Shown piece after piece: positions 1 through 61,483 of a stretch of 61,483 bases of DNA. The stretch covers positions 1 to 61,483 of the forward strand of contig FZLS01000009.1 in assembly GCA_900197625.1 (NCBI GenBank), given 5' to 3'. The notes beneath the pieces are model-generated. The model saw only the letters and a program-made list of their open reading frames with translations. It was not told the origin of the DNA and searched no databases. The position numbers were made by a program, and so were the translations under genes. Source of the DNA: Rhodobacteraceae bacterium Water-Bin34. Its GTDB lineage: Bacteria > Pseudomonadota > Alphaproteobacteria > Rhodobacterales > Rhodobacteraceae. Every line of letters starts with the position of its first letter. Positions within the stretch are counted from its first letter, which is position 1.

Positions 1-3
1 TTT

Positions 4-2550
4 ATGAAAACACATGCTAAAGCCATAGTCATTGGAGGAGGCGTAGTTGGGTGTTCTGTATTGTATCACCTCGCAAAAGCTGGCTGGAAAGATATAATTC
101 TTATTGAAAGATCTGAGTTAACAAGTGGGTCATCATGGCATGCAGCAGGTGGTTTTCATACATTAAATGGTGATCCAAATGTTGCAAAACTACAAGCATA
201 TACAGTTGGTTTGTATAAAGAGCTAGAAGAGCTTTCAGGTCAGTCTTGTTCGCTACACTTAACTGGTGGCGTGATGATGGCAGATAGTCCTGAAAGAATG
301 GATTTTCTACGCATGACACATGCACGTGGTAGATGTTTAGGTATGGAAACAGAGCTAATTACACCTTCAGAAGCTAAAGCAATGTTTCCTCTCATGGATG
401 AAAGCCATTTCGTTGGTGCATTATGGGATCCTGTAGAAGGACATCTAGATCCCTCAGGTACAACTCATGCTTATGCAAAAGCTGCCCAAGTTTTGGGTGC
501 TGAAATAGAGCTACGAAACCCCGTTTTAGAAATTACACAAGATACTGATGGAATATGGAATGTGGTTACAAAAAATGGAACCATAAAAACAGAACATGTA
601 GTAAATGCAGGTGGATTATGGGCACGCGAGGTTGGAAGAATGGTTGGATTAGAACTGCCATTACTCGCTATGGAACACATGTATCTTTTAACAGATGATA
701 TGCCCGAAGTGACTGAATTTAATTCTGAAACTGGTAGAGAGCTCGTTGGGGTTATTGATTTCAAAGGAGAGATTTATACACGGCAAGAGCGAAATGGCCT
801 TTTATTAGGGACTTATGAAAAAGCATGTAAACCATGGTCACCAATTAATACACCTTGGGATTTTGGCCATGAATTGTTGCAGCCTGATTTAGACAGAATT
901 ACGCCTTCTTTAGAAGTTGGATTTAAACACTTTCCTGCATTTGAAAAAGCCGGCATTAAACAAATAATAAATGGACCATTTACTTTTGCACCAGATGGCA
1001 ATCCTTTGATTGGTCCTGTACCTGGGTTAACAAATTATTGGTCAGCGTGTGCAGTTATGGCAGGATTTAGTCAAGGTGGAGGTGTTGGTTTAGCGTTAGC
1101 AAACTGGATGGTTGATGGCGATCCAGGATTTGATGTATTTGCTATGGATGTTTCACGCTTTGGTGAATGGGCTACCATTAAATACACTAATGCAAAAGTA
1201 CGCGAAAACTACTCAAGACGTTTTTCTATTAGCTTTCCAAATGAAGAATTACCTGCTGCAAGGCCACAACAAACCACTCCTCTATATGACATTATGTTAA
1301 ATGAAAATTTTGCTGTTATGGGAGATACTTGGGGCTTAGAGACACCACTATGGTTCGCACCTTCAAAAAAAGAAGCTCATGATGTTCTTTCATTTCATCG
1401 CTCGAATGATTTTAATCATGTTGCCGCTGAAGTGGAAGCAGTCAGAAACAGTGTAGGTGTCACAGAGATTTCTAACTTTGCTAAATATGAAGTATCAGGT
1501 GCCGATGCTGAAGCTTTTTTAAACTACCTAATGACAAATAATATGCCAAAATTAGGCAGTATTATTTTAACTCCAATGTTAAATGAAAACGGCAAGTTAA
1601 TTGGCGATTTTACTATTGCGAAAGCATCTGAAAATAGATTTTTAATCTTTGGCTCATTAAGTGCTACAAAATATCATATGCGTTGGTTTGAAAAGCATTC
1701 AAAGTTTTATAAATCATTAAAAATTAAACGCTTTGATATGACACTACATGGCTTGTCTATTGCGGGTCCAAATTCACGAAAAGTACTCCAAAAACTAGTT
1801 GATGAAGATATTTCTAACTCTAGATTTCAATTTATGAGTTTTCGTGAGATGGATGTTAATGGTGCGCCATGTATGATAAATCGTCTTAGTTACAGTGGCG
1901 ACTTGGGATATGAAATATGGATGGCACCTGAATACCAAAGGAAAGTATATCGTGGAATTAAAAAACAAGGGGCCGAATTTAATATTAAAGACTTTGGTAT
2001 GCGTGCATTGCTATCAATGCGTTTAGAAAAGAATTTTCCAAGTTGGTTTGCAGAATTACGCCCAATCTATGGCCCTTATGAAAGTCGTATGGAAAGATTT
2101 ATCAAAATAAATAAATCAAAATTTATTGGACAAAAGGCAGCAAAACAAGAGCTATTAGATGGCCCTAAAATTTCCCGCACATCATTTATTATAAATGCCG
2201 ATACATCCGATGTTTCTGGTGATGAGCCAATATGGGCTAAAACTGAAAAGGTCTATAATTTTATTGATCCACCACATAAACACGGTGCAAAGAGATTCAA
2301 TTCAAAAGGCAATGAATTATCCAGTAGTAACTCTCAACAAGATGGTAAATGGAAAGTTGTGGGTTGGGTTACTTCTGGTGGTTATGCACACTCGATTAAA
2401 GCGTCAATGGCTCAAGGCTACATCCCAACTGATCTATCACAAATCACCCAAAAAGGTCTGTTTGAAATAGAAATCTTGGGAAAGCGGTATCCATGCCAAA
2501 TAATGGATAATCCTCCTTTTGATCCCCTAGGTAAGTGTATGAAATCATAG
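4..2550 (+). CDS. FAD-dependent dimethylglycine/sarcosine dehydrogenase-like protein with C-terminal aminomethyltransferase (GCV_T) domain
   Basis: Probable demethylating oxidoreductase acting on an N-methylated amine such as dimethylglycine or sarcosine, with transfer of the one-carbon unit to tetrahydrofolate. The N-terminus has a Rossmann FAD motif (GGGVVG, residues 11-16), then SGSSWHAAGG (41-50); the His in this motif (His46) is the covalent FAD attachment site in the DMGDH/sarcosine dehydrogenase family. The DAO domain covers roughly residues 5-370, and the GCV_T and C-terminal GCV_T domains roughly 440-840. The length of 848 aa is usual for this two-domain family. The ATG is only 3 nt inside the window, so an upstream start cannot be excluded, but the FAD motif is at the expected distance. 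Exact substrate is unknown. Confidence 0.85.
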   Translation: MKTHAKAIVIGGGVVGCSVLYHLAKAGWKDIILIERSELTSGSSWHAAGGFHTLNGDPNVAKLQAYTVGLYKELEELSGQSCSLHLTGGVMMADSPERMDFLRMTHARGRCLGMETELITPSEAKAMFPLMDESHFVGALWDPVEGHLDPSGTTHAYAKAAQVLGAEIELRNPVLEITQDTDGIWNVVTKNGTIKTEHVVNAGGLWAREVGRMVGLELPLLAMEHMYLLTDDMPEVTEFNSETGRELVGVIDFKGEIYTRQERNGLLLGTYEKACKPWSPINTPWDFGHELLQPDLDRITPSLEVGFKHFPAFEKAGIKQIINGPFTFAPDGNPLIGPVPGLTNYWSACAVMAGFSQGGGVGLALANWMVDGDPGFDVFAMDVSRFGEWATIKYTNAKVRENYSRRFSISFPNEELPAARPQQTTPLYDIMLNENFAVMGDTWGLETPLWFAPSKKEAHDVLSFHRSNDFNHVAAEVEAVRNSVGVTEISNFAKYEVSGADAEAFLNYLMTNNMPKLGSIILTPMLNENGKLIGDFTIAKASENRFLIFGSLSATKYHMRWFEKHSKFYKSLKIKRFDMTLHGLSIAGPNSRKVLQKLVDEDISNSRFQFMSFREMDVNGAPCMINRLSYSGDLGYEIWMAPEYQRKVYRGIKKQGAEFNIKDFGMRALLSMRLEKNFPSWFAELRPIYGPYESRMERFIKINKSKFIGQKAAKQELLDGPKISRTSFIINADTSDVSGDEPIWAKTEKVYNFIDPPHKHGAKRFNSKGNELSSSNSQQDGKWKVVGWVTSGGYAHSIKASMAQGYIPTDLSQITQKGLFEIEILGKRYPCQIMDNPPFDPLGKCMKS

Positions 2551-3816
2551 TTAAGAATTTTTCTGCAAAATATTTCCAGCCAAATAAAGTGAACCACATA
2601 TTAAAATTCTTGCATTCTGATCTTGCTTGATGATTTCCTTTATTGCACTTTCAACATTTTCTGAAACTGAGGCCTCAAAGCCAACATCTATAGCCACATC
2701 TACAGTCTCTTTTGCTGTCATTGTGGCAGCTTCTCCCGGTATTGAAACACCATATAGTCTTTTAGATTGGCTTAATAACGGTTGCATATATCCTGCTACA
2801 TCTTTTGTATTAAGCATTCCAACTATTAAAAATAATTTACGGGATTGTAGGCGGCTAAGAGCTTCAGAAAGTGCATATCCAGCAGCTTTATTGTGCCCAC
2901 CATCTAACCAAATTTCAGCATCAGTAGCTAACGATGTTAATGGACCCTTTTTTAATCTTTGCATCCTTGCCGGCCAGTCCGCATTAAGCATTGCACCCTC
3001 AAAGGAAACGTTTTCTTTCCCTAAATATCTTAATGTGGCTAAAGCAATACCTGCATTTTGTATTTGATGCGCACCAATTAATTTTGGCAAAGGTAAATCT
3101 AACAACCCGTTTTCATCTTGAAACACAAGGCGTCCGTTTTCTTCCCAAACATGCCAATGCTGGCCATATATCTTACATGTTGCACCAACTTCATAAGCTC
3201 GAGCCTCAATTACTGCCAACGCTTCTTCTTCTTGAGGCCCAATGATTGCAAAACAATTACGCTTTAATATACCTGCTTTTTCTGAAGCAATTTCGGCCAA
3301 TGTATCACCAAGATATTGTTGGTGGTCGATTGAGATTGGAGTAATTACAGTTATTTTTGGTTGGTCAATAACATTAGTTGCATCCAATCTGCCTCCTAAA
3401 CCTACTTCCAACAATGTATAATCAGCATTTTTTTCTGAAAACGCTAATAATGCAGCACAAGTGGTTATTTCAAAATAAGTAATGGGAGTATTGCCATTAA
3501 CCTTTTCACATTCACTCAAATAATTTGCTAAGTCTATTTCTTCAATGATACTTCCTGCAAGAAATATTCGCTCATGAAACCTTGCTAAATGAGGAGAAGT
3601 ATATGCATGACAGATATCTCCTGACGCCTCTAGCCCCGCCCGTATCATAGCCTGAGTTGAACCTTTTCCATTTGTACCAGCTATATGAATAACAGGTGGT
3701 ATAATCTTTTCAGGATTACCCAATAGATTTAACAACCGCATCATACGATCCAAAGTTAAATCAATAATTTTTGGATGTAAGGACATCAGCCTTTCAAGAA
3801 TAATATCACTTTTCAT
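2551..3816 (-). CDS. folC: Bifunctional folylpolyglutamate synthase/dihydrofolate synthase
   Basis: Adds glutamate to dihydropteroate and to reduced folates in the cytoplasm. The Mur-ligase-type P-loop GTNGKGS is at residues 47-53, followed by YTSPHL, GLGGRLDATN and a C-terminal DGGHN motif, all typical of FolC. The length of 421 aa is normal. It lies 17 nt downstream of accD on the same strand, as in many Alphaproteobacteria, and its stop codon abuts the stop of the convergent folate-linked oxidoreductase. No terminator hairpin was seen between the two convergent genes. Confidence 0.95.
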   Translation of the reverse strand: MKSDIILERLMSLHPKIIDLTLDRMMRLLNLLGNPEKIIPPVIHIAGTNGKGSTQAMIRAGLEASGDICHAYTSPHLARFHERIFLAGSIIEEIDLANYLSECEKVNGNTPITYFEITTCAALLAFSEKNADYTLLEVGLGGRLDATNVIDQPKITVITPISIDHQQYLGDTLAEIASEKAGILKRNCFAIIGPQEEEALAVIEARAYEVGATCKIYGQHWHVWEENGRLVFQDENGLLDLPLPKLIGAHQIQNAGIALATLRYLGKENVSFEGAMLNADWPARMQRLKKGPLTSLATDAEIWLDGGHNKAAGYALSEALSRLQSRKLFLIVGMLNTKDVAGYMQPLLSQSKRLYGVSIPGEAATMTAKETVDVAIDVGFEASVSENVESAIKEIIKQDQNARILICGSLYLAGNILQKNS

Positions 3817-3833
3817 ATTTGAGTTTACGCACC

Positions 3834-4730
3834 CTATGCTTTTAGCATTTCAGGTGGGGCCAAATCACCTTTAATTTCAGGACTTAAATTCATCAGCATC
3901 CTAATAATTGTAATTATATCACTACGCATATTTTTTCTATGTGTTACTCGGTCTAACATACCATGATCTAATAAGTATTCAGCCCTTTGGAAGCCTTCAG
4001 GTAATTTTTCACGGATTGTTTGCTCAATAACACGTGGACCCGCAAAACAAATTAATGCATTAGGTTCTGCGATATGGACATCACCTAACATTGCGTATGA
4101 TGCTGTTACACCACCCGTAGTGGGGTGTGTTAAAACTACAATAAATGGTAGATTGGCTTCTTTAAGTAGTTGCAATGCAACAGTAGTTCTTGGCATTTGC
4201 ATTAATGACATTATACCTTCTTGCATCCTTGCACCACCTGCAGCAGAAAATAAAATTAGAGGGCACTTAAGCTTTAAAGCTTGTTCACAAGCTGCAATTA
4301 TTGCATTTCCAACTCCCATACCCATAGACCCCCCCATAAAAGAGAAATCTTGAACAGCAACAACAACCTGTGTGCGCCCCATCTTACCTTTTGCCAAAAG
4401 CATGGCCTCATCTTCACCCGTTTTTTTCCGAGCGTCCTTGATCCGATCTGTATATTTTTTTTGATCTTTGAATTTTAATGGATCTGTAATAACTTCTTTA
4501 GCCTTAAACTCTTCAAAAACACTTCCATCAAACATAGACTTACAACGGTCTCGAGGTGTTATGTTCATATGGTGATTACAATTTATACAAACATTTAAAT
4601 TATCAGCCAACTCGCGGTGAAATAACATTGTCCCGCATTCTGGGCACTTAGTCCATAAGTTGTCTGGTGTTTCACGTCTAGAAAAGATCGAATTGATCTT
4701 CGGCTTCATATAGTTCGAAATCCAGTTCAT
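3834..4730 (-). CDS. accD: Acetyl-CoA carboxylase carboxyltransferase subunit beta
   Basis: Beta half of the carboxyltransferase that makes malonyl-CoA for fatty acid synthesis, working with AccA. An N-terminal C4 zinc ribbon is visible (Cys29, Cys32, Cys48, Cys51), followed by the crotonase-like carboxyltransferase core with GGSMGMGVG and GGARMQEG. The length of 298 aa is typical. It is co-directional with folC. The trpFBA genes that often precede accD in Alphaproteobacteria are not here; a CPBP protease gene lies upstream instead. Confidence 0.96.
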   Translation of the reverse strand: MNWISNYMKPKINSIFSRRETPDNLWTKCPECGTMLFHRELADNLNVCINCNHHMNITPRDRCKSMFDGSVFEEFKAKEVITDPLKFKDQKKYTDRIKDARKKTGEDEAMLLAKGKMGRTQVVVAVQDFSFMGGSMGMGVGNAIIAACEQALKLKCPLILFSAAGGARMQEGIMSLMQMPRTTVALQLLKEANLPFIVVLTHPTTGGVTASYAMLGDVHIAEPNALICFAGPRVIEQTIREKLPEGFQRAEYLLDHGMLDRVTHRKNMRSDIITIIRMLMNLSPEIKGDLAPPEMLKA

Positions 4731-4791
4731 GTATGTCTTCTTTCATTAAGTCTATCTATGAACTTTTAAAGGTCAAATGCTTTAAATGCAA

Positions 4792-5673
4792 TCATCTGCG
4801 TGCACGCCATTCCATTATAATGAAGTATATCAAAAATATAATTGATGTTGAAATCAACATACTTTGGGCTGCTTGAAAAAACATATTCGGTGTATCAAAA
4901 AAATCAGGTGCGACATATCTAGAAAGGCCACTAATCTGTTCCTGATAAGAGACCAAAAACATGGCAGAAAAGTTATTTGCAAAGTGTACACCGATAGCTG
5001 CACCAAGATTTCCAGTTCTATATGTCAAATCGGCTAAAAATAATCCCAATATTGATGTTACAGCAACTAACATTAATCCAATACTTATACCCATTGAACC
5101 ATCATAATGCATCAAACCAAATATCAGAGAAGGAATTAGCATAAAAAACCATCTACTTTTAATCCATACAGCTAATTGTTGTTGTAAATACCCACGAAAC
5201 AATACTTCTTCTGCTGTTACTTGGAAAAACATTAGAAAAATTCCTAAAGGTAAAACTTTTAACCATCTCGTGTAAGTAAGGTTTTCTAAAATATTTTCAT
5301 TATTAGGAATTAAACTTTGGGTAGAAAACAAAAAAATGCCAGCTATTATTATTGCGTAAGAAAAGTTTTTAAAGAAATTTATTTTAGGCTTTCCAATTAG
5401 ACTAATTATTCCACGCTTATGAAATAATTTTACCAAAATTAGAAAAACTGTTAACCATATCAGAAATGTTGATAGTAGAATGTATACCTCCAAAGGAGTG
5501 GTAAACAAACCATCTCTTATATTATCTAAATTAAAAAGTTTTGAAACAATAAGTATAAAGCATGATGATAAAATCATGTAGAATATGCCCCACAAAACTA
5601 ATGTTAAGCTTACTACCCACCATCTTTTTTCACTAAGTGCTGGCTCTATAAATTGAGTAAAATTTTTATTCAT
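4792..5673 (-). CDS. CPBP family intramembrane metalloprotease (CAAX/Abi type)
   Basis: Predicted multi-pass inner-membrane protease. Hydrophobic segments occur near residues 22-45, 62-83, 103-120, 140-153, 175-190 and 197-216. The family motifs are EEVLFRG (Glu155, Glu156, Arg160), the second-motif His in FGLMHY (His189), and GVHFANN (His230) near the C-terminus. These residues form the metal site in the Rce1/CPBP family. The substrate is unknown; bacterial members have been linked to bacteriocin immunity and protein processing, but nothing in the context selects one role. The gene stands alone between accD and pip on the same strand. Confidence 0.85.
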   Translation of the reverse strand: MNKNFTQFIEPALSEKRWWVVSLTLVLWGIFYMILSSCFILIVSKLFNLDNIRDGLFTTPLEVYILLSTFLIWLTVFLILVKLFHKRGIISLIGKPKINFFKNFSYAIIIAGIFLFSTQSLIPNNENILENLTYTRWLKVLPLGIFLMFFQVTAEEVLFRGYLQQQLAVWIKSRWFFMLIPSLIFGLMHYDGSMGISIGLMLVAVTSILGLFLADLTYRTGNLGAAIGVHFANNFSAMFLVSYQEQISGLSRYVAPDFFDTPNMFFQAAQSMLISTSIIFLIYFIIMEWRARR

Positions 5674-5747
5674 AAAAAACCCATATAATAAAAATGATTT
5701 TAACGTCCATACATATCAAAATAAAAAACAGTATTTTTTATGATATT

Positions 5748-6716
5748 TTATATCAAATTATCCATTACAGAAACTAACGCAGAGCTAATTCCTTCTTCAG
5801 AAAGTGAGTGGCCGGCATTATCTATTACATGTAATTTTGATCTTTCCCATGCATTATATAATTTATAAGCAGATAATGGTGGACATATCATGTCATAACG
5901 ACCTTGAATAATTGTACCAGGAATTTGATCCATTTTATACATATTATTCAGAATTATATTATCTTTATTTAAAAAGCCTTTATTTACAAAATAGTGATTT
6001 TCTATTCGAGCAAAAGCTCGAGCATATTCCCCAGGTGTAACGCCATTTAAATTTTTTGCATTCATCGTTGCTAGAGCCGTTTCCCACTCCGTCCATGCTC
6101 GCGCATATTTAGTTTGTTCTGCTTCATCCTCTTGAAATAGTTTTTTGTTATAAGAATTAATTACATCTACCTGTTCACCTGGCTTTAATAAATCGATTAG
6201 TTTTCTCCATTCATCTGGAAAAAACATTCCTGCGCCTCCATTATAAAACCAATCCAACTCTAAATCAGTCATAAGGAAAACTCCGCGTAAAACTAGATGT
6301 TTAACTGCTATTGGGTGTGATTGTGCGTAAATCAAAGCCAGTGTTGCCCCCCACGAACCACCAAAAACTATCCAACTTTTAATTTGAAGTAATTTTCGTA
6401 TTTTTTCTATATCACTTACTAAATGCCATGTAGTATTTGCTTCAATACTTGCATGTGGCTTTGATCGGCCACATCCCCGTTGATCAAACAATATGATTCG
6501 ATAAATTTTAGGATTAAAGAAACGACGCATGCCTGGACTACAACCTGCACCAGGCCCACCATGTAAAACTACAACAGGAACGCCATTAGGATTTCCACAT
6601 TCTTCAACATAAAGATTATGGCCATCGCCTACATCTAAAATATGATAATCATACGGCTGTATAAGGGAATATAAGTTTCGTCCTGCGCCAATTTGACCTT
6701 CGGTATTTCTCATCAT
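5748..6716 (-). CDS. pip: Proline iminopeptidase (prolyl aminopeptidase)
   Basis: Alpha/beta hydrolase of peptidase family S33 that removes N-terminal proline from peptides. The oxyanion-hole motif HGGPGAG (52-58), the nucleophile elbow GGSWGA (Ser121), FDQRGCGRS, the acid in QGRYDMICPP and the catalytic His in NAGHS near residue 300 are all present. The length of 322 aa is normal for the proteobacterial enzyme. Two consecutive ATG codons start the gene, so the true start may be one codon later. It is divergent from ubiG with only 47 nt between. Confidence 0.92.
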   Translation of the reverse strand: MMRNTEGQIGAGRNLYSLIQPYDYHILDVGDGHNLYVEECGNPNGVPVVVLHGGPGAGCSPGMRRFFNPKIYRIILFDQRGCGRSKPHASIEANTTWHLVSDIEKIRKLLQIKSWIVFGGSWGATLALIYAQSHPIAVKHLVLRGVFLMTDLELDWFYNGGAGMFFPDEWRKLIDLLKPGEQVDVINSYNKKLFQEDEAEQTKYARAWTEWETALATMNAKNLNGVTPGEYARAFARIENHYFVNKGFLNKDNIILNNMYKMDQIPGTIIQGRYDMICPPLSAYKLYNAWERSKLHVIDNAGHSLSEEGISSALVSVMDNLI

Positions 6717-6763
6717 TACTCTATATATAATTTATGTAATTAAGAATGTCCTTTTGAAAGCCT

Positions 6764-7510
6764 ATGTCAATGTCCCAAACAAACACAATAGATCCGCAAG
6801 AAGTAGAAAAATTTGAGGCTATGGCATCGGAGTGGTGGGATAGTGATGGAAAATTTAAGCCCTTACATATGCTCAATCCAACACGGTTGGATTATATTGT
6901 TGATCAAATTGCTGCAGAATTTACTCGTGATATTACAGCTAACCTTCCATTTAACGGTCTCAAGATATTAGATATTGGTTGTGGAGGAGGGTTGTTGTCA
7001 GAACCTATGGCAAGGCTAGGCGCAAATGTAGTGGGTGCTGATGCTGCAGAAAAAAACATTCCTGTTGCAAAAGTTCACGCTAAAAATTCTGGCTTGGAAA
7101 TTGATTATCGTCACACAAGTGCCGAAGAAATAGCCAAAACAAGCGAGAAATTTGATGTTGTTTTAAATATGGAGGTTATTGAACATGTAGCAGACCCACT
7201 TGGTTTTTTAACTGCATGCAAGCAATTACTCAAACCAAATGGCTTAATGCTTTGTTCAACTATAAACAGAAATCCTAAAAGTTATTTGATGGCAATCATT
7301 GGAGCTGAACATATTATGCGGTGGCTACCTAAAGGTACACATGATTGGAATAAATTCATTACACCAGATGAATTATTTGATCTTCTTAAGAATGCTGGCT
7401 TTACCCCTGTTGATCGTAAAGGTTTTGTCTTCAATCCGTTAAAATGGAGCTGGGCAATTTCAAATCAGGATTTATCAGTAAATTATGTAACAGCAAGTAT
7501 AAATTCATAG
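6764..7510 (+). CDS. ubiG: Bifunctional 2-polyprenyl-6-hydroxyphenol methylase/3-demethylubiquinol O-methyltransferase
   Basis: Carries out both O-methylations in ubiquinone biosynthesis. SAM-binding motif I LDIGCGGG is at residues 69-76; the UbiG-typical N-terminus [10 protein letters not shown] and the post-motif [11 protein letters not shown] are present. The length of 248 aa is normal. A second in-frame ATG lies two codons in (6770) and could equally be used. The gene is convergent with the marR-like gene. Confidence 0.95.
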
Positions 7511-7536
7511 TCAGATTTTCTGCAAATAAACTATGT

Positions 7537-7977
7537 TCAATCGAGTGCCTCACGAAGTTCACGCAAGAACCTTAAACCATCTCTCAATTTATTTTTATTT
7601 AATTTAGACATAACATCTTCTAAAACAGGCGTAATAGCTAAAACAGATTCATCTCTTGCTCGATCACCAGCATTAGATATCAAAACTAATTTTTTTCGCG
7701 CATCATCCCAGTCAGGGCGTATATGAATATATCCATATTTTTCCAATTTACTTAATGTATTCGTTAACGCACCTTTTGTTAAATTAAAAGTGCGCGCAAG
7801 CTCTGCAGGGCTACGCTCTTTATTTTGCCAACTTAAGTAATTTAGCATTACAAAGTGTGAAAGCTCCATACCTTTAGGAAGAGCTCTAGAAAGGCGCCCT
7901 CGCATTAACTGCTCAGATGCTAAAACTTCTGAAAATAAAGATACTGTGATTAAATCTTCATTTGACCCTTCATTCAT
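7537..7977 (-). CDS. MarR family transcriptional regulator
   Basis: A 146-residue winged-helix regulator. The region around residues 45-105 (LARTFNLTKGALTNTLSKLEK, then the wing with HIRPDWDDARKKLV) matches the MarR helix-turn-helix and beta-wing. Ligand and targets are unknown. Its ATG overlaps the stop codon of the glutaredoxin gene by one base (TAATG), so the two are translationally coupled. That could tie the regulator to thiol-redox state, but this is inference. Confidence 0.88.
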   Translation of the reverse strand: MNEGSNEDLITVSLFSEVLASEQLMRGRLSRALPKGMELSHFVMLNYLSWQNKERSPAELARTFNLTKGALTNTLSKLEKYGYIHIRPDWDDARKKLVLISNAGDRARDESVLAITPVLEDVMSKLNKNKLRDGLRFLRELREALD

Positions 7978-8234
7978 TATGCTATCAACAACTTGTCTAG
8001 ATTACCCATACTTTCCAGATCATATAATTCATCGCAGCCACCTACATGTATATTGTTAATAAACACTTGAGGAACTGTTCTTCCGCCATTAGATCGTTGA
8101 ATCATTTCTGCACGTTTTTCTTTGTTATCATGGATATTAATTTCTGAAAAAGAGGCGCCTTTCTTGTTAAGTAAACGTTTTGCTGCAGTGCAAAAGCCAC
8201 AAAAATTTCCAGTATAAATTTCGACTTTATTCAT
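7977..8234 (-). CDS. grxC: Glutaredoxin 3 (GrxC-type), CGFC active site
   Basis: Small dithiol glutaredoxin of 85 aa that uses glutathione to reduce disulfides. The active site is CGFC (Cys12, Cys15) rather than the common CPYC. The cis-proline TVP motif and the GGCDEL glutathione-binding segment are conserved. The ATG is preceded by a CGGAG ribosome-binding site. The upstream divergent gene is the NDUFAF5-like methyltransferase. Confidence 0.92.
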   Translation of the reverse strand: MNKVEIYTGNFCGFCTAAKRLLNKKGASFSEINIHDNKEKRAEMIQRSNGGRTVPQVFINNIHVGGCDELYDLESMGNLDKLLIA

Positions 8235-8425
8235 AAATCTACTCCGAGATTAATTTGCGTGTATTTATTAAAATATCCAATACAATTGAGCTAACATTTC
8301 TATTTAATTTATTCAAATCACAATATTTAAACTAATTATAATATATATTTTTTTTTATTTATTTTATATAAAATATTATGAATATGACGAAACCTTAGTT
8401 TCTATTAAATAGGCAATGAATATAC
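8235..8425. other. AT-rich divergent intergenic region
   Basis: This 191-bp region separates divergent grxC and the methyltransferase gene. It is almost entirely A and T, with runs of T and ATAT steps around 8340-8380, and must carry promoters for both directions. No unambiguous promoter pair, DnaA-box cluster or RNA structure could be assigned. Confidence 0.5.
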
Positions 8426-9250
8426 ATGACTATACCACCAATACTATTTAATCGTGCTATGTTAAAATTTCATAGAAATCGTACAAACAAAAATGCATGG
8501 TTTATACATGATAAGGCTATTGTAGAAATAAAAGAGCGTCTTTCTGAAATTAAACGTGATTTTAAAAAAGTTGCTATAATTGGGTTTAGAGCAGAAAGTT
8601 GGGCCCTAGACCTCAATCTCGATGCAACATGCATTAATGATGATGAAATAATAAACTTTAAAGAAAACAAATACGACTTAATTATACATGCTATGGGTAT
8701 GCATTGGTCAAATGATCTACTGGGGCAGTTGATACAAATGAATCGAGCGCTGGTGCCTGATGGGCTTATAATATCCATATTTTTTGGGGGCCAAACTCTT
8801 TCAGAATTAAGAGTTGCTTGTGCATATGCTGAGAGTACTGTTTCAAATGGAATATCGCCTCGCATTGCACCAATGGGAGAAATACGAGATCTTGGAGGTT
8901 TATTACAACGTGCGGGATTAGCGCTACCAGTTGCAGATAGTATGAAGTTTAATGTGAGCTACAAAACACCAATAAATCTGATGCATGATCTTAGGGGAAT
9001 GGCAGAAACTAATATTATTTCAAATCGTAAAAAAACAATGATGTCAAAAAAGTTATTGAATGAAATATCCAAACAATATTTTGATAATTTTAGTAATAGT
9101 GACGGCAGAATAGTTGCAACATTTGAATTAATTTTTCTAACTGGCTGGGCTCCATCTTCAAATCAACAAAAACCATTAATGCCTGGTACGGCAAAGGTAC
9201 GTCTTGCCGATGCATTAAGAACTGTAGAGAATAAGCTAGAAAAAGATTGA
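8426..9250 (+). CDS. NDUFAF5/BioC-like methyltransferase-fold protein
   Basis: A 274-residue protein resembling alphaproteobacterial homologues of mitochondrial NDUFAF5, a complex I assembly factor that hydroxylates an arginine of the NDUFS7 subunit. The N-terminal FNRAMLKFHRNRT segment and the block HAMGMHWSNDLLGQL, IAPMGEIRDLGGLLQRAGL and PINLMHDLRGMAETN are characteristic. The SAM-binding motif I is degenerate: IIGFRAES (51-58) replaces the usual Gly-rich LDxGxGxG, so canonical SAM use is uncertain. Family assignment is fairly sure; the biochemical role in bacteria is inferred from the mitochondrial relative. Confidence 0.75.
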   Translation: MTIPPILFNRAMLKFHRNRTNKNAWFIHDKAIVEIKERLSEIKRDFKKVAIIGFRAESWALDLNLDATCINDDEIINFKENKYDLIIHAMGMHWSNDLLGQLIQMNRALVPDGLIISIFFGGQTLSELRVACAYAESTVSNGISPRIAPMGEIRDLGGLLQRAGLALPVADSMKFNVSYKTPINLMHDLRGMAETNIISNRKKTMMSKKLLNEISKQYFDNFSNSDGRIVATFELIFLTGWAPSSNQQKPLMPGTAKVRLADALRTVENKLEKD

Positions 9251-9303
9251 TTTAAAAAAAATCAAATCTATGTGTAGTAAAAATACAAATAGCAGGAAAA
9301 ATT

Positions 9304-10332
9304 ATGAATATCCCACCTGACCACCCAAAAATAAAACCTGCTAAAATAGGTGTTATTCTTGCAAACTTAGGAACGCCAGATGCCACAGATTATTGGTCTA
9401 TGCGTAGATACCTATCGCAATTTTTGTCAGATAAAAGAGTGGTTGATTACTCATCTTGGCTTTGGCAACCCTTGCTGCAAGGAATAATTTTAACTAGAAG
9501 GCCGTTTTCATCAGGCGAAGCATACCGATCAATATGGAATAATGAATTAAATGAAAGTCCGTTACTTACAACTACCAGACTTCAGTCAAACGCTGTAAAA
9601 AAAGAAGTCGAAAAAATTTACGGCAGCGATGTTATCGTCGATTTTGCTATGAGGTATGGCAATCCATCTACAGAAAGCGTCATAAAAAAATTAAAAGATC
9701 AAGGCGTAGAAAAAATTGTCTTTTTCCCACTTTACCCACAATATGCCGGTCCGACTACAGCAACGGCAAATGATGAAGCGTTTAGAACTTTGATGAAGAT
9801 GAATTGGCAACCTTCAATCCGTACAGTTCCTGCATATTTTGACAATCCGTTATATATAAACGCATTAGCAAATTCAGTTAAAGAAAAATATGCATCTCTA
9901 GAAAAAAAACCCGATATATTAGTTTGCTCATATCATGGTGTACCAGTTCGTTACTTGATGGAAGGCGACCCTTACCATTGCCAATGCCAAAAAACGACAC
10001 GATTGCTCAAAGAAGCACTCGGTTGGAATGACACAGATATAAAAACCACTTTTCAGTCAAAATTTGGACCTGAAAAATGGCTACAGCCATATACTGTAGA
10101 AGAAGTTGCGCGCCTAGCAGAAGGCGGGCAAAAGAATATAGCAATAATGTCACCTGCTTTTTCGTCTGATTGTGTGGAAACTTTAGAAGAAATAAATGAA
10201 GAAATTTACGAAAGCTTTGAAGAGGCCGGTGGTGAGACATTTACGTATATTGAATGTTTAAATGATAGCGCTGATCATATCAAAATGATGATGGGAATTT
10301 TAAAGAATGAATTGGCTGGCTGGATAAAATAA
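9304..10332 (+). CDS. hemH: Ferrochelatase
   Basis: Inserts Fe2+ into protoporphyrin IX, the last step of haem synthesis. The conserved metal/proton-handling His is in VCSYHGVP (His211), and the C-terminal conserved Glu is in SDCVETLEE (about Glu292). GDPYHCQCQKTTRLL is typical of alphaproteobacterial ferrochelatases. The length of 342 aa is normal. An AGGA ribosome-binding site precedes the ATG. Two other haem genes, hemJ and hemW, occur elsewhere in the window. Confidence 0.96.
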   Translation: MNIPPDHPKIKPAKIGVILANLGTPDATDYWSMRRYLSQFLSDKRVVDYSSWLWQPLLQGIILTRRPFSSGEAYRSIWNNELNESPLLTTTRLQSNAVKKEVEKIYGSDVIVDFAMRYGNPSTESVIKKLKDQGVEKIVFFPLYPQYAGPTTATANDEAFRTLMKMNWQPSIRTVPAYFDNPLYINALANSVKEKYASLEKKPDILVCSYHGVPVRYLMEGDPYHCQCQKTTRLLKEALGWNDTDIKTTFQSKFGPEKWLQPYTVEEVARLAEGGQKNIAIMSPAFSSDCVETLEEINEEIYESFEEAGGETFTYIECLNDSADHIKMMMGILKNELAGWIK

Positions 10333-10360
10333 CCATTCAATTAAATTTGCTCTGTTTGGG

Positions 10361-10759
10361 TTATAAAAAATCACGCAATACTGCTATAAGTGGGACATCT
10401 GCTGCAGGCATGGGGTAATCACGTAGTTTTCTTGGTTCAACCCAAGCCAATTCTTGGCCCTCTTGCGGTGTTATGATACCTTTCCATTTTCTACAAACAA
10501 ATACTGGCATTAATAAATGGAAATCTTCATAACTGTGGCTAGCAAAAGTTAAAGGCGCAAGACAGCTAGACCAAGTATCAATTCCTATTTCTTCTTTTAA
10601 TTCACGAATTAATGCAATTTCTGGTGTTTCCATTGGCTCAACTTTACCTCCCGGAAATTCCCACAAGCCAGCCATTGCTTTACCTTCTGGTCTTTTTGCT
10701 AATAATACTCGCCCATCTCGATCAATAAGCGCAACAGCAGAAACTAGTATAATTTTCAT
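10361..10759 (-). CDS. mutT: MutT-type Nudix hydrolase (8-oxo-dGTP diphosphatase)
   Basis: Removes oxidised purine nucleotides from the pool. A complete Nudix box GX5EX7REUXEEXGU is present at residues 38-60 (ending RELKEEIGI). The length of 132 aa matches bacterial MutT. It overlaps the argJ stop codon by 4 nt (ATGA), the usual argJ-mutT arrangement in Alphaproteobacteria. Confidence 0.93.
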   Translation of the reverse strand: MKIILVSAVALIDRDGRVLLAKRPEGKAMAGLWEFPGGKVEPMETPEIALIRELKEEIGIDTWSSCLAPLTFASHSYEDFHLLMPVFVCRKWKGIITPQEGQELAWVEPRKLRDYPMPAADVPLIAVLRDFL

Positions 10760-12063
10760 GATCTATAATCAGCATTTATTGCAATATATTGGTGTGTTAA
10801 ATCACAAGTCCATACTGTAGCACTTCCATCACCAATCGCTAAATCTACTATTATTTCTAATTCTTGGTTTTTCATATAATTTTGACCTAAATCTTCTCTA
10901 TAACTTGAAGCAACCCAGCCCTGTTCAGCCACCAATATATTTCCAAACCAAATAGAAATTTTGTCACGATCAGCAGGTTCGCCTGATTTACCTACACCCA
11001 TAACAACCCTTCCCCAATTTGGATCTTCACCAGCGGCTGCTGTTTTTATAAGTGGTGAATTAGCAATTGCTAATGCAACTGTTTTTGCTGAAATATCAGA
11101 TACAGCCCCCCTTACTTCAACTTCTAAAAATTTTGTTGCACCCTCTCCATCTCGCACCACTTGTTTAGCTAAACTTAACATAACTGAATTCAATTCTTCA
11201 GTAAATTTGAGAGCTTCATCACTAAACTCATCTACAATAGTTTCAGTCTTTGATTGTCCCGTTGCTATTACCATCAAGCTATCTGATGTTGATGTGTCAC
11301 TGTCTACAGTTATGCAGTTAAAAGTCTTTTCATTTAACTTAGTCAAAATATTTTGCAAAATATTTCTTTTAATTGAAACATCTGTCATTATGTAAACTAG
11401 CATTGTCGCCATATCAGGTGCTATCATCCCTGAGCCTTTTGCAAATCCAGAAATGTTGACATTTGAACCGTTAATAGAAAATGAGCTGTATGCGCCTTTT
11501 GGAAAAGTATCTGTAGTCATAATAGCTCGAGCGGCAGACTCTAACGAATGTTCGCTTAGTTTTGAGTTTAACTCTTCGATTTTATTAATAATTTTTTCAT
11601 GTGGTAATTTTTCTCCAATAACTCCTGTTGATGCCGAAAATATAGAATTAAGTGGGATATTCATTTCATTGGAAATAGACGCGCAGATATTTTGTACAGA
11701 TACCTCACCATGTGATCCCGTAAATGCATTTGAGTTGCCTGAATTAACTATTATCGCTGCTGCAGTTTTATCTGATCGATTTACTAACTTATTTTGGCAA
11801 TCTAATACACTTGCAGATCGTGTACTTGACCGAGTAAACACACCTGCAATTGAACTACCAGCAGCACATTCCATTAACATAACATCGTCTCGATCAGCAT
11901 ATTTAATATTTGCTGCAACTGATGCAAGCCGAATACCTTTAATTATAGGTAATTTTGGAAACCCATTTTTTGGAGCTAGTGGAGAAATATCTTTTGCCAT
12001 ATATTTATGCTTTAACTCAGAAAGCTCTACCTCCAGTTGAGCTATTGATTTTTCATTTTTCAA
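10756..12063 (-). CDS. argJ: Bifunctional glutamate N-acetyltransferase/amino-acid acetyltransferase
   Basis: Recycles the acetyl group in arginine biosynthesis. The self-cleavage site with its nucleophilic Thr is visible in DMATMLVYI, preceded by KGSGMIAP; the C-terminal half has DPNWGRVVMGVGKSG. The longest frame starts at a TTG (12063) preceded by AAGGAT, giving 435 aa. Homologues usually begin near the internal Met22 (12000; MAKDISPLAPK), so the first 21 residues may be an extension or not translated. It is divergent from secA. Confidence 0.93.
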   Translation of the reverse strand: MKNEKSIAQLEVELSELKHKYMAKDISPLAPKNGFPKLPIIKGIRLASVAANIKYADRDDVMLMECAAGSSIAGVFTRSSTRSASVLDCQNKLVNRSDKTAAAIIVNSGNSNAFTGSHGEVSVQNICASISNEMNIPLNSIFSASTGVIGEKLPHEKIINKIEELNSKLSEHSLESAARAIMTTDTFPKGAYSSFSINGSNVNISGFAKGSGMIAPDMATMLVYIMTDVSIKRNILQNILTKLNEKTFNCITVDSDTSTSDSLMVIATGQSKTETIVDEFSDEALKFTEELNSVMLSLAKQVVRDGEGATKFLEVEVRGAVSDISAKTVALAIANSPLIKTAAAGEDPNWGRVVMGVGKSGEPADRDKISIWFGNILVAEQGWVASSYREDLGQNYMKNQELEIIVDLAIGDGSATVWTCDLTHQYIAINADYRS

Positions 12064-12157
12064 AATTCAATCCTTAATTCAGTAATAAAACTCATTTAAA
12101 TTTATTCGATTATACAAAATCACATAATATAAATATATACCATTTGATAAGCCGGCG

Positions 12158-12186
12158 TTGACAGTTCTGAAACACCTGCTTACATG
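12158..12186 (+). promoter_or_regulatory. Candidate sigma-70 type promoter of secA
   Basis: A perfect -35 TTGACA (12158-12163) is followed after 17 bp by TACATG (12181-12186), a weak -10. It lies in the 271-bp argJ-secA divergent gap and would give a 5' leader of about 140 nt before the secA ATG at 12335. The leader contains AAGGAG (12205-12210) and an 8-codon GTG-initiated frame (12222-12248). The good -35 and spacing are the support; the -10 is poor. Confidence 0.45.
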
Positions 12187-12334
12187 TTTTTTCTCACGTT
12201 TTATAAGGAGTCTCTTTCTTTGTGATCTTATTAAGTGGCTTTAGTTAGTCCGGCAAGAGCAGTAAAAAGAAACTAAACTTAATTACGTATCGGTTTTGCC
12301 TATGGTTTTTAGGCGTAAGTTAGGAATAAAAGTA

Positions 12335-15178
12335 ATGCTCGGATTAACAAAAGCAGCAAGAAAAATATTTGGGTCGCCAAATGACAAAAAGATTAAGGCT
12401 GCTTTACCTTTAGTATCTTCAATAAATTCACTTGAGAGTGATTATCAAGCACTCAGCGACCAGCAAATCAAAGACAAAACTAATGAATTTAAAAAAAGGC
12501 TTTCTGAAGGTGAGACTTTAGATCAACTTTTACCAGAAGTGTTTGCTAATGCCCGAGAAGCAGCTTTTAGAGCATTAGGCTTGCGTGCATATGATACACA
12601 ATTGATGGGTGGGATATTTTTACACCAAGGAAATATTTCAGAAATGAAAACTGGTGAAGGTAAAACATTAGTTGGTGTTTTTCCTGTATATTTAAATGCA
12701 TTAACGGGAAGGGGAGTTCATGTCGTAACGGTTAATGATTATCTCGCTTCACGCGACGCAGAGTGGATGGGTAAAGTATATACCTTCCTAGGAATGACGA
12801 CAGGCATTGTTGTGCCCGACATGGAAGAAGATACTAAATTAGCTGCATATGCATGTGATATAACTTACGCAACAAACAATGAATTGGGTTTTGACTATCT
12901 TCGAGATAATATGAAATCAGATTTAAAACAGATGGCACAAAGAGACCATTACTTTGCTATAGTCGATGAAGTTGACAGCATTTTGATAGATGAAGCAAGA
13001 ACCCCACTTATAATTTCTGGTCCAGCCGAAGATAGAACAGAACTATATAAATCGATTGATGCATTAATTCCTGAATTACAAAGCAATCATTATGATTTAG
13101 ACGAAAAATCTCGCTCTTCATCTCTTACAGATGAAGGAAATGAATTTGTAGAAAAGCGTTTACTTGAACTAAAATTATTACCTGAAGAACAATCTCTATA
13201 TGATCCAGAGAGTACATCTCTTGTTCATCACATAAATCAAGGTCTGCGCGCTCATACTCTTTTCAGCCGCGATAAAGATTATATAGTAAAAAATAATGAA
13301 GTTGTTCTCATTGATGAGTTTACTGGCAGGATGATGTCAGGCCGCAGAATGTCTGACGGTTTACACCAAGCAATAGAGGCTAAAGAAAACGTTGATATTA
13401 AAGCTGAGAATGTAACTTTAGCATCTGTAACATTTCAAAATTACTTTAGACTTTATGACAAACTAGCTGGCATGACAGGAACTGCTTTAACAGAAGCTGA
13501 AGAGTTTTCTGAAATATATGGCTTAGGTGTAGTTGAAGTCCCTACTAACAAACCTATTGCTCGCCAAGATGATCATGATGCAATATACCGAACAGCTACT
13601 GAAAAATTTACTGCAATTGTTGAGGAAATTGGCAAAGCACATTCTAACAAACAGCCGATTTTAGTTGGAACTACATCAATTGATAAATCTGAGTACTTAT
13701 CACAACTTTTAAATGATAAAAAACTGTTAAAAAATATATCTGAAAAATTATTAACACAGTCTAATGAAGCAAAGAAATTAGAAGAAAAAGATAAATTTAA
13801 AAGTTATTCAGAATCTTTTGAAAAACTTTCAAAAACAGGTATATCTCATAAAATACTTAACGCTCGTTTTCATGAACAAGAAGCATCAATCATAGCCGAT
13901 GCTGGAGTTCCAAGCGCTGTGACAATCGCTACCAACATGGCTGGTAGGGGAACAGATATACAATTAGGGGGAAATGTTGAGATGCGCATTTCTGCTGCAT
14001 TAGATAAAGCAACAAAAAAATCTGACCCGGTTGAAATACGAAAAACAATCACTGAAGAAATCAGTAATGCAAAAAAGGTTGCTTTAGATGCCGGTGGTTT
14101 GTTTGTTCTTGCTACAGAGCGGCATGAAAGTCGCCGTATTGATAATCAATTGCGTGGTAGATCTGGGCGCCAAGGTGATCCTGGAAGATCTGCATTTTTC
14201 TTATCTTTAGAAGATGATTTAATGAGAATTTTTGGATCAGAAAAGTTAGACGCAGTTCTTGGTAAATTAGGTATGGATGAGGGTGAAGCCATTATACACC
14301 CTTGGGTTAATAAATCTTTAGAACGAGCTCAAGCAAAAGTAGAAGGTCAAAATTTTGACGTTAGAAAACAATTATTAAAGTTTGATGATGTAATGAACGA
14401 TCAACGTAAGGCAATCTTTGAGCAAAGACTAGAAATCATGAAATCTAGCGACCTATCGAATACAGTAAAAGACATGCGTGATGAAGTGATTGAGGATTTA
14501 GTTGATGAGGCAATACCTGCAAAATCCTATCCTGACCAATGGAATATTCAAGGGCTTGCACAATCAGTTAAAGAAACCCTTGGGTTAGATTTGCCAATAA
14601 CTAAATGGGCTGATGAAGAGGGAATTGATGATGAGGATATTATTGATCGACTTCGTGAAGCAGGCGATGCTGAAATGGTTAAAAAAATTGAAGGCATTGG
14701 ATCAGAAAACATTAAATCAGCTGAAAAACAACTTTTGTTGGGTACAATAGACCAGAAATGGAGAGAACATCTCATTACCTTGGAACACCTCAGATCAGTT
14801 GTTGGAATGCGTGGGTATGCAAATCGTGATCCTTTAAACGAATATAAAACAGAGTCATTTGAACTTTTTGAGTCTATGTTAGAAGGGTTAAGAACTGATA
14901 TTACAAGACAAATGTCTCGTTTACAGCCTCAAACTCCAGAACAACAAATGGCTGCTTTACAACAGCAAATTCAAACCGCTCTAAGCCAAGGTATGGACGT
15001 TAAAGAAATAAAAGCACGCGTAAAAGAAGCTTATGGAATTGATATTCAATTAGAAGCACCAAAAGCTCCTAAAATTGACAAAAATGATCCGAAAACTTGG
15101 CCACCTTTAAGTCGAAACGATAAGTGTTTATGTGGATCAGGTAAGAAGTACAAGCATTGTCATGGCGCACTAAAGTAA
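12335..15178 (+). CDS. secA: Preprotein translocase ATPase SecA
   Basis: Motor of Sec-dependent protein export. The ATG at 12335 is preferred over an upstream TTG at 12296 because homologues begin MLG and AGGAA lies nine bases upstream. Walker A MKTGEGKT is at 104-111, the DEAD-like [15 protein letters not shown] at 211-225, the C-terminal helicase motif [12 protein letters not shown] follows, and the protein ends in a SEC-C zinc finger [13 protein letters not shown]. Compared with typical alphaproteobacterial SecA there is a Lys/Glu-rich insertion of about 40 residues (about 461-499) just before [17 protein letters not shown]. SecB is encoded at 29562. Confidence 0.97.
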
Positions 15179-15180
15179 CA

Positions 15181-15987
15181 TTAAGCCCAAGTTGGATAGA
15201 ACTTATTGGATGGTGAGCTTGTAAAAATTTCGCAGCCATTTGATGTGACACCAATGGAATGCTCAAATTGTGCTGATAATGATTTATCTTTGGTAACCGC
15301 TGTCCAATCATCTGCCAATATTTTTGTATGTGGTTTGCCTAAGTTTACCATTGGTTCAATCGTAAAAAACATGCCTTCCTCTAAAACCGCTCCGGTACCC
15401 CATCGGCCAAAATGCACAACATTAGGGGCAGAATGAAATACTCTGCCCAATCCATGACCACAAAAATCACGTACAACAGAACATCTCTGGGCCTCGACAT
15501 ATGCTTGAATAGCTGCTCCAATATCACCAAAAGTATTTCCTGGTTTTACTTGGTCAATACCAATCATTAAGGCAGTATGAGTTATATCAATTAGTCTTTC
15601 TGCTTTTCTTGATAATTTACCACATACATACATACGTGATGTATCACCAAACCATCCATCTAAAATACAAGTAACATCTATATTAAGAATATCTCCATCT
15701 TTTAATTTTTTATCAGATGGTATTCCGTGGCAAACAACATGATTAAGGGAAATACAAGATGATTTTGTATACCCCCTATACCCAAGTGTTGCGGGTATTG
15801 CTCCAGCATCAATCATATAATCATGTATAAGTTTATCCAATGCATCAGTTGTCACACCTGGAACAACATGCTCAGTTATCATGTCTAATATTTCAGCGGC
15901 CAATGCTCCAGATTTTCTCATTCCGTCAAATTCTTCAAGAGTATGGATAGTAATACCATCTGCATTTAATCTGGGTTTAATATTCAC
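15181..15987 (-). CDS. map: Methionine aminopeptidase, type I
   Basis: Removes the initiator Met from nascent proteins. The five metal ligands are at Asp104, Asp115, His178, Glu211 and Glu242, with exactly the spacing of the E. coli enzyme (97, 108, 171, 204, 235). The substrate-binding His is in LNHVVCHG. The start is GTG with AAGG upstream. It is convergent with secA, with two bases between the stops. Confidence 0.96.
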   Translation of the reverse strand: MNIKPRLNADGITIHTLEEFDGMRKSGALAAEILDMITEHVVPGVTTDALDKLIHDYMIDAGAIPATLGYRGYTKSSCISLNHVVCHGIPSDKKLKDGDILNIDVTCILDGWFGDTSRMYVCGKLSRKAERLIDITHTALMIGIDQVKPGNTFGDIGAAIQAYVEAQRCSVVRDFCGHGLGRVFHSAPNVVHFGRWGTGAVLEEGMFFTIEPMVNLGKPHTKILADDWTAVTKDKSLSAQFEHSIGVTSNGCEIFTSSPSNKFYPTWA

Positions 15988-16016
15988 AATATTTACCTTG
16001 TTTCTATTTCTTTTGG

Positions 16017-16727
16017 TTAAGCAGAATTACTCACATTTGCCAAGTCTAGTCTTTTACCAATTGTAATACCTTCTTTAGATATAACACAATCATAACACAA
16101 AACCCGCACACCTTGTTTAATCGCATTATTGTAGGACTCTTCATAATTTGGATCAATATCTCCAGCTATTTTAAATAAATCTATATCAGAGCGCTGTACT
16201 AAAAATAGTATGGTTGATTGAAAACCCTTTTTAACCATTTCAGTTAATTCATTCATATGTTTAGCTCCACGAAGTGTTTTACTGTCGGGAAATTCAGCCA
16301 GGCCGGCTTCTCTTGATAACGTAACACTTTTTACTTCTAAAAACATTTTGGGTGCTTGTTTAAAATAAAGTAAAAAGTCTATTCGAGAGTTTTCTCCATA
16401 TTTTATTTCTGTTTCATAACTTTCATAATTCAAACCAAAAGCATTGTTATCTAAAGCCTCTTTAATTATTTTGTTAGCGTAATGAGTGTCCACACCAATA
16501 AAAGTTTGATTGGTTTCAATTAACTTCCATGAATATTTTAATTTTCTTTTTGGATCATCATTAATTTCTAACCAAACTGTTGACCCTGGCTTGGCTAACT
16601 CTAACATAGAGCCTGGATTAGCTACATGCGCAGTCACAATTGATCCATTTTCTAACGTGACGTCTGCTAAAAAACGCTTATATCTCTTTACTAGGGTACC
16701 CTTAATCAGGGGGCTTTCAAATTTCAT
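16017..16727 (-). CDS. sfsA: DNA/RNA nuclease SfsA
   Basis: SfsA family protein (sugar fermentation stimulation protein; recently classed as a nuclease family). Core motifs AHVANPGSMLEL, RIDFLLYF and EVKSVTL are present; the acidic and Lys residues resemble a PD-(D/E)XK-like site. The ATG at 16727 (MKFESPLIKGTLVKRYKRFLADV) gives 236 aa, the family length. The longer open frame reaching 16820 would run into the divergent cinA-type gene and is not favoured. Only 13 bp separate the two divergent starts. Confidence 0.9.
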   Translation of the reverse strand: MKFESPLIKGTLVKRYKRFLADVTLENGSIVTAHVANPGSMLELAKPGSTVWLEINDDPKRKLKYSWKLIETNQTFIGVDTHYANKIIKEALDNNAFGLNYESYETEIKYGENSRIDFLLYFKQAPKMFLEVKSVTLSREAGLAEFPDSKTLRGAKHMNELTEMVKKGFQSTILFLVQRSDIDLFKIAGDIDPNYEESYNNAIKQGVRVLCYDCVISKEGITIGKRLDLANVSNSA

Positions 16728-16740
16728 AAGGAATATATAA

Positions 16741-17466
16741 ATGACCAACCCAACAGCTGCAATGATCGTAATAGGTGATGAAATTTTATCTGGGCGAACA
16801 AGAGATGCAAATATGTTCAATCTGGCAGGGAAGCTTAGCGTTCATGGAATAAACTTACTAGAAGTGAGGGTAATATCAGACAAATCTTCAGAAATTATAG
16901 CTGCTGTGAATGCAACACGGGCAAAATATGATCACGTTTTTACAAGTGGGGGCATAGGCCCAACTCATGATGATATAACTGCAGATTGTATAGCTGCTGC
17001 ATTTAATGTTCAAATTGGCATTCGCGATGATGCAAAAAACATTTTAGCCACGAATTATGAAAATGGAATTGAGGACCTTACTCCTGCTCGTTTGCGTATG
17101 GCTAGAATACCAGATGGTGCACATTTAATAGAAAATATGATTTCAAAAGCTCCTGGTTTTTCAATGGAAAATGTACATGTCATGGCTGGAGTTCCAAGTG
17201 TGTTTAATTGTATGATTGATTGGTTGTTACCTAAATTGAAAAAAGGTGCAGAAATGATAAGTTCAAGCATTAGAGTTGATTTGCCAGAAAGCCACATAGC
17301 AGAACCATTGGGAGTAATTGCAAATAAATTTCCTGACGTATCTATTGGCTCATATCCATTTTATGAAGAGAATAAACATGGTGCAAATATTGTTATAAGG
17401 TCTACAAAAAGCGCCCTAATCTCTGCCGTTGAGTCAGAAGTTAGAGCTGCATTTAAATTACAATGA
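16741..17466 (+). CDS. CinA N-terminal (MoCF-binding) domain protein
   Basis: Single-domain molybdopterin-binding-like protein of 241 aa, as found in many Alphaproteobacteria; it lacks the C-terminal nicotinamide-nucleotide amidase domain of full-length CinA. GDEILSGRTRDAN (residues 12-24) and TSGGIGPTHDDITADC are the MogA/CinA signature. In the CinA family this domain has ADP-ribose pyrophosphatase activity in some members; whether that holds here is unknown. AAGGAA precedes the ATG. The stop overlaps the next start (ATGA). Confidence 0.85.
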   Translation: MTNPTAAMIVIGDEILSGRTRDANMFNLAGKLSVHGINLLEVRVISDKSSEIIAAVNATRAKYDHVFTSGGIGPTHDDITADCIAAAFNVQIGIRDDAKNILATNYENGIEDLTPARLRMARIPDGAHLIENMISKAPGFSMENVHVMAGVPSVFNCMIDWLLPKLKKGAEMISSSIRVDLPESHIAEPLGVIANKFPDVSIGSYPFYEENKHGANIVIRSTKSALISAVESEVRAAFKLQ

Positions 17467-18152
17467 GCCCAAGCATCAAAGAGTTTTATGATGTAATTGA
17501 TTTAACTTGGCCATCTGTATCAAATCAATTGCAGAATGGTTGGCTTATTAAAAATGGAGGCGGTGGTGGCAAAAGAGTATCTGCTACAATAAGAGTTAAT
17601 CCCAATGCAAAAATTGAAATTGCTGAAAGTTTAATGGAGAGTATTAATCAAAATAAATTATTCATGATTAGAAAAGGGGATGAAAATTTAGATTATGAAT
17701 TGCATAAATTAGGATATAAATTAATCGATCCCTCTATATTGCTTGGCTCACCAATTGAGCGGCTAGATAAAACATTTGATGGTGAATTTCATGTAGCACC
17801 AAACGAAAAAATGAAAGCCTTATGGATCAATGCTGGAATTAATGAAAAACGCCTAAATGTAATGAACCGGGCAAAAGTATTAAAGTCTTATGTTACGATT
17901 GATAACACCGCAGTTGCATTCGTGGCTATTTATAACTCTATAGCAATGGTCCATGCGCTTGAAGTTGCGAAAGTAAAACAAAGACAAGGTTTTGGTAAAA
18001 AAATCATGCAGCAAATAGCTGGCTGGGCAGCTACGAATGGTGCAAATTATTTAACGGTTATTACTGTTCATAATAATCTTCCAGCTAAAAGCCTTTATCA
18101 ACACTTAAGAATGACAAAGCTTGGTAATTATCACTATAGGATTAAGTTATAA
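17463..18152 (+). CDS. GNAT family N-acetyltransferase
   Basis: A 229-residue protein whose C-terminal half has the GNAT acetyl-CoA-binding motif (KQRQGFGKKIMQQIAGWA) and the following NNLPAKSLYQHLRM helix. The N-terminal half (GWLIKNGGGGGKRVSATI) resembles the N-terminal GNAT-like lobe of tandem-GNAT proteins. Substrate unknown. It is translationally coupled to the cinA-type gene by a 4-nt overlap and abuts the stop of the convergent lysR. Confidence 0.82.
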   Translation: MSPSIKEFYDVIDLTWPSVSNQLQNGWLIKNGGGGGKRVSATIRVNPNAKIEIAESLMESINQNKLFMIRKGDENLDYELHKLGYKLIDPSILLGSPIERLDKTFDGEFHVAPNEKMKALWINAGINEKRLNVMNRAKVLKSYVTIDNTAVAFVAIYNSIAMVHALEVAKVKQRQGFGKKIMQQIAGWAATNGANYLTVITVHNNLPAKSLYQHLRMTKLGNYHYRIKL

Positions 18153-19058
18153 TCACCAAGTTTCATTGCCATAGTTTTTAAAGTGCGCGCTTAAATAATC
18201 AATAAAAACTCGAAGTTTTGGAGGGATATGGTCTAATGAGGGGTAGACTACATATACACCTAATTCAGGTAACTTTAAATCAGTTAGAACTTTTTGGAGT
18301 GAGCCATCTTTTATTTTTTCTCCATAAATAAAACATGGTAAGTAAGCCAAACCTAATCCTGCTTTGGCGGCCATCATCAAGGACTTTCCATCATTTACAG
18401 TTAAACTATTTTTTCCACGGATTTGGCGTTCTTCACCATCAAGTCCAGGTATCCTCCAAAATTTATTTCTACTATCGAAAGAATAATTAAGTAACTGATG
18501 ATTTGATAAGTCATTAATATTTTTTGGAATACCATTACGTTTTAAATAGTCGTGAGAACCAACTATTCCTAACTTTGTATTTGCTATTTTTTTTGCTTTC
18601 ATTGAACTATCAGATAAATCACCAATTCTAACTGCTAAATCAAAGCCTTCAGAAACGAGGTCTACAAAACGATTATCTAAAGTCATATTGATTTTTATCT
18701 TTGGGTGTTTTTGAATGAATGGTGTAATACAATTCATTAGATGATTTGATCCAAAATCATTTGATGCAGATAACTTTAACATCCCCTGAGCTTCTGTCTG
18801 CATTACCTTAACAGATAAATCGGCATCTTGAATTTGTTCAAGAAACCTTATGCAATTCTGATAATAATTAATGCCAATTTCTGTAGCGCTTACATTTCTT
18901 GTTGTACGATTTAGTAGTGTTACTCCAAGTCTAGATTCTAAACTTGCAATATGTTTTGAGACAGAAGATTTTGAAAGCCTTAACCTGTTAGCAGCCTCAG
19001 TAAAGCCTCCACTGTCAATAACAGCTACAAAAATTTCCATTTCTGCCATTCGATCCAT
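18153..19058 (-). CDS. LysR family transcriptional regulator
   Basis: N-terminal winged helix-turn-helix (MEIFVAVIDSGGFTEAANRL, SKSSVSKHIASLE) followed by a periplasmic-binding-like effector domain (about 90-295). The 301-aa length is typical. The start lies directly after the stop of the upstream permease gene on the same strand, so the two are probably co-transcribed. Effector and target are unknown. Confidence 0.9.
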   Translation of the reverse strand: MDRMAEMEIFVAVIDSGGFTEAANRLRLSKSSVSKHIASLESRLGVTLLNRTTRNVSATEIGINYYQNCIRFLEQIQDADLSVKVMQTEAQGMLKLSASNDFGSNHLMNCITPFIQKHPKIKINMTLDNRFVDLVSEGFDLAVRIGDLSDSSMKAKKIANTKLGIVGSHDYLKRNGIPKNINDLSNHQLLNYSFDSRNKFWRIPGLDGEERQIRGKNSLTVNDGKSLMMAAKAGLGLAYLPCFIYGEKIKDGSLQKVLTDLKLPELGVYVVYPSLDHIPPKLRVFIDYLSAHFKNYGNETW

Positions 19059-20096
19059 CTATAAATCACCATCTGATGTAAACATGATTGCTAATGGTCT
19101 TGTTGATGGATTCTCTGCTAGCAAAATCACTAAAACTGATGTTAATGGAATTGAAAGAATAGCTCCTGGCAGCCCCCATATAGTTGTCCAGAATACTAAC
19201 GCTAATAAAACTACAAAACTAGAAAGGTTTACTGATTTTCCAATCATTCTTGGCTCAAGTATATTACCGACATATGTTTGAACTGCCATTAATAAGACTA
19301 GAGCCAAGAAAGCCCATTGTAGAGAACCAAATTGAGCTAAAGTTAATCCCACAGGAAACCCAACCCCAATTGCTGAACCAACATATGGTATATAATTCAA
19401 AAAACCTATCATCACAGCCCAAAAAACAGCACTATCAATACCAAGTGCCCACATTATTAAAAATGAAATAAAAGCCAGTATTATGTTGATAATTGTCTTA
19501 ATTGTTAAATAAACACCAATTTTATTATTAACCTTTGATAATATCTCTAAAGCTTGTGATGCGTCATTGCCCAAAGCTTTTGAAATCTTACCTTTAAAAT
19601 TATTTGTTTCAGTAAATAAAAATCCAGCATAAAGTGCCGCCATAAACAAAACAGATCCCACAGAAGATATAGATCCGAGTGCCCGCAAAGCAAATGCTTG
19701 AAGGTTAACATTACTCCACCAGTTTTCTATTATACTGTTTAAAGATGGCAAATTGTTTAAACCAAAACTATCAGTAAGCTTATCAAAAACTATTTGTAAA
19801 TTTGTTTGATAAATTGGTAATTGTAGTAATGTATGTTCGATATTATTTGATATCATAAGTGAAATTAATGCGACAATAAAAATGAAAATTAGCAAAACAA
19901 TTAAACGATGTATAAATTTTGGAAAATAATTCATCATTGGCCACCTTGCTATAGCAGCAGAGGCTGTTAACAAAATATACACAGTTAAAATACCTAATAT
20001 AATTGGCAATAATATTGATTGACCTATAAATAGAATCCAGACAATCATAATTGAAAGACCTGTTAAATAAAAAAATTTTGAAATATTGTTTTCCAT
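19059..20096 (-). CDS. AI-2E family (PerM/UPF0118) membrane transporter
   Basis: A 345-residue polytopic membrane protein of the AI-2E exporter superfamily. Hydrophobic segments occur near 8-25, 28-45, 65-83, 140-165, 205-235 and 240-330; the C-terminal family signature with NYIPYVGSAIGVGFP and ILEPRMIGKSVNLS is clear. Substrate is unknown; members include quorum-signal exporters and ion antiporters. It is followed directly by lysR and divergent from the rimP operon. Confidence 0.88.
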   Translation of the reverse strand: MENNISKFFYLTGLSIMIVWILFIGQSILLPIILGILTVYILLTASAAIARWPMMNYFPKFIHRLIVLLIFIFIVALISLMISNNIEHTLLQLPIYQTNLQIVFDKLTDSFGLNNLPSLNSIIENWWSNVNLQAFALRALGSISSVGSVLFMAALYAGFLFTETNNFKGKISKALGNDASQALEILSKVNNKIGVYLTIKTIINIILAFISFLIMWALGIDSAVFWAVMIGFLNYIPYVGSAIGVGFPVGLTLAQFGSLQWAFLALVLLMAVQTYVGNILEPRMIGKSVNLSSFVVLLALVFWTTIWGLPGAILSIPLTSVLVILLAENPSTRPLAIMFTSDGDL

Positions 20097-20236
20097 AGTG
20101 TTCTTTCGGTTAATGTCATTTTAATTTAATTAGCTTTTATGTTAAATCGTAGCATTTATCAAAAAAAATGAATTGGGTAGATAAATCGAATCTGCTTGCA
20201 CTTATCAATTTATCTCTGTAAATGCATATTTATACC

Positions 20237-20266
20237 GGAAAGGTTGGCTTCCAACCCTAACCTTCC
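20237..20266 (+). promoter_or_regulatory. rimP-nusA leader: alternative hairpins
   Basis: In the leader, GGTTGG (20242-20247) can pair with CCAACC (20251-20256) in a tight hairpin with a CTT loop, or the longer GGAAAGGTT (20237-20245) can pair with AACCTTCC (20259-20266) with one bulged base. These two forms are partly exclusive. They sit just before the terminator-like hairpin at 20280-20302, the layout of an attenuation control element. NusA autoregulates its own operon in E. coli; that it does so here is inference. Confidence 0.5.
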
Positions 20267-20279
20267 ATCGAAATTTACG

Positions 20280-20302
20280 ACGGGCCGTGAGCCCGTTTTT
20301 TT
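20280..20302 (+). terminator. Intrinsic terminator/attenuator upstream of rimP
   Basis: ACGGGC (20280-20285) pairs with GCCCGT (20291-20296) across a CGTGA loop and is followed by six more T residues (20297-20302). This is a textbook intrinsic terminator ending only 11 bases before the rimP ATG at 20314. Because the permease gene upstream points away, it can only act on the rimP-nusA leader, so it is a premature terminator. Confidence 0.75.
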
Positions 20303-20313
20303 ATGTGAGAAAA

Positions 20314-20865
20314 ATGTCAGATTTAATTGCAAAATCAGCTGTAGATAAACGCATGGCAAGCATCGTTCAGCCAGTAATTGAAGATTTAGGTTATGAACTT
20401 GTACGTATTCGGTTGATGTCAGGTAAAACAACAACCCTACAAATCATGGCAGATAAACCAAATGGTGGTATTGATGTTAATGATTGCTCAAAAATATCTA
20501 CAGAAATAAGTGCAATATTAGATGTAGAAGATCCCATTGAGGCTGAATATGCTTTGGAAGTTTCTAGTCCGGGCATGGATAGACCTCTTACCAGATTAAA
20601 AGATTTTCAAGCTTGGGATGGCTTTGAAATAAAAGTGGAAACATCTGAATTAATTGATGGCCAGCGTCGCTTCAAGGGCTTATCACGCGGCATTGAGGGT
20701 AATGATATACTTATTGAAATCTCTCAAGGAACAATTGGTTTGGATTTTGAATGGTTGTCAGATGCAAAATTAGTTTTGACTGATGAATTAGTGGCCGCTT
20801 CCCAAAAAGGCCGTTCGAATATAGTTGAAAGTGATTTCGACGACATAGAAACAGAAGAGGAATAA
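20314..20865 (+). CDS. rimP: Ribosome maturation factor RimP
   Basis: Needed for 30S subunit maturation. Contains [24 protein letters not shown] and the [14 protein letters not shown] motif typical of RimP. The ATG at 20314 gives 183 aa; the longer open frame from GTG 20287 would begin inside the terminator hairpin and is rejected. No strong ribosome-binding site is visible before the ATG. First gene of the rimP-nusA-ylxR-infB operon. Confidence 0.92.
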
Positions 20866-20868
20866 CCC

Positions 20869-22497
20869 ATGGCTATTACTAGCGCTAACCGACTTGAGCT
20901 TTTACAAATTGCGGACTCAGTTGCTCGAGAAAAAATGATTGATCCTGATTTAGTTTTACAGGCTATGGAAGAGTCCTATGCGAAGGCAGCTAAATCAAAA
21001 TATGGTGCAGAGCTTGATATCCGTGCTTTTATTGACCGAAAATCAGGTGAACTAGAAATGACACGTGTGCGAGTTGTTGTTGAGGGTTCTGAAGCAGAAA
21101 ACATGTATACTGAAATGACCGTTGAAGAAGCTAAGGCACACAAAGACAATCCTTCAGTGGGTGATTTAATAATTGACAAATTACCCCCAATGGATTTTGG
21201 CCGTATCGGTGCTCAATCAGCTAAACAAGTAATATTACAAAAAGTTCGCGAAGCTGAAAGGGATCGTCAGTATGAAGAATTTAAAGATCGTCAAGGTGAG
21301 ATAATAAACGGTTTGGTAAAGCGTGTAGAATACGGAAACGTAATTGTAGATGTTGGCCGAGGCGAAGCTGTGTGTCGACGCGATCAGCTTGTTAATCGTG
21401 AAATGTTTCGAAACGGTGACAGAATTCGTGCATTTATTAAAGAAGTGCGCTCTGAGATGCGTGGACCTCAGATTTTTCTTTCTAGAACTGCACCAGAATT
21501 TATGGCTGAATTATTCAAAATGGAAGTTCCAGAGATTTATGATGGTATAATTGAAATAAAAGCTGTTGCCCGAGATCCTGGGTCAAGGGCAAAAATTGGT
21601 GTTATATCTTTTGACAGCTCAATAGATCCTGTGGGTGCCTGCGTCGGCATGAGGGGTTCAAGGGTTCAAGCTGTAGTAAATGAATTGGGTGGTGAAAAAA
21701 TTGATATTATTCCATGGAATGAAGACGCACCAACTTTCTTAGTTAACGCACTACAACCTGCGGAGGTGTCAAAAGTAGTACTTGATGAAGATGCTGAACG
21801 CATTGAAGTTGTGGTTCCTGATGAACAATTGTCTCTTGCGATTGGACGTCGAGGCCAAAATGTAAGATTAGCGTCTCAATTAACTGGTTTAGACATAGAT
21901 ATCATGACGGAAACTGATGAATCAGAACGTCGTCAAAAAGAATTTGAAGAACGGTCACAATTATTTATGGATACAATGAATGTTGATGAAGTTGTGGCTC
22001 AATTATTGGTATCAGAAGGCTTTTCAAGCTTAGAAGAAGTTGCGTATGTAGAAACCGATGAACTGCTTGTGATTGAAGGTTTTGACCAAGATACTGTTGA
22101 CGAACTGCAAGCTCGGGCTCGGGAGAGCTTAGATGAAATTAATTCAAAATCTATTGCAGAAGCCCGTGAATTAGGTGTTACCCAGGATTTGATTGATTTT
22201 GAGGGGTTATCTCCACAAATGTTAGTAGCTTTAGGAAAGGATGATGTAAAATCATTGGAAGATTTTGCAACTTGCGCAGACTGGGAGTTGGCAGGAGGTT
22301 ATACTACTGTTGATGGTGAGCGCCATAAAGATGAAGGTGTTTTAGAAAGTTTTGAGGTTAACATTCAAGAAGCCCAAGACATGATCATGCGCGCTCGACT
22401 ACAAATAGGTTGGGTGACTGAGGAACAGTTAGCTGAAGATGCTGCTGCAGCCGAAGCTGCAAATGCTGACACTGGTTTAGAAGGGGCTGAGACCTGA
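20869..22497 (+). CDS. nusA: Transcription termination/antitermination factor NusA
   Basis: RNA polymerase-binding elongation factor. Order of domains: N-terminal RNAP-binding domain (about 1-130), S1 (about 135-200), KH1 and KH2 (about 210-345; GACVGMRGSRVQAVVNELGG and LAIGRRGQNVRLASQL), then two acidic repeats to the C-terminus (about 370-540), as usual for proteobacteria. It starts three bases after rimP. Confidence 0.96.
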   Translation: MAITSANRLELLQIADSVAREKMIDPDLVLQAMEESYAKAAKSKYGAELDIRAFIDRKSGELEMTRVRVVVEGSEAENMYTEMTVEEAKAHKDNPSVGDLIIDKLPPMDFGRIGAQSAKQVILQKVREAERDRQYEEFKDRQGEIINGLVKRVEYGNVIVDVGRGEAVCRRDQLVNREMFRNGDRIRAFIKEVRSEMRGPQIFLSRTAPEFMAELFKMEVPEIYDGIIEIKAVARDPGSRAKIGVISFDSSIDPVGACVGMRGSRVQAVVNELGGEKIDIIPWNEDAPTFLVNALQPAEVSKVVLDEDAERIEVVVPDEQLSLAIGRRGQNVRLASQLTGLDIDIMTETDESERRQKEFEERSQLFMDTMNVDEVVAQLLVSEGFSSLEEVAYVETDELLVIEGFDQDTVDELQARARESLDEINSKSIAEARELGVTQDLIDFEGLSPQMLVALGKDDVKSLEDFATCADWELAGGYTTVDGERHKDEGVLESFEVNIQEAQDMIMRARLQIGWVTEEQLAEDAAAAEAANADTGLEGAET

Positions 22498-22509
22498 TGT
22501 TTCAGGTCT
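22490..22509 (+). other. Intra-operon hairpin at the nusA stop codon
   Basis: AGACCTGA (22490-22497, including the nusA stop) is the reverse complement of TCAGGTCT (22502-22509) with a TGTT loop. There is no U-tract, so termination is unlikely. It lies 12 bases before the GTG of the next gene and could affect its translation or mRNA stability. Confidence 0.4.
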
Positions 22510-22521
22510 TAGATTTATCTT

Positions 22522-23124
22522 GTGACAAGAGGAATTCAAACAAAACGAAACAGTGATCCAGAGCGTAAATGTATTGCGCTTGGTAGTTCACATCCAAAAG
22601 AAGAACTTATTCGTTTTGTTCTTTGCCCTGTTGGCGTAGTTACTCCTGATTTATCAGAAAAACTCCCAGGTCGAGGAATTTGGGTTAGTGCTAAATCTAG
22701 TGCTTTATTAGAAGCAATTAATAAAAACTTATTTTCACGTGGAGCAAAAAAACAAGCCAAAATACCAGATAATCTTTTTGCATTAGTAGAAAGTTTACTA
22801 GTAAAAAAAGTAATCGAAACTATTTCACTTGCTCGAAGAAGCGGTCAAGTGGTTAATGGGTTTGAGGTTGTTAAGGGTGCTTTAATTTCTGGAAAAGCAC
22901 AACTCTTAATTCAGGCAAGCGATGGCTCAGAAAAGCAATTGGGAAAACTTAGATCTCCTGAAGGAAAAAATGTATATTTTAACTGCTTAACTCAAAGAGA
23001 ATTGGGTTTGGCATTTGGACGAGACTATGCGATACACGCGGCGCTGACAGGTGGTGGACTTATGAAAAAGGTCCGCTGTGAAGCTACTCGACTTGCAGGT
23101 ATTCGCAAATTGGACAAAAGCTGA
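22522..23124 (+). CDS. YlxR/DUF448 plus L7Ae-like RNA-binding protein
   Basis: Two-domain RNA-binding protein of 200 aa. The N-terminal YlxR domain (RKCIALGSSHPKEELIRF, LPGRGIWVS; about 13-70) is followed by an L7Ae/L30e-like domain (about 90-185; ISLARRSGQVVNGFE). This fusion between nusA and infB is standard in Alphaproteobacteria. The start is a GTG; no ATG is available upstream. Confidence 0.88.
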   Translation: MTRGIQTKRNSDPERKCIALGSSHPKEELIRFVLCPVGVVTPDLSEKLPGRGIWVSAKSSALLEAINKNLFSRGAKKQAKIPDNLFALVESLLVKKVIETISLARRSGQVVNGFEVVKGALISGKAQLLIQASDGSEKQLGKLRSPEGKNVYFNCLTQRELGLAFGRDYAIHAALTGGGLMKKVRCEATRLAGIRKLDKS

Positions 23125-23152
23125 TACATTCAGCACAGAAAGGTGATTACGA

Positions 23153-25612
23153 ATGAGTGACGAAAAAAAACCATTAGGACTGCGCAATAGTTCTGGACCA
23201 GGGCACGTAAAACAAAGCTTTTCACATGGACGCAGTAAATCTGTTGTTGTTGAGAAAAAAAGGAAACGTGTGATAGTACCTGGAAAAGGTGGCGCAGATG
23301 CTTCTGGTGGACCACGTCCTGCTGGCGTATCTGATTTAGAGCTTGATAGAAGAAAAAAAGCTTTAATGGCTGCTGCAGCTCAAGAGAATGATAGAAAAGC
23401 ACGTGAAGATGCAGAAACAAAGACACGTGAGGCCGAAAGAGCTGAAAGACGGCGCATAAGAGATGAAAAAGAGCGTGCTGAAAAAGAGCGTGCTGAAAAA
23501 GCACGTAAAACTTTAGAAGATAAAAAGAAACCTACAGATACACCAAAAAAGGTAAAAGTTGAAAAAACTATACCGGCGGATGATCCTGCTGCATCTCAAG
23601 CTGCTGCTTTAAAAGCGGAAGCTGGAGATCGTATAACCCCTAAAAGAGACGATGCGCCTAGAAAAGAAAACAAACCACAGCCACGTAATCAAAAGGGTGG
23701 GGATGATAGGCGTAGATCAGGTAAACTTACTATAAATCAAGCACTTGGTGGTGGTGGAAATAGGCAAAGATCTCTAGCATCTATAAAAAGAAAACAAGAT
23801 CGCGAGCGTCGCAAGATGGCGGCTGAGAACATGGGTGAGCGCGAGAAGGTTGTACGAGACGTTCAGGTTCCAGAAGCAATTACTGTTCAAGAATTAGCAA
23901 ACCGAATGGCTGAAAAAACAGCAGCCGTTGTAAAAGCATTAATGACAAATGGTATTATGGCCACACAAAATCAGACTATTGATGCAGATACAGCTGAATT
24001 AATTGTTGAAGAATTTGGACATAAAGTAGTTCGTGTTTCTGATGCTGACGTTGAAGACGCAATAAAATTGACTGAAGACAGTGTTGATGATCTAAAGCCA
24101 CGTGCTCCTGTTGTTACTATAATGGGTCATGTTGATCATGGGAAAACATCCGTATTAGATGCTCTTCGCAAAACTAATGTAGTATCTGGTGAAGCTGGTG
24201 GAATAACACAACATATTGGTGCTTACCAAATAACTACTGACAATGGCACTTTATTGTCATTTTTAGATACGCCTGGCCACGCTGCATTTACATCAATGAG
24301 GGCGCGAGGAGCTCAAGTTACTGACATAGTTGTTTTAGTTGTAGCAGCAAACGATGGTGTAATGCCTCAAACAATCGAAGCGATAGCACATGCAAAAGCT
24401 GCAGATGTACCCTTAATTGTTGCCATTAATAAAATGGACCATGAGGCTGCTGATCCAATGCGTGTTCGGACTGATCTTTTACAACACTCAGTAATTGTTG
24501 AAGCTATGTCTGGTGAGGTTCAAGATGTTGAAATTTCTGCATTGAAAGGTACAGGATTAGATGAGCTATTAGAAGCTATTGCGTTACAATCAGAGTTACT
24601 CGAATTAAAGGCAAATCCAGATCGTGCTGCACATGGAGCAGTGATTGAAGCTAAATTAGATACAGGTCGTGGTCCAGTTGCTACTGTATTAGTTAAAAAC
24701 GGTACGCTTCGCAAAGGAGATATTTTTGTTGTTGGTGAGCAATGGGGTAAAGTAAGAGCATTAATTAATGATCAAGGTAAAACAGTAACAGAAGCCAAAC
24801 CATCTGTTCCTGTTGAGGTTTTAGGCTTAAACGGCACACCCGCCGCTGGCGATGTATTAAATGTAGTTACGTCTGAAGCTGAAGCACGTGAAATTGCAGA
24901 TTATCGATTACAAGCCGCTAAGGATAAAAAAGCAACAGCAGGGTCTGCTACAACTCTTGATCAGTTAATGGCCAAAGCCAAAGCTGATCAAAATGTTTCA
25001 GTTCTTCCTATAGTAGTGAAAGCAGATGTCCAAGGATCCACAGAAGCTATAGTTCAAGCAATGGAGAAAATTGGAAATGAAGAAGTTAGGGTAAGTGTCC
25101 TCCATTCAGGTGTTGGGGCTATTACTGAGTCTGACGTAACTTTAGCTGAAGCTTCAGGTGCACCTATTATAGGGTTTAATGTTAGGGCAAACGCGCCTGC
25201 TCGAGCTTCTGCAAACCAAAAGGGTGTAGAACTAAGATACTATTCAATTATTTATGACTTAGTCGATGATATTAAGGCAGCAGCATCTGGGTTACTTTCT
25301 GCTGAAGTAAGAGAAACTTTCATTGGTTATGCAAAAATTAAAGAAGTCTTTAAAATTACTGGTGTGGGCAAAATCGGTGGCTGTGAGGTGACTGAAGGCT
25401 TAGCTCGTCGTGCAGCTGGTGTTAGATTGTTACGCGATGATGTAGTAATTCATGAAGGTAGATTAAAAACACTTAAGCGCTTTAAAGATGAAGTTAAAGA
25501 CGTTCATATGGGTCAAGAATGTGGTATGGCTTTTGAAAATTATGAAGATATTCGTGTTGGAGACGTAATTGAAATCTTTGAAACTGAAGAAATTGAGCGT
25601 AAATTAGATTGA
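23153..25612 (+). CDS. infB: Translation initiation factor IF-2
   Basis: GTPase that recruits initiator tRNA. The long charged N-terminus (1-220) is Lys/Arg/Glu-rich, including a short ERAEK tandem repeat, then the IF2-N domain, the G domain ([25 protein letters not shown]), and C-terminal beta-barrel domains. AAAGG lies upstream of the ATG. The operon ends here: rbfA, truB, rpsO and pnp, which usually follow, are absent and a hairpin terminator comes next. Confidence 0.96.
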
Positions 25613-25630
25613 TGTTGTTTTTGTTATTTT

Positions 25631-25660
25631 AGGTACTATGTTTTATTAAACATAGTACCT
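25631..25660 (+). terminator. Terminator hairpin after infB
   Basis: AGGTACTATGTTT (25631-25643) pairs perfectly with AAACATAGTACCT (25648-25660) around a TATT loop, giving a 13-bp stem, followed by a short T-rich stretch (TTATGT). It lies 18 bases after the infB stop and ends the rimP operon. Confidence 0.75.
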
Positions 25661-25703
25661 TTATGTAAACTATACTAAAATCCATATAGATAATTTTTAT
25701 TAC

Positions 25704-25732
25704 TTGATCCTAGTTCATTAATTAGAAATAAT
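25704..25732 (+). promoter_or_regulatory. Candidate promoter of hslVU
   Basis: TTGATC (25704-25709) is separated by 17 bp from AATAAT (25727-25732), about 30 bases before the hslV ATG. The -35 is preceded by C, giving CTTGATC, which recalls heat-shock sigma factor sites, but the -10 does not fit that class. Moderate support only. Confidence 0.4.
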
Positions 25733-25762
25733 CTTCTCAACTATTATGAAAAGAATATTATT

Positions 25763-26320
25763 ATGGAACAAAAAACATTTCCAGGTTGGCATGGAACAAC
25801 TATAATAGGTGTTAAAAAGAATGGTGAGGTTGTAATTGCTGGTGATGGTCAAGTAAGTCTTGGTAATACGGTCATTAAGGGATCAGCAAGAAAAGTACGC
25901 CGAATATCTCCTGGAGGTCATGACATTATATGTGGTTTTGCAGGATCTACAGCAGACGCTTTCACACTTCTTGAGCGATTAGAAGCAAAACTAGAGGCTT
26001 CCCCTGGACAATTAGCCAAAGCATCTATTTCATTAGCTAAAGATTGGCGAATGGATAAATATCTCAGAAACCTAGAGGCAATGCTAATTGTTACTGATGG
26101 CTCTGACATATTCGTTATAACTGGTGCCGGTGACGTATTGGAGCCTGAGCATGGTATAGCCTCAATCGGTTCAGGAGGTAATTTTGCATTAGCAGCTGCT
26201 CGTGCATTGATTGATAGTGATCAAGATGCAGAAACAATAGCACGTAAGTCTTTATCTATAGCAGCAGAAATCTGTGTATATACAAATGGCAACATGACAG
26301 TAGAAAAAATATCTAAATGA
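25763..26320 (+). CDS. hslV: ATP-dependent protease proteolytic subunit HslV
   Basis: Peptidase half of the HslUV (ClpQY) proteasome-like protease. The catalytic N-terminal Thr is Thr12 in WHGTTIIGV, exposed after removal of an 11-residue propeptide as in other alphaproteobacterial Hsl[10 protein letters not shown] and [19 protein letters not shown] are conserved. 185 aa. Its stop overlaps the hslU start by 4 nt. Confidence 0.96.
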
Positions 26321-27621
26321 CAAATTTAACACCTCGTGAGATCGTATCGGAATTAGATCGTTTTATTATAGGACAAAATGATGCAAAAAGATCTGTTGCA
26401 GTTGCCCTTCGTAATAGATGGAGAAGAAACCAATTAAGTGATGATATCAGAGATGAAGTATATCCCAAAAATATACTAATGATTGGCCCAACTGGCGTCG
26501 GAAAAACAGAAATAAGTCGACGCTTAGCTAAATTGGCTAATGCACCATTTCTTAAAGTTGAAGCAACAAAATTTACAGAAGTCGGATATGTCGGTCGCGA
26601 TGTAGAACAAATTGTTCGAGATCTAGTAGATAGTGCAATCGTTATGGTAAAGGAAAATAAGCGCGAAAAAGTAAATGCTGGCGCATATAGTAATGCAGAA
26701 AATCGTGTTTTAGATGCTCTATGTGGATCAGATGCAAGAGAACAAACTCGTGAAATGTTTAGGAAAAAATTACGCGATGGTTTGCTCGATGATAAAGAAA
26801 TAGAACTGGACTTAGCTGATACAACCAACCCAATGGGAGGAATGGTAGATATACCAGGTCAACCAGGAATGGGGATGATGAATATCGGTGAAATATTTGG
26901 CAAGGCTATGGGTGGAAGAACCATCAAACGTAAAATCAAAATTGCAGATAGTTATAAAATTTTGATTGATGAAGAGGCTGATAAACTTGTTGACCAGGAC
27001 GCCGTAACAAAAGAAGCCATAAACGCAGTTGAAACAAGTGGAATTGTTTTCCTTGATGAAATTGATAAAGTTTGTGCAAAAACCGATGCTCGTGGTGGTG
27101 ATGTATCTCGTGAAGGTGTTCAACGTGATTTACTGCCATTAATTGAGGGTACAACTGTCTCTACTAAACATGGATCAGTAAAAACAGATCATATTTTATT
27201 TATTGCATCTGGAGCATTTCACATAGCAAAGCCATCGGATTTACTACCAGAACTACAGGGTCGGTTACCTATTAGAGTAGAGTTGAGGGCTCTTACTGAA
27301 AAAGATTTTGTTAGAATACTTACAGAAACAGATAACGCTTTAACACGTCAATATTCTGCACTAATGGCTACAGAAAATGTTGATGTTACCTTTACTAAAG
27401 ATGGTATTGCTGCTTTAGCAAAAATAGCAGCAGAAGTTAATGAAAGTATTGAAAACATTGGTGCTCGTAGATTACATACAATAATTGAGCGGGTGTTTGA
27501 GGAACTTAGTTTTACTGCACCAGATCGATCAGGTGAAGCAATAAAAGTAAATGCAAAATTTGTTGAAAAACATTTAGGTGAATTGGCTCGTAGCAATGAT
27601 TTATCAAGATATGTTCTTTAA
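26317..27621 (+). CDS. hslU: ATP-dependent protease ATPase subunit HslU
   Basis: AAA+ unfoldase partner of HslV. Walker A GPTGVGKT at 57-64, the pore motif GYVGRD, Walker [11 protein letters not shown], an I-domain in between, and the C-terminal tail ending near LSRYVL that inserts into HslV. 434 aa is normal. Translationally coupled to hslV. Confidence 0.97.
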
Positions 27622-27624
27622 GTT

Positions 27625-28221
27625 CTATCTTTGGCGTCTCAAATAAACGTAAAAAGCACCAGCTCCTCCATGTTTTGGTTGTGCTTGTGTGACCTGTAAA
27701 ACCTTATTAGAAACTGAGGGACCACTTAACCATTCTGGTAGGTTCTGTCTCAAAACACCATTAATTGGCCTTTGAAATTCATCAAATCCCTTGTGCTTAC
27801 CTTTTCCAGTAATAACTATAATTAATCTTTTCCCTAGGGAATAAGAGTGGTTTATAAATGTAATTAATTTTATTTTTGCTTGGTCAGCGGTTAAGCCATG
27901 TAAATCTATTGTTCCTTCAATTTCCATTTTACCTTTAACTAATTTCTTAAAGTTTTTTTTATCCATATTTGGAGAATTTATTTTGTTATCTTCATGAAAA
28001 TTTGGAAGAATTATTTTTTCTTTTTTTAAAACTTTTTCACCAATTATAAACGGCTTTAGTTCTGGAGCTTTTGGAAGTGATTTACTTGATTTTTTTATCT
28101 TAAGCCCAGAAATATTTTTTTTTATCAATACTTCTGGCTTATTGCGTTTTAATTGAATGGTGATTTTCTTCCAAACCTCTAGGTCCTCTTGACTAACAGA
28201 CTTAGGCGTTTTTTTAACCAC
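27625..28221 (-). CDS. Smr domain protein
   Basis: 198-residue protein with a basic, Lys-rich N-terminal half and a C-terminal Smr (MutS2-related nuclease) domain from about residue 105: DLHGLT, ITGKGKH and the Gly-rich KHGGAGAFYVYLRR end. Smr domains nick or cleave nucleic acid, including mRNA at stalled ribosomes. GTG start with AGGGA upstream. Convergent with hslU, three bases apart. Confidence 0.85.
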   Translation of the reverse strand: MVKKTPKSVSQEDLEVWKKITIQLKRNKPEVLIKKNISGLKIKKSSKSLPKAPELKPFIIGEKVLKKEKIILPNFHEDNKINSPNMDKKNFKKLVKGKMEIEGTIDLHGLTADQAKIKLITFINHSYSLGKRLIIVITGKGKHKGFDEFQRPINGVLRQNLPEWLSGPSVSNKVLQVTQAQPKHGGAGAFYVYLRRQR

Positions 28222-28264
28222 TTAATTATTTCCCTAAACTATAAATACAACCTAATAAATTTTA

Positions 28265-28921
28265 TTATTCACCCGTTGCCACTAATGTCCAGTTCGGATT
28301 ATCACTTCCCATTATTCGAGCAAATGTCCAAGTGTCTTTTTGTTTTTTAATGGTGTTTTTATCACCCTCAATTACTTTATCGTTAACATCTTTTACTACT
28401 GTTGTAAGTTCAGCAACCAAGCTTAATGTAATTTCACCTTCTTTTGCGCGCCAATCATATTCAGCAGACGTTAATTTAATTTCTCTTAGCCCAATAAATG
28501 TAGCATCAATGTTTAATTGTGCTTTTTCTCGTTCAGATATAACTGCATCAAAACTATCATAAACATCATCGGCAAGAAATGGACGCAAACCATCTCTATC
28601 ACCTTCTTCAAATGCTATTAATATCATTTCATATGCTTGTCCTGCACCTTGGATGAATTCAGTGACCAAGAAATTTGGCTCTGCTTTTTTCATTTGTGAT
28701 AGTGCTTTGCCGGAAGAACTATCCACCAATACGTAGTCAGCTATATCTCTATCAATTTTATTGTCATTTTCATCTAAATCTTTTTTTTCTTTTTGGAATG
28801 TGGGCTTGGGTACGTTTGTAGGTTCAAATCCTGAACGTGTACCAAGTACACTTCGCAAACGTAATAGAACGAATAGCGCAATAACGCCTAAAATAACAAG
28901 TTGGATCATTGGGTTACTCAT
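28265..28921 (-). CDS. Tim44/TimA domain membrane-anchored protein
   Basis: Begins with a single transmembrane helix (about residues 5-22, IQLVILGVIALFVLLRL), then a charged linker and a C-terminal Tim44-like domain (about 80-218) related to the mitochondrial import motor adaptor and mitoribosomal mL45. In Alphaproteobacteria this gene lies next to fxsA-secB, as here. The bacterial role is not firmly established. Confidence 0.85.
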   Translation of the reverse strand: MSNPMIQLVILGVIALFVLLRLRSVLGTRSGFEPTNVPKPTFQKEKKDLDENDNKIDRDIADYVLVDSSSGKALSQMKKAEPNFLVTEFIQGAGQAYEMILIAFEEGDRDGLRPFLADDVYDSFDAVISEREKAQLNIDATFIGLREIKLTSAEYDWRAKEGEITLSLVAELTTVVKDVNDKVIEGDKNTIKKQKDTWTFARIMGSDNPNWTLVATGE

Positions 28922-29027
28922 ATCAAACCTCTAATATAATACTGGTAATAATTGCATTTATCACATATCTAGTTCACCCAAGGACGATAGTCCACTAGAA
29001 GACTGCGCAATTAATGAGGATACAAAA

Positions 29028-29480
29028 ATGTTTATGCTTATAATATTTATTGCAATACCAATTATTGAAATTGCATTGTTTATACAAATTGGAGGAGCAA
29101 TAGGATTATATCCCACACTAGCAATAGTACTTCTTACAGCACTGATTGGAACAACATTATTAAAATCTCAGGGTTTATCAGCGCTTGGTACATTACAAAG
29201 CTCTATCCAATTAGGCCAGAACCCAATGAAACAAATAATACATGGTGCTATGATTTTAATATCAGGTGTATTTTTACTTACTCCTGGTTTTTTTACTGAT
29301 GCATTTGGAATTTTATTATTAGTTCCACAGTTTAGATCTTTTTTAATAAATTTGGGTGCAGCAAAGTTTGCAAATAAAATTAACACTTTCAACAAGGCAG
29401 AAACAAAGCCTGTGGATGAAACAAATATATATGATGCCGATTATACTGTTGTTGATGATGAAATAAAAAAATCTGACTAA
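29028..29480 (+). CDS. fxsA: FxsA family membrane protein
   Basis: 150-residue inner-membrane protein with hydrophobic segments near 1-18, 22-45 and 72-100. The family block GGAIGLYPTLAIVLLTALIG, and the GAMILISGVFLLTPGFFTD block are present. In E. coli FxsA counters F-exclusion of phage T7; its general function is unknown. Divergent from timA and followed by secB. Confidence 0.87.
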   Translation: MFMLIIFIAIPIIEIALFIQIGGAIGLYPTLAIVLLTALIGTTLLKSQGLSALGTLQSSIQLGQNPMKQIIHGAMILISGVFLLTPGFFTDAFGILLLVPQFRSFLINLGAAKFANKINTFNKAETKPVDETNIYDADYTVVDDEIKKSD

Positions 29481-29561
29481 ATTAATCAAAACACTAATGA
29501 ATGATTGTTACTTAAGACAATAATTGTTAGACGAATTTCCGATACTATACGGAGTTAAGTT

Positions 29562-30035
29562 ATGGCTGAAAAAGAAGAAAAACAAATACCACCAAAAGCG
29601 CCAACCATGAAGTGTTTACACCAATATATTCGAGACCTATCGTTTGAAAATATTGCGGCGCAAAAAAACCTTGGGGATTCATCATCACCTGAAATAAATG
29701 TCCAAGTAAATCTTGATGCTAGAAAAGGTGATAGCGATAATTACGAGGTAATATTGAAACTCACGGTCAATGCTGATTCTAAAGAAAATAAAGTTTTTCT
29801 ATTAGAGATTGATTACGCAGGTGTTTTTCACGTTGAGAATGTACCAGAAGAACAACTACATCCTTTTTTGATGATTGAGTGCCCAAGGATGCTATTTCCG
29901 TTTGTTAGACAAATAGTTAGAAATACGACTGCTGATGGCGGATATCCCCCACTTAATGTTGACCCCATTGATTTCATGGCACTTTATCGTAATGAATTAC
30001 AAAGGCAGGCCGCAGAAAAAGCAACTGTAAATTAA
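29562..30035 (+). CDS. secB: Protein-export chaperone SecB
   Basis: Cytoplasmic chaperone that holds preproteins unfolded and delivers them to SecA. The family signature with YIRDLSFENIAA, VFLLEIDYAGVF and the C-terminal PRMLFPFVRQIVRN and GGYPPLNVDPIDF motifs are clear. 157 aa. The acidic/Pro-rich N-terminus is short. A GGAGTT ribosome-binding site precedes the ATG. Confidence 0.95.
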   Translation: MAEKEEKQIPPKAPTMKCLHQYIRDLSFENIAAQKNLGDSSSPEINVQVNLDARKGDSDNYEVILKLTVNADSKENKVFLLEIDYAGVFHVENVPEEQLHPFLMIECPRMLFPFVRQIVRNTTADGGYPPLNVDPIDFMALYRNELQRQAAEKATVN

Positions 30036-30062
30036 CAAACGTAACACTTTTATAAAGACTAT

Positions 30063-30752
30063 TTATTTTTTATTCCACATAGCAGATGTGCCCAATGATT
30101 TAATAAAATCATTGTGTGCTTCTTTTTCGCTATCAGTAATTAAACTTTTTAACTTATTTGGCCTTAGTAATGTACCTGTAGAATTGTCTACATAATTATT
30201 AGAGTTTGTTTGTCCGACCAAGCTAAGAGAGAAGTCTGGCTGCCTGCCACCAACCAACTCAAGATAAACTTCAGCTAATATTTCACTATCCAATAAAGCG
30301 CCATGTTTTTGACGTCCAGAGTTATCTATATTAAACCGGCGACACAGCGCGTCGAGTGAATTTTGTGCGCCAGGAAATTTTTTTCTTGCTATTTCAAGTG
30401 TATCTAACGATTGATTTAATGGAACTTCAGGTAAACCTACTTTTTTTAATTCGGCGTTTATAAACTTCATATCAAATTTTGCATTGTGTGCAATTAGTGT
30501 TGCATCACCAACGAAATCTATAAATTCAGATGCAATATCCCTAAAGGTAGGAAAATCTTTTAGAAAACTTATAGAAAGCCCGTGTACCTCAAATGCACCT
30601 GCTGGCATATCTCTTTCTGGGTTAACATATTGATGATAAACACGGCCTGTAGGTAAATGTTGATTTAACTCAACAGCACCAATTTCTACAATCCTGTCAC
30701 CCGCTAGTGGGTCAAATCCCGTTGTTTCAGTATCCCAAACAATTTCACGCAT
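30063..30752 (-). CDS. dnaQ: DNA polymerase III epsilon subunit
   Basis: 3'-5' proofreading exonuclease of the replicase. DEDDh residues are visible: Asp7 and Glu9 in VWDTETTG, Asp in IAHNAKFDM, and His/Asp in KHGALLDSEIL. The 229-aa length is typical. It lies one base downstream of coaE in the maf-aroE-coaE-dnaQ series. Confidence 0.95.
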   Translation of the reverse strand: MREIVWDTETTGFDPLAGDRIVEIGAVELNQHLPTGRVYHQYVNPERDMPAGAFEVHGLSISFLKDFPTFRDIASEFIDFVGDATLIAHNAKFDMKFINAELKKVGLPEVPLNQSLDTLEIARKKFPGAQNSLDALCRRFNIDNSGRQKHGALLDSEILAEVYLELVGGRQPDFSLSLVGQTNSNNYVDNSTGTLLRPNKLKSLITDSEKEAHNDFIKSLGTSAMWNKK

Positions 30753-30753
30753 A

Positions 30754-31353
30754 TTAGATGCTACCTATTAATTTTTTGATTAAATTTTGAACTTCAAACT
30801 GTACGTGAGCGATAGATTTTGTTTCAATTATATAGTCCGCCTTTTCTTTCTTTTCATGGTCAGGCATTTGTCGCTCTGAAATCATATTAAATATTTTTTC
30901 ATTCATACCACTACGAGACATAACCCTTTTTCGCTGGTTTTCTTGATCTGTAGTGACCACCAATACAGCATCAAGCCAATCATTGGCGTTTGTTTCAAAT
31001 AAAAGAGGTATATCTACGACAGCTAATTTTTGCTTTGATTTGTTGCATGCCTCGATGAACGCTAATCGGTGTTCTCTTATTGCTGGATGGACAATATTTT
31101 CGATCTCAGAAAATAAAGAGTTATTTTTTTGGAGTTTATTACTTAATAGGTTTCTATCAACCCCGGCACTAGATACACACTCTGGAAATATTTCAAATAT
31201 TTTTTCAATTGTTTCCGAGTCGCTTGTGTATAACTCATGTACGGCAGCATCTGCATCCCATACTGCTATTGATAGATCCCGAAATATTTCGGCTGTAGTG
31301 GTTTTACCCATACCAATGGAACCCGTTAATCCTAAAATAAATGTTTTCTTCAT
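30754..31353 (-). CDS. coaE: Dephospho-CoA kinase
   Basis: Last step of coenzyme A synthesis. P-loop GLTGSIGMGKTT at residues 8-19, DADAAVHELY, and DIPLLFE are family motifs. 199 aa. The start overlaps the aroE stop by 4 nt, indicating coupling. Confidence 0.95.
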   Translation of the reverse strand: MKKTFILGLTGSIGMGKTTTAEIFRDLSIAVWDADAAVHELYTSDSETIEKIFEIFPECVSSAGVDRNLLSNKLQKNNSLFSEIENIVHPAIREHRLAFIEACNKSKQKLAVVDIPLLFETNANDWLDAVLVVTTDQENQRKRVMSRSGMNEKIFNMISERQMPDHEKKEKADYIIETKSIAHVQFEVQNLIKKLIGSI

Positions 31354-32171
31354 AATTCTAATAAAACTCTATCTCTTAACGCACTATCAACTTTTGGTTC
31401 GACACCAAACCACCCCTTAAATCCAGGGACAGCTTGATGTAATAGCATTCCAAGCCCATCAACTGTTTTACAACCAATTCTATTAGCATCTTCTAAGAGA
31501 GGTGTTTTTAACGGATTGTAAACAATATCTGTTACCAATGTGTTTGAGCTCAACGTTGATAAATCAATTTCAAGGTTGCTTGATCCCACCATCCCAAGAG
31601 TGGTTGTATTTACCAAAGTATTAATTCCAGATATATGTTTGTTTATATTTTCCCAATTAATAACTAAAACTTTTTCACCAAATATATTGGATAATTTTTT
31701 TGCTCTTTCATATGTTCTATTGGTAAGAATAACTTTTGGTGCCCCTTCATTCAAAAGCGAATATACTATCGACCTAGACGCACCTCCAGCACCCAGAACT
31801 ACTGCAGGACCTAGGTCAGCTTTCCAATCTGGTGCTAACTGGGTTAGATTATTAAGAAAACCTATTCCATCTGTGTTATCAGCATAAATTTTACCTTTTT
31901 TAAATATAAGTGTATTTGCCGCACCGATTTTTTTTGCTCTTTCTGTGGGGTTTGATGAAATCTCTAACGCCATTTCTTTATGTGGCACAGTAATATTTAG
32001 ACCAGCATATCCATCATTCATTAAGCGTTTAATTCCAAGCTTAAAGTTTTCAGGGCTTAGGCTAATTTTTTTATATGATCCATTAATATTATATTTATCA
32101 AGCCAATAATTATGTATTATTGGAGATTTACTTTGTTCAATTGGCCACCCAACAACACCAGCTTTAATCAT
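31350..32171 (-). CDS. aroE: Shikimate dehydrogenase (NADP+)
   Basis: Reduces 3-dehydroshikimate in aromatic amino acid synthesis. Substrate-binding QSKSP near the N-terminus, NITVPHKE with the catalytic Lys, ANTDGIGF, and the nucleotide-binding GAGGASRS with NRTYERA are present. 273 aa. Coupled to both maf and coaE by 4-nt overlaps. Confidence 0.95.
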   Translation of the reverse strand: MIKAGVVGWPIEQSKSPIIHNYWLDKYNINGSYKKISLSPENFKLGIKRLMNDGYAGLNITVPHKEMALEISSNPTERAKKIGAANTLIFKKGKIYADNTDGIGFLNNLTQLAPDWKADLGPAVVLGAGGASRSIVYSLLNEGAPKVILTNRTYERAKKLSNIFGEKVLVINWENINKHISGINTLVNTTTLGMVGSSNLEIDLSTLSSNTLVTDIVYNPLKTPLLEDANRIGCKTVDGLGMLLHQAVPGFKGWFGVEPKVDSALRDRVLLEL

Positions 32172-32767
32172 GACTTTAATATCTCACGGGTACGTAAAAA
32201 ATTTAATACTTCTAATAATGGAAAACCTAATATTGTAAAATAATCACCCTGTATTCTATTAAATAATCCAATACCTTTATCTTCTAATAAATAACAACCA
32301 ACAGAAGATAAAATGTTTTCATTTGAAGTGCTTATATATTCGTCTAAATAATTATCGGAAAAATCTCTCATGAATAATTGTGCCCTTGATACCGTTCTCC
32401 AAACAGGTTTATTATTTTCATATATTACTGCTGCTGATAATAATTGGTGCGATTTACCTTTTAAGAGATTCAAAGTTTTTTTTGCTTCGTCGAAAGTGCG
32501 TGCTTTTGACAATATAACATTATTACATACCAAGATTTGATCACTACCAATTACTATATCATTTGGAAAATTATTTGCTACTCTTAATGCTTTGTATTCA
32601 GCTAATGTATCTACAATTTCGTTAGGTTTAGCCCCCTCACTTTGAAGTGAGTTTTTAATTGCACCCTCGTCAATTCTTGCTGCTACACATTTAAAATCAA
32701 CACCTGCTTGTTGCAATAAATTTTTACGTGCTGAAGATTCTGATGCTAATATAATTTTTTGTTTCAC
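32168..32767 (-). CDS. maf: Maf family nucleotide pyrophosphatase
   Basis: Hydrolyses non-canonical or bulk NTPs; family members are linked to septum inhibition and house-cleaning. LASESSARKNLLQQAG at the N-terminus and GSDQILVC in the centre are typical. 199 aa. GTG start. It is the gene immediately flanking the putative replication origin, as in other Alphaproteobacteria. Confidence 0.9.
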   Translation of the reverse strand: MKQKIILASESSARKNLLQQAGVDFKCVAARIDEGAIKNSLQSEGAKPNEIVDTLAEYKALRVANNFPNDIVIGSDQILVCNNVILSKARTFDEAKKTLNLLKGKSHQLLSAAVIYENNKPVWRTVSRAQLFMRDFSDNYLDEYISTSNENILSSVGCYLLEDKGIGLFNRIQGDYFTILGFPLLEVLNFLRTREILKS

Positions 32768-32807
32768 AATACGCCTATAATGTTTTTATAATTACTTGTT
32801 AACTATT

Positions 32808-32816
32808 TGTGGATAA
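32808..32816 (-). promoter_or_regulatory. DnaA box
   Basis: Exact TTATCCACA on the minus strand within the putative origin. Confidence 0.8.
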
Positions 32817-32936
32817 TATGTGTTTAAATATTGGTTACTAACACATCTTTAATTCATTAAATAAACAATTAACACTCTTCAGAAAATTCTAACATCTTAT
32901 TACCTATGGATAAGAATATTTAATTTTATTTATTTC

Positions 32937-32945
32937 TGTGGATAA
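32937..32945 (-). promoter_or_regulatory. DnaA box
   Basis: Exact TTATCCACA on the minus strand within the putative origin. Confidence 0.8.
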
Positions 32946-32981
32946 ACTTTCCTTCTATTTTTATTATAAACTATTAATATT

Positions 32982-32990
32982 TTATTCACA
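32982..32990 (+). promoter_or_regulatory. DnaA box
   Basis: TTATTCACA on the plus strand, fitting TTATNCACA, in the most AT-rich part of the putative origin. Confidence 0.75.
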
Positions 32991-33035
32991 TTTTTAATAA
33001 AATGATATCAATCATTTAGAGACTTATCCCTTATT

Positions 33036-33044
33036 TGTGGATAA
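33036..33044 (-). promoter_or_regulatory. DnaA box
   Basis: Exact TTATCCACA on the minus strand; preceded 12 bases earlier by TTATCCC, a partial site in the other orientation. Confidence 0.8.
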
Positions 33045-33196
33045 GTTTTTATACATTTATTATTTATTATTTATTGTGAGTATCTACGAGGATATAATTT
33101 AATCCCCACTTTCCACAAACTATACTACAAACATCTATTCTTTCTTAAAATATATATTATAGTAATTATAAATTAATTTATTAATGGAATTATATA

Positions 33197-33646
33197 ATGG
33201 ATATATTAAATGCGTTTTATCCTTGGACAAAAGTAATACATCTAATTGCTGTAATTTCATGGATGGCAGGACTTTTATATTTACCCAGATTATTCGTTTA
33301 TCATGTAGAAACAAACTCTGATTATTTAAATGCAGAAAAAACCATTGTGAAATGGGAATATTTATTACTGAAGCGAATAATGAATCCTGCAATGATTACA
33401 ACTTGGGTGTTTGGTGTTTTACTACTTTTAACACCAAACATAATTGATTGGTCAGCTGGTTGGATTTGGATAAAACTTATTTCAGTATTTCTAATGAGTG
33501 GTTTTCATGGTTTTTTATCTAAACAACAAAAGTTATTAGAAAAAGGTACCTACAAATACTCAGGTAAACAATACCGTTACCTAAATGAAGTACCTACTAT
33601 TCTAATGATATTAATAATAATAATGGTTGTTGTAAGACCTTTTTAA
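33197..33646 (+). CDS. hemJ: Protoporphyrinogen IX oxidase HemJ
   Basis: Small integral membrane protein (149 aa, UPF0093) that oxidises protoporphyrinogen IX in many proteobacteria. Conserved KVIHLIAVISWMAGLLYLPRL, MNPAMI, HGFLSKQQ and RYLNEVPTILM blocks are present; the conserved His in the first helix is a haem ligand in studied members. About four membrane helices. It borders the putative origin and precedes rho, the common order in this class. Confidence 0.93.
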   Translation: MDILNAFYPWTKVIHLIAVISWMAGLLYLPRLFVYHVETNSDYLNAEKTIVKWEYLLLKRIMNPAMITTWVFGVLLLLTPNIIDWSAGWIWIKLISVFLMSGFHGFLSKQQKLLEKGTYKYSGKQYRYLNEVPTILMILIIIMVVVRPF

Positions 33647-33742
33647 ATTTGACAATTTAGTGTAGTTGAAATATTAAATATTTAAACAATCTAGTGACCC
33701 ACACTATTATAGATTGCAGCCAAAAAATTATTAAAATCAAAC

Positions 33743-33758
33743 ACCTAAATATTTAGGT
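33743..33758. repeat. Perfect 16-bp palindrome upstream of rho
   Basis: ACCTAAATATTTAGGT, a perfect dyad 20 bases before the preferred rho ATG (33779), within the 132-bp hemJ-rho gap. It could be an operator, or an RNA hairpin near the ribosome-binding region. No SD sequence is evident between it and the start. Confidence 0.55.
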
Positions 33759-33778
33759 ACCCATTTGTGGTTAAAATC

Positions 33779-35050
33779 ATGGAAACAGAAAAAGTAAATT
33801 TATCAGAATTAAAAGAAAAGACAGCCGCTGATTTATTAAAAATTGCTGAAATTTTAGAAATTGAAAATGCATCAACCATGCGTAAAGGCGAAATGATGTT
33901 CGCTATTCTAAAAGAAAAATCTGAAGAAGGAGCTGAAGTTTCTGGAGATGGAGTTATGGAAGTGATGTCTGATGGGTTTGGTTTTTTAAGATCACCACAG
34001 GCAAATTATTTACCAGGTCCAGAAGATATATATGTATCACCACAAATGATAAGAAAACATTCACTGAGAACAGGTGATACAGTTGAGGGGTGGATTTCTC
34101 AACCGGAAGAAGGTGAGCGTTACTTTGCAATGACAAAGGTAACACAAATAAACTTTTCCGATCCAGAAGCATCAAAACATAAGGTACATTTTGATAATTT
34201 AACACCTTTGTATCCCAATGACCGTCTTAAAATGGAAATAGAAGACCCAACAATTAAAGATAAAACAGCAAGACTTATTGATCTAGTATCGCCGATAGGA
34301 AAAGGACAAAGATCTTTAATAGTCGCACCCCCAAGAACAGGTAAGACCGTTATATTACAAAATATAGCAAAATCATTAGAAGCTAATCACCCTGAGTGTT
34401 TTCTTATAGTTTTATTAATTGATGAAAGACCTGAAGAGGTTACGGATATGCAGAGGTCAGTTAAAGGAGAGGTAATATCTTCTACTTTTGATGAACCTGC
34501 AACACGCCACGTTGCTGTATCAGAAATGGCTATTGAGAAAGCCAAACGGCTTGTAGAGCACGGTCGTGATGTAGTTATATTACTTGACTCCATTACACGA
34601 TTAGGAAGAGCGTTTAACACTGTTGTACCCTCTTCTGGCAAGGTTCTTACAGGTGGTGTTGATGCCAATGCCTTACAGCGTCCAAAACGCTTTTTTGGTG
34701 CCGCAAGAAATATTGAAGAAGGCGGTTCATTAACAATAATAGCAACTGCTTTAATAGAAACTGGATCAAGAATGGATGAAGTTATCTTTGAAGAATTTAA
34801 AGGAACGGGTAATTCAGAAGTTGTGCTAGATCGCAAGGTAGCTGATAAGCGTGTATTCCCGGCGATTGACATACTTAAATCCGGTACAAGAAAAGAAGAA
34901 TTATTGGTAGATCCAACAGACTTAGCAAAAACATTTGTTTTGCGCAGAATTTTAAATCCTATGGGTACGACAGATGCAGTAGAATTTTTACTTGGGAAAT
35001 TAAAAGCGACAAAGTCAAATTCTGAATTCTTCGACTCTATGAATACATAA
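33779..35050 (+). CDS. rho: Transcription termination factor Rho
   Basis: Hexameric RNA helicase that ends transcription. N-terminal Rho-N domain, cold-shock RNA-binding domain (about 48-120, with DGFGFLR), and an ATPase domain with P-loop [17 protein letters not shown], and [14 protein letters not shown] 33779 is preferred because homologues begin close to the [13 protein letters not shown] segment; an upstream GTG at 33767 would add four residues. 423 aa. Confidence 0.96.
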
Positions 35051-35077
35051 ATTTTATTATAAACCAAAGGGTTATAA

Positions 35078-36376
35078 ATGAATGACATTATCTTTGCCCT
35101 TGCCAGCGCAAAGGGAAGGGCTGGTGTTTCTGTTATAAGGGTGTCTGGAAAAAATTCTATTTTTTCTATCGAAAAGCTTTTGAAAAATACACTACCTGTG
35201 GATAATAAATGCTTAAGAAAAATTTATGATGCCGACGACAATATTATTGATGAAGTCTTAATATTAACCTTTAAGGAAAAAGCAAGCTTTACAGGTGATG
35301 AAACAGTTGAAATACATTGTCATGGCAGTACAGCGGTTGTCACATATATATTACAAACATTGAGTAACATTAAAAACTTTCGCATTGCAGATCCAGGTGA
35401 ATTTACAAGAAGGGCCCTTGAAAACGGGAATTTAGATTTAACACAAGTTGAGGGCCTTGCAGATCTAATAGAATCAGAAACAGAAGCACAGCGTCGTCTA
35501 GCAATAAGATCTATGGATGGCGCCTTGTCCTCTAAGGTGCAAGAGTGGAGAAAAGATCTAATACGGGCAGTAAGTCTTATTGAGGCTACAATTGATTTCG
35601 CTGATGAGGATATACCAACTGATGTTACCCCAGAAGTCTTAGGTTTAATCAATAAGACCCAAGCTGACATAAAATCTGAAATAAAAGGTTCTTTTGCTGC
35701 AGAAAGAATAAGAGAGGGTTTTGAGATAGCAATAGTTGGTCCACCAAACATAGGTAAGTCAACCCTTCTTAATGCTCTGGCGGGTAGAGATGCAGCAATT
35801 ACATCTGATATGGCAGGAACAACCCGAGATGTTATAGAAGTAAAAATGGATATAAGTGGTTTTGCTGTAACCTTATTGGATACAGCAGGAATAAGAGAAA
35901 CTACTGATAAGATTGAGAAAATTGGCGTTGATAGAGCAAAGCTAAGAGCAAAAAATGCAGACCTTAGACTATTTATTACCCACAGTGGAGAGCCTAACGA
36001 TCTTAAACTAAACCCAGAAGAAAATGATATTGTGGTAATTGGAAAATCAGACTTGTTAAATAAACCAGATATATTAGCTATATCTGGAAAATCAGGTGAA
36101 GGATTAGATTCTTTATTAGAAGAGATATCCGATAGGTTAAGCCGCCTGTCTATAGGCGCTCAAACCGCCACGAGGGAAAGACATAGAATATCTATGATAA
36201 AAGCACAAAGATTTTTGGATTCTGGAAAATTACTTATTGAAGATAACTTAGAGCTCTCAGAGCTTGCATCTTCTGAATTTCACCAAGGAATACAAACCCT
36301 AAGCTCATTAATTGGGTCTGTAGGTGTTGAAGACTTACTTGATGAAATATTCTCAAGTTTTTGTTTGGGCAAGTAG
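35078..36376 (+). CDS. mnmE: tRNA modification GTPase MnmE
   Basis: With MnmG installs the 5-carboxymethylaminomethyl group on U34 of certain tRNAs. N-terminal folate-binding domain (1-115), helical domain with inserted G domain (G1 GPPNIGKS, DMAGTTRD, G3 DTAGIRE), and the C-terminal Cys motif FCLGK. 432 aa. AAAGGG precedes the ATG. Its partner mnmG follows directly. Confidence 0.96.
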   Translation: MNDIIFALASAKGRAGVSVIRVSGKNSIFSIEKLLKNTLPVDNKCLRKIYDADDNIIDEVLILTFKEKASFTGDETVEIHCHGSTAVVTYILQTLSNIKNFRIADPGEFTRRALENGNLDLTQVEGLADLIESETEAQRRLAIRSMDGALSSKVQEWRKDLIRAVSLIEATIDFADEDIPTDVTPEVLGLINKTQADIKSEIKGSFAAERIREGFEIAIVGPPNIGKSTLLNALAGRDAAITSDMAGTTRDVIEVKMDISGFAVTLLDTAGIRETTDKIEKIGVDRAKLRAKNADLRLFITHSGEPNDLKLNPEENDIVVIGKSDLLNKPDILAISGKSGEGLDSLLEEISDRLSRLSIGAQTATRERHRISMIKAQRFLDSGKLLIEDNLELSELASSEFHQGIQTLSSLIGSVGVEDLLDEIFSSFCLGK

Positions 36377-36465
36377 TAATATATAAGTTTGACGTTTGTT
36401 AATTCAGCTCTTCCACTTAATAGGTGGTTTGAACTATAAGGGAAACTAATGTTTATTCTTTGTGG

Positions 36466-38340
36466 GTGTTTCACGTGAAACAATATGATGTAATTGTAAT
36501 AGGTGGTGGTCATGCGGGTGCAGATGCAGCACATGCAGCTTGGAGGGTGGGAGCAAAAACGGCCCTTATCACACATAAATTTAGTACTATTGGAGAAATG
36601 TCATGTAATCCTGCCATCGGTGGTTTAGGAAAAGGGCATTTGGTACGCGAGATTGATGCTCTTGATGGATTAATGGGGCGCATTGCTGATAAGGCTGGTA
36701 TACAATTTCGGCTGTTAAATAGAAAAAAGGGCCCTGCTGTGCAGGGTCCAAGAACTCAAGCTGATAGAGCTCTATATAGATCTGCAATGCAGAACGAATT
36801 TATTGGTCTTGATGGGTTGGATATTATTGAATCTGAAGTATCCGACTTAATGATGAAAAAAGAAAAAGTCACCGGTGTAATCTTGTCTGATAAAACTGAA
36901 GTACAAGCTCGTACTGTTGTTTTAACAACAGGTACATTTCTTAGGGGTATTATACACATAGGGAACGTAAGTCGACCAGGTGGGCGCATGGGTGACAAAC
37001 CAGCGATACCGCTGGCTAGGAGATTAGACAATTTTGGATTACCGCTTGGGCGCTTGAAAACAGGAACACCCCCTCGCTTGGATTCAAGAACAATTAATTG
37101 GAGTGTCCTAGAAACACAAGCGGCCGATGAAAACCCAACACTATTTTCATTTCTTTCACAGAAAAAAGATATACCACGCCAGATAGAGTGTGGGATTACA
37201 CACACAAACCCCACAACACACGCTATAATACAAGAAAACTTATCTAAATCAGCAATGTATGGTGGCCATATAGATGGGGTTGGGCCTAGATATTGCCCAT
37301 CAATAGAGGATAAGATTGTAAGATTCTCAGAGAAAGACAGCCACCAAGTGTTTCTAGAGCCAGAGGGATTAAATGATCATACAATTTATCCAAACGGAAT
37401 TTCTACCAGTTTACCCGAAGACATTCAAAGCCAATACGTTCACTCAATGCTTGGGTTGGAAAATGTAAAGATTTTGCAACCAGGATATGCAATTGAGTAT
37501 GATTACGTGGATCCCAGGGCTTTAAAACATTCACTAGAGCTCAAAGATGTAAAGGGGCTTTATCTTGCTGGTCAAATAAATGGTACTACAGGATATGAAG
37601 AAGCGGCCGCCCAAGGGTTAGTTGCAGGGTTAAATGCTGCGAGGGCAGCACATGATAAGGCCCCTATCGTTTTTGACAGGGCTCAGGCATATATAGGTGT
37701 CATGATAGATGACCTGGTAACTCGAGGCGTTAGTGAGCCCTATAGAATGTTTACTAGCCGAGCAGAATTCCGTCTTTCTTTAAGGGCAGATAATGCGGAC
37801 CAAAGATTGACTGGTATTGGCATTAAATGTGGACTTGTAGGCGAAAAAAGACAAAATATATTTAATAAAAAAATACACGCACTAGACAAAGCAAAAGCTC
37901 TATTGAGCTCTTATTCTATAACACCAACTCAAGCAAAAAAAGCAGGTATTTCTATAAAACAAGATGGAATACGCCGATCTGCAATGGAGTTACTTTCTTT
38001 CAAAGATGTAGATTTTAATAAATTAGAGCATATATGGCCAGGTTTTCCAGATTTTAATCAAGAGGTTAGAGATCAGTTAGAAAAAGATGCTATTTATATT
38101 AACTATATAGAACGACAGTCTGCTGCGGTAAATGCTATGAGAAAAGACGAAAAACTATCAATACCAGAAAATTTGAATTATAGTGATATTTCTGGTCTTT
38201 CAAACGAACTAAAGCAAAAACTTATACATTCACGACCAGCATCTTTGGCACAAGCAAGTAGAATTGAGGGGATGACCCCGGCAGGATTAGCATTAATACT
38301 AACATCTATAAGAAGATATGATGCAAAGAAAACTGCATGA
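36466..38340 (+). CDS. mnmG: tRNA uridine-5-carboxymethylaminomethyl modification enzyme MnmG
   Basis: FAD-dependent partner of MnmE. FAD motif [10 protein letters not shown] near the N-terminus, then [21 protein letters not shown], and LKTGTPPRL. The first codons span a perfect parS site (36467-36482), encoding FHVKQ. Possible starts are GTG 36466, TTG 36460 and GTG 36475; none has a clear ribosome-binding site, and I choose GTG 36466 because alphaproteobacterial MnmG often begins with an FHVK-like segment. The stop overlaps rsmG (ATGA). Confidence 0.94.
36467..36482. promoter_or_regulatory. parS site 1 (perfect)
   Basis: TGTTTCACGTGAAACA, identical to the universal 16-bp bacterial parS palindrome bound by ParB/Spo0J. 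It lies in the first codons of mnmG, about 3.5 kb from the putative origin. Confidence 0.95.
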
Positions 38341-38972
38341 ATGATACAATCTCAAAGTATGATTTAATGAGTGTTTGCACTGTTTCACGTGAAACAATCG
38401 ATCGGTTAGAGGTTTATGCAGGATTGCTTGAGAAGTGGAATTCAACCATTAACTTAGTGTCAAAAAATACAATAAATCAAATGTGGAAAAGGCACTTTTT
38501 AGATTCAGCACAGCTATGGCCACATATACCTAGTGAGACAAAAACTCTAGTAGACATTGGCTCAGGGGCAGGTTTTGCTGGGTTAGTTCTGGCTATTATA
38601 GGCATGGAAAAATCCCCTAATATGAAATTTACTCTCATTGAAAGTGATTCAAGAAAGTGTGCATTTATGAGAAATGTTTCACGTGAAATAAATCTTGACG
38701 TACAAATAATAACAAAAAGAATAGAAGAAGTAACAGATATAAAAGCGGATGTGATCACGGCCCGCGCGCTTGCAACAGTTTCACAGCTGTTAGAGTATAG
38801 TAAAAATATACTTAAAGATAATGGAGTTTGTTTGTTTTTAAAGGGAAATGCATGTTGTGATGAACTAAAGATAGCCAAAGAATCGTGGGTATTTTTATCT
38901 AGTCAATCTCAAAGCATTACACATGTGACGGGATGTGTGTTAAGATTAACGGAGATTAAATATGCCAGCTAA
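38337..38972 (+). CDS. rsmG: 16S rRNA (guanine-527-N7)-methyltransferase RsmG
   Basis: Methylates G527 of 16S rRNA. SAM-binding [21 protein letters not shown] and RHFLDSAQL are typical of GidB/RsmG. 211 aa. Two parS sites are embedded in its coding sequence, each encoding VSRE (38381-38396 and 38675-38690). The 3' end overlaps parA by 11 nt. Confidence 0.94.
38381..38396. promoter_or_regulatory. parS site 2 (perfect)
   Basis: TGTTTCACGTGAAACA inside rsmG, identical to the consensus and to site 1, 566 bp before parA. Confidence 0.95.
38675..38690. promoter_or_regulatory. parS site 3 (one mismatch)
   Basis: TGTTTCACGTGAAATA inside rsmG, one mismatch (position 15) to the consensus, 294 bp after the start of site 2. 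Confidence 0.85.
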
Positions 38973-39747
38973 ACTCAAAAGAATAGTATCAATAGCTAAT
39001 CAAAAGGGCGGTGTGGGAAAAACAACAACTGCTGTAAATATGGCGGCTGCAATTTCTAGAAGAGGCCACAAGGTGCTTATTGTAGACTTAGATCCACAAG
39101 GAAATGCATCTACAGGCCTTGGTGTATCGCCAGAGAATAGAGAGTTTACCGCATATGATATATTAGTTGATGGTATAGATATTACTAAAGCAATAGTTGA
39201 AACAGATGTTAAAAATTTATCTATAATTACATCAAATGTAGATTTAAGTTCGGCTGATGCTGAGCTTATGAATGACAAGGGACGCCTTTTAAGATTAAGA
39301 AGTTCTTTAAATGAAATTAAAGGGTTTGATTATATTTTTATAGATTGTCCACCATCACTAAATTTACTGACAATTAATGCTTTTGCAGCTAGTGATTCTG
39401 TTTTGGTCCCGCTGCAATCTGAATTTTATGCTCTTGAGGGACTATCTCAATTAATTCTTACAGTTAGAGAGGTGCGAGAAGCGCTAGGTACAGAACTATT
39501 TATTGATGGCGTGGTTTTAACCATGTTTGATAGAAGAGTTAAGCTTGCACAACAAGTTGAAATAGATGTTCGTGAAAACTTAAAAAATTTAGTATATAAG
39601 ACAATAATACCTCGAACTGTTCGGCTATCTGAAGCGCCCTCTTATGGTGAAACTATTTTAGAATATGATGCTTCAGGCCGTGGTGCAGAAGCATATTTAG
39701 CATTAGGGGCTGAATTTTTAAAACGTGATAAAGTAAAACAAAAATAA
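38962..39747 (+). CDS. parA: Chromosome partitioning ATPase ParA
   Basis: Walker-type ATPase that moves ParB-parS complexes. Deviant Walker A KGGVGKTT at residues 15-22, VDLDPQGNAS, and DCPPSLNLLT are diagnostic of chromosomal ParA/Soj. 261 aa. Followed by parB after about 20 nt. Confidence 0.97.
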   Translation: MPAKLKRIVSIANQKGGVGKTTTAVNMAAAISRRGHKVLIVDLDPQGNASTGLGVSPENREFTAYDILVDGIDITKAIVETDVKNLSIITSNVDLSSADAELMNDKGRLLRLRSSLNEIKGFDYIFIDCPPSLNLLTINAFAASDSVLVPLQSEFYALEGLSQLILTVREVREALGTELFIDGVVLTMFDRRVKLAQQVEIDVRENLKNLVYKTIIPRTVRLSEAPSYGETILEYDASGRGAEAYLALGAEFLKRDKVKQK

Positions 39748-39768
39748 TTTTAGTTATTGGAAAAAGAA

Positions 39769-40659
39769 ATGATTAAGAGAAAAGATCGTAAGGGACTTGG
39801 TCGCGGATTATCTGCCTTGATGGCCGATATTGATCAGAGCCCTAAAGAAATTCCAGGTAAAACTTCAGGTATTTCAAGTAACATGCTTCCTATCGAAAAA
39901 ATTATAGCAAACCCCGATCAACCTCGTCAGGACTTCAATAAAGAAGATTTAGAAGATCTGGCAAAATCAATTGCATCACGAGGAATAATACAGCCTATAA
40001 TTGTTCGCATTTCAAAAGAAAATAATGAACTTTATCAGATAGTTGCTGGTGAGCGTAGGTGGAGAGCGGCCCAACGTGCACAGTTACATGAAGTACCAGT
40101 AGTAGTTCGTGATTTTACAGATGAAGAGTTATTAGAGGTCGCCATCATTGAAAACGTACAGCGTTCTAATTTAAACCCCGTTGAGGAAGCGCTTGGATAT
40201 CAGGCGCTCATTGATAATTTTAATTATACCCAAGAGCAGGTAGCATCTGGATTAGGAAAAAGTAGAAGCTACATAGCAAATTTATTAAGATTGTTAAATT
40301 TGCCTGAAAAGGTGCAGAAATACGTACGAAAGGGTGTGCTTTCAGCGGGTCATGCAAGAACATTGGTTGGGAACAAACAAGCACTTGCCTTAGCAAACAT
40401 AATGATTGAAGAAAACATGTCCGTAAGAGAAGCAGAAATATATGTAAAACAAAGACTTAATAGGAAAAATATAAATAAACATTCAAATAAAAAAGATTCT
40501 GATACACGCGCACTTGAAGCAGATTTATCTGCAAACACTAAAATGAAAGTGACGATTGACCATAAAGGAACTCCAGGAAGTGGGAAGATTACTATTTCAT
40601 ATAAAAATTTAGATGAATTAGATCAAATATGCTCTATGCTGATGGACGGCTCCAAATAA
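39769..40659 (+). CDS. parB: Chromosome partitioning protein ParB
   Basis: parS-binding CTPase. N-terminal KGLGRGLSALMADI, the ParB/Srx CTP-binding segment GERRWRAAQRA with NVQRSNLNPVEEA, the helix-turn-helix (QEQVASGLGKSRSYIANLLRLL) and a C-terminal dimerisation domain. The ATG at 39769 matches family N-termini; a TTG 12 bases upstream is less likely. 296 aa. Its last 26 nt overlap the convergent DUF454 gene. Confidence 0.96.
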   Translation: MIKRKDRKGLGRGLSALMADIDQSPKEIPGKTSGISSNMLPIEKIIANPDQPRQDFNKEDLEDLAKSIASRGIIQPIIVRISKENNELYQIVAGERRWRAAQRAQLHEVPVVVRDFTDEELLEVAIIENVQRSNLNPVEEALGYQALIDNFNYTQEQVASGLGKSRSYIANLLRLLNLPEKVQKYVRKGVLSAGHARTLVGNKQALALANIMIEENMSVREAEIYVKQRLNRKNINKHSNKKDSDTRALEADLSANTKMKVTIDHKGTPGSGKITISYKNLDELDQICSMLMDGSK

Positions 40660-40987
40660 ATATTAACACACAGACTAATACAAATATTTGTGTTGAAACA
40701 ATTAACCAGCTTAAACCAAGATATATTGGTATAATAAGAGCAATCAGCATACATACTGTAGCTAATTGTTTAGATTTATCACTTATTGAACCACTATTTT
40801 GCCAGTTATGAATTGGTGGTCCATATTTGGGGTGATTCAATAACCATTTGTGTATTTTTTCTGATGAGCGAGCAAAACAAAATGCAGCTAACAACAAAAA
40901 TGGAACAGTTGGTAATAAAGGTAAAATTATACCAATAATTGCCAAAATAAGGGCTGTAAAACCGAAAATTAACCACACCATTCTCAT
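40634..40987 (-). CDS. DUF454 (YbaN) family inner-membrane protein
   Basis: 117-residue protein with hydrophobic segments near 3-22, 24-40, 72-88 and 92-110. The family signature LPLLPTVPFLLLAAFCFARSS and NHPKYGPPI is clear. Function unknown. The 3' end overlaps parB by 26 nt in the convergent orientation; holA, which often follows parB in this class, is not here. Confidence 0.85.
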   Translation of the reverse strand: MRMVWLIFGFTALILAIIGIILPLLPTVPFLLLAAFCFARSSEKIHKWLLNHPKYGPPIHNWQNSGSISDKSKQLATVCMLIALIIPIYLGLSWLIVSTQIFVLVCVLIFIWSRPSA

Positions 40988-41007
40988 AATTAAAAACCAG
41001 TCTTTAT

Positions 41008-42165
41008 TTACACTAATAGATTTTTTATTACCGTATTCAATATAATTTTACCACGTATTGTGGCTATTAAATTATTATTTACCACCTCCACTAAACCATT
41101 TTCTATATTTTTATCAATGAGTTGGTTATTTAAAGGTATACCGCATATTTTTTCATATCTTTTCATATTAACACCTTCCGCTAACCGTAAAGACATCATT
41201 AAATATTCAGATGCTTGGTCATCAGGACTAATAATCTCATCGTCCATAGTTGAAGTTCCCTGAAGCTCTACTCCTCTTAGCCAATCTTCTGGGTGTTTAG
41301 TTGTAGTAGTAGCAATTCTATTGCCGCCCTCAGTTATTCTGCCATGTGCTCCAGGACCTACTCCTATATAATCTCCATAGCGCCAATAAATTAAATTATG
41401 CTGGGATTCAGCACCTTTTATAGAATGGTTAGATATCTCATATGCAGGCATTTCGTGTTGCAGGGTAAGTTCTTGTGTAACATCATACATGTCAGCGGCC
41501 AAACCATCATTTGGCATTCCTTTTAAATTTCCACGTTCATATAAGTCACCAAATCTAGTACCAGCTTCAATTGTAAGTTGATATAAAGATAGATGATCTA
41601 CCGCCATGGAGCTTGCCTCTTTTAGTTCTAGTTTCCAATCAGATATTGATTGTCCCTGACGTGCATAAATTAAATCAAAACTAACTCTTTCAAAATTATC
41701 CTTGGCTATATCGAATGCTTTACGAGCTTCTTTTACATTATGCATACGACCTAAAGCTTTTAGGTCATTATCACGAAGTGATTGAATACCCATTGATACA
41801 CGCGTTATACCGGCTTTGTTAAAATCAGAAAACTTTTGTGCTTCTACTGACGTAGGGTTTGCCTCTAAAGTTATTTCTAAGTTTGAGTCTAACTCCCACA
41901 GACTTGAAATTTCTTTAATGATTCCAGCGACCGTTTCTGGCTCCATCAAGCTAGGGGTTCCACCACCGAAAAATATAGTATTTACAGTTCTACCCTGGGT
42001 ACGTATTGCATTATTTTTCAACTCAAAACGTATTGCTGACAACCACCTGCTTTGATCAACCGATTTACGGACATGCGAGTTAAAATCACAATATGGACAT
42101 TTTGCAGCACAAAAGGGCCAGTGTATATAAATACCAAAGCCACCATTTTGCCAGTCAACTATCAA
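41008..42165 (-). CDS. hemW: Radical SAM haem chaperone HemW
   Basis: Radical SAM protein related to HemN. The [4Fe-4S] motif CxxxCxxC is at Cys19, Cys23 and Cys26 (CAAKCPYC); the extra Cys found in true HemN is absent, and the C-terminal HemW domain follows. HemW inserts haem into respiratory enzymes rather than making it. 385 aa. It starts at a TTG overlapping the ridA stop (TTGA), a coupled start. Confidence 0.93.
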   Translation of the reverse strand: MIVDWQNGGFGIYIHWPFCAAKCPYCDFNSHVRKSVDQSRWLSAIRFELKNNAIRTQGRTVNTIFFGGGTPSLMEPETVAGIIKEISSLWELDSNLEITLEANPTSVEAQKFSDFNKAGITRVSMGIQSLRDNDLKALGRMHNVKEARKAFDIAKDNFERVSFDLIYARQGQSISDWKLELKEASSMAVDHLSLYQLTIEAGTRFGDLYERGNLKGMPNDGLAADMYDVTQELTLQHEMPAYEISNHSIKGAESQHNLIYWRYGDYIGVGPGAHGRITEGGNRIATTTTKHPEDWLRGVELQGTSTMDDEIISPDDQASEYLMMSLRLAEGVNMKRYEKICGIPLNNQLIDKNIENGLVEVVNNNLIATIRGKIILNTVIKNLLV

Positions 42166-42539
42166 TTTTTTAATGCTGTAATTTCAATTTCAACTAACAT
42201 CTCCGGCTTCATTAAGTTTGCAATAATCATAGTAGCAGCAGGTCGAATATCACCCATGTATTTTTTTAGAATGGGCGCTATCTCATCAACTAAATCTGAA
42301 TTTGTAAGAGTATACTGTACTCTGACAGTATCAGATAATGAAAAACCACCTTCTTTAAGAGAAGATTGAATTGTCTCAAAGCAATTAGTTGCTTGTTGAG
42401 CAATATTATTGGGCATGTCCATTGTTTTATAATTGTACCCCGTGACACCAGATACAAATGCCCAATCTCCCTTAATTAATGCTCGACTATAGCCTAGTTT
42501 TTCTTCAAATGATGAGCCGCTTGAAATATATTTGACCAT
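42162..42539 (-). CDS. RidA/YjgF family protein
   Basis: 125-residue Rid-family protein. The active-site Arg is in IRPAATMI and the conserved Glu in MLVEIEIT; FVSGVTGY matches the family core. The N-terminal residues differ from canonical RidA (no clear GPYSQA), so it is likely a different Rid subgroup; activity towards enamine/imine intermediates is only inferred. It interrupts the usual rph-rdgB-hemW series and is tightly coupled to hemW. Confidence 0.83.
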   Translation of the reverse strand: MVKYISSGSSFEEKLGYSRALIKGDWAFVSGVTGYNYKTMDMPNNIAQQATNCFETIQSSLKEGGFSLSDTVRVQYTLTNSDLVDEIAPILKKYMGDIRPAATMIIANLMKPEMLVEIEITALKN

Positions 42540-42545
42540 TAATTT

Positions 42546-43151
42546 TTATTCCTTTTGGAAGACTTTTATTAATTTATTAAATGCATCAGCTCTATGGCTT
42601 ATTAAATGTTTATCCTTTGGCTGCATTTCTCCAAATGTTTGATTCATTCCGTCAGCAATAAACATTGGATCATATCCAAACCCATTATCACCTCTTGGTG
42701 GCCATGCTATCTCACCGTGAATACTACCTTCAAATATTTCATCATGCCCATCAGGCCATGCTAAACACAATGTACAACAGAATTTTGCCTTGCATGGTTT
42801 TTCTGCATATTGGACTTTATTCCATACTTTTTCCATCGCTAGAGAAAAATTTCTGCCATTTGCTGTTTCTGCCCAATCAGCACTGTACACACCTGGAGCC
42901 CCATCTAGAATTTTTACTGAAAAACCACTATCATCAGACAAAGCAGGTTTATTTGAATTTTTTGCGGCAAAATGCGCCTTTATTCGTGCATTGCCTGCAT
43001 AAGTGTTTTCAGTTTCTTCAGGCTCGGTTAAACCTAATTCATTTGCCGATATTACAGTTATACCAAATGGTTTTAATAAAAGTGTTATTTCTTTGAGTTT
43101 ACCTTTGTTATGGCTTGCTAAAACAATTTGGTTTTCAGTGAGTTTACGCAT
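42546..43151 (-). CDS. rdgB: XTP/dITP diphosphatase (RdgB/HAM1)
   Basis: Removes deaminated purine nucleotides. ASHNKGKLKEI near the N-terminus, SDDSGFSV, GAPGVYSADWA, and FGYDPMF are family motifs. 201 aa. Its ATG shares a base with the rph stop (TAATG). Confidence 0.95.
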   Translation of the reverse strand: MRKLTENQIVLASHNKGKLKEITLLLKPFGITVISANELGLTEPEETENTYAGNARIKAHFAAKNSNKPALSDDSGFSVKILDGAPGVYSADWAETANGRNFSLAMEKVWNKVQYAEKPCKAKFCCTLCLAWPDGHDEIFEGSIHGEIAWPPRGDNGFGYDPMFIADGMNQTFGEMQPKDKHLISHRADAFNKLIKVFQKE

Positions 43152-43864
43152 TAAGATACAGCGGCCTTTTGTGCTAATATTAATTCTGAAACACCCTTTT
43201 CAGCTAAATCCATAAGGCTGTTAAATTCGTTACGATCAAATGTTGCACCCTCTGCAGAGCCCTGTATTTCAATTAGTCCATTTGTTCCTGTCATAACAAA
43301 GTTTGCGTCTGTACCAGCTTCGCTGTCTTCAGCATAATCTAAATCTAAAATAGGTTGACCACCATATATACCACATGAAACAGCAGCAACGTGTTCCATG
43401 ATTGGATCTTCTTTAATGTCACCTGATTTAATTAAAGCGTTTACCGCTAATCTTAGAGCAATCCATCCACCAGTTATGGATGCACATCTAGTACCGCCAT
43501 CTGCCTGTATCACATCACAATCTACAGTAATTTGTCTTTCTCCTAATGATAAACGATCAACCCCAGCTCGAAGAGATCTGCCAATGAGTCTTTGTATTTC
43601 TTGTGTTCTGCCTGATTGTTTGCCTGAAGCTGCTTCTCGTCGGTTTCTTGAGCCCGTAGATCTTGGTAGCATCCCATACTCTGCTGTAATCCATCCCATC
43701 CCTGTGTTTCTAAGCCATGGAGGCGTTCTATCTTCAACACTTGCTGTGCATAAAACATGAGTGTCCCCACATTTAATTAAACATGATCCTTCTGCATGTT
43801 TGGTAAAGCCTACTTCAACTTCAATTGGACGCATTGCGTCGATAGTTCTGCCAGATGGGCGCAT
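43151..43864 (-). CDS. rph: Ribonuclease PH
   Basis: Phosphorolytic 3'-5' exonuclease trimming tRNA 3' ends. [17 protein letters not shown] at the N-terminus, [30 protein letters not shown], and [11 protein letters not shown] are diagnostic. The ATG at 43864 has a strong AGGAGAA site and gives 237 aa; the longer frame to 43918 is not used by homologues. Confidence 0.96.
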
Positions 43865-43925
43865 TATAATTCTCCTATTATATAGAGTGTTGATACAAGT
43901 AATGGTCATTAGGCGCAAACCAAGA

Positions 43926-43954
43926 TTGACCTAGTGCAGAAAGGTTTTTAATAT
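43926..43954 (+). promoter_or_regulatory. Candidate sigma-70 promoter of hrcA-grpE
   Basis: TTGACC (43926-43931), a 17-bp spacer and TAATAT (43949-43954): a near-consensus promoter. Transcription would begin only about ten bases before the hrcA ATG at 43972, so the transcript has a very short leader. No CIRCE-type inverted repeat is present. Confidence 0.6.
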
Positions 43955-43971
43955 AAAATTGACCAAATGAA

Positions 43972-45039
43972 ATGGCACACGTGAAAGAATCCAATCAACA
44001 TTCGATCGATGATCTTAATGGACGTAGTAAAGAGGTCTTTCGGCTTCTAGTTGAGTCGTATCTTAATACTGGAGATCCAGTAGGATCACGCACATTAACG
44101 CGTAGTTTAAGTGAAAGTGTATCAGCGGCAACTATAAGAAATGTCATGAATGATCTTGAATTTCTTGGTTTACTTAATGCACCGCATGTTTCAGCTGGGC
44201 GAATACCTACAGAAAGTGGCTTAAGGCTTTTTGTTGATGGTTTATTAGAAGTTGGTGATATAAATACTCAAGAGAGAAAAGAAATTGATGCTTCTCTTGA
44301 TAACCCAGATGATATGTCTTCTGTTTTGAATAAAGCTGGCACAATGCTATCTGGTCTCACTCAAGGTGCTAGTGTCGTAATGGCTCCAAAATCAGAAGCA
44401 CCAATCAAACATATTGAATTTGTTTCTTTAGCCCCTGATAGAGCATTAGTGGTTTTGGTTACGGAAGATGGTAATGTTGAGAATCGTATGTTTAACCCAC
44501 CCCTAGGGCAAACACCGTCGTCGATGAGAGAAGCTGCAAATTTTTTGAATTCAATTGTTTCTGGTCATACTATTAGTGATTTGCGGAGTGTTGTTGAAAG
44601 GCATGTTGAAAGACATCAGCGGGACTTAGATCAACTATCTCAACAAATGATAAAAGATGGTATAGCTGTTTGGGCTAAAGATCAGGAAACTGAAGCTAGA
44701 TTAATTGTACGTGGGCGATCAAATTTATTAGATGACGGACAAACAGATGAAGATATGGAGCGCATCAAATCACTATTTGACGATTTAGAGCAAAAAAAAG
44801 ATATAAGTCAGTTTTTAGACCTTGCAGAACAAGGAGAAGGTGTGAAAATATTTATTGGTTCAGAAAATAAATTGTTTTCACTTTCGGGGTCGTCATTAGT
44901 TGTTTCTCCGTATATGAATGCTGATCGCAAGGTAATTGGTGCGGTAGGAGTTATTGGACCAAAAAGATTAAATTATGGGCGTGTTGTGCCCATTGTAGAT
45001 TACACAGCTCAATTAATTGGGCGCATACTAAGGACTTAA
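43972..45039 (+). CDS. hrcA: Heat-inducible transcription repressor HrcA
   Basis: Repressor that binds CIRCE elements upstream of chaperone genes. N-terminal winged helix (LNGRSKEVFRLLVESYL, VSAATIRNVMNDLEFLGLL, HVSAGRIPTESGLRLFVDG) and the C-terminal GAF-like/dimerisation domain ending VIGPKRLNYGRVVPIVDY. 355 aa. grpE follows after four bases; rph-rdgB are divergent. Confidence 0.95.
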   Translation: MAHVKESNQHSIDDLNGRSKEVFRLLVESYLNTGDPVGSRTLTRSLSESVSAATIRNVMNDLEFLGLLNAPHVSAGRIPTESGLRLFVDGLLEVGDINTQERKEIDASLDNPDDMSSVLNKAGTMLSGLTQGASVVMAPKSEAPIKHIEFVSLAPDRALVVLVTEDGNVENRMFNPPLGQTPSSMREAANFLNSIVSGHTISDLRSVVERHVERHQRDLDQLSQQMIKDGIAVWAKDQETEARLIVRGRSNLLDDGQTDEDMERIKSLFDDLEQKKDISQFLDLAEQGEGVKIFIGSENKLFSLSGSSLVVSPYMNADRKVIGAVGVIGPKRLNYGRVVPIVDYTAQLIGRILRT

Positions 45040-45043
45040 ATTA

Positions 45044-45640
45044 ATGTTAGACGACGAAAAACCAAAAGTATCCCTTTCTGAACCAGATGTGCCGATGGAA
45101 GAAGAAGAATTGGTAAATATTGAAGATTTAACAGAGCTAGAAATAGAAGATTCAGTTAATGAAGAATCAAACGAGATAAGTGAAGAAGATGAGCTTCGTG
45201 CAGAAAACGCTGAACTCAACGATCGCTTAATGAGGGCTTTGGCTGAAGCGGAAAATCAAAGAAAACGTGGAGAACGAGACCGTAGAGATGCAGAAGTTTA
45301 TGGTGGCCGTAAGTTAGCGCGAGATTTGCTATCTGTTTATGATAACATGAAGCGTGCTTTAGAAATGGCAACGGAAGAACAAAGAGAAGCAAATAAAAGC
45401 TTATTTGAAGGTATAGACCTTACTCAAAGAGAATTAATTAACACATTTGCAAAACACAATATTATTCCTATTGCACCAGAAGTGGGTGATAAGTTTAATC
45501 CTGAGCTGCATCAAGCAATGTTTGAAGCACCGATGCCAACTGTAAAGGCAGGGCATATTTTACAGCTTTTAGATGAAGGCTTTATGATATCAGATCGTCT
45601 TTTAAGGCCAGCAAATGTAGGTGTGTCATCTGGTGGATAA
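45044..45640 (+). CDS. grpE: Nucleotide exchange factor GrpE
   Basis: ADP-release factor for DnaK. Acidic N-terminus (about 1-55), long coiled-coil helix, then the beta domain with the family block FNPELHQAMFEAP and GHILQLLDEGFMISDRLLRPA. 198 aa. Co-transcribed with hrcA; dnaK and dnaJ are about 5 kb away. Confidence 0.95.
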   Translation: MLDDEKPKVSLSEPDVPMEEEELVNIEDLTELEIEDSVNEESNEISEEDELRAENAELNDRLMRALAEAENQRKRGERDRRDAEVYGGRKLARDLLSVYDNMKRALEMATEEQREANKSLFEGIDLTQRELINTFAKHNIIPIAPEVGDKFNPELHQAMFEAPMPTVKAGHILQLLDEGFMISDRLLRPANVGVSSGG

Positions 45641-45653
45641 AATCTTATTATAC

Positions 45654-45678
45654 GGTAGCGATTAATTTTTGCTACTGA
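45654..45678. terminator. Weak hairpin between convergent grpE and mutS
   Basis: CGGTAGC (45654-45660) can pair with GCTACTG (45672-45678) with one G-U pair, around an 11-base loop rich in T. It lies in the 45-bp gap between the two convergent stops and may act as a weak terminator. Confidence 0.4.
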
Positions 45679-45685
45679 CCATTTA

Positions 45686-48322
45686 TTATTTCATAGAGGA
45701 TTTTAACTTATATATAAGGTTTAAAGCATCTTTGGGCGTTAATTCGTCAGGATGAATGTCTTTTAGTTCTTTTTCTACTAATGATAAATGTTTAGGTTTT
45801 ATAAAGCTATTTGGTTTAGAATTAAAAAGTGGTAATTCATCAATGAGTGCACTCGTTTTTCCACCTTGATCAGCATGTTCTAATTTTTCTAAAACTTCTT
45901 TAGCTCTATTGATGACTGTTTCTGGAATACCAGCTAACCTTGCAACCTGTACACCATAGCTACGGTCTGCTGCTCCTTTTTTAACTTCGTGGAGAAATAT
46001 AATATCGCCTTCCCACTCTCGAACGCTAACGGTAGCGTTCATCAAGCCTTTTAAGTTTTTAGTTAAACCAGTGAGTTCATGATAATGAGTAGCAAATAAT
46101 GCTCTACAATTATTAATGTTATGTAGGTTTTCTAAAGTGGCCCAAGCGATTGATAAGCCATCATAAGTAGCAGTACCTCTGCCAATTTCATCTAAAATTA
46201 CTAATGCATTTTCACCGGCTTGATTTAAGATTGCTGCCGTCTCAACCATTTCAACCATGAAAGTAGATCGCCCTCTAGCTAAATCATCGGATGCCCCTAC
46301 TCTTGAAAATAGTTGATTTACTATACCAATCTCGACATATTCTGCAGGAACAAAACTTCCTATCTGTGCCATAAGTGCAATTATAGCATTTTGACGAAGA
46401 AAAGTTGATTTGCCAGCCATATTTGGCCCAGTTAACAACCAAATTGGTTTATCCCCGTCATCACCAGCAGATAAGTCACAATTGTTTGCTATAAAAACCC
46501 CAGAAGCATCTTTTTGCAACGCAGCTTCGACAACAGGATGCCTACCAGAAACTATTTTAAATTTGCGAGATTTGTCTAATTTTGGTCTGCACCAATTTTC
46601 TGATACTGCTATATCTGCAAGTGCAATAATAAGATCTATTTCTGCAAGAGCTTTTGCAGCGTTTAGAACTTTTTCTGAGTATCGTAATATTTTTGATTTA
46701 GTTTGATCAAATATTTCTAATTCAAGAGAAAGAGCTCTTCCACCTGCATTTAATATTTTTGTTTCTAACTCTGATAAATCAACGGTTGTGAATCTTATTG
46801 CATTAGCAGTTGTTTGACGATGAATAAACATAGATGAGAATTCATCACTAAGCATTTTTTTTGCGTGAGTTGTTGGGGTTTCGATGAAGTAACCTAAGAC
46901 ATTATTATGTTTAATTTTAAGAGAAGTTATTCCTGTAACAGATATAAAATTAGCCTGCATCGAAGAAATTACTTTTCGACCATCGTCACGCAATTTTTTA
47001 ATTTCATCTAAATCTTTATTAAATCCTGAACGTACAAAGCCTCCATCCCGCGCAAGTAAGGGTGCATCATCACCAAAAACATCATCTAATAAATTAATGA
47101 TCTCGCCATTACCGGTTAAATTTTCTTTTGCATTATTTATTAAGTCAGAATTTATATCTATTATACCCAAGGACAATTCTTGACCTTTTCTAAGACTATT
47201 TCTAATGGCAATAAAGTCTCTTGGGCCCCCTCTATCTAAAGATAGACGAGAAAAAGCACGTTCAATGTCAGACGTTTGACGCAATATATTTTGGATTTCT
47301 AATCTTAGTGCATTATTTGATGTATAAGACTCAATTGCATCTAATCGTGGATTTATAATATTTAAACATGTTGATGGGCCACTAAGTCTTTTTTCTAATA
47401 ACCGTGCACCTGGTCCTGTAACAGTCCGGTCTATGACATCTAGCAGTGACCCCTTTTTCGAACCAGATAATGTTTGAGTTAATTCCAAATTGCGTCGTGT
47501 TGAAGCATCTATTTGCATAAATTTTTCTAAATTTTCTTTTATTGGAGCCTTCAGCGCAGGTAGTTTACCTTTTTGAGTGATTTCAAGATAATCAATGATG
47601 GCACCTAATGCAGATATTTCAGCGCGGACAAAGTTTCCAAATCCATCAAGGGATTTTACTTTAAAAAAATTACACAATCTTTTGTTATTTGAGCTACTAT
47701 CGAAGCTTGCGGGTGATAAGGGTGTAAGTGTCGTTCCAAATTCATTTGTTTGATCAATAAATGTATCATAATTAGTATCTGAGATTAATACTTCAGCTGG
47801 ATTAAGCTGAGATAACATTGGCCCAAAGGAAACCTGTGGACAGCTCTGAACATGAAAATCTCCTGTAGAAACATCAACCCAAGCAAATGCTGAATCATCT
47901 CTTAAAACAGAAAAAGAACATAAATAATTATTCTCTCTTGCAGATAAAAGACTATCTTCTGTAAGGGTTCCTGATGTTACTAAGCGGACAACGCCGCGTT
48001 TAACAACGGATTTTGAGCCTCTAGCTTTTGCTTCAGCTGGGGTTTCTAATTGCTCACAAACAGCAACACGGAAACCTTTGCGTATTAAAGTTAACAAATA
48101 ATTTTCTGAAGAATGATGGGGTACCCCACACATTGGAATGTCATTACCTAAATGCTTGCCTCTTTTTGTGAGTGAAATATCTAAAGCTGCAGCTGCGGCT
48201 ATAGCATCATCAAAAAACAATTCATAAAAATCACCCATTCTATAAAAAAGTAAAGCATCTGGATAATCAGATTTTATTTCCAAGAATTGAGCCATCATTG
48301 GCGTTATTGACGATTTCGACAC
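45686..48322 (-). CDS. mutS: DNA mismatch repair protein MutS
   Basis: Mismatch recognition ATPase. N-terminal mismatch-binding domain with FYRMGDFYELF (Phe-x-Glu motif), connector and lever domains, ATPase domain with Walker A GPNMAGKST, VILDEIGRGTATYDGLSIAW and ATHYHEL. 878 aa. GTG start with AAGGA nine bases upstream; TPMMAQFLEIKSDYPD follows as in homologues. mutL is not in the window. Confidence 0.96.
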   Translation of the reverse strand: MSKSSITPMMAQFLEIKSDYPDALLFYRMGDFYELFFDDAIAAAAALDISLTKRGKHLGNDIPMCGVPHHSSENYLLTLIRKGFRVAVCEQLETPAEAKARGSKSVVKRGVVRLVTSGTLTEDSLLSARENNYLCSFSVLRDDSAFAWVDVSTGDFHVQSCPQVSFGPMLSQLNPAEVLISDTNYDTFIDQTNEFGTTLTPLSPASFDSSSNNKRLCNFFKVKSLDGFGNFVRAEISALGAIIDYLEITQKGKLPALKAPIKENLEKFMQIDASTRRNLELTQTLSGSKKGSLLDVIDRTVTGPGARLLEKRLSGPSTCLNIINPRLDAIESYTSNNALRLEIQNILRQTSDIERAFSRLSLDRGGPRDFIAIRNSLRKGQELSLGIIDINSDLINNAKENLTGNGEIINLLDDVFGDDAPLLARDGGFVRSGFNKDLDEIKKLRDDGRKVISSMQANFISVTGITSLKIKHNNVLGYFIETPTTHAKKMLSDEFSSMFIHRQTTANAIRFTTVDLSELETKILNAGGRALSLELEIFDQTKSKILRYSEKVLNAAKALAEIDLIIALADIAVSENWCRPKLDKSRKFKIVSGRHPVVEAALQKDASGVFIANNCDLSAGDDGDKPIWLLTGPNMAGKSTFLRQNAIIALMAQIGSFVPAEYVEIGIVNQLFSRVGASDDLARGRSTFMVEMVETAAILNQAGENALVILDEIGRGTATYDGLSIAWATLENLHNINNCRALFATHYHELTGLTKNLKGLMNATVSVREWEGDIIFLHEVKKGAADRSYGVQVARLAGIPETVINRAKEVLEKLEHADQGGKTSALIDELPLFNSKPNSFIKPKHLSLVEKELKDIHPDELTPKDALNLIYKLKSSMK

Positions 48323-48460
48323 TTATAAAAATCCTTCTTTACTAGAAGAACGATAACCATCTCAGATAGGCAGTAAAAGTAAAAACGACAAATGTATTGC
48401 AGAATATATTTTTATTTATTATTTTTTATTTTACCAAAAAAATAAACAAAAGAAAATAAA

Positions 48461-49081
48461 TTGGAAGTATCGTTATCGTATTTAACAACATGGTTAACAA
48501 TTTTAGCTACAATGGTAATGGCAATAACTGCTGCAATTCAAGGAGTTCGCCAAAACTTTGATCCATTTGGGGTTGTTGTTTTAGCAATAGTAACATCGGT
48601 TGGTGGTGGTAGTTTGCGTGATTTATTAATTGGATCTACTCCTGTATTTTGGCTCGTTGATATGACTTATATTGCAACAGTAGTGCCAACTGCATTAATC
48701 ACATACATTATGGTAAATGCTTATGGCCAAAGGGGCGGTAAAAGACTCGCTTTTTTGCAATACCTTGATGCTATTGGCCTTGCTTTATTTACGCTCGTTG
48801 GAGTGCAAAGCGCATTGATGGCAAATTTACCAAGCCTAAGTGTAATTGTGCTAGGTTGTGTAACAGGTGTTGCTGGGGGTATGTTTCGCGATATGTTGTG
48901 TGGTTTACAGCCCGCAATACTTAAGCAAGATTTATACGCCACAATATCCTTAATTGGTGGTTTGATATATCTTGTATTGATTGAATACACAGATGAAACT
49001 CTAAGTCTTGTAGTGTCTTTTCTGTGTATGCTAACTTTTAGATCAATAATTGTTTACAATAATAGATTAAAAGAAAATTAA
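48461..49081 (+). CDS. UPF0126/TRIC family membrane channel-like protein
   Basis: 206-residue protein with two repeats, each of about three helices and a Gly-rich loop (VGGGSLRDLLIG near 50 and VAGGMFRDMLCG near 135), the hallmark of the UPF0126/TRIC-type cation channel family. Some members transport glycine. Substrate unknown here. It starts at TTG with no obvious ribosome-binding site; the next candidate would remove the first helix. Confidence 0.82.
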   Translation: MEVSLSYLTTWLTILATMVMAITAAIQGVRQNFDPFGVVVLAIVTSVGGGSLRDLLIGSTPVFWLVDMTYIATVVPTALITYIMVNAYGQRGGKRLAFLQYLDAIGLALFTLVGVQSALMANLPSLSVIVLGCVTGVAGGMFRDMLCGLQPAILKQDLYATISLIGGLIYLVLIEYTDETLSLVVSFLCMLTFRSIIVYNNRLKEN

Positions 49082-49104
49082 CCCCAATGTTACATTAGGG
49101 TTAA
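49078..49104. terminator. Bidirectional terminator between UPF0126 gene and dnaJ
   Basis: TTAACCC (49078-49084) pairs with GGGTTAA (49098-49104), and inside it AATG pairs with CATT, separated by a C-A mismatch and a TTA loop. T-rich DNA lies on the dnaJ exit side. It fills the short gap between the two convergent stops. Confidence 0.65.
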
Positions 49105-49107
49105 TAT

Positions 49108-50241
49108 TTAAACTTTCCAAAATGATTTAACTTTACCAAAAAAGTTCTTAGACTCTGGATTACTATCTGCTGATAACTCTTCGAACTCTTTTAATAATTC
49201 TTTTTGTTTAGCAGATAGATTTACAGGTGTTTCAACAGCTATTTCTAAATATAAATCACCTTTGCCACTACCCCTTAGTGCTGGCATACCCTTACCCTTT
49301 AATCTCATTTGTTTGCCGGCTTGCGCACCCATTGGTACTTTTACTCGAGATGTGTTTCCATCTATATTTGGTACATCAATTTCACCACCTAAAGCAGCAG
49401 TGGCCATCGAAACTGGAACACGTAGAAATAAGTTATTACCTTCTCGTTCAAATAATTCATGATCATCAATATCAATAAATATATAAAGGTCTCCAGTAGG
49501 CCCACCACGTTGTCCAGCTTCACCTTCACCAGAAAGCCTTATTCTAGTACCTCGTTCAACACCAGCAGGTATATTTACTGATAATGATCTTTCGCGTTGT
49601 GTAGCTCCTGATCCGTTACAAATATTACATGGGTTTGTAATTGTTTCACCACGACCTGAACATGTTGGGCACGTGCGCTCTACTGTAAAAAACCCTTGCT
49701 GAGCTCTTACTTTTCCCATTCCAGAACAAGTTGGACATCTTGTTGGTTCTGAACCTGCTGCTGCGCCTGACCCAGAGCAGCCATCACAAGAAACAGAAGA
49801 ATTCACAGATACGGTTTCTTGTTTGCCGTTATATGCATCACTTAATGAAACTTTTAAATTATAGCGTAAATCTGAACCTCGTGTGGCCCCAGGTGGCCCA
49901 CCACGTTGACCACCACCAAAATTTCCAAATAAATCATCAAATACATCTGAAAAAGCAGAGTTAAAGTCTCCTCCTCCACCAAATGGATTTCGGCCACCAC
50001 CTCCACCCATTCCGCCTTCAAACGCTGCGTGCCCATATTGGTCATATGCAGCTTTTTTATCTGCATCTTTTAAGACATCATATGCTTCGTTTGCTTCTTT
50101 AAACTTACTCTCTGCCGTTGGATCATCTTGGTTACGGTCTGGATGCAGTTCCATAGCTTTCTTGCGAAAGCCTTTTTTAATTTCAGACTCAGAGGCGCCT
50201 TTAGATAACCCCAGAGTTTCATAATAATCGCGTTTTGACAT
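49108..50241 (-). CDS. dnaJ: Chaperone DnaJ
   Basis: Co-chaperone of DnaK. J domain with HPD (about 33-35), a Gly/Phe-rich linker (about 75-120), four CxxCxGxG zinc motifs (about 150-215), and the C-terminal substrate domain. 377 aa. AGGAG precedes the ATG. It lies 75 bp after dnaK, separated by a strong palindrome. Confidence 0.97.
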
Positions 50242-50264
50242 TGGTATCTCCTGCTTAAAGCGGA

Positions 50265-50290
50265 TTAGCCCCGCATAAATGCGGGGCTAA
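50265..50290 (-). other. Strong hairpin between dnaK and dnaJ
   Basis: TTAGCCCCGCAT (50265-50276) and ATGCGGGGCTAA (50279-50290) form a near-continuous 12-bp GC-rich palindrome with a two-base centre. It is unusual in such AT-rich DNA. In the direction of dnaK to dnaJ transcription no U-tract follows, so it is more likely a processing or mRNA-stability element, or a partial terminator, than a complete intrinsic terminator. Confidence 0.65.
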
Positions 50291-50316
50291 AATTAGATAG
50301 ACTAAAAGTATAATTA

Positions 50317-52239
50317 CTAATGGTCGTCTTTACCTAAGTCTTCGAAATCAGCATCAACAATATCTTCATCAACACCACGTGGCTCTCCAGCGTCATCATC
50401 ACCCATACCTTCTGGAGCTTCTGGAGCTTCAGTTTGAGCTTTGTATATAGCTTCACCAAGCTTCATGGAAGCTTCGGTTAAATCTTGAGCCCTTGAATTG
50501 ATCTTTGATGCATCATCTGATTCTAAGCTTTCTGTTAAGTTAGCCATAGCCATCTCAATAACTTCAATTGTTGTTGGATCAACTTTATCACCATGCTCTT
50601 CAACAGATTTCTCAGTGCTATGAAGTAAGCTTTCAGCACTATTTTTGGCTTCGACTAACTCTTTGCGCTCTTTATCTGACTCTGCATTTTCTTCCGCATC
50701 TTTAACCATTTGCTCGATATCATCATCACTTAAACCACCAGATGCTTGAATTGTGATTTTTTGCTCTTTGTTCGTTCCTTTGTCTTTGGCAGAGACTGAT
50801 ACGATACCATTAGCATCGATATCAAAAGCTACTTCAATTTGTGGCAAACCACGTGGAGCTGGAGGAATATCTTCTAAGTTGAATTGGCCTAAAACTTTAT
50901 TATCTGCTGCCATTTCACGCTCACCTTGGAAAACACGAATAGTAACAGCATTCTGATTATCTTCAGCTGTTGAGAACACTTGAGATTTTTTTGTAGGTAT
51001 TGTGGTGTTACGATCTATAAGTCTTGTGAAGACACCACCAAGTGTCTCAATTCCCAACGATAAAGGTGTAACATCTAGAAGAACAACATCCTTAATATCG
51101 CCCTGCAAAACTCCTGCTTGAATTGCAGCACCAAGCGCTACAACCTCATCAGGGTTAACACCTTTATGTGGCTCTTTTCCAAAAAACTCTGTAACTGCTT
51201 CGATGACTTTTGGCATTCTTGTCATGCCGCCAACTAAAACGATTTCATCTATATCTGATTTTGATAGCCCTGCGTCTTTTAGTGCAGATGCACATGGCTT
51301 TAATGAGCGTTTAATTAAATCAGCAACTAAGCTTTCTAATTTTGCACGTGTTAATTTTAATACCAAGTGTAGTGGTTGACCGCCATTAGGATCCATTGAA
51401 ATAAATGGTTGATTTATTTCAGTTTGAGCTGAAGAAGACAGTTCAATTTTAGCTTTTTCTGCAGCTTCTTTTAAGCGCTGTAGAGCCATTTTATCTTTAG
51501 TTAAATCAATTCCATTTTCTTTTTTAAACTCATCAGCTAAATATTCAACAATCCGCATGTCGAAATCTTCACCACCAAGAGCAGTATCACCGTTTGTTGA
51601 TTTTACTTCAAACAACCCATCATCTATTTCCATAACTGATACATCAAATGTACCGCCACCAAGGTCATAAACAGCAATAGTCTTTCCACCCTCTTTGTCT
51701 AAACCATAAGCAAGTGCTGCAGCAGTTGGTTCGTTAATAATTCTTAAAACGTTTAACCCTGCAATTTTACCCGCATCTTTTGTTGCTTGGCGTTGTGCGT
51801 CATTAAAGTAAGCTGGTACAGTAATCACCGCTTCACTTACAGTTTCGCCCAGGTATCCTTCAGCTGTTTCTTTCATTTTTTGCAAGATAAAAGCTGAAAT
51901 TTGAGAAGGTGAGTATTTTTCACCTTCAACTTGAACCCATGCAGCTCCATTACCACCGTCAACAACGTTAAATGGTAGGTGTTTCATTTCTTTCTTGATT
52001 TGAGGGTCGTTAATTGACCTACCAATTAGGCGCTTTACAGCAAATAATGTATTTTCAGGATTTGTTACTGCTTGGCGTTTTGCTGCTTGTCCAACCAATT
52101 TTTCATCATTTTTAAAAGCTACAAGTGATGGTGTTGTTCTAGCACCTTCCGCATTTTCTACGATCTTTGGTTGAGAACCATCCATGATGGCAACGCAGGA
52201 GTTCGTTGTTCCTAAATCAATTCCAATGACTTTAGCCAT
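50317..52239 (-). CDS. dnaK: Chaperone DnaK (Hsp70)
   Basis: ATPase chaperone. [13 protein letters not shown] at the N-terminus, [29 protein letters not shown] in the nucleotide-binding domain (1-385), substrate domain with [16 protein letters not shown], and an acidic C-terminus ending in EDLGKDDH. 640 aa. Transcribed with dnaJ. Confidence 0.98.
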
Positions 52240-52329
52240 AATTTTCTTCCTTCTGTGGCGATGTTAGAGCTAAGCCCATAAGGCGCTTAACTACGATCCC
52301 ATATCCGCCCATGCGAATACTAGTTCGGC

Positions 52330-52358
52330 TATATATATATGTATTTAGCAGCCTGCAA
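52330..52358 (-). promoter_or_regulatory. Candidate promoter of dnaK
   Basis: On the minus strand TTGCAG (52353-52358) is followed after 17 bp by TATATA (52330-52335), about 90 bases before the dnaK start. The -35 reads CTTGCAG, compatible with either a housekeeping or a heat-shock sigma factor. No CIRCE dyad is present. Confidence 0.5.
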
Positions 52359-52408
52359 GAGCGAGTTATAACTATTTACATAGTCTTTTGCTTTGCTAAT
52401 TTGTAAAT

Positions 52409-53026
52409 ATGACAAATTTTGAAACACCTAATTTAGTTATTCGAGGATTTAAGATCTTTAAAGAAAGATTGGATCTTAATATCCAAAATGACCTAATTTC
52501 TGATTTGAGAGAAATTGTAAAAGTAGCACCTTTATTTTCACCTCATGTGCCAGGCGGCAATAAAATGTCGGTTAAAATGACTTCAGCTGGCAAGTATGGT
52601 TGGTTTTCAGACAGCAAAGGTTACAGGTATGTTAGTCGCCAGAAAAATGGAAATAATTGGCCCCAAATACCTAATTCTATAATGGAAATATGGCAAAAGT
52701 TTGTTTCATTAGAAAGAAACCCAGATTGTTGTCTTATAAACTACTACTCAAAAGATGCTAAAATGGGCATGCACCAAGACAATGATGAAGCTGATTTTGA
52801 TTGGCCTGTTTTGTCCATATCTCTGGGAGATGATGCATTATTTCGGATCGGAAATGTTGAAAAAGGCGGCAAAACTGATTCTTTGTGGTTAAATTCTGGT
52901 GACATTATTGTGATGGGTGATGAAGCTAGGCTCAAGTATCACGGCATTGATAGAATAAGATCAGGAACATCCAATTTATTAAAAAACGGTGGACGTATTA
53001 ATCTGACATTAAGGGTTGTGGATTAA
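52409..53026 (+). CDS. alkB: Alpha-ketoglutarate-dependent dioxygenase AlkB
   Basis: Repairs alkylated bases by oxidative demethylation. Fe(II) ligands HxD...H are His122, Asp124 and His178; the 2-oxoglutarate-binding Arg pair is in GRINLTLR (Arg196, Arg202). 205 aa. It is divergent from dnaK and may stand alone; the region downstream to 53110 is AT-rich with no clear terminator. Confidence 0.94.
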   Translation: MTNFETPNLVIRGFKIFKERLDLNIQNDLISDLREIVKVAPLFSPHVPGGNKMSVKMTSAGKYGWFSDSKGYRYVSRQKNGNNWPQIPNSIMEIWQKFVSLERNPDCCLINYYSKDAKMGMHQDNDEADFDWPVLSISLGDDALFRIGNVEKGGKTDSLWLNSGDIIVMGDEARLKYHGIDRIRSGTSNLLKNGGRINLTLRVVD

Positions 53027-53116
53027 TAAGAATAATAAAACTTAATTGCTAGTATATTTAAATTTTATTTTGATTTATTAAATTAAAACTAATGCACTAA
53101 TTTTAAGGTAGTGACT

Positions 53117-53914
53117 ATGGATAACGATGAAATTTGTTATGTTTTTAGAAGGCTTGCTATCGAAGCTGGTTTAAAAATTATGAATATTTATGATCAAAAT
53201 AATTTTGAAATAAATATTAAAAGTGATGACAGCCCTGTAACAATAGCTGATGAAGCAGCTGATAAAATTATATATCAAGGATTACAAGAGGCCTTTCCTA
53301 CAGTGCCAATCGTTACCGAAGAACAGGCAAATACTCACACTGAAAAGTCTAATACATTTTTTATAGTTGATCCACTCGATGGTACCAAAGAATTTATTCA
53401 TAGAAGAGGGGATTTTACTGTAAACATAGCGTATGTTGAGAACGGTATACCAGTTATGGGCATTGTTTATGCCCCAGCTAAAAAACGTTTATTTTATACG
53501 GACAAAAACTTTAGATCAATTGAAGAAATTGGCCCTCATAAAGTAGATGAGCTTGGAGACTTAAAGCATATTAAGGTATCTAAACCCAACCTTAATCAAC
53601 TTATTGTTGTAGCCTCAAAATCTCACAGAGATAAGGCTTTGGAAGATTATATCGCAAAGTATAATGTCTCAGATAGTCGTGCGGCTGGCTCATCATTGAA
53701 GTTTTGCTTAATAGCTGTTGGTGAAGCAGACCTTTATCCAAGAGTAGGACGAACCATGGAGTGGGATACGGCAGCTGGGCACGCCATATTACGGTGTGCG
53801 GGCGGCATTGTCGTTCGATATGATAATCACGAACCATTAATGTATGGAAAACCATATTTTGAAAATCCATTTTTTATTGCCTGCACACCGGGAATAAATT
53901 TACAGAAGGCTTAA
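53117..53914 (+). CDS. cysQ: 3'(2'),5'-bisphosphate nucleotidase CysQ
   Basis: Inositol-monophosphatase-fold enzyme that recycles 3'-phosphoadenosine 5'-phosphate. Metal-binding motifs DPLDGTKEF and EWDTAAGHA, and the upstream EEQ, are present. The ATG at 53117 has TAAGG eight bases upstream and is preferred over GTG 53111. 265 aa. kdsB starts two bases after its stop, so they form an operon. Confidence 0.92.
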   Translation: MDNDEICYVFRRLAIEAGLKIMNIYDQNNFEINIKSDDSPVTIADEAADKIIYQGLQEAFPTVPIVTEEQANTHTEKSNTFFIVDPLDGTKEFIHRRGDFTVNIAYVENGIPVMGIVYAPAKKRLFYTDKNFRSIEEIGPHKVDELGDLKHIKVSKPNLNQLIVVASKSHRDKALEDYIAKYNVSDSRAAGSSLKFCLIAVGEADLYPRVGRTMEWDTAAGHAILRCAGGIVVRYDNHEPLMYGKPYFENPFFIACTPGINLQKA

Positions 53915-53916
53915 TT

Positions 53917-54699
53917 ATGAAAGTTTTAATTGTTGTACCTGCTCGATACGAGTCATCAAGGTTTCCTGGTAAGCCACTTATAGAATTAACAGGTGCTGAC
54001 GGGAAAACTAAATCTTTAATACAAAGAAGTTGGGAGGCTGCGAAATCTGTTGAAAATGTAGATGTTATAGTTGCTACAGATGATTATAGAATAGAAAAAG
54101 CAGCAAGAGATTTTGGCGCAGAAGTTGTGATGACTTCCTCAAATTGTGCAAATGGAACAGAGCGGTGTGCTGAAGCCATTTCAAATATAAAAAATGTATA
54201 TGATCTGATTGTTAACCTGCAAGGAGACGCCCCACTAAGTCCTGCTTGGTTTGTTGATGATTTAATAGATAGTTTTAAAACTAATAAAAAAGCTGATATG
54301 GCAACACCTGTATTAAAGTGTGACGAAGAAACTATAAGGGCTTTAAAAAAAGACCGTTCACAAGGGCTTGTTGGCGGTACAACTGCTGTGTTTGATAAAA
54401 ATAACAAAGCATTATACTTTTCAAAAGAAGTTACACCTTATTCAAACAATAAAAATACTGAAATCTTCCATCACGTAGGTATTTATGCATATAAACCAAA
54501 AGCCCTGAAAGAATATATTAATTGGCCGACAGGCCCTCTTGAAGAAGCAGAAGGCTTAGAACAATTACGGTTTTTAGAAAACGGTGGTTACATCAATTGT
54601 GTAGAAGTTGATGGCAGAGGGCGTGATTTTTGGGAGGTCAATAACCCCAGCGATGTTCCAAAAGTAAACTCTATGCTGCAAAAACTTGGCATTTCATAG
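53917..54699 (+). CDS. kdsB: 3-deoxy-manno-octulosonate cytidylyltransferase
   Basis: Activates Kdo for lipopolysaccharide. ARYESSRFPGKPL at the N-terminus, ATDDYRIEKAA, NGTERCAEA and NLQGDAPL are diagnostic. 260 aa. It indicates a Kdo-containing LPS, consistent with the lpt genes downstream. pheA, which often follows kdsB in this class, is absent; ptsN is convergent. Confidence 0.94.
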   Translation: MKVLIVVPARYESSRFPGKPLIELTGADGKTKSLIQRSWEAAKSVENVDVIVATDDYRIEKAARDFGAEVVMTSSNCANGTERCAEAISNIKNVYDLIVNLQGDAPLSPAWFVDDLIDSFKTNKKADMATPVLKCDEETIRALKKDRSQGLVGGTTAVFDKNNKALYFSKEVTPYSNNKNTEIFHHVGIYAYKPKALKEYINWPTGPLEEAEGLEQLRFLENGGYINCVEVDGRGRDFWEVNNPSDVPKVNSMLQKLGIS

Positions 54700-54709
54700 T
54701 TTAAATTTT

Positions 54710-55174
54710 TTAAGCTGCTTGAATAGTATCTAACTGTGTAAGTAGTGCATACAGCGTTGAAGCATCTGTGTTAGAGCGTAATTTTGCACATGTGCTTTCT
54801 GATCTAAATGTTCTAGACACTAACGCAAGTGCTTTGAGATGCTCAGCACCCTCTTTTTCTGGCGCAAGTATTGTAAAGATTAAATCCACAGGCTCGCGAT
54901 CCATTGAGTCAAAGTCAACGGGCTTCTCTAAGCGTGTGAAAAAGCCATAAACGCGATCTAGTCCACTAAAACGAGCGTGAGGAATAGCCACGCCTCTTCC
55001 TACGCCAGTTGATCCAAGCCTTTCGCGCTCTGTTAGTGCGGATAAAACTTCTTGTGAATTTAATCCATAAACAGATGAAGCCTGTTCAGAAATTTCTTGT
55101 AATAAGCGTTTCTTACAGCTCGTATGAGATGAAAACCGAACCGCATCAGCATTCATTATATCTCTAAGATCCAT
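54710..55174 (-). CDS. ptsN: Nitrogen-type PTS EIIA component (PtsN)
   Basis: Regulatory phosphocarrier of the PTS-Ntr. The phosphorylated His is His66 in VAIPHAR; LIFTILAPEKEGAEHLKALA is the family C-terminal block. 154 aa. It normally lies downstream of rpoN-hpf; here hpf is present but rpoN is not. Confidence 0.94.
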   Translation of the reverse strand: MDLRDIMNADAVRFSSHTSCKKRLLQEISEQASSVYGLNSQEVLSALTERERLGSTGVGRGVAIPHARFSGLDRVYGFFTRLEKPVDFDSMDREPVDLIFTILAPEKEGAEHLKALALVSRTFRSESTCAKLRSNTDASTLYALLTQLDTIQAA

Positions 55175-55200
55175 TTCACTATCCCTAGTATTTGTGACCC

Positions 55201-55779
55201 CTATTTCATATTTAGAGGATCAATCCAACCAATATTTCCGTCTTTGCGTTTATAGACAACATTTAGCCTATTATGACTTTCATTTTTAAAAATAAGAACA
55301 GCTTCATCAGCTAATTCCATTTGCATAACCGCTTCACCTACGGAAAGTTCTTTAATTCCTGTTTCCATTTCTGCGATAATAATAGGTGTTAAAGTTTCAG
55401 CTTCTGTATCAACATCATTATCGCGTTCTGCGGCGATGATATACGACGAAGCCTCGAAGGATTCAATGGGTGTTGTACGAAGATTTGCATGCTCTTTTAA
55501 GCGACGCTTATAGCGCCTTAATTGTGTTTCTACACGTTTGGCAGATTTGTCAAAACTTGCATAAATGTCATGTTCTTTCGCTTTAGAATTTACCGTTATG
55601 CCAGTTGACAGGTGTATGGCTGTCTCACAAACAAATTCATGAGATTCTTTTGAAAATGTAATGAGCGCATCAGTGGGTCTTTCAGCATATTTATTAAGGA
55701 TATCAGAAACTTCCATTTCAACATGTGTTTGTAAACTTTCACCAATATCAATTTGTTTCCCACTAATCTTATAACGCAT
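55201..55779 (-). CDS. hpf: Ribosome hibernation promoting factor (long form)
   Basis: 192-residue long HPF: N-terminal ribosome-binding beta-alpha fold (1-105, with AKEHDIYASFDKSAKRVETQL) and a C-terminal dimerisation domain (about 133-190) that joins 70S ribosomes into 100S dimers. It precedes ptsN with 26 nt between. Confidence 0.93.
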   Translation of the reverse strand: MRYKISGKQIDIGESLQTHVEMEVSDILNKYAERPTDALITFSKESHEFVCETAIHLSTGITVNSKAKEHDIYASFDKSAKRVETQLRRYKRRLKEHANLRTTPIESFEASSYIIAAERDNDVDTEAETLTPIIIAEMETGIKELSVGEAVMQMELADEAVLIFKNESHNRLNVVYKRKDGNIGWIDPLNMK

Positions 55780-55978
55780 ATTATCTCCTTTTTTTGAACT
55801 TTATAAAAATAAATATTAATTACCTAAGACGCTTTTCTTGGGTATTATAAAATTTATTAATTGTGTGCATATAATAAGATTAATACGATAAATTAATTCA
55901 AACAATCTTGTTTATTAAAATAATTTAAGCATAATAGCGCAACAAAATAATTTTTTAGAACAAATGATTCGAAAAGAA
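55780..55978. other. AT-rich gap in place of rpoN
   Basis: A 199-bp non-coding, highly AT-rich spacer between lptB and hpf. This is where rpoN (sigma-54) lies in the standard alphaproteobacterial cluster; no rpoN remnant is recognisable. It contains the lptB terminator-like hairpin (55964-55982) and must hold the hpf promoter. A weak dyad around 55842-55862 (ACCTAAGA with TCTTGGGT) was also seen. Confidence 0.75.
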
Positions 55979-55982
55979 TCAT
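55964..55982 (-). terminator. Hairpin at the 3' end of lptB
   Basis: ATGATTC (55964-55970) and GAATCAT (55976-55982) form a 7-bp stem around GAAAA, overlapping the lptB stop on the minus strand; TTTGTTCT follows. A modest intrinsic terminator for the rnd-lptCAB operon. Confidence 0.5.
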
Positions 55983-56722
55983 ACTCTAAAATCATCCCCT
56001 AAATATACTCTTCTAACATCATTATTCTCTATTACTTGTTCAGGAGTTCCACTCATTAAAACTTTTCCATCATGAAGGATATATGCACGATCTATTATCT
56101 CTAGAGTTTCTCGAACATTATGATCAGTAATGAGTACGCCAATTTCTTTTTCTTTTAACTGAGCAACTAGATATCGAATATCCCCAACTGCGATAGGATC
56201 TACCCCTGCAAAAGGCTCGTCTAATAAAATGTATTTAGGATTGGCAGCTAAACAACGCGCTATTTCAACGCGCCTGCGCTCTCCACCAGATAAAGAAATT
56301 GCAGGAGATTTTCTAATATGCGTAATTGAAAATTCATTTAACAATTCTTCGACACGTTGTTTTGAATCTGATTTATTTTTTGTCCAAAGTTCTGATACGG
56401 CAGATATGTTTTTCTCAACATTTAATCCACGAAAAATACTTGCTTCTTGAGGTAGGTAACCAAGGCCTAACTGTGCCCTTCGGTACATAGGTAGATTTGT
56501 TGCATCAAATCCATCGACGGTAACCATACCTTTGTCAGGACTAACAAGGCCTGCAATAGAATAAAAACATGTAGTTTTCCCTGCTCCATTTGGGCCTAAT
56601 AATGCAACAACTTCCCCTTTATGAAGCTCAAGATCTACATCATATAATATAGTTTTATTTTTATAAGCCTTACCGATTCCTTGAACTATTAAGCCATCAG
56701 TATTTATCTTTTTTTGGGACAT
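55979..56722 (-). CDS. lptB: LPS export ABC transporter ATP-binding protein LptB
   Basis: ATPase driving LPS extraction with LptFG. Walker A GPNGAGKT at 43-50, signature LSGGERRR, Walker [13 protein letters not shown]. 247 aa. Starts four bases after lptA. Confidence 0.96.
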
Positions 56723-56726
56723 GGTA

Positions 56727-57209
56727 TCAATTAGGAGCTAATGTAGTTTTTACGTTTCCAGTTAAACTTGCAATATTTTCTAAAATATTCATATCTAAAT
56801 AGTTTCCAGAAATTGTACTTTTTCCTTGAACTAACAGGACATTCCCAGACATCTTTAATAATCCAGTGTCAATTTTGTAAATTGCACTTTCTGCTTCAGC
56901 AACATCTTCGCCATTTGTAAATATAACTTTTCCCGTTGCTTCTATGGACGTAACTTTGCCTGTTTCTTGATCATAGCTTACTACAATTTTATCTGCACTT
57001 AAGCGAAGTGATCCTTGTCCAACGTAAGCAGTTCCTTCAAATATTGCCGAGTTTGAAGATTGATTAATTGAAAGTGAGTTTGCAGTAATCTCTACTGGTA
57101 AATTGATATCATGACTTTCACCGCTTAAAGACAATGATGCACTTTGGGCAAAGACTTTAGACGTTAGTACCATCAGGCCTAAAGCAAATATTAATAAATA
57201 ATTTTTCAT
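56727..57209 (-). CDS. lptA: LPS transport periplasmic protein LptA
   Basis: Periplasmic bridge protein of the Lpt pathway (OstA-like beta-jellyroll). N-terminal signal peptide of about 21 residues ([21 protein letters not shown]), then [28 protein letters not shown] and repeated beta strands. 160 aa. In the same operon as lptC and lptB. Confidence 0.9.
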
Positions 57210-57222
57210 AGTGCTACATTGC

Positions 57223-57846
57223 TCATTTAATTGTCGAAGGCAAGTATATCAGCGTAACACCATTAGAAAACCTTAAATTTCCATTTAACTGAGATGTCTT
57301 TGTATTGATATGTTTTGATAATTCCATAGAGCCTGCACTAATTTTCCCGGATGGGCCAGTGGCTTCAACTAAACCTGGAGCGATTAAACTCCCTAGTTTA
57401 AGATTGAGTTGAATTTTTTCACTGGATGCTTTGTAGCCGTTTGTCATATTAATAAAAACACTTCCATTGAGTTGAGCAGATTGTTTGATAAAATTTATGG
57501 AGCCTTTTTTTGAATTTATTTTAAATCCAACACCACGCAAGGCATCAAACTCTAAACTTGGATTGATCAAGTCAATTTTTTCAGGAGAAGGTGAATCTGG
57601 CATAGCTTCAAGTGCTTTTAAAATAAATGAATCACCAAAGTTTGTTAAACCAGAAAATTGAGGATTAGTAATTTTTTGATCTGTAGTTAAATCAAATGTA
57701 TCATTATCAATTGATATATTTCCTGACCTTAAAGCGTCTTCTTTTCCAAAAATAAAAATACTAGAAAACAGAATAATTGCTAATATAGGCATTATATATT
57801 TAGCCCACTTAATAAATACTGAATATGATTTAATATAATTATGCAT
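57223..57846 (-). CDS. lptC: LPS export system protein LptC
   Basis: Inner-membrane anchored component that hands LPS to LptA. One N-terminal membrane helix (about 14-33), then a DUF1239/LptC jellyroll. The ATG at 57846 shares one base with the rnd stop (TGATG). 207 aa. Sequence similarity is weak as usual for the family; the position between rnd and lptA secures the call. Confidence 0.85.
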   Translation of the reverse strand: MHNYIKSYSVFIKWAKYIMPILAIILFSSIFIFGKEDALRSGNISIDNDTFDLTTDQKITNPQFSGLTNFGDSFILKALEAMPDSPSPEKIDLINPSLEFDALRGVGFKINSKKGSINFIKQSAQLNGSVFINMTNGYKASSEKIQLNLKLGSLIAPGLVEATGPSGKISAGSMELSKHINTKTSQLNGNLRFSNGVTLIYLPSTIK

Positions 57847-58460
57847 CAAGAATGAGAAAAAATATCATGTTCTGACCAGCCCGCTAGGTCAAGCGTTGCT
57901 CGCGTCGGAAGAAAATTAAAACAAGCTTCAGCCATTTCCACCCTATTTTCTCGTTCTAAATTCACATTCAATTTATCCATTAAGTTGTGAAGATATAAAA
58001 CATCGCTCGCTGCATATTCTATTTGAGCCTTACTTAGCTCAGGTGCGCCCCAATCAGAAGATTGTTGTTGTTTTGATATATCAACTGATAACATTTCACG
58101 AAGTAAGTTTTTTAAGCCATGCTTGTCTGTGTATGTTCTGACTAATTTTGATGCAATTTTTGTGCAATAAATTGGTGATGTATCAATTTTAAAGTGATGT
58201 TTGAGTATAGCGATATCGAAGCGAGCAAAATGAAAAAGCTTAATTTTATTTTGGTCTGATAAAATTTTACATATATTTGGCGATTTATTTGCATTTTGTT
58301 CTATTTGAACAATATGAGCATGACCATCTCCAGAGGAGAATTGAATTACACACAATCTATCGCGTATTGGATTTAAGCCCATAGTCTCTGTATCAACAGC
58401 AACAACAGGCCCAAGTTCTAAATTGGTGGGTAAATCGTTCTTATAAGTAAAATTTGTCAT
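57846..58460 (-). CDS. rnd: Ribonuclease D (short, single-domain)
   Basis: 3'-5' exoribonuclease of 204 aa with the DEDD exonuclease domain: Asp/Glu in VAVDTETMGL, LFHFARFDIA, and the YAASDVLYLHNL block. It lacks the HRDC domains of longer RNase D, as in other Alphaproteobacteria. First gene of the lpt operon; divergent from proteorhodopsin across a 400-bp gap. Confidence 0.9.
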   Translation of the reverse strand: MTNFTYKNDLPTNLELGPVVAVDTETMGLNPIRDRLCVIQFSSGDGHAHIVQIEQNANKSPNICKILSDQNKIKLFHFARFDIAILKHHFKIDTSPIYCTKIASKLVRTYTDKHGLKNLLREMLSVDISKQQQSSDWGAPELSKAQIEYAASDVLYLHNLMDKLNVNLERENRVEMAEACFNFLPTRATLDLAGWSEHDIFSHS

Positions 58461-58717
58461 ATTAATTATTATAGTATTTGTAAGTAAAAGGGGAAAGTGG
58501 TTTTAAATTATAAAGCCTATAAATATTATCTCTAATATAGTTCTATAATGGGATAGTTTTATATACTATAAGTAGTTATAAAATGTCGAAAAACACTACT
58601 TTTAGTGTCTGAAATGCAATAAAATAAATAAATAAGTATATTTTTTAGTCTGCGGTATTTTACTAAGTAACTGAAAAAAAACAATATTTTTAATTTTATG
58701 TGATTTTTTTTCATTTT

Positions 58718-58751
58718 TTTCTTGAAACATTCACTAATTTCTTGAAACATT
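58718..58751 (+). repeat. Two 14-bp direct repeats, 20-bp period
   Basis: TTTCTTGAAACATT occurs at 58718-58731 and again, identical, at 58738-58751. The 20-bp period is about two helical turns, placing both copies on the same face of the DNA. The core TTGAAACA recurs at 58801-58808. This looks like a regulator-binding array; the binding protein is unknown. Confidence 0.65.
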
Positions 58752-58799
58752 TGAGTTACGAGTAACAAAAATTGAGTAGAAATATAAAAAATTTAGTTT

Positions 58800-58831
58800 G
58801 TTGAAACAGTATAATAAAAAACTATTTCAAC
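58800..58831 (+). promoter_or_regulatory. Inverted repeat overlapping a TATAAT box, candidate operator of proteorhodopsin
   Basis: GTTGAAACAGT (58800-58810) is repeated in inverse as ACTATTTCAAC (58821-58831) with one mismatch and a 10-bp A/T spacer. A perfect TATAAT (58810-58815) begins at the edge of the left arm, but no good -35 is found 16-18 bp upstream, which fits an activator-dependent promoter. The right arm ends 29 bases before the ATG. As RNA it could also form a leader hairpin. Confidence 0.55.
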
Positions 58832-58860
58832 ATTAATTATACTAAATAGTGGAGGATTAC

Positions 58861-59631
58861 ATGACGACTTTAACTAAAAAAGGCTTTAAAACAGCCTTAG
58901 CAGCGATGGTGGCGGGTATTTTACCAGCATCAGCACATGCTGCAACACTTGCGCCTAACGATTATGTTGGAATTTCATTCTGGCTAATCTCTATGGCGCT
59001 TATAGCTGCGACAGCATTTTTCTTTATCGAAACTACAAGAGTTGAGGGAAAATGGAAAACGTCTCTAACAGTATCTGGTTTGGTAACGTTGGTAGCAGCA
59101 GTACATTACTTCTACATGCGCGATGTATGGGTATCAACAGGTGAGTCACCAACAGTATACCGCTATATTGATTGGTTAATTACTGTTCCATTATTGATGG
59201 TAGAGTTTTATTTAATTTTACGCGCAATTACTAACGTATCGCAAGGTATCTTCTGGCGCTTAATGATTGGTACAGTGGTAATGCTCGTAGGTGGGTATGC
59301 TGGTGAGATTGGTTATATCAGTGCAACTTTAGGATTCATTATCGGTATGCTTGGTTGGGCTTACATCTTGTATGAAATCTTTGCAGGTGAAGCTAGTAAA
59401 GTTGCTGCAGATGAGGCCCCGGCTTCTGTTCAATCAGCTTTCTCAACAATGCGTTGGATTGTGACGATTGGTTGGGCAATTTATCCTTTAGGATATTTTA
59501 TGGGTTATATGAACGGCGCTGTTAGCGACGAAGCATTGAATATAATTTATAACTTTGCTGATGTTTGGAACAAAATTGCGTTCGGTGTGATCATTTGGAA
59601 CGTGGCTGTAACAGAGTCAGAATCAAAATAA
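58861..59631 (+). CDS. Proteorhodopsin, green-type, proton-pumping
   Basis: Light-driven proton pump of seven helices, 256 aa. The ATG at 58861 follows GGAGG (58851-58855); a GTG at 58849 is not preferred. A signal peptide ends near ASAHA (about residue 27). Key residues: counter-ion complex His82, Arg101, proton acceptor Asp104, Thr108, donor Glu115 (DTE motif), retinal Schiff-base Lys238. The spectral-tuning site, equivalent to position 105 of the first green pigment, is Leu112, predicting green absorption. crtE and crtI follow, which would start retinal synthesis. Confidence 0.97.
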   Translation: MTTLTKKGFKTALAAMVAGILPASAHAATLAPNDYVGISFWLISMALIAATAFFFIETTRVEGKWKTSLTVSGLVTLVAAVHYFYMRDVWVSTGESPTVYRYIDWLITVPLLMVEFYLILRAITNVSQGIFWRLMIGTVVMLVGGYAGEIGYISATLGFIIGMLGWAYILYEIFAGEASKVAADEAPASVQSAFSTMRWIVTIGWAIYPLGYFMGYMNGAVSDEALNIIYNFADVWNKIAFGVIIWNVAVTESESK

Positions 59632-59640
59632 ATTAAAAAA

Positions 59641-59674
59641 ATGTGGGAGTAACTTAATTTAGTTACTCCCACAT
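59641..59674 (+). terminator. Long hairpin between proteorhodopsin and crtE
   Basis: ATGTGGGAGTAACT (59641-59654) and AGTTACTCCCACAT (59661-59674) form a perfect 14-bp stem with a TAATTT loop, ten bases after the rhodopsin stop. A T-run lies about 14 bases farther on. It could act as a partial terminator or a 3' stabiliser, giving much more rhodopsin than carotenoid mRNA. Confidence 0.7.
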
Positions 59675-59720
59675 ATCACTTATTATTTTTTTATAAATTT
59701 ATTAATTAGGAGGCAGCCCA

Positions 59721-60728
59721 ATGGACAAGCTATCAGCGTTTTCCTCGGAGGCTTTCAATTTTAAGGGTTTAGTTGCCCAAAACGAATTTCCAAACGCTAA
59801 TCATGTTCATGATTTAATTCTTAATAGATTAGAAAATGTCGATGCATCACTCTCGGAAGCTGCATTTTACCACTTTGAAACACCAGGTAAAATGCTCAGA
59901 GCTAAAATGGCAATCCAAAGTGCGTCATTAGCAGAAATTGATACTTCAATATCTTTGTTATGGGCTGCTGCAGTAGAAGTATTACATAACGCTTCATTGA
60001 TTCATGATGATATATGTGATGGTGATAAACAACGCCGTGGTCGATCTTCTATATGGGTAAAGTTTGGGCAAGATACTGCATTAACGCTTGGTGACTGGCT
60101 AATTGCATTATCATTTGAACTGGCCTCAGAAGCTGCTGAAATGTCAAACACACCAAGATTGGTTGGAATTTTAGCTAGGCACATGGCTACTACTACGGCT
60201 GGTCAAGCAATGGAATTTAGATGGGACAGCACCCAGAGTTGGGATGTTTATCTTAAAATTGCAGCAGATAAAACGGCACCACTATTAACAGCTCCTATTC
60301 ACGGAGTAACGTTAATGAGTGGGACTAGCGGTTTGGGATTTGCCATCTCAGGATACTTCTGTGATCTGGGTAAAGCTTACCAAATTGCAAATGATATTTT
60401 AAATTTTAAAGGTACAGATGGGGCGAAATTAATAGCAGGCGATTTAGCTCGCCGAGCACCAAATGCAGTCACCGTATCTTTTGTAGAATCTTTAAATTCT
60501 GATGATTATAATGAGTTCATAACATGGTATAATAATTCTGATAATAAAGACTTAGAACTTTGGAGAGATAAAGTACTTTCATCAAAAGCAATTGAAACAG
60601 CTTCAGTAAGAATGTTAAAAATTCTTAATGCTGCAGAACGTAATATCAATACACTGCCGAGTTCGGCATTAGAAGCTGTTGTTCCAGTTCATACAATAAT
60701 AAAGCGTGTTTGTGCGCTCTCTGCATAA
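59721..60728 (+). CDS. crtE: Polyprenyl diphosphate (GGPP) synthase, CrtE-like
   Basis: Trans-isoprenyl diphosphate synthase supplying GGPP for carotenoids and retinal. The first Asp-rich motif is DDICDGD (96-102) followed by RR (105-106), and GKMLR (56-60) fits the substrate-binding region. The second Asp-rich motif is degenerate: NDILN (224-228) instead of DDxxD. GGAGG lies upstream of the ATG. 335 aa. Position between proteorhodopsin and crtI supports the role; the altered motif leaves the activity in some doubt. Confidence 0.82.
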   Translation: MDKLSAFSSEAFNFKGLVAQNEFPNANHVHDLILNRLENVDASLSEAAFYHFETPGKMLRAKMAIQSASLAEIDTSISLLWAAAVEVLHNASLIHDDICDGDKQRRGRSSIWVKFGQDTALTLGDWLIALSFELASEAAEMSNTPRLVGILARHMATTTAGQAMEFRWDSTQSWDVYLKIAADKTAPLLTAPIHGVTLMSGTSGLGFAISGYFCDLGKAYQIANDILNFKGTDGAKLIAGDLARRAPNAVTVSFVESLNSDDYNEFITWYNNSDNKDLELWRDKVLSSKAIETASVRMLKILNAAERNINTLPSSALEAVVPVHTIIKRVCALSA

Positions 60729-60791
60729 AAAACCACTCTATAAATTATATGATTATTTTCATAACATTTAAAAATATTTGGAAATTACAAG

Positions 60792-61483
60792 TTGATAAAA
60801 GATAATAAAAAAATTCTTGTTATTGGAGCAGGGTTTGGTGGCATTGCATCTGCGCTTCGAATGCGTGCTCGCGGATATGATGTAACTCTTGTTGATAGAT
60901 TAAGCTCAATAGGAGGACGCGCTCAGGTGTTTAATCGTGGAGGCTTTAAACATGATGCTGGCCCCACTGTGATTACAGCACCTTTTTTATTTGATGAACT
61001 ATTTGAACTTTTTGATGAAAAGCGAGAAGATTATATAGAGTTTAGAGCTTTAGATCCGTGGTATAGATTTTACTTTCATACTGGGGAACAATTTGATTAT
61101 AGACCATCAATTGAAGACACAAATGAGGAGATCGCGAGGTTCTCTGAAAAAGATGTAAAAGGTTATAGTCGTTTATTAAAGGCGTCAAAATCTATTTATG
61201 ATATTGGTTTTGAAAAATTATCAGATAAGCCTTTTACAAAGTTTTGGGATATGATGGCTCAAATACCCAGTTTGATAAAATTGCAAAGTTATTTGTCTGT
61301 ATCGGGTATAGTGAACAAATATATTAAACACCCACTTTTAAGGCAGGCTTTTTCAATTCACCCTCTATTGGTAGGTGGAAACCCATTTAGCACTACTTCA
61401 ATTTATGCACTCATACATTATTTGGAGCGTAGGTGGGGTGTCTTTTTTACAATGGGTGGAACTGGTAAATTAGTTCAATCACT
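60792..61483 (+). CDS. crtI: Phytoene desaturase CrtI (partial, cut by window end)
   Basis: An open frame from TTG 60792 runs to the last base: 230 codons with no stop. N-terminal FAD motif GAGFGG (12-17), then VDRLSSIGGRAQVF and HDAGPTVIT, are diagnostic of CrtI. The frame has no ATG near the start and opens after a stop at 60762, so TTG is the only reasonable start. It desaturates phytoene to lycopene. Genes crtB, crtY and a beta-carotene dioxygenase (blh) would be expected beyond the window; they are not visible here. Confidence 0.92.
   Translation, partial: MIKDNKKILVIGAGFGGIASALRMRARGYDVTLVDRLSSIGGRAQVFNRGGFKHDAGPTVITAPFLFDELFELFDEKREDYIEFRALDPWYRFYFHTGEQFDYRPSIEDTNEEIARFSEKDVKGYSRLLKASKSIYDIGFEKLSDKPFTKFWDMMAQIPSLIKLQSYLSVSGIVNKYIKHPLLRQAFSIHPLLVGGNPFSTTSIYALIHYLERRWGVFFTMGGTGKLVQS

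Follow-up and report, generated by a model that had tools for sequence, protein, structure and literature searches.

The maf–hemJ intergenic gap as the probable chromosomal replication origin of a marine Rhodobacteraceae genome

Where does chromosome replication begin in a marine Rhodobacteraceae genome that is a draft of many contigs, and in a stretch of it that carries no hemE? We analyzed 61,483 nucleotides (the window; contig C175) of an assembly of 3.6 Mb in 274 contigs, with an estimated contamination of 5.1%. By HemJ identity, the nearest named relatives are alpha proteobacterium HTCC2255 (78%), a FRAM18 Amylibacter MAG (76%) and Amylibacter marinus (70%), and a tree of HemJ and Rho groups the window with the FRAM18 MAG (G022) and HTCC2255 (taken to be G030). 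An initial annotation of the window had named the gap between maf and hemJ as the chromosome replication origin. Our analysis bears this out: box clustering, conservation of the gap and of one box, adjacent parS and parAB, and strand polarity in HTCC2255 concur on the gap or its near surroundings, and we conclude that the gap is very probably the chromosomal oriC of this genome.

The candidate is a divergent intergenic gap of 429 bp (32768..33196, no strand). Gene direction switches across it, from maf on the minus strand (32168..32767, Pfam Maf) to a plus-strand gene at 33197..33646 (Pfam UPF0093) that we take to be hemJ. The gap is 80% A+T, against 68% for the surrounding 3.4-kb locus. It holds four exact matches to the DnaA box TTATNCACA. 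Three of the four, box 1 (32808..32816), box 2 (32937..32945) and box 4 (33036..33044), lie on the minus strand and read TTATCCACA; box 3 (32982..32990) lies on the plus strand and reads TTATTCACA. Two minus-strand near-matches, TTAAACACA at 32819..32827 and TTATCCATA at 32905..32913, each differ from TTATNCACA by one mismatch. The initial annotation was accurate on each of these points: the A+T-rich gap, the switch in gene direction, the four boxes and the two near-matches.

Could the gap be a mere divergent promoter for maf and hemJ, its boxes either serving DnaA in regulation or arising by chance in A+T-rich DNA, with the origin elsewhere within tens of kilobases? We consider this improbable, and the clustering of the boxes argues against it. 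Four boxes arose in none of 20,000 dinucleotide-preserving shuffles of the gap sequence, and in a scan of the whole window the gap was the only place with at least two exact boxes within about 420 bp. At the assembly's own box frequency (143 in 3.6 Mb), about 3e-5 four-box clusters of 429 bp are expected assembly-wide. The assembly contains 33 TTATCCACA sites, three of them inside the maf–hemJ gap; elsewhere in the assembly, every pair of these sites is more than 429 bp apart. The window as a whole is only mildly enriched, with nine exact boxes against a chance mean of 4.36 (at least nine in 5 of 100 shuffles). Five of the nine fall outside the gap (2382, 31225, 35197, 36950 and 43745), so the earlier statement that a single isolated exact box occurs elsewhere in the window is wrong for TTATNCACA and holds for TTATCCACA alone. 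In HTCC2255, two further pairs of exact boxes are spaced by no more than 429 bp.

Comparison with relatives weighs on both sides of the promoter explanation. The gap comparison comprised 31 rows with adjoining maf and hemJ, representing 27 distinct genomes including the source; four rows are duplicates of loci, drawn from a second collection, and L014, with no maf on its contig, was dropped. In all 31 rows the gap measures 401–629 bp between match edges and exceeds its own locus in A+T. At least one exact box is present in the gap of 21 of the 27 genomes and at least two in 14; the remaining six have none, which counts in favor of a promoter. Against a promoter, box 1 is the most conserved 9-mer: when 18 gaps are aligned, it takes the top rank among 420 nine-column windows. 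Box 2 is also conserved (rank 19), the near-matches at 32819 and 32905 are unremarkable (ranks 167 and 107), and the positions of boxes 3 and 4 are not conserved among the aligned gaps. We rejected the notion that the whole gap is unusually conserved: at 71% identity to HTCC2255, it does not stand above five other intergenic gaps (64–84%).

The same 18-gap alignment reveals three conserved blocks at the hemJ side, TTTAATCCCC, CTACAAACATCTA and ATATATTATAG (33095..33164, no strand). These blocks are candidates for the unwinding element, the hemJ promoter, or both, and insofar as they could be a promoter they favor the promoter explanation. Between boxes 3 and 4 lies a predicted IHF-like site (33006..33018, plus strand), a match to WATCAANNNNTTR, which we assume to be the IHF consensus. 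The consensus is also matched in 4 of 22 other gaps scanned, in two of them on the same strand as at 33006–33018. No GANTC occurs in the maf–hemJ gap.

For the gap as oriC, we infer from sequence that the site is active as an origin, that DnaA and IHF bind it, and where it melts. DnaA would load first on the conserved strong boxes 1 and 2 (32808 and 32937), and would then occupy boxes 3 and 4 and the near-matches, where a DNA bend at the IHF-like site (33006) may assist. It would next melt A+T-rich DNA, most likely at the conserved end beside hemJ (33095–33164), from which two forks would depart in opposite directions. ParB bound to the parS sites 3–6 kb away would segregate the new origins. 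The oriC of E. coli is a cluster of DnaA boxes with an A+T-rich region, set in a gene neighborhood that differs from maf–hemJ.

The segregation genes lie where the initial annotation had placed them, close by the gap, with exact parS and parAB 3–8 kb away. Two exact parS sites, both TGTTTCACGTGAAACA (36467..36482 and 38381..38396), and a parS-like site with one mismatch (38675..38690) were found by sequence match, with no strand assigned, 3.3–5.5 kb to the right of the gap. They are followed on the plus strand by parA (38962..39747) and parB (39757..40659). In the six genomes searched, exact parS occurs solely beside the maf–hemJ locus. Exact parS sites so near the gap are a further argument against a mere promoter. 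dnaA was not found in the assembly; a strong PF00308 match is present in all five relatives searched. In the assembly, the neighboring dnaN-like gene is cut at the apparent end of contig C157, so dnaA probably lies in an assembly gap, and we rejected true absence from the genome as less likely than a contig break.

Strand asymmetry in the window indicates a change in the region of the gap. GC3 skew, taken separately for plus- and minus-strand genes, is higher to the right of the gap than to the left: +0.16 versus +0.10 for plus-strand genes and +0.01 versus -0.18 for minus-strand genes. The right-minus-left difference of 0.124 was reached by 2 of 5,000 permutations. The likelihood changepoint reaches its peak of 13.4 log units at 28.2 kb, against 9.8 for the gap itself, and a simple difference places the best cut at 14–15.5 kb. 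With a likelihood of 7 to 13.5 log units throughout 8–44 kb, the profile is broad and therefore marks a change somewhere in this region, not its exact place. This breadth, with its best point at 28 kb, speaks for an origin elsewhere nearby, as the promoter explanation would have it.

The source genome is in 274 contigs; whole-chromosome asymmetry was assessed on sampled stretches of relatives. In HTCC2255, the asymmetry switches at or near the maf–hemJ gap (1,372,467–1,372,899), within about 10–20 kb, which again tells against a mere promoter. Twenty sampled 20-kb stretches place the skew switch at 1.35–1.46 Mb and the reverse switch at 0.23–0.34 Mb. Across the contiguous 1.339–1.470 Mb, the best GC3 likelihood changepoint is at 1.383 Mb, with the gap third, 1.7 log units lower; the simple-difference statistic favors 1.354 Mb, which is 18 kb left of the gap. 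Of 65 GGGNAGGG octamers, 57 fit the gap as origin with a terminus at about 0.23 Mb, and the best-fitting origins, at 1.27–1.32 and 1.39–1.42 Mb, fit 58. Within the right arm, GC3 skew and octamers are reversed at ~2.12–2.18 Mb of the scaffold (the stretch at 2.13 Mb), a candidate inversion or scaffold misjoin.

Other relatives give a more varied picture. In ten of them we sampled two 20-kb stretches per side of the gap (5–25 and 45–65 kb). From left to right inner stretch, GC3 skew climbs by about 0.19 or more in eight of the ten; G031 and G004 show no clear rise across the gap. Five relatives, G032, G018, G023, G014 and G021, lack a negative GC3 skew in their outer left stretch. Octamers, counted on both strands in the sampled stretches, pool to 5 plus and 21 minus on the left and 17 plus and 9 minus on the right (Fisher p 0.0017). 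We set this contrast aside as broad support, since its significance rests on G031 and G004. These two supply 31 of the 52 octamers, in the expected polarity (left 3 plus, 15 minus; right 11 plus, 2 minus), and the other eight relatives give 2 plus and 6 minus on the left and 6 plus and 7 minus on the right (p 0.40). In G023, where raw and GC3 skew are patchy, 20 sampled stretches show octamers mostly minus up to 1.51 Mb and all plus from 1.65 Mb, with the gap at 1.511 Mb. G035 has weak GC skew whose switch falls in an interval from 87 kb ahead of the gap to about 450 kb past it, and its octamers have turned plus by 3.38 Mb, about 100 kb short of the gap.

One relative, G003, which forms a clade with G004 and G031 in the HemJ and Rho tree, is a misfit. 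It keeps the gene order of the window at 153–231 kb, including three exact parS sites; its gap is at 207 kb. GC skew stays positive to the left and right of this gap, and its switch, at 3.415–3.43 Mb, is about 240 kb distant and some 20 kb or less from hemE (3.4125 Mb). The octamers are at odds with the GC skew: in the stretches sampled they are mixed (5 plus, 9 minus) from 3.42 Mb to the gap, mostly plus past it, and turn from plus to minus near 1.9 Mb, opposite the gap. A scan of 19 stretches from 3.28 to 0.37 Mb found the highest box density in the gap, which holds one exact box only. We rejected a move of the G003 origin to hemE because no box cluster lies near hemE in the stretches scanned and the octamers disagree. 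We take the maf–hemJ gap to be the origin in G003 too, with its GC skew left unexplained. The initial annotation had offered GC skew as a check on the origin: a change near the gap is found in HTCC2255, it fails in G003, and the window's own change is too broad to place more finely than somewhere in the window. Near the G003 skew switch are two genes, presumably transposase-like, of equal length and with identical first 60 residues. Far from the gap, at 2.227 Mb of the same genome (2,227,353–2,227,418), three exact TTATNCACA boxes lie within 66 bp.

The weakest explanation, that the origin followed hemE, the Caulobacter-type flank, upon rearrangement and left the maf–hemJ gap as a relic, draws on the proximity of the G003 skew switch to hemE and is very improbable, given that parS and the densest boxes of G003 stay with the gap, that its octamers are mixed up to the gap and turn opposite it, that hemE of HTCC2255 sits far inside one arm, at a distance of 237 kb from the gap, and that in 9 of 10 hemE-family loci (from the source, its genus and G035), the source's among the nine, the 1.5 kb upstream of hemE contain no exact TTATNCACA.

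If the maf–hemJ gap is oriC, what became of hemE? The initial annotation was right that hemE is missing from the window: the assembly has a single URO-D match, located on contig C253 beside genes that we read as hemC and recR. The absence is an older loss common to relatives, and hemE lies away from hemJ in all nine genomes searched. Among 19 named loci, the gene order is maf, hemE, hemH, hemJ, rho in eight and maf, hemE, hemJ in one (L045); six have maf–hemJ without hemE, and four have no maf match. In six of the nine hemE-bearing loci (L036, L037, L039, L043, L044 and L045), the longest frame from maf to hemE is COG1806-like, as judged by eye from the first residues. In L038 and L041 the longest such frame is not COG1806-like by this measure, and L042 has no frame of 100 aa there. 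A search of four genomes with maf–hemJ, the source assembly (G000), HTCC2255, G023 and G035, yielded no PF03618 (COG1806) match. In the window, hemH is at 9304–10332. As a separate observation, contig C2 of HTCC2255 carries a second URO-D (HemE-family) gene (35275–36306) that outscores the one on the main scaffold.

An intermediate arrangement is found in G036, of the same family, where 438 bp separate the end of a PF03618 match from the ensuing hemE match and hemJ comes right after hemE, leaving no room for hemH. The origin may thus have stayed in place while its flanks were stripped stepwise, with initiation probably not CtrA-gated as in Caulobacter, a scenario on which we are evenly divided; because of G036, the steps are ordered with hemH leaving the locus first, then hemE moving and COG1806 being lost. 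The maf–hemJ gap has no full CtrA site (TTAA-N7-TTAA), half-sites occur in the scanned gaps, and a full site is missing from 22 of 23 gaps scanned. In the stepwise scenario, it is this near-general absence of full sites that argues against CtrA gating. The Caulobacter origin, by contrast, has five CtrA sites according to passages of PMC1914354.

Relative to described origins, this locus is a familiar one. An oriC adjoining maf is stated to be conserved in Rhodobacteraceae, per DoriC, in a passage of PMC4793288 that concerns Ketogulonicigenium vulgare Hbe602, and the origin proposed here likewise lies directly beside maf, as in those DoriC/Ori-Finder predictions. In passages of PMC6699656, oriC is predicted in 101 Rhodobacteraceae chromosomes from boxes, GC disparity and nearness to parAB. 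The Caulobacter crescentus Cori and Rickettsia oriC, as outlined in parts of PMC1914354, lie between COG1806 and hemE in an A+T-rich gap of about 400 bp with DnaA boxes. The gap described here is likewise A+T-rich, of similar length and furnished with DnaA boxes; unlike in those two, COG1806 was not found in the assembly and hemE is on another contig. The wider order maf ... hemJ–rho is common to Alphaproteobacteria that keep hemE at this position. We found no literature on the HTCC2255 replication origin. Because the literature already describes an oriC next to maf as conserved in the family, the maf–hemJ origin is real but ordinary, an instance of the published type.

Its placement in a marine Rhodobacteraceae draft genome aids growth-rate estimates from read depth. 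A rule relying on hemE alone would miss the origin here; maf, hemJ and parS locate it. Elsewhere in the window, a rhodopsin gene (58849–59631, Pfam Bac_rhodopsin) is followed by a frame that we take to be polyprenyl-synthase-like.
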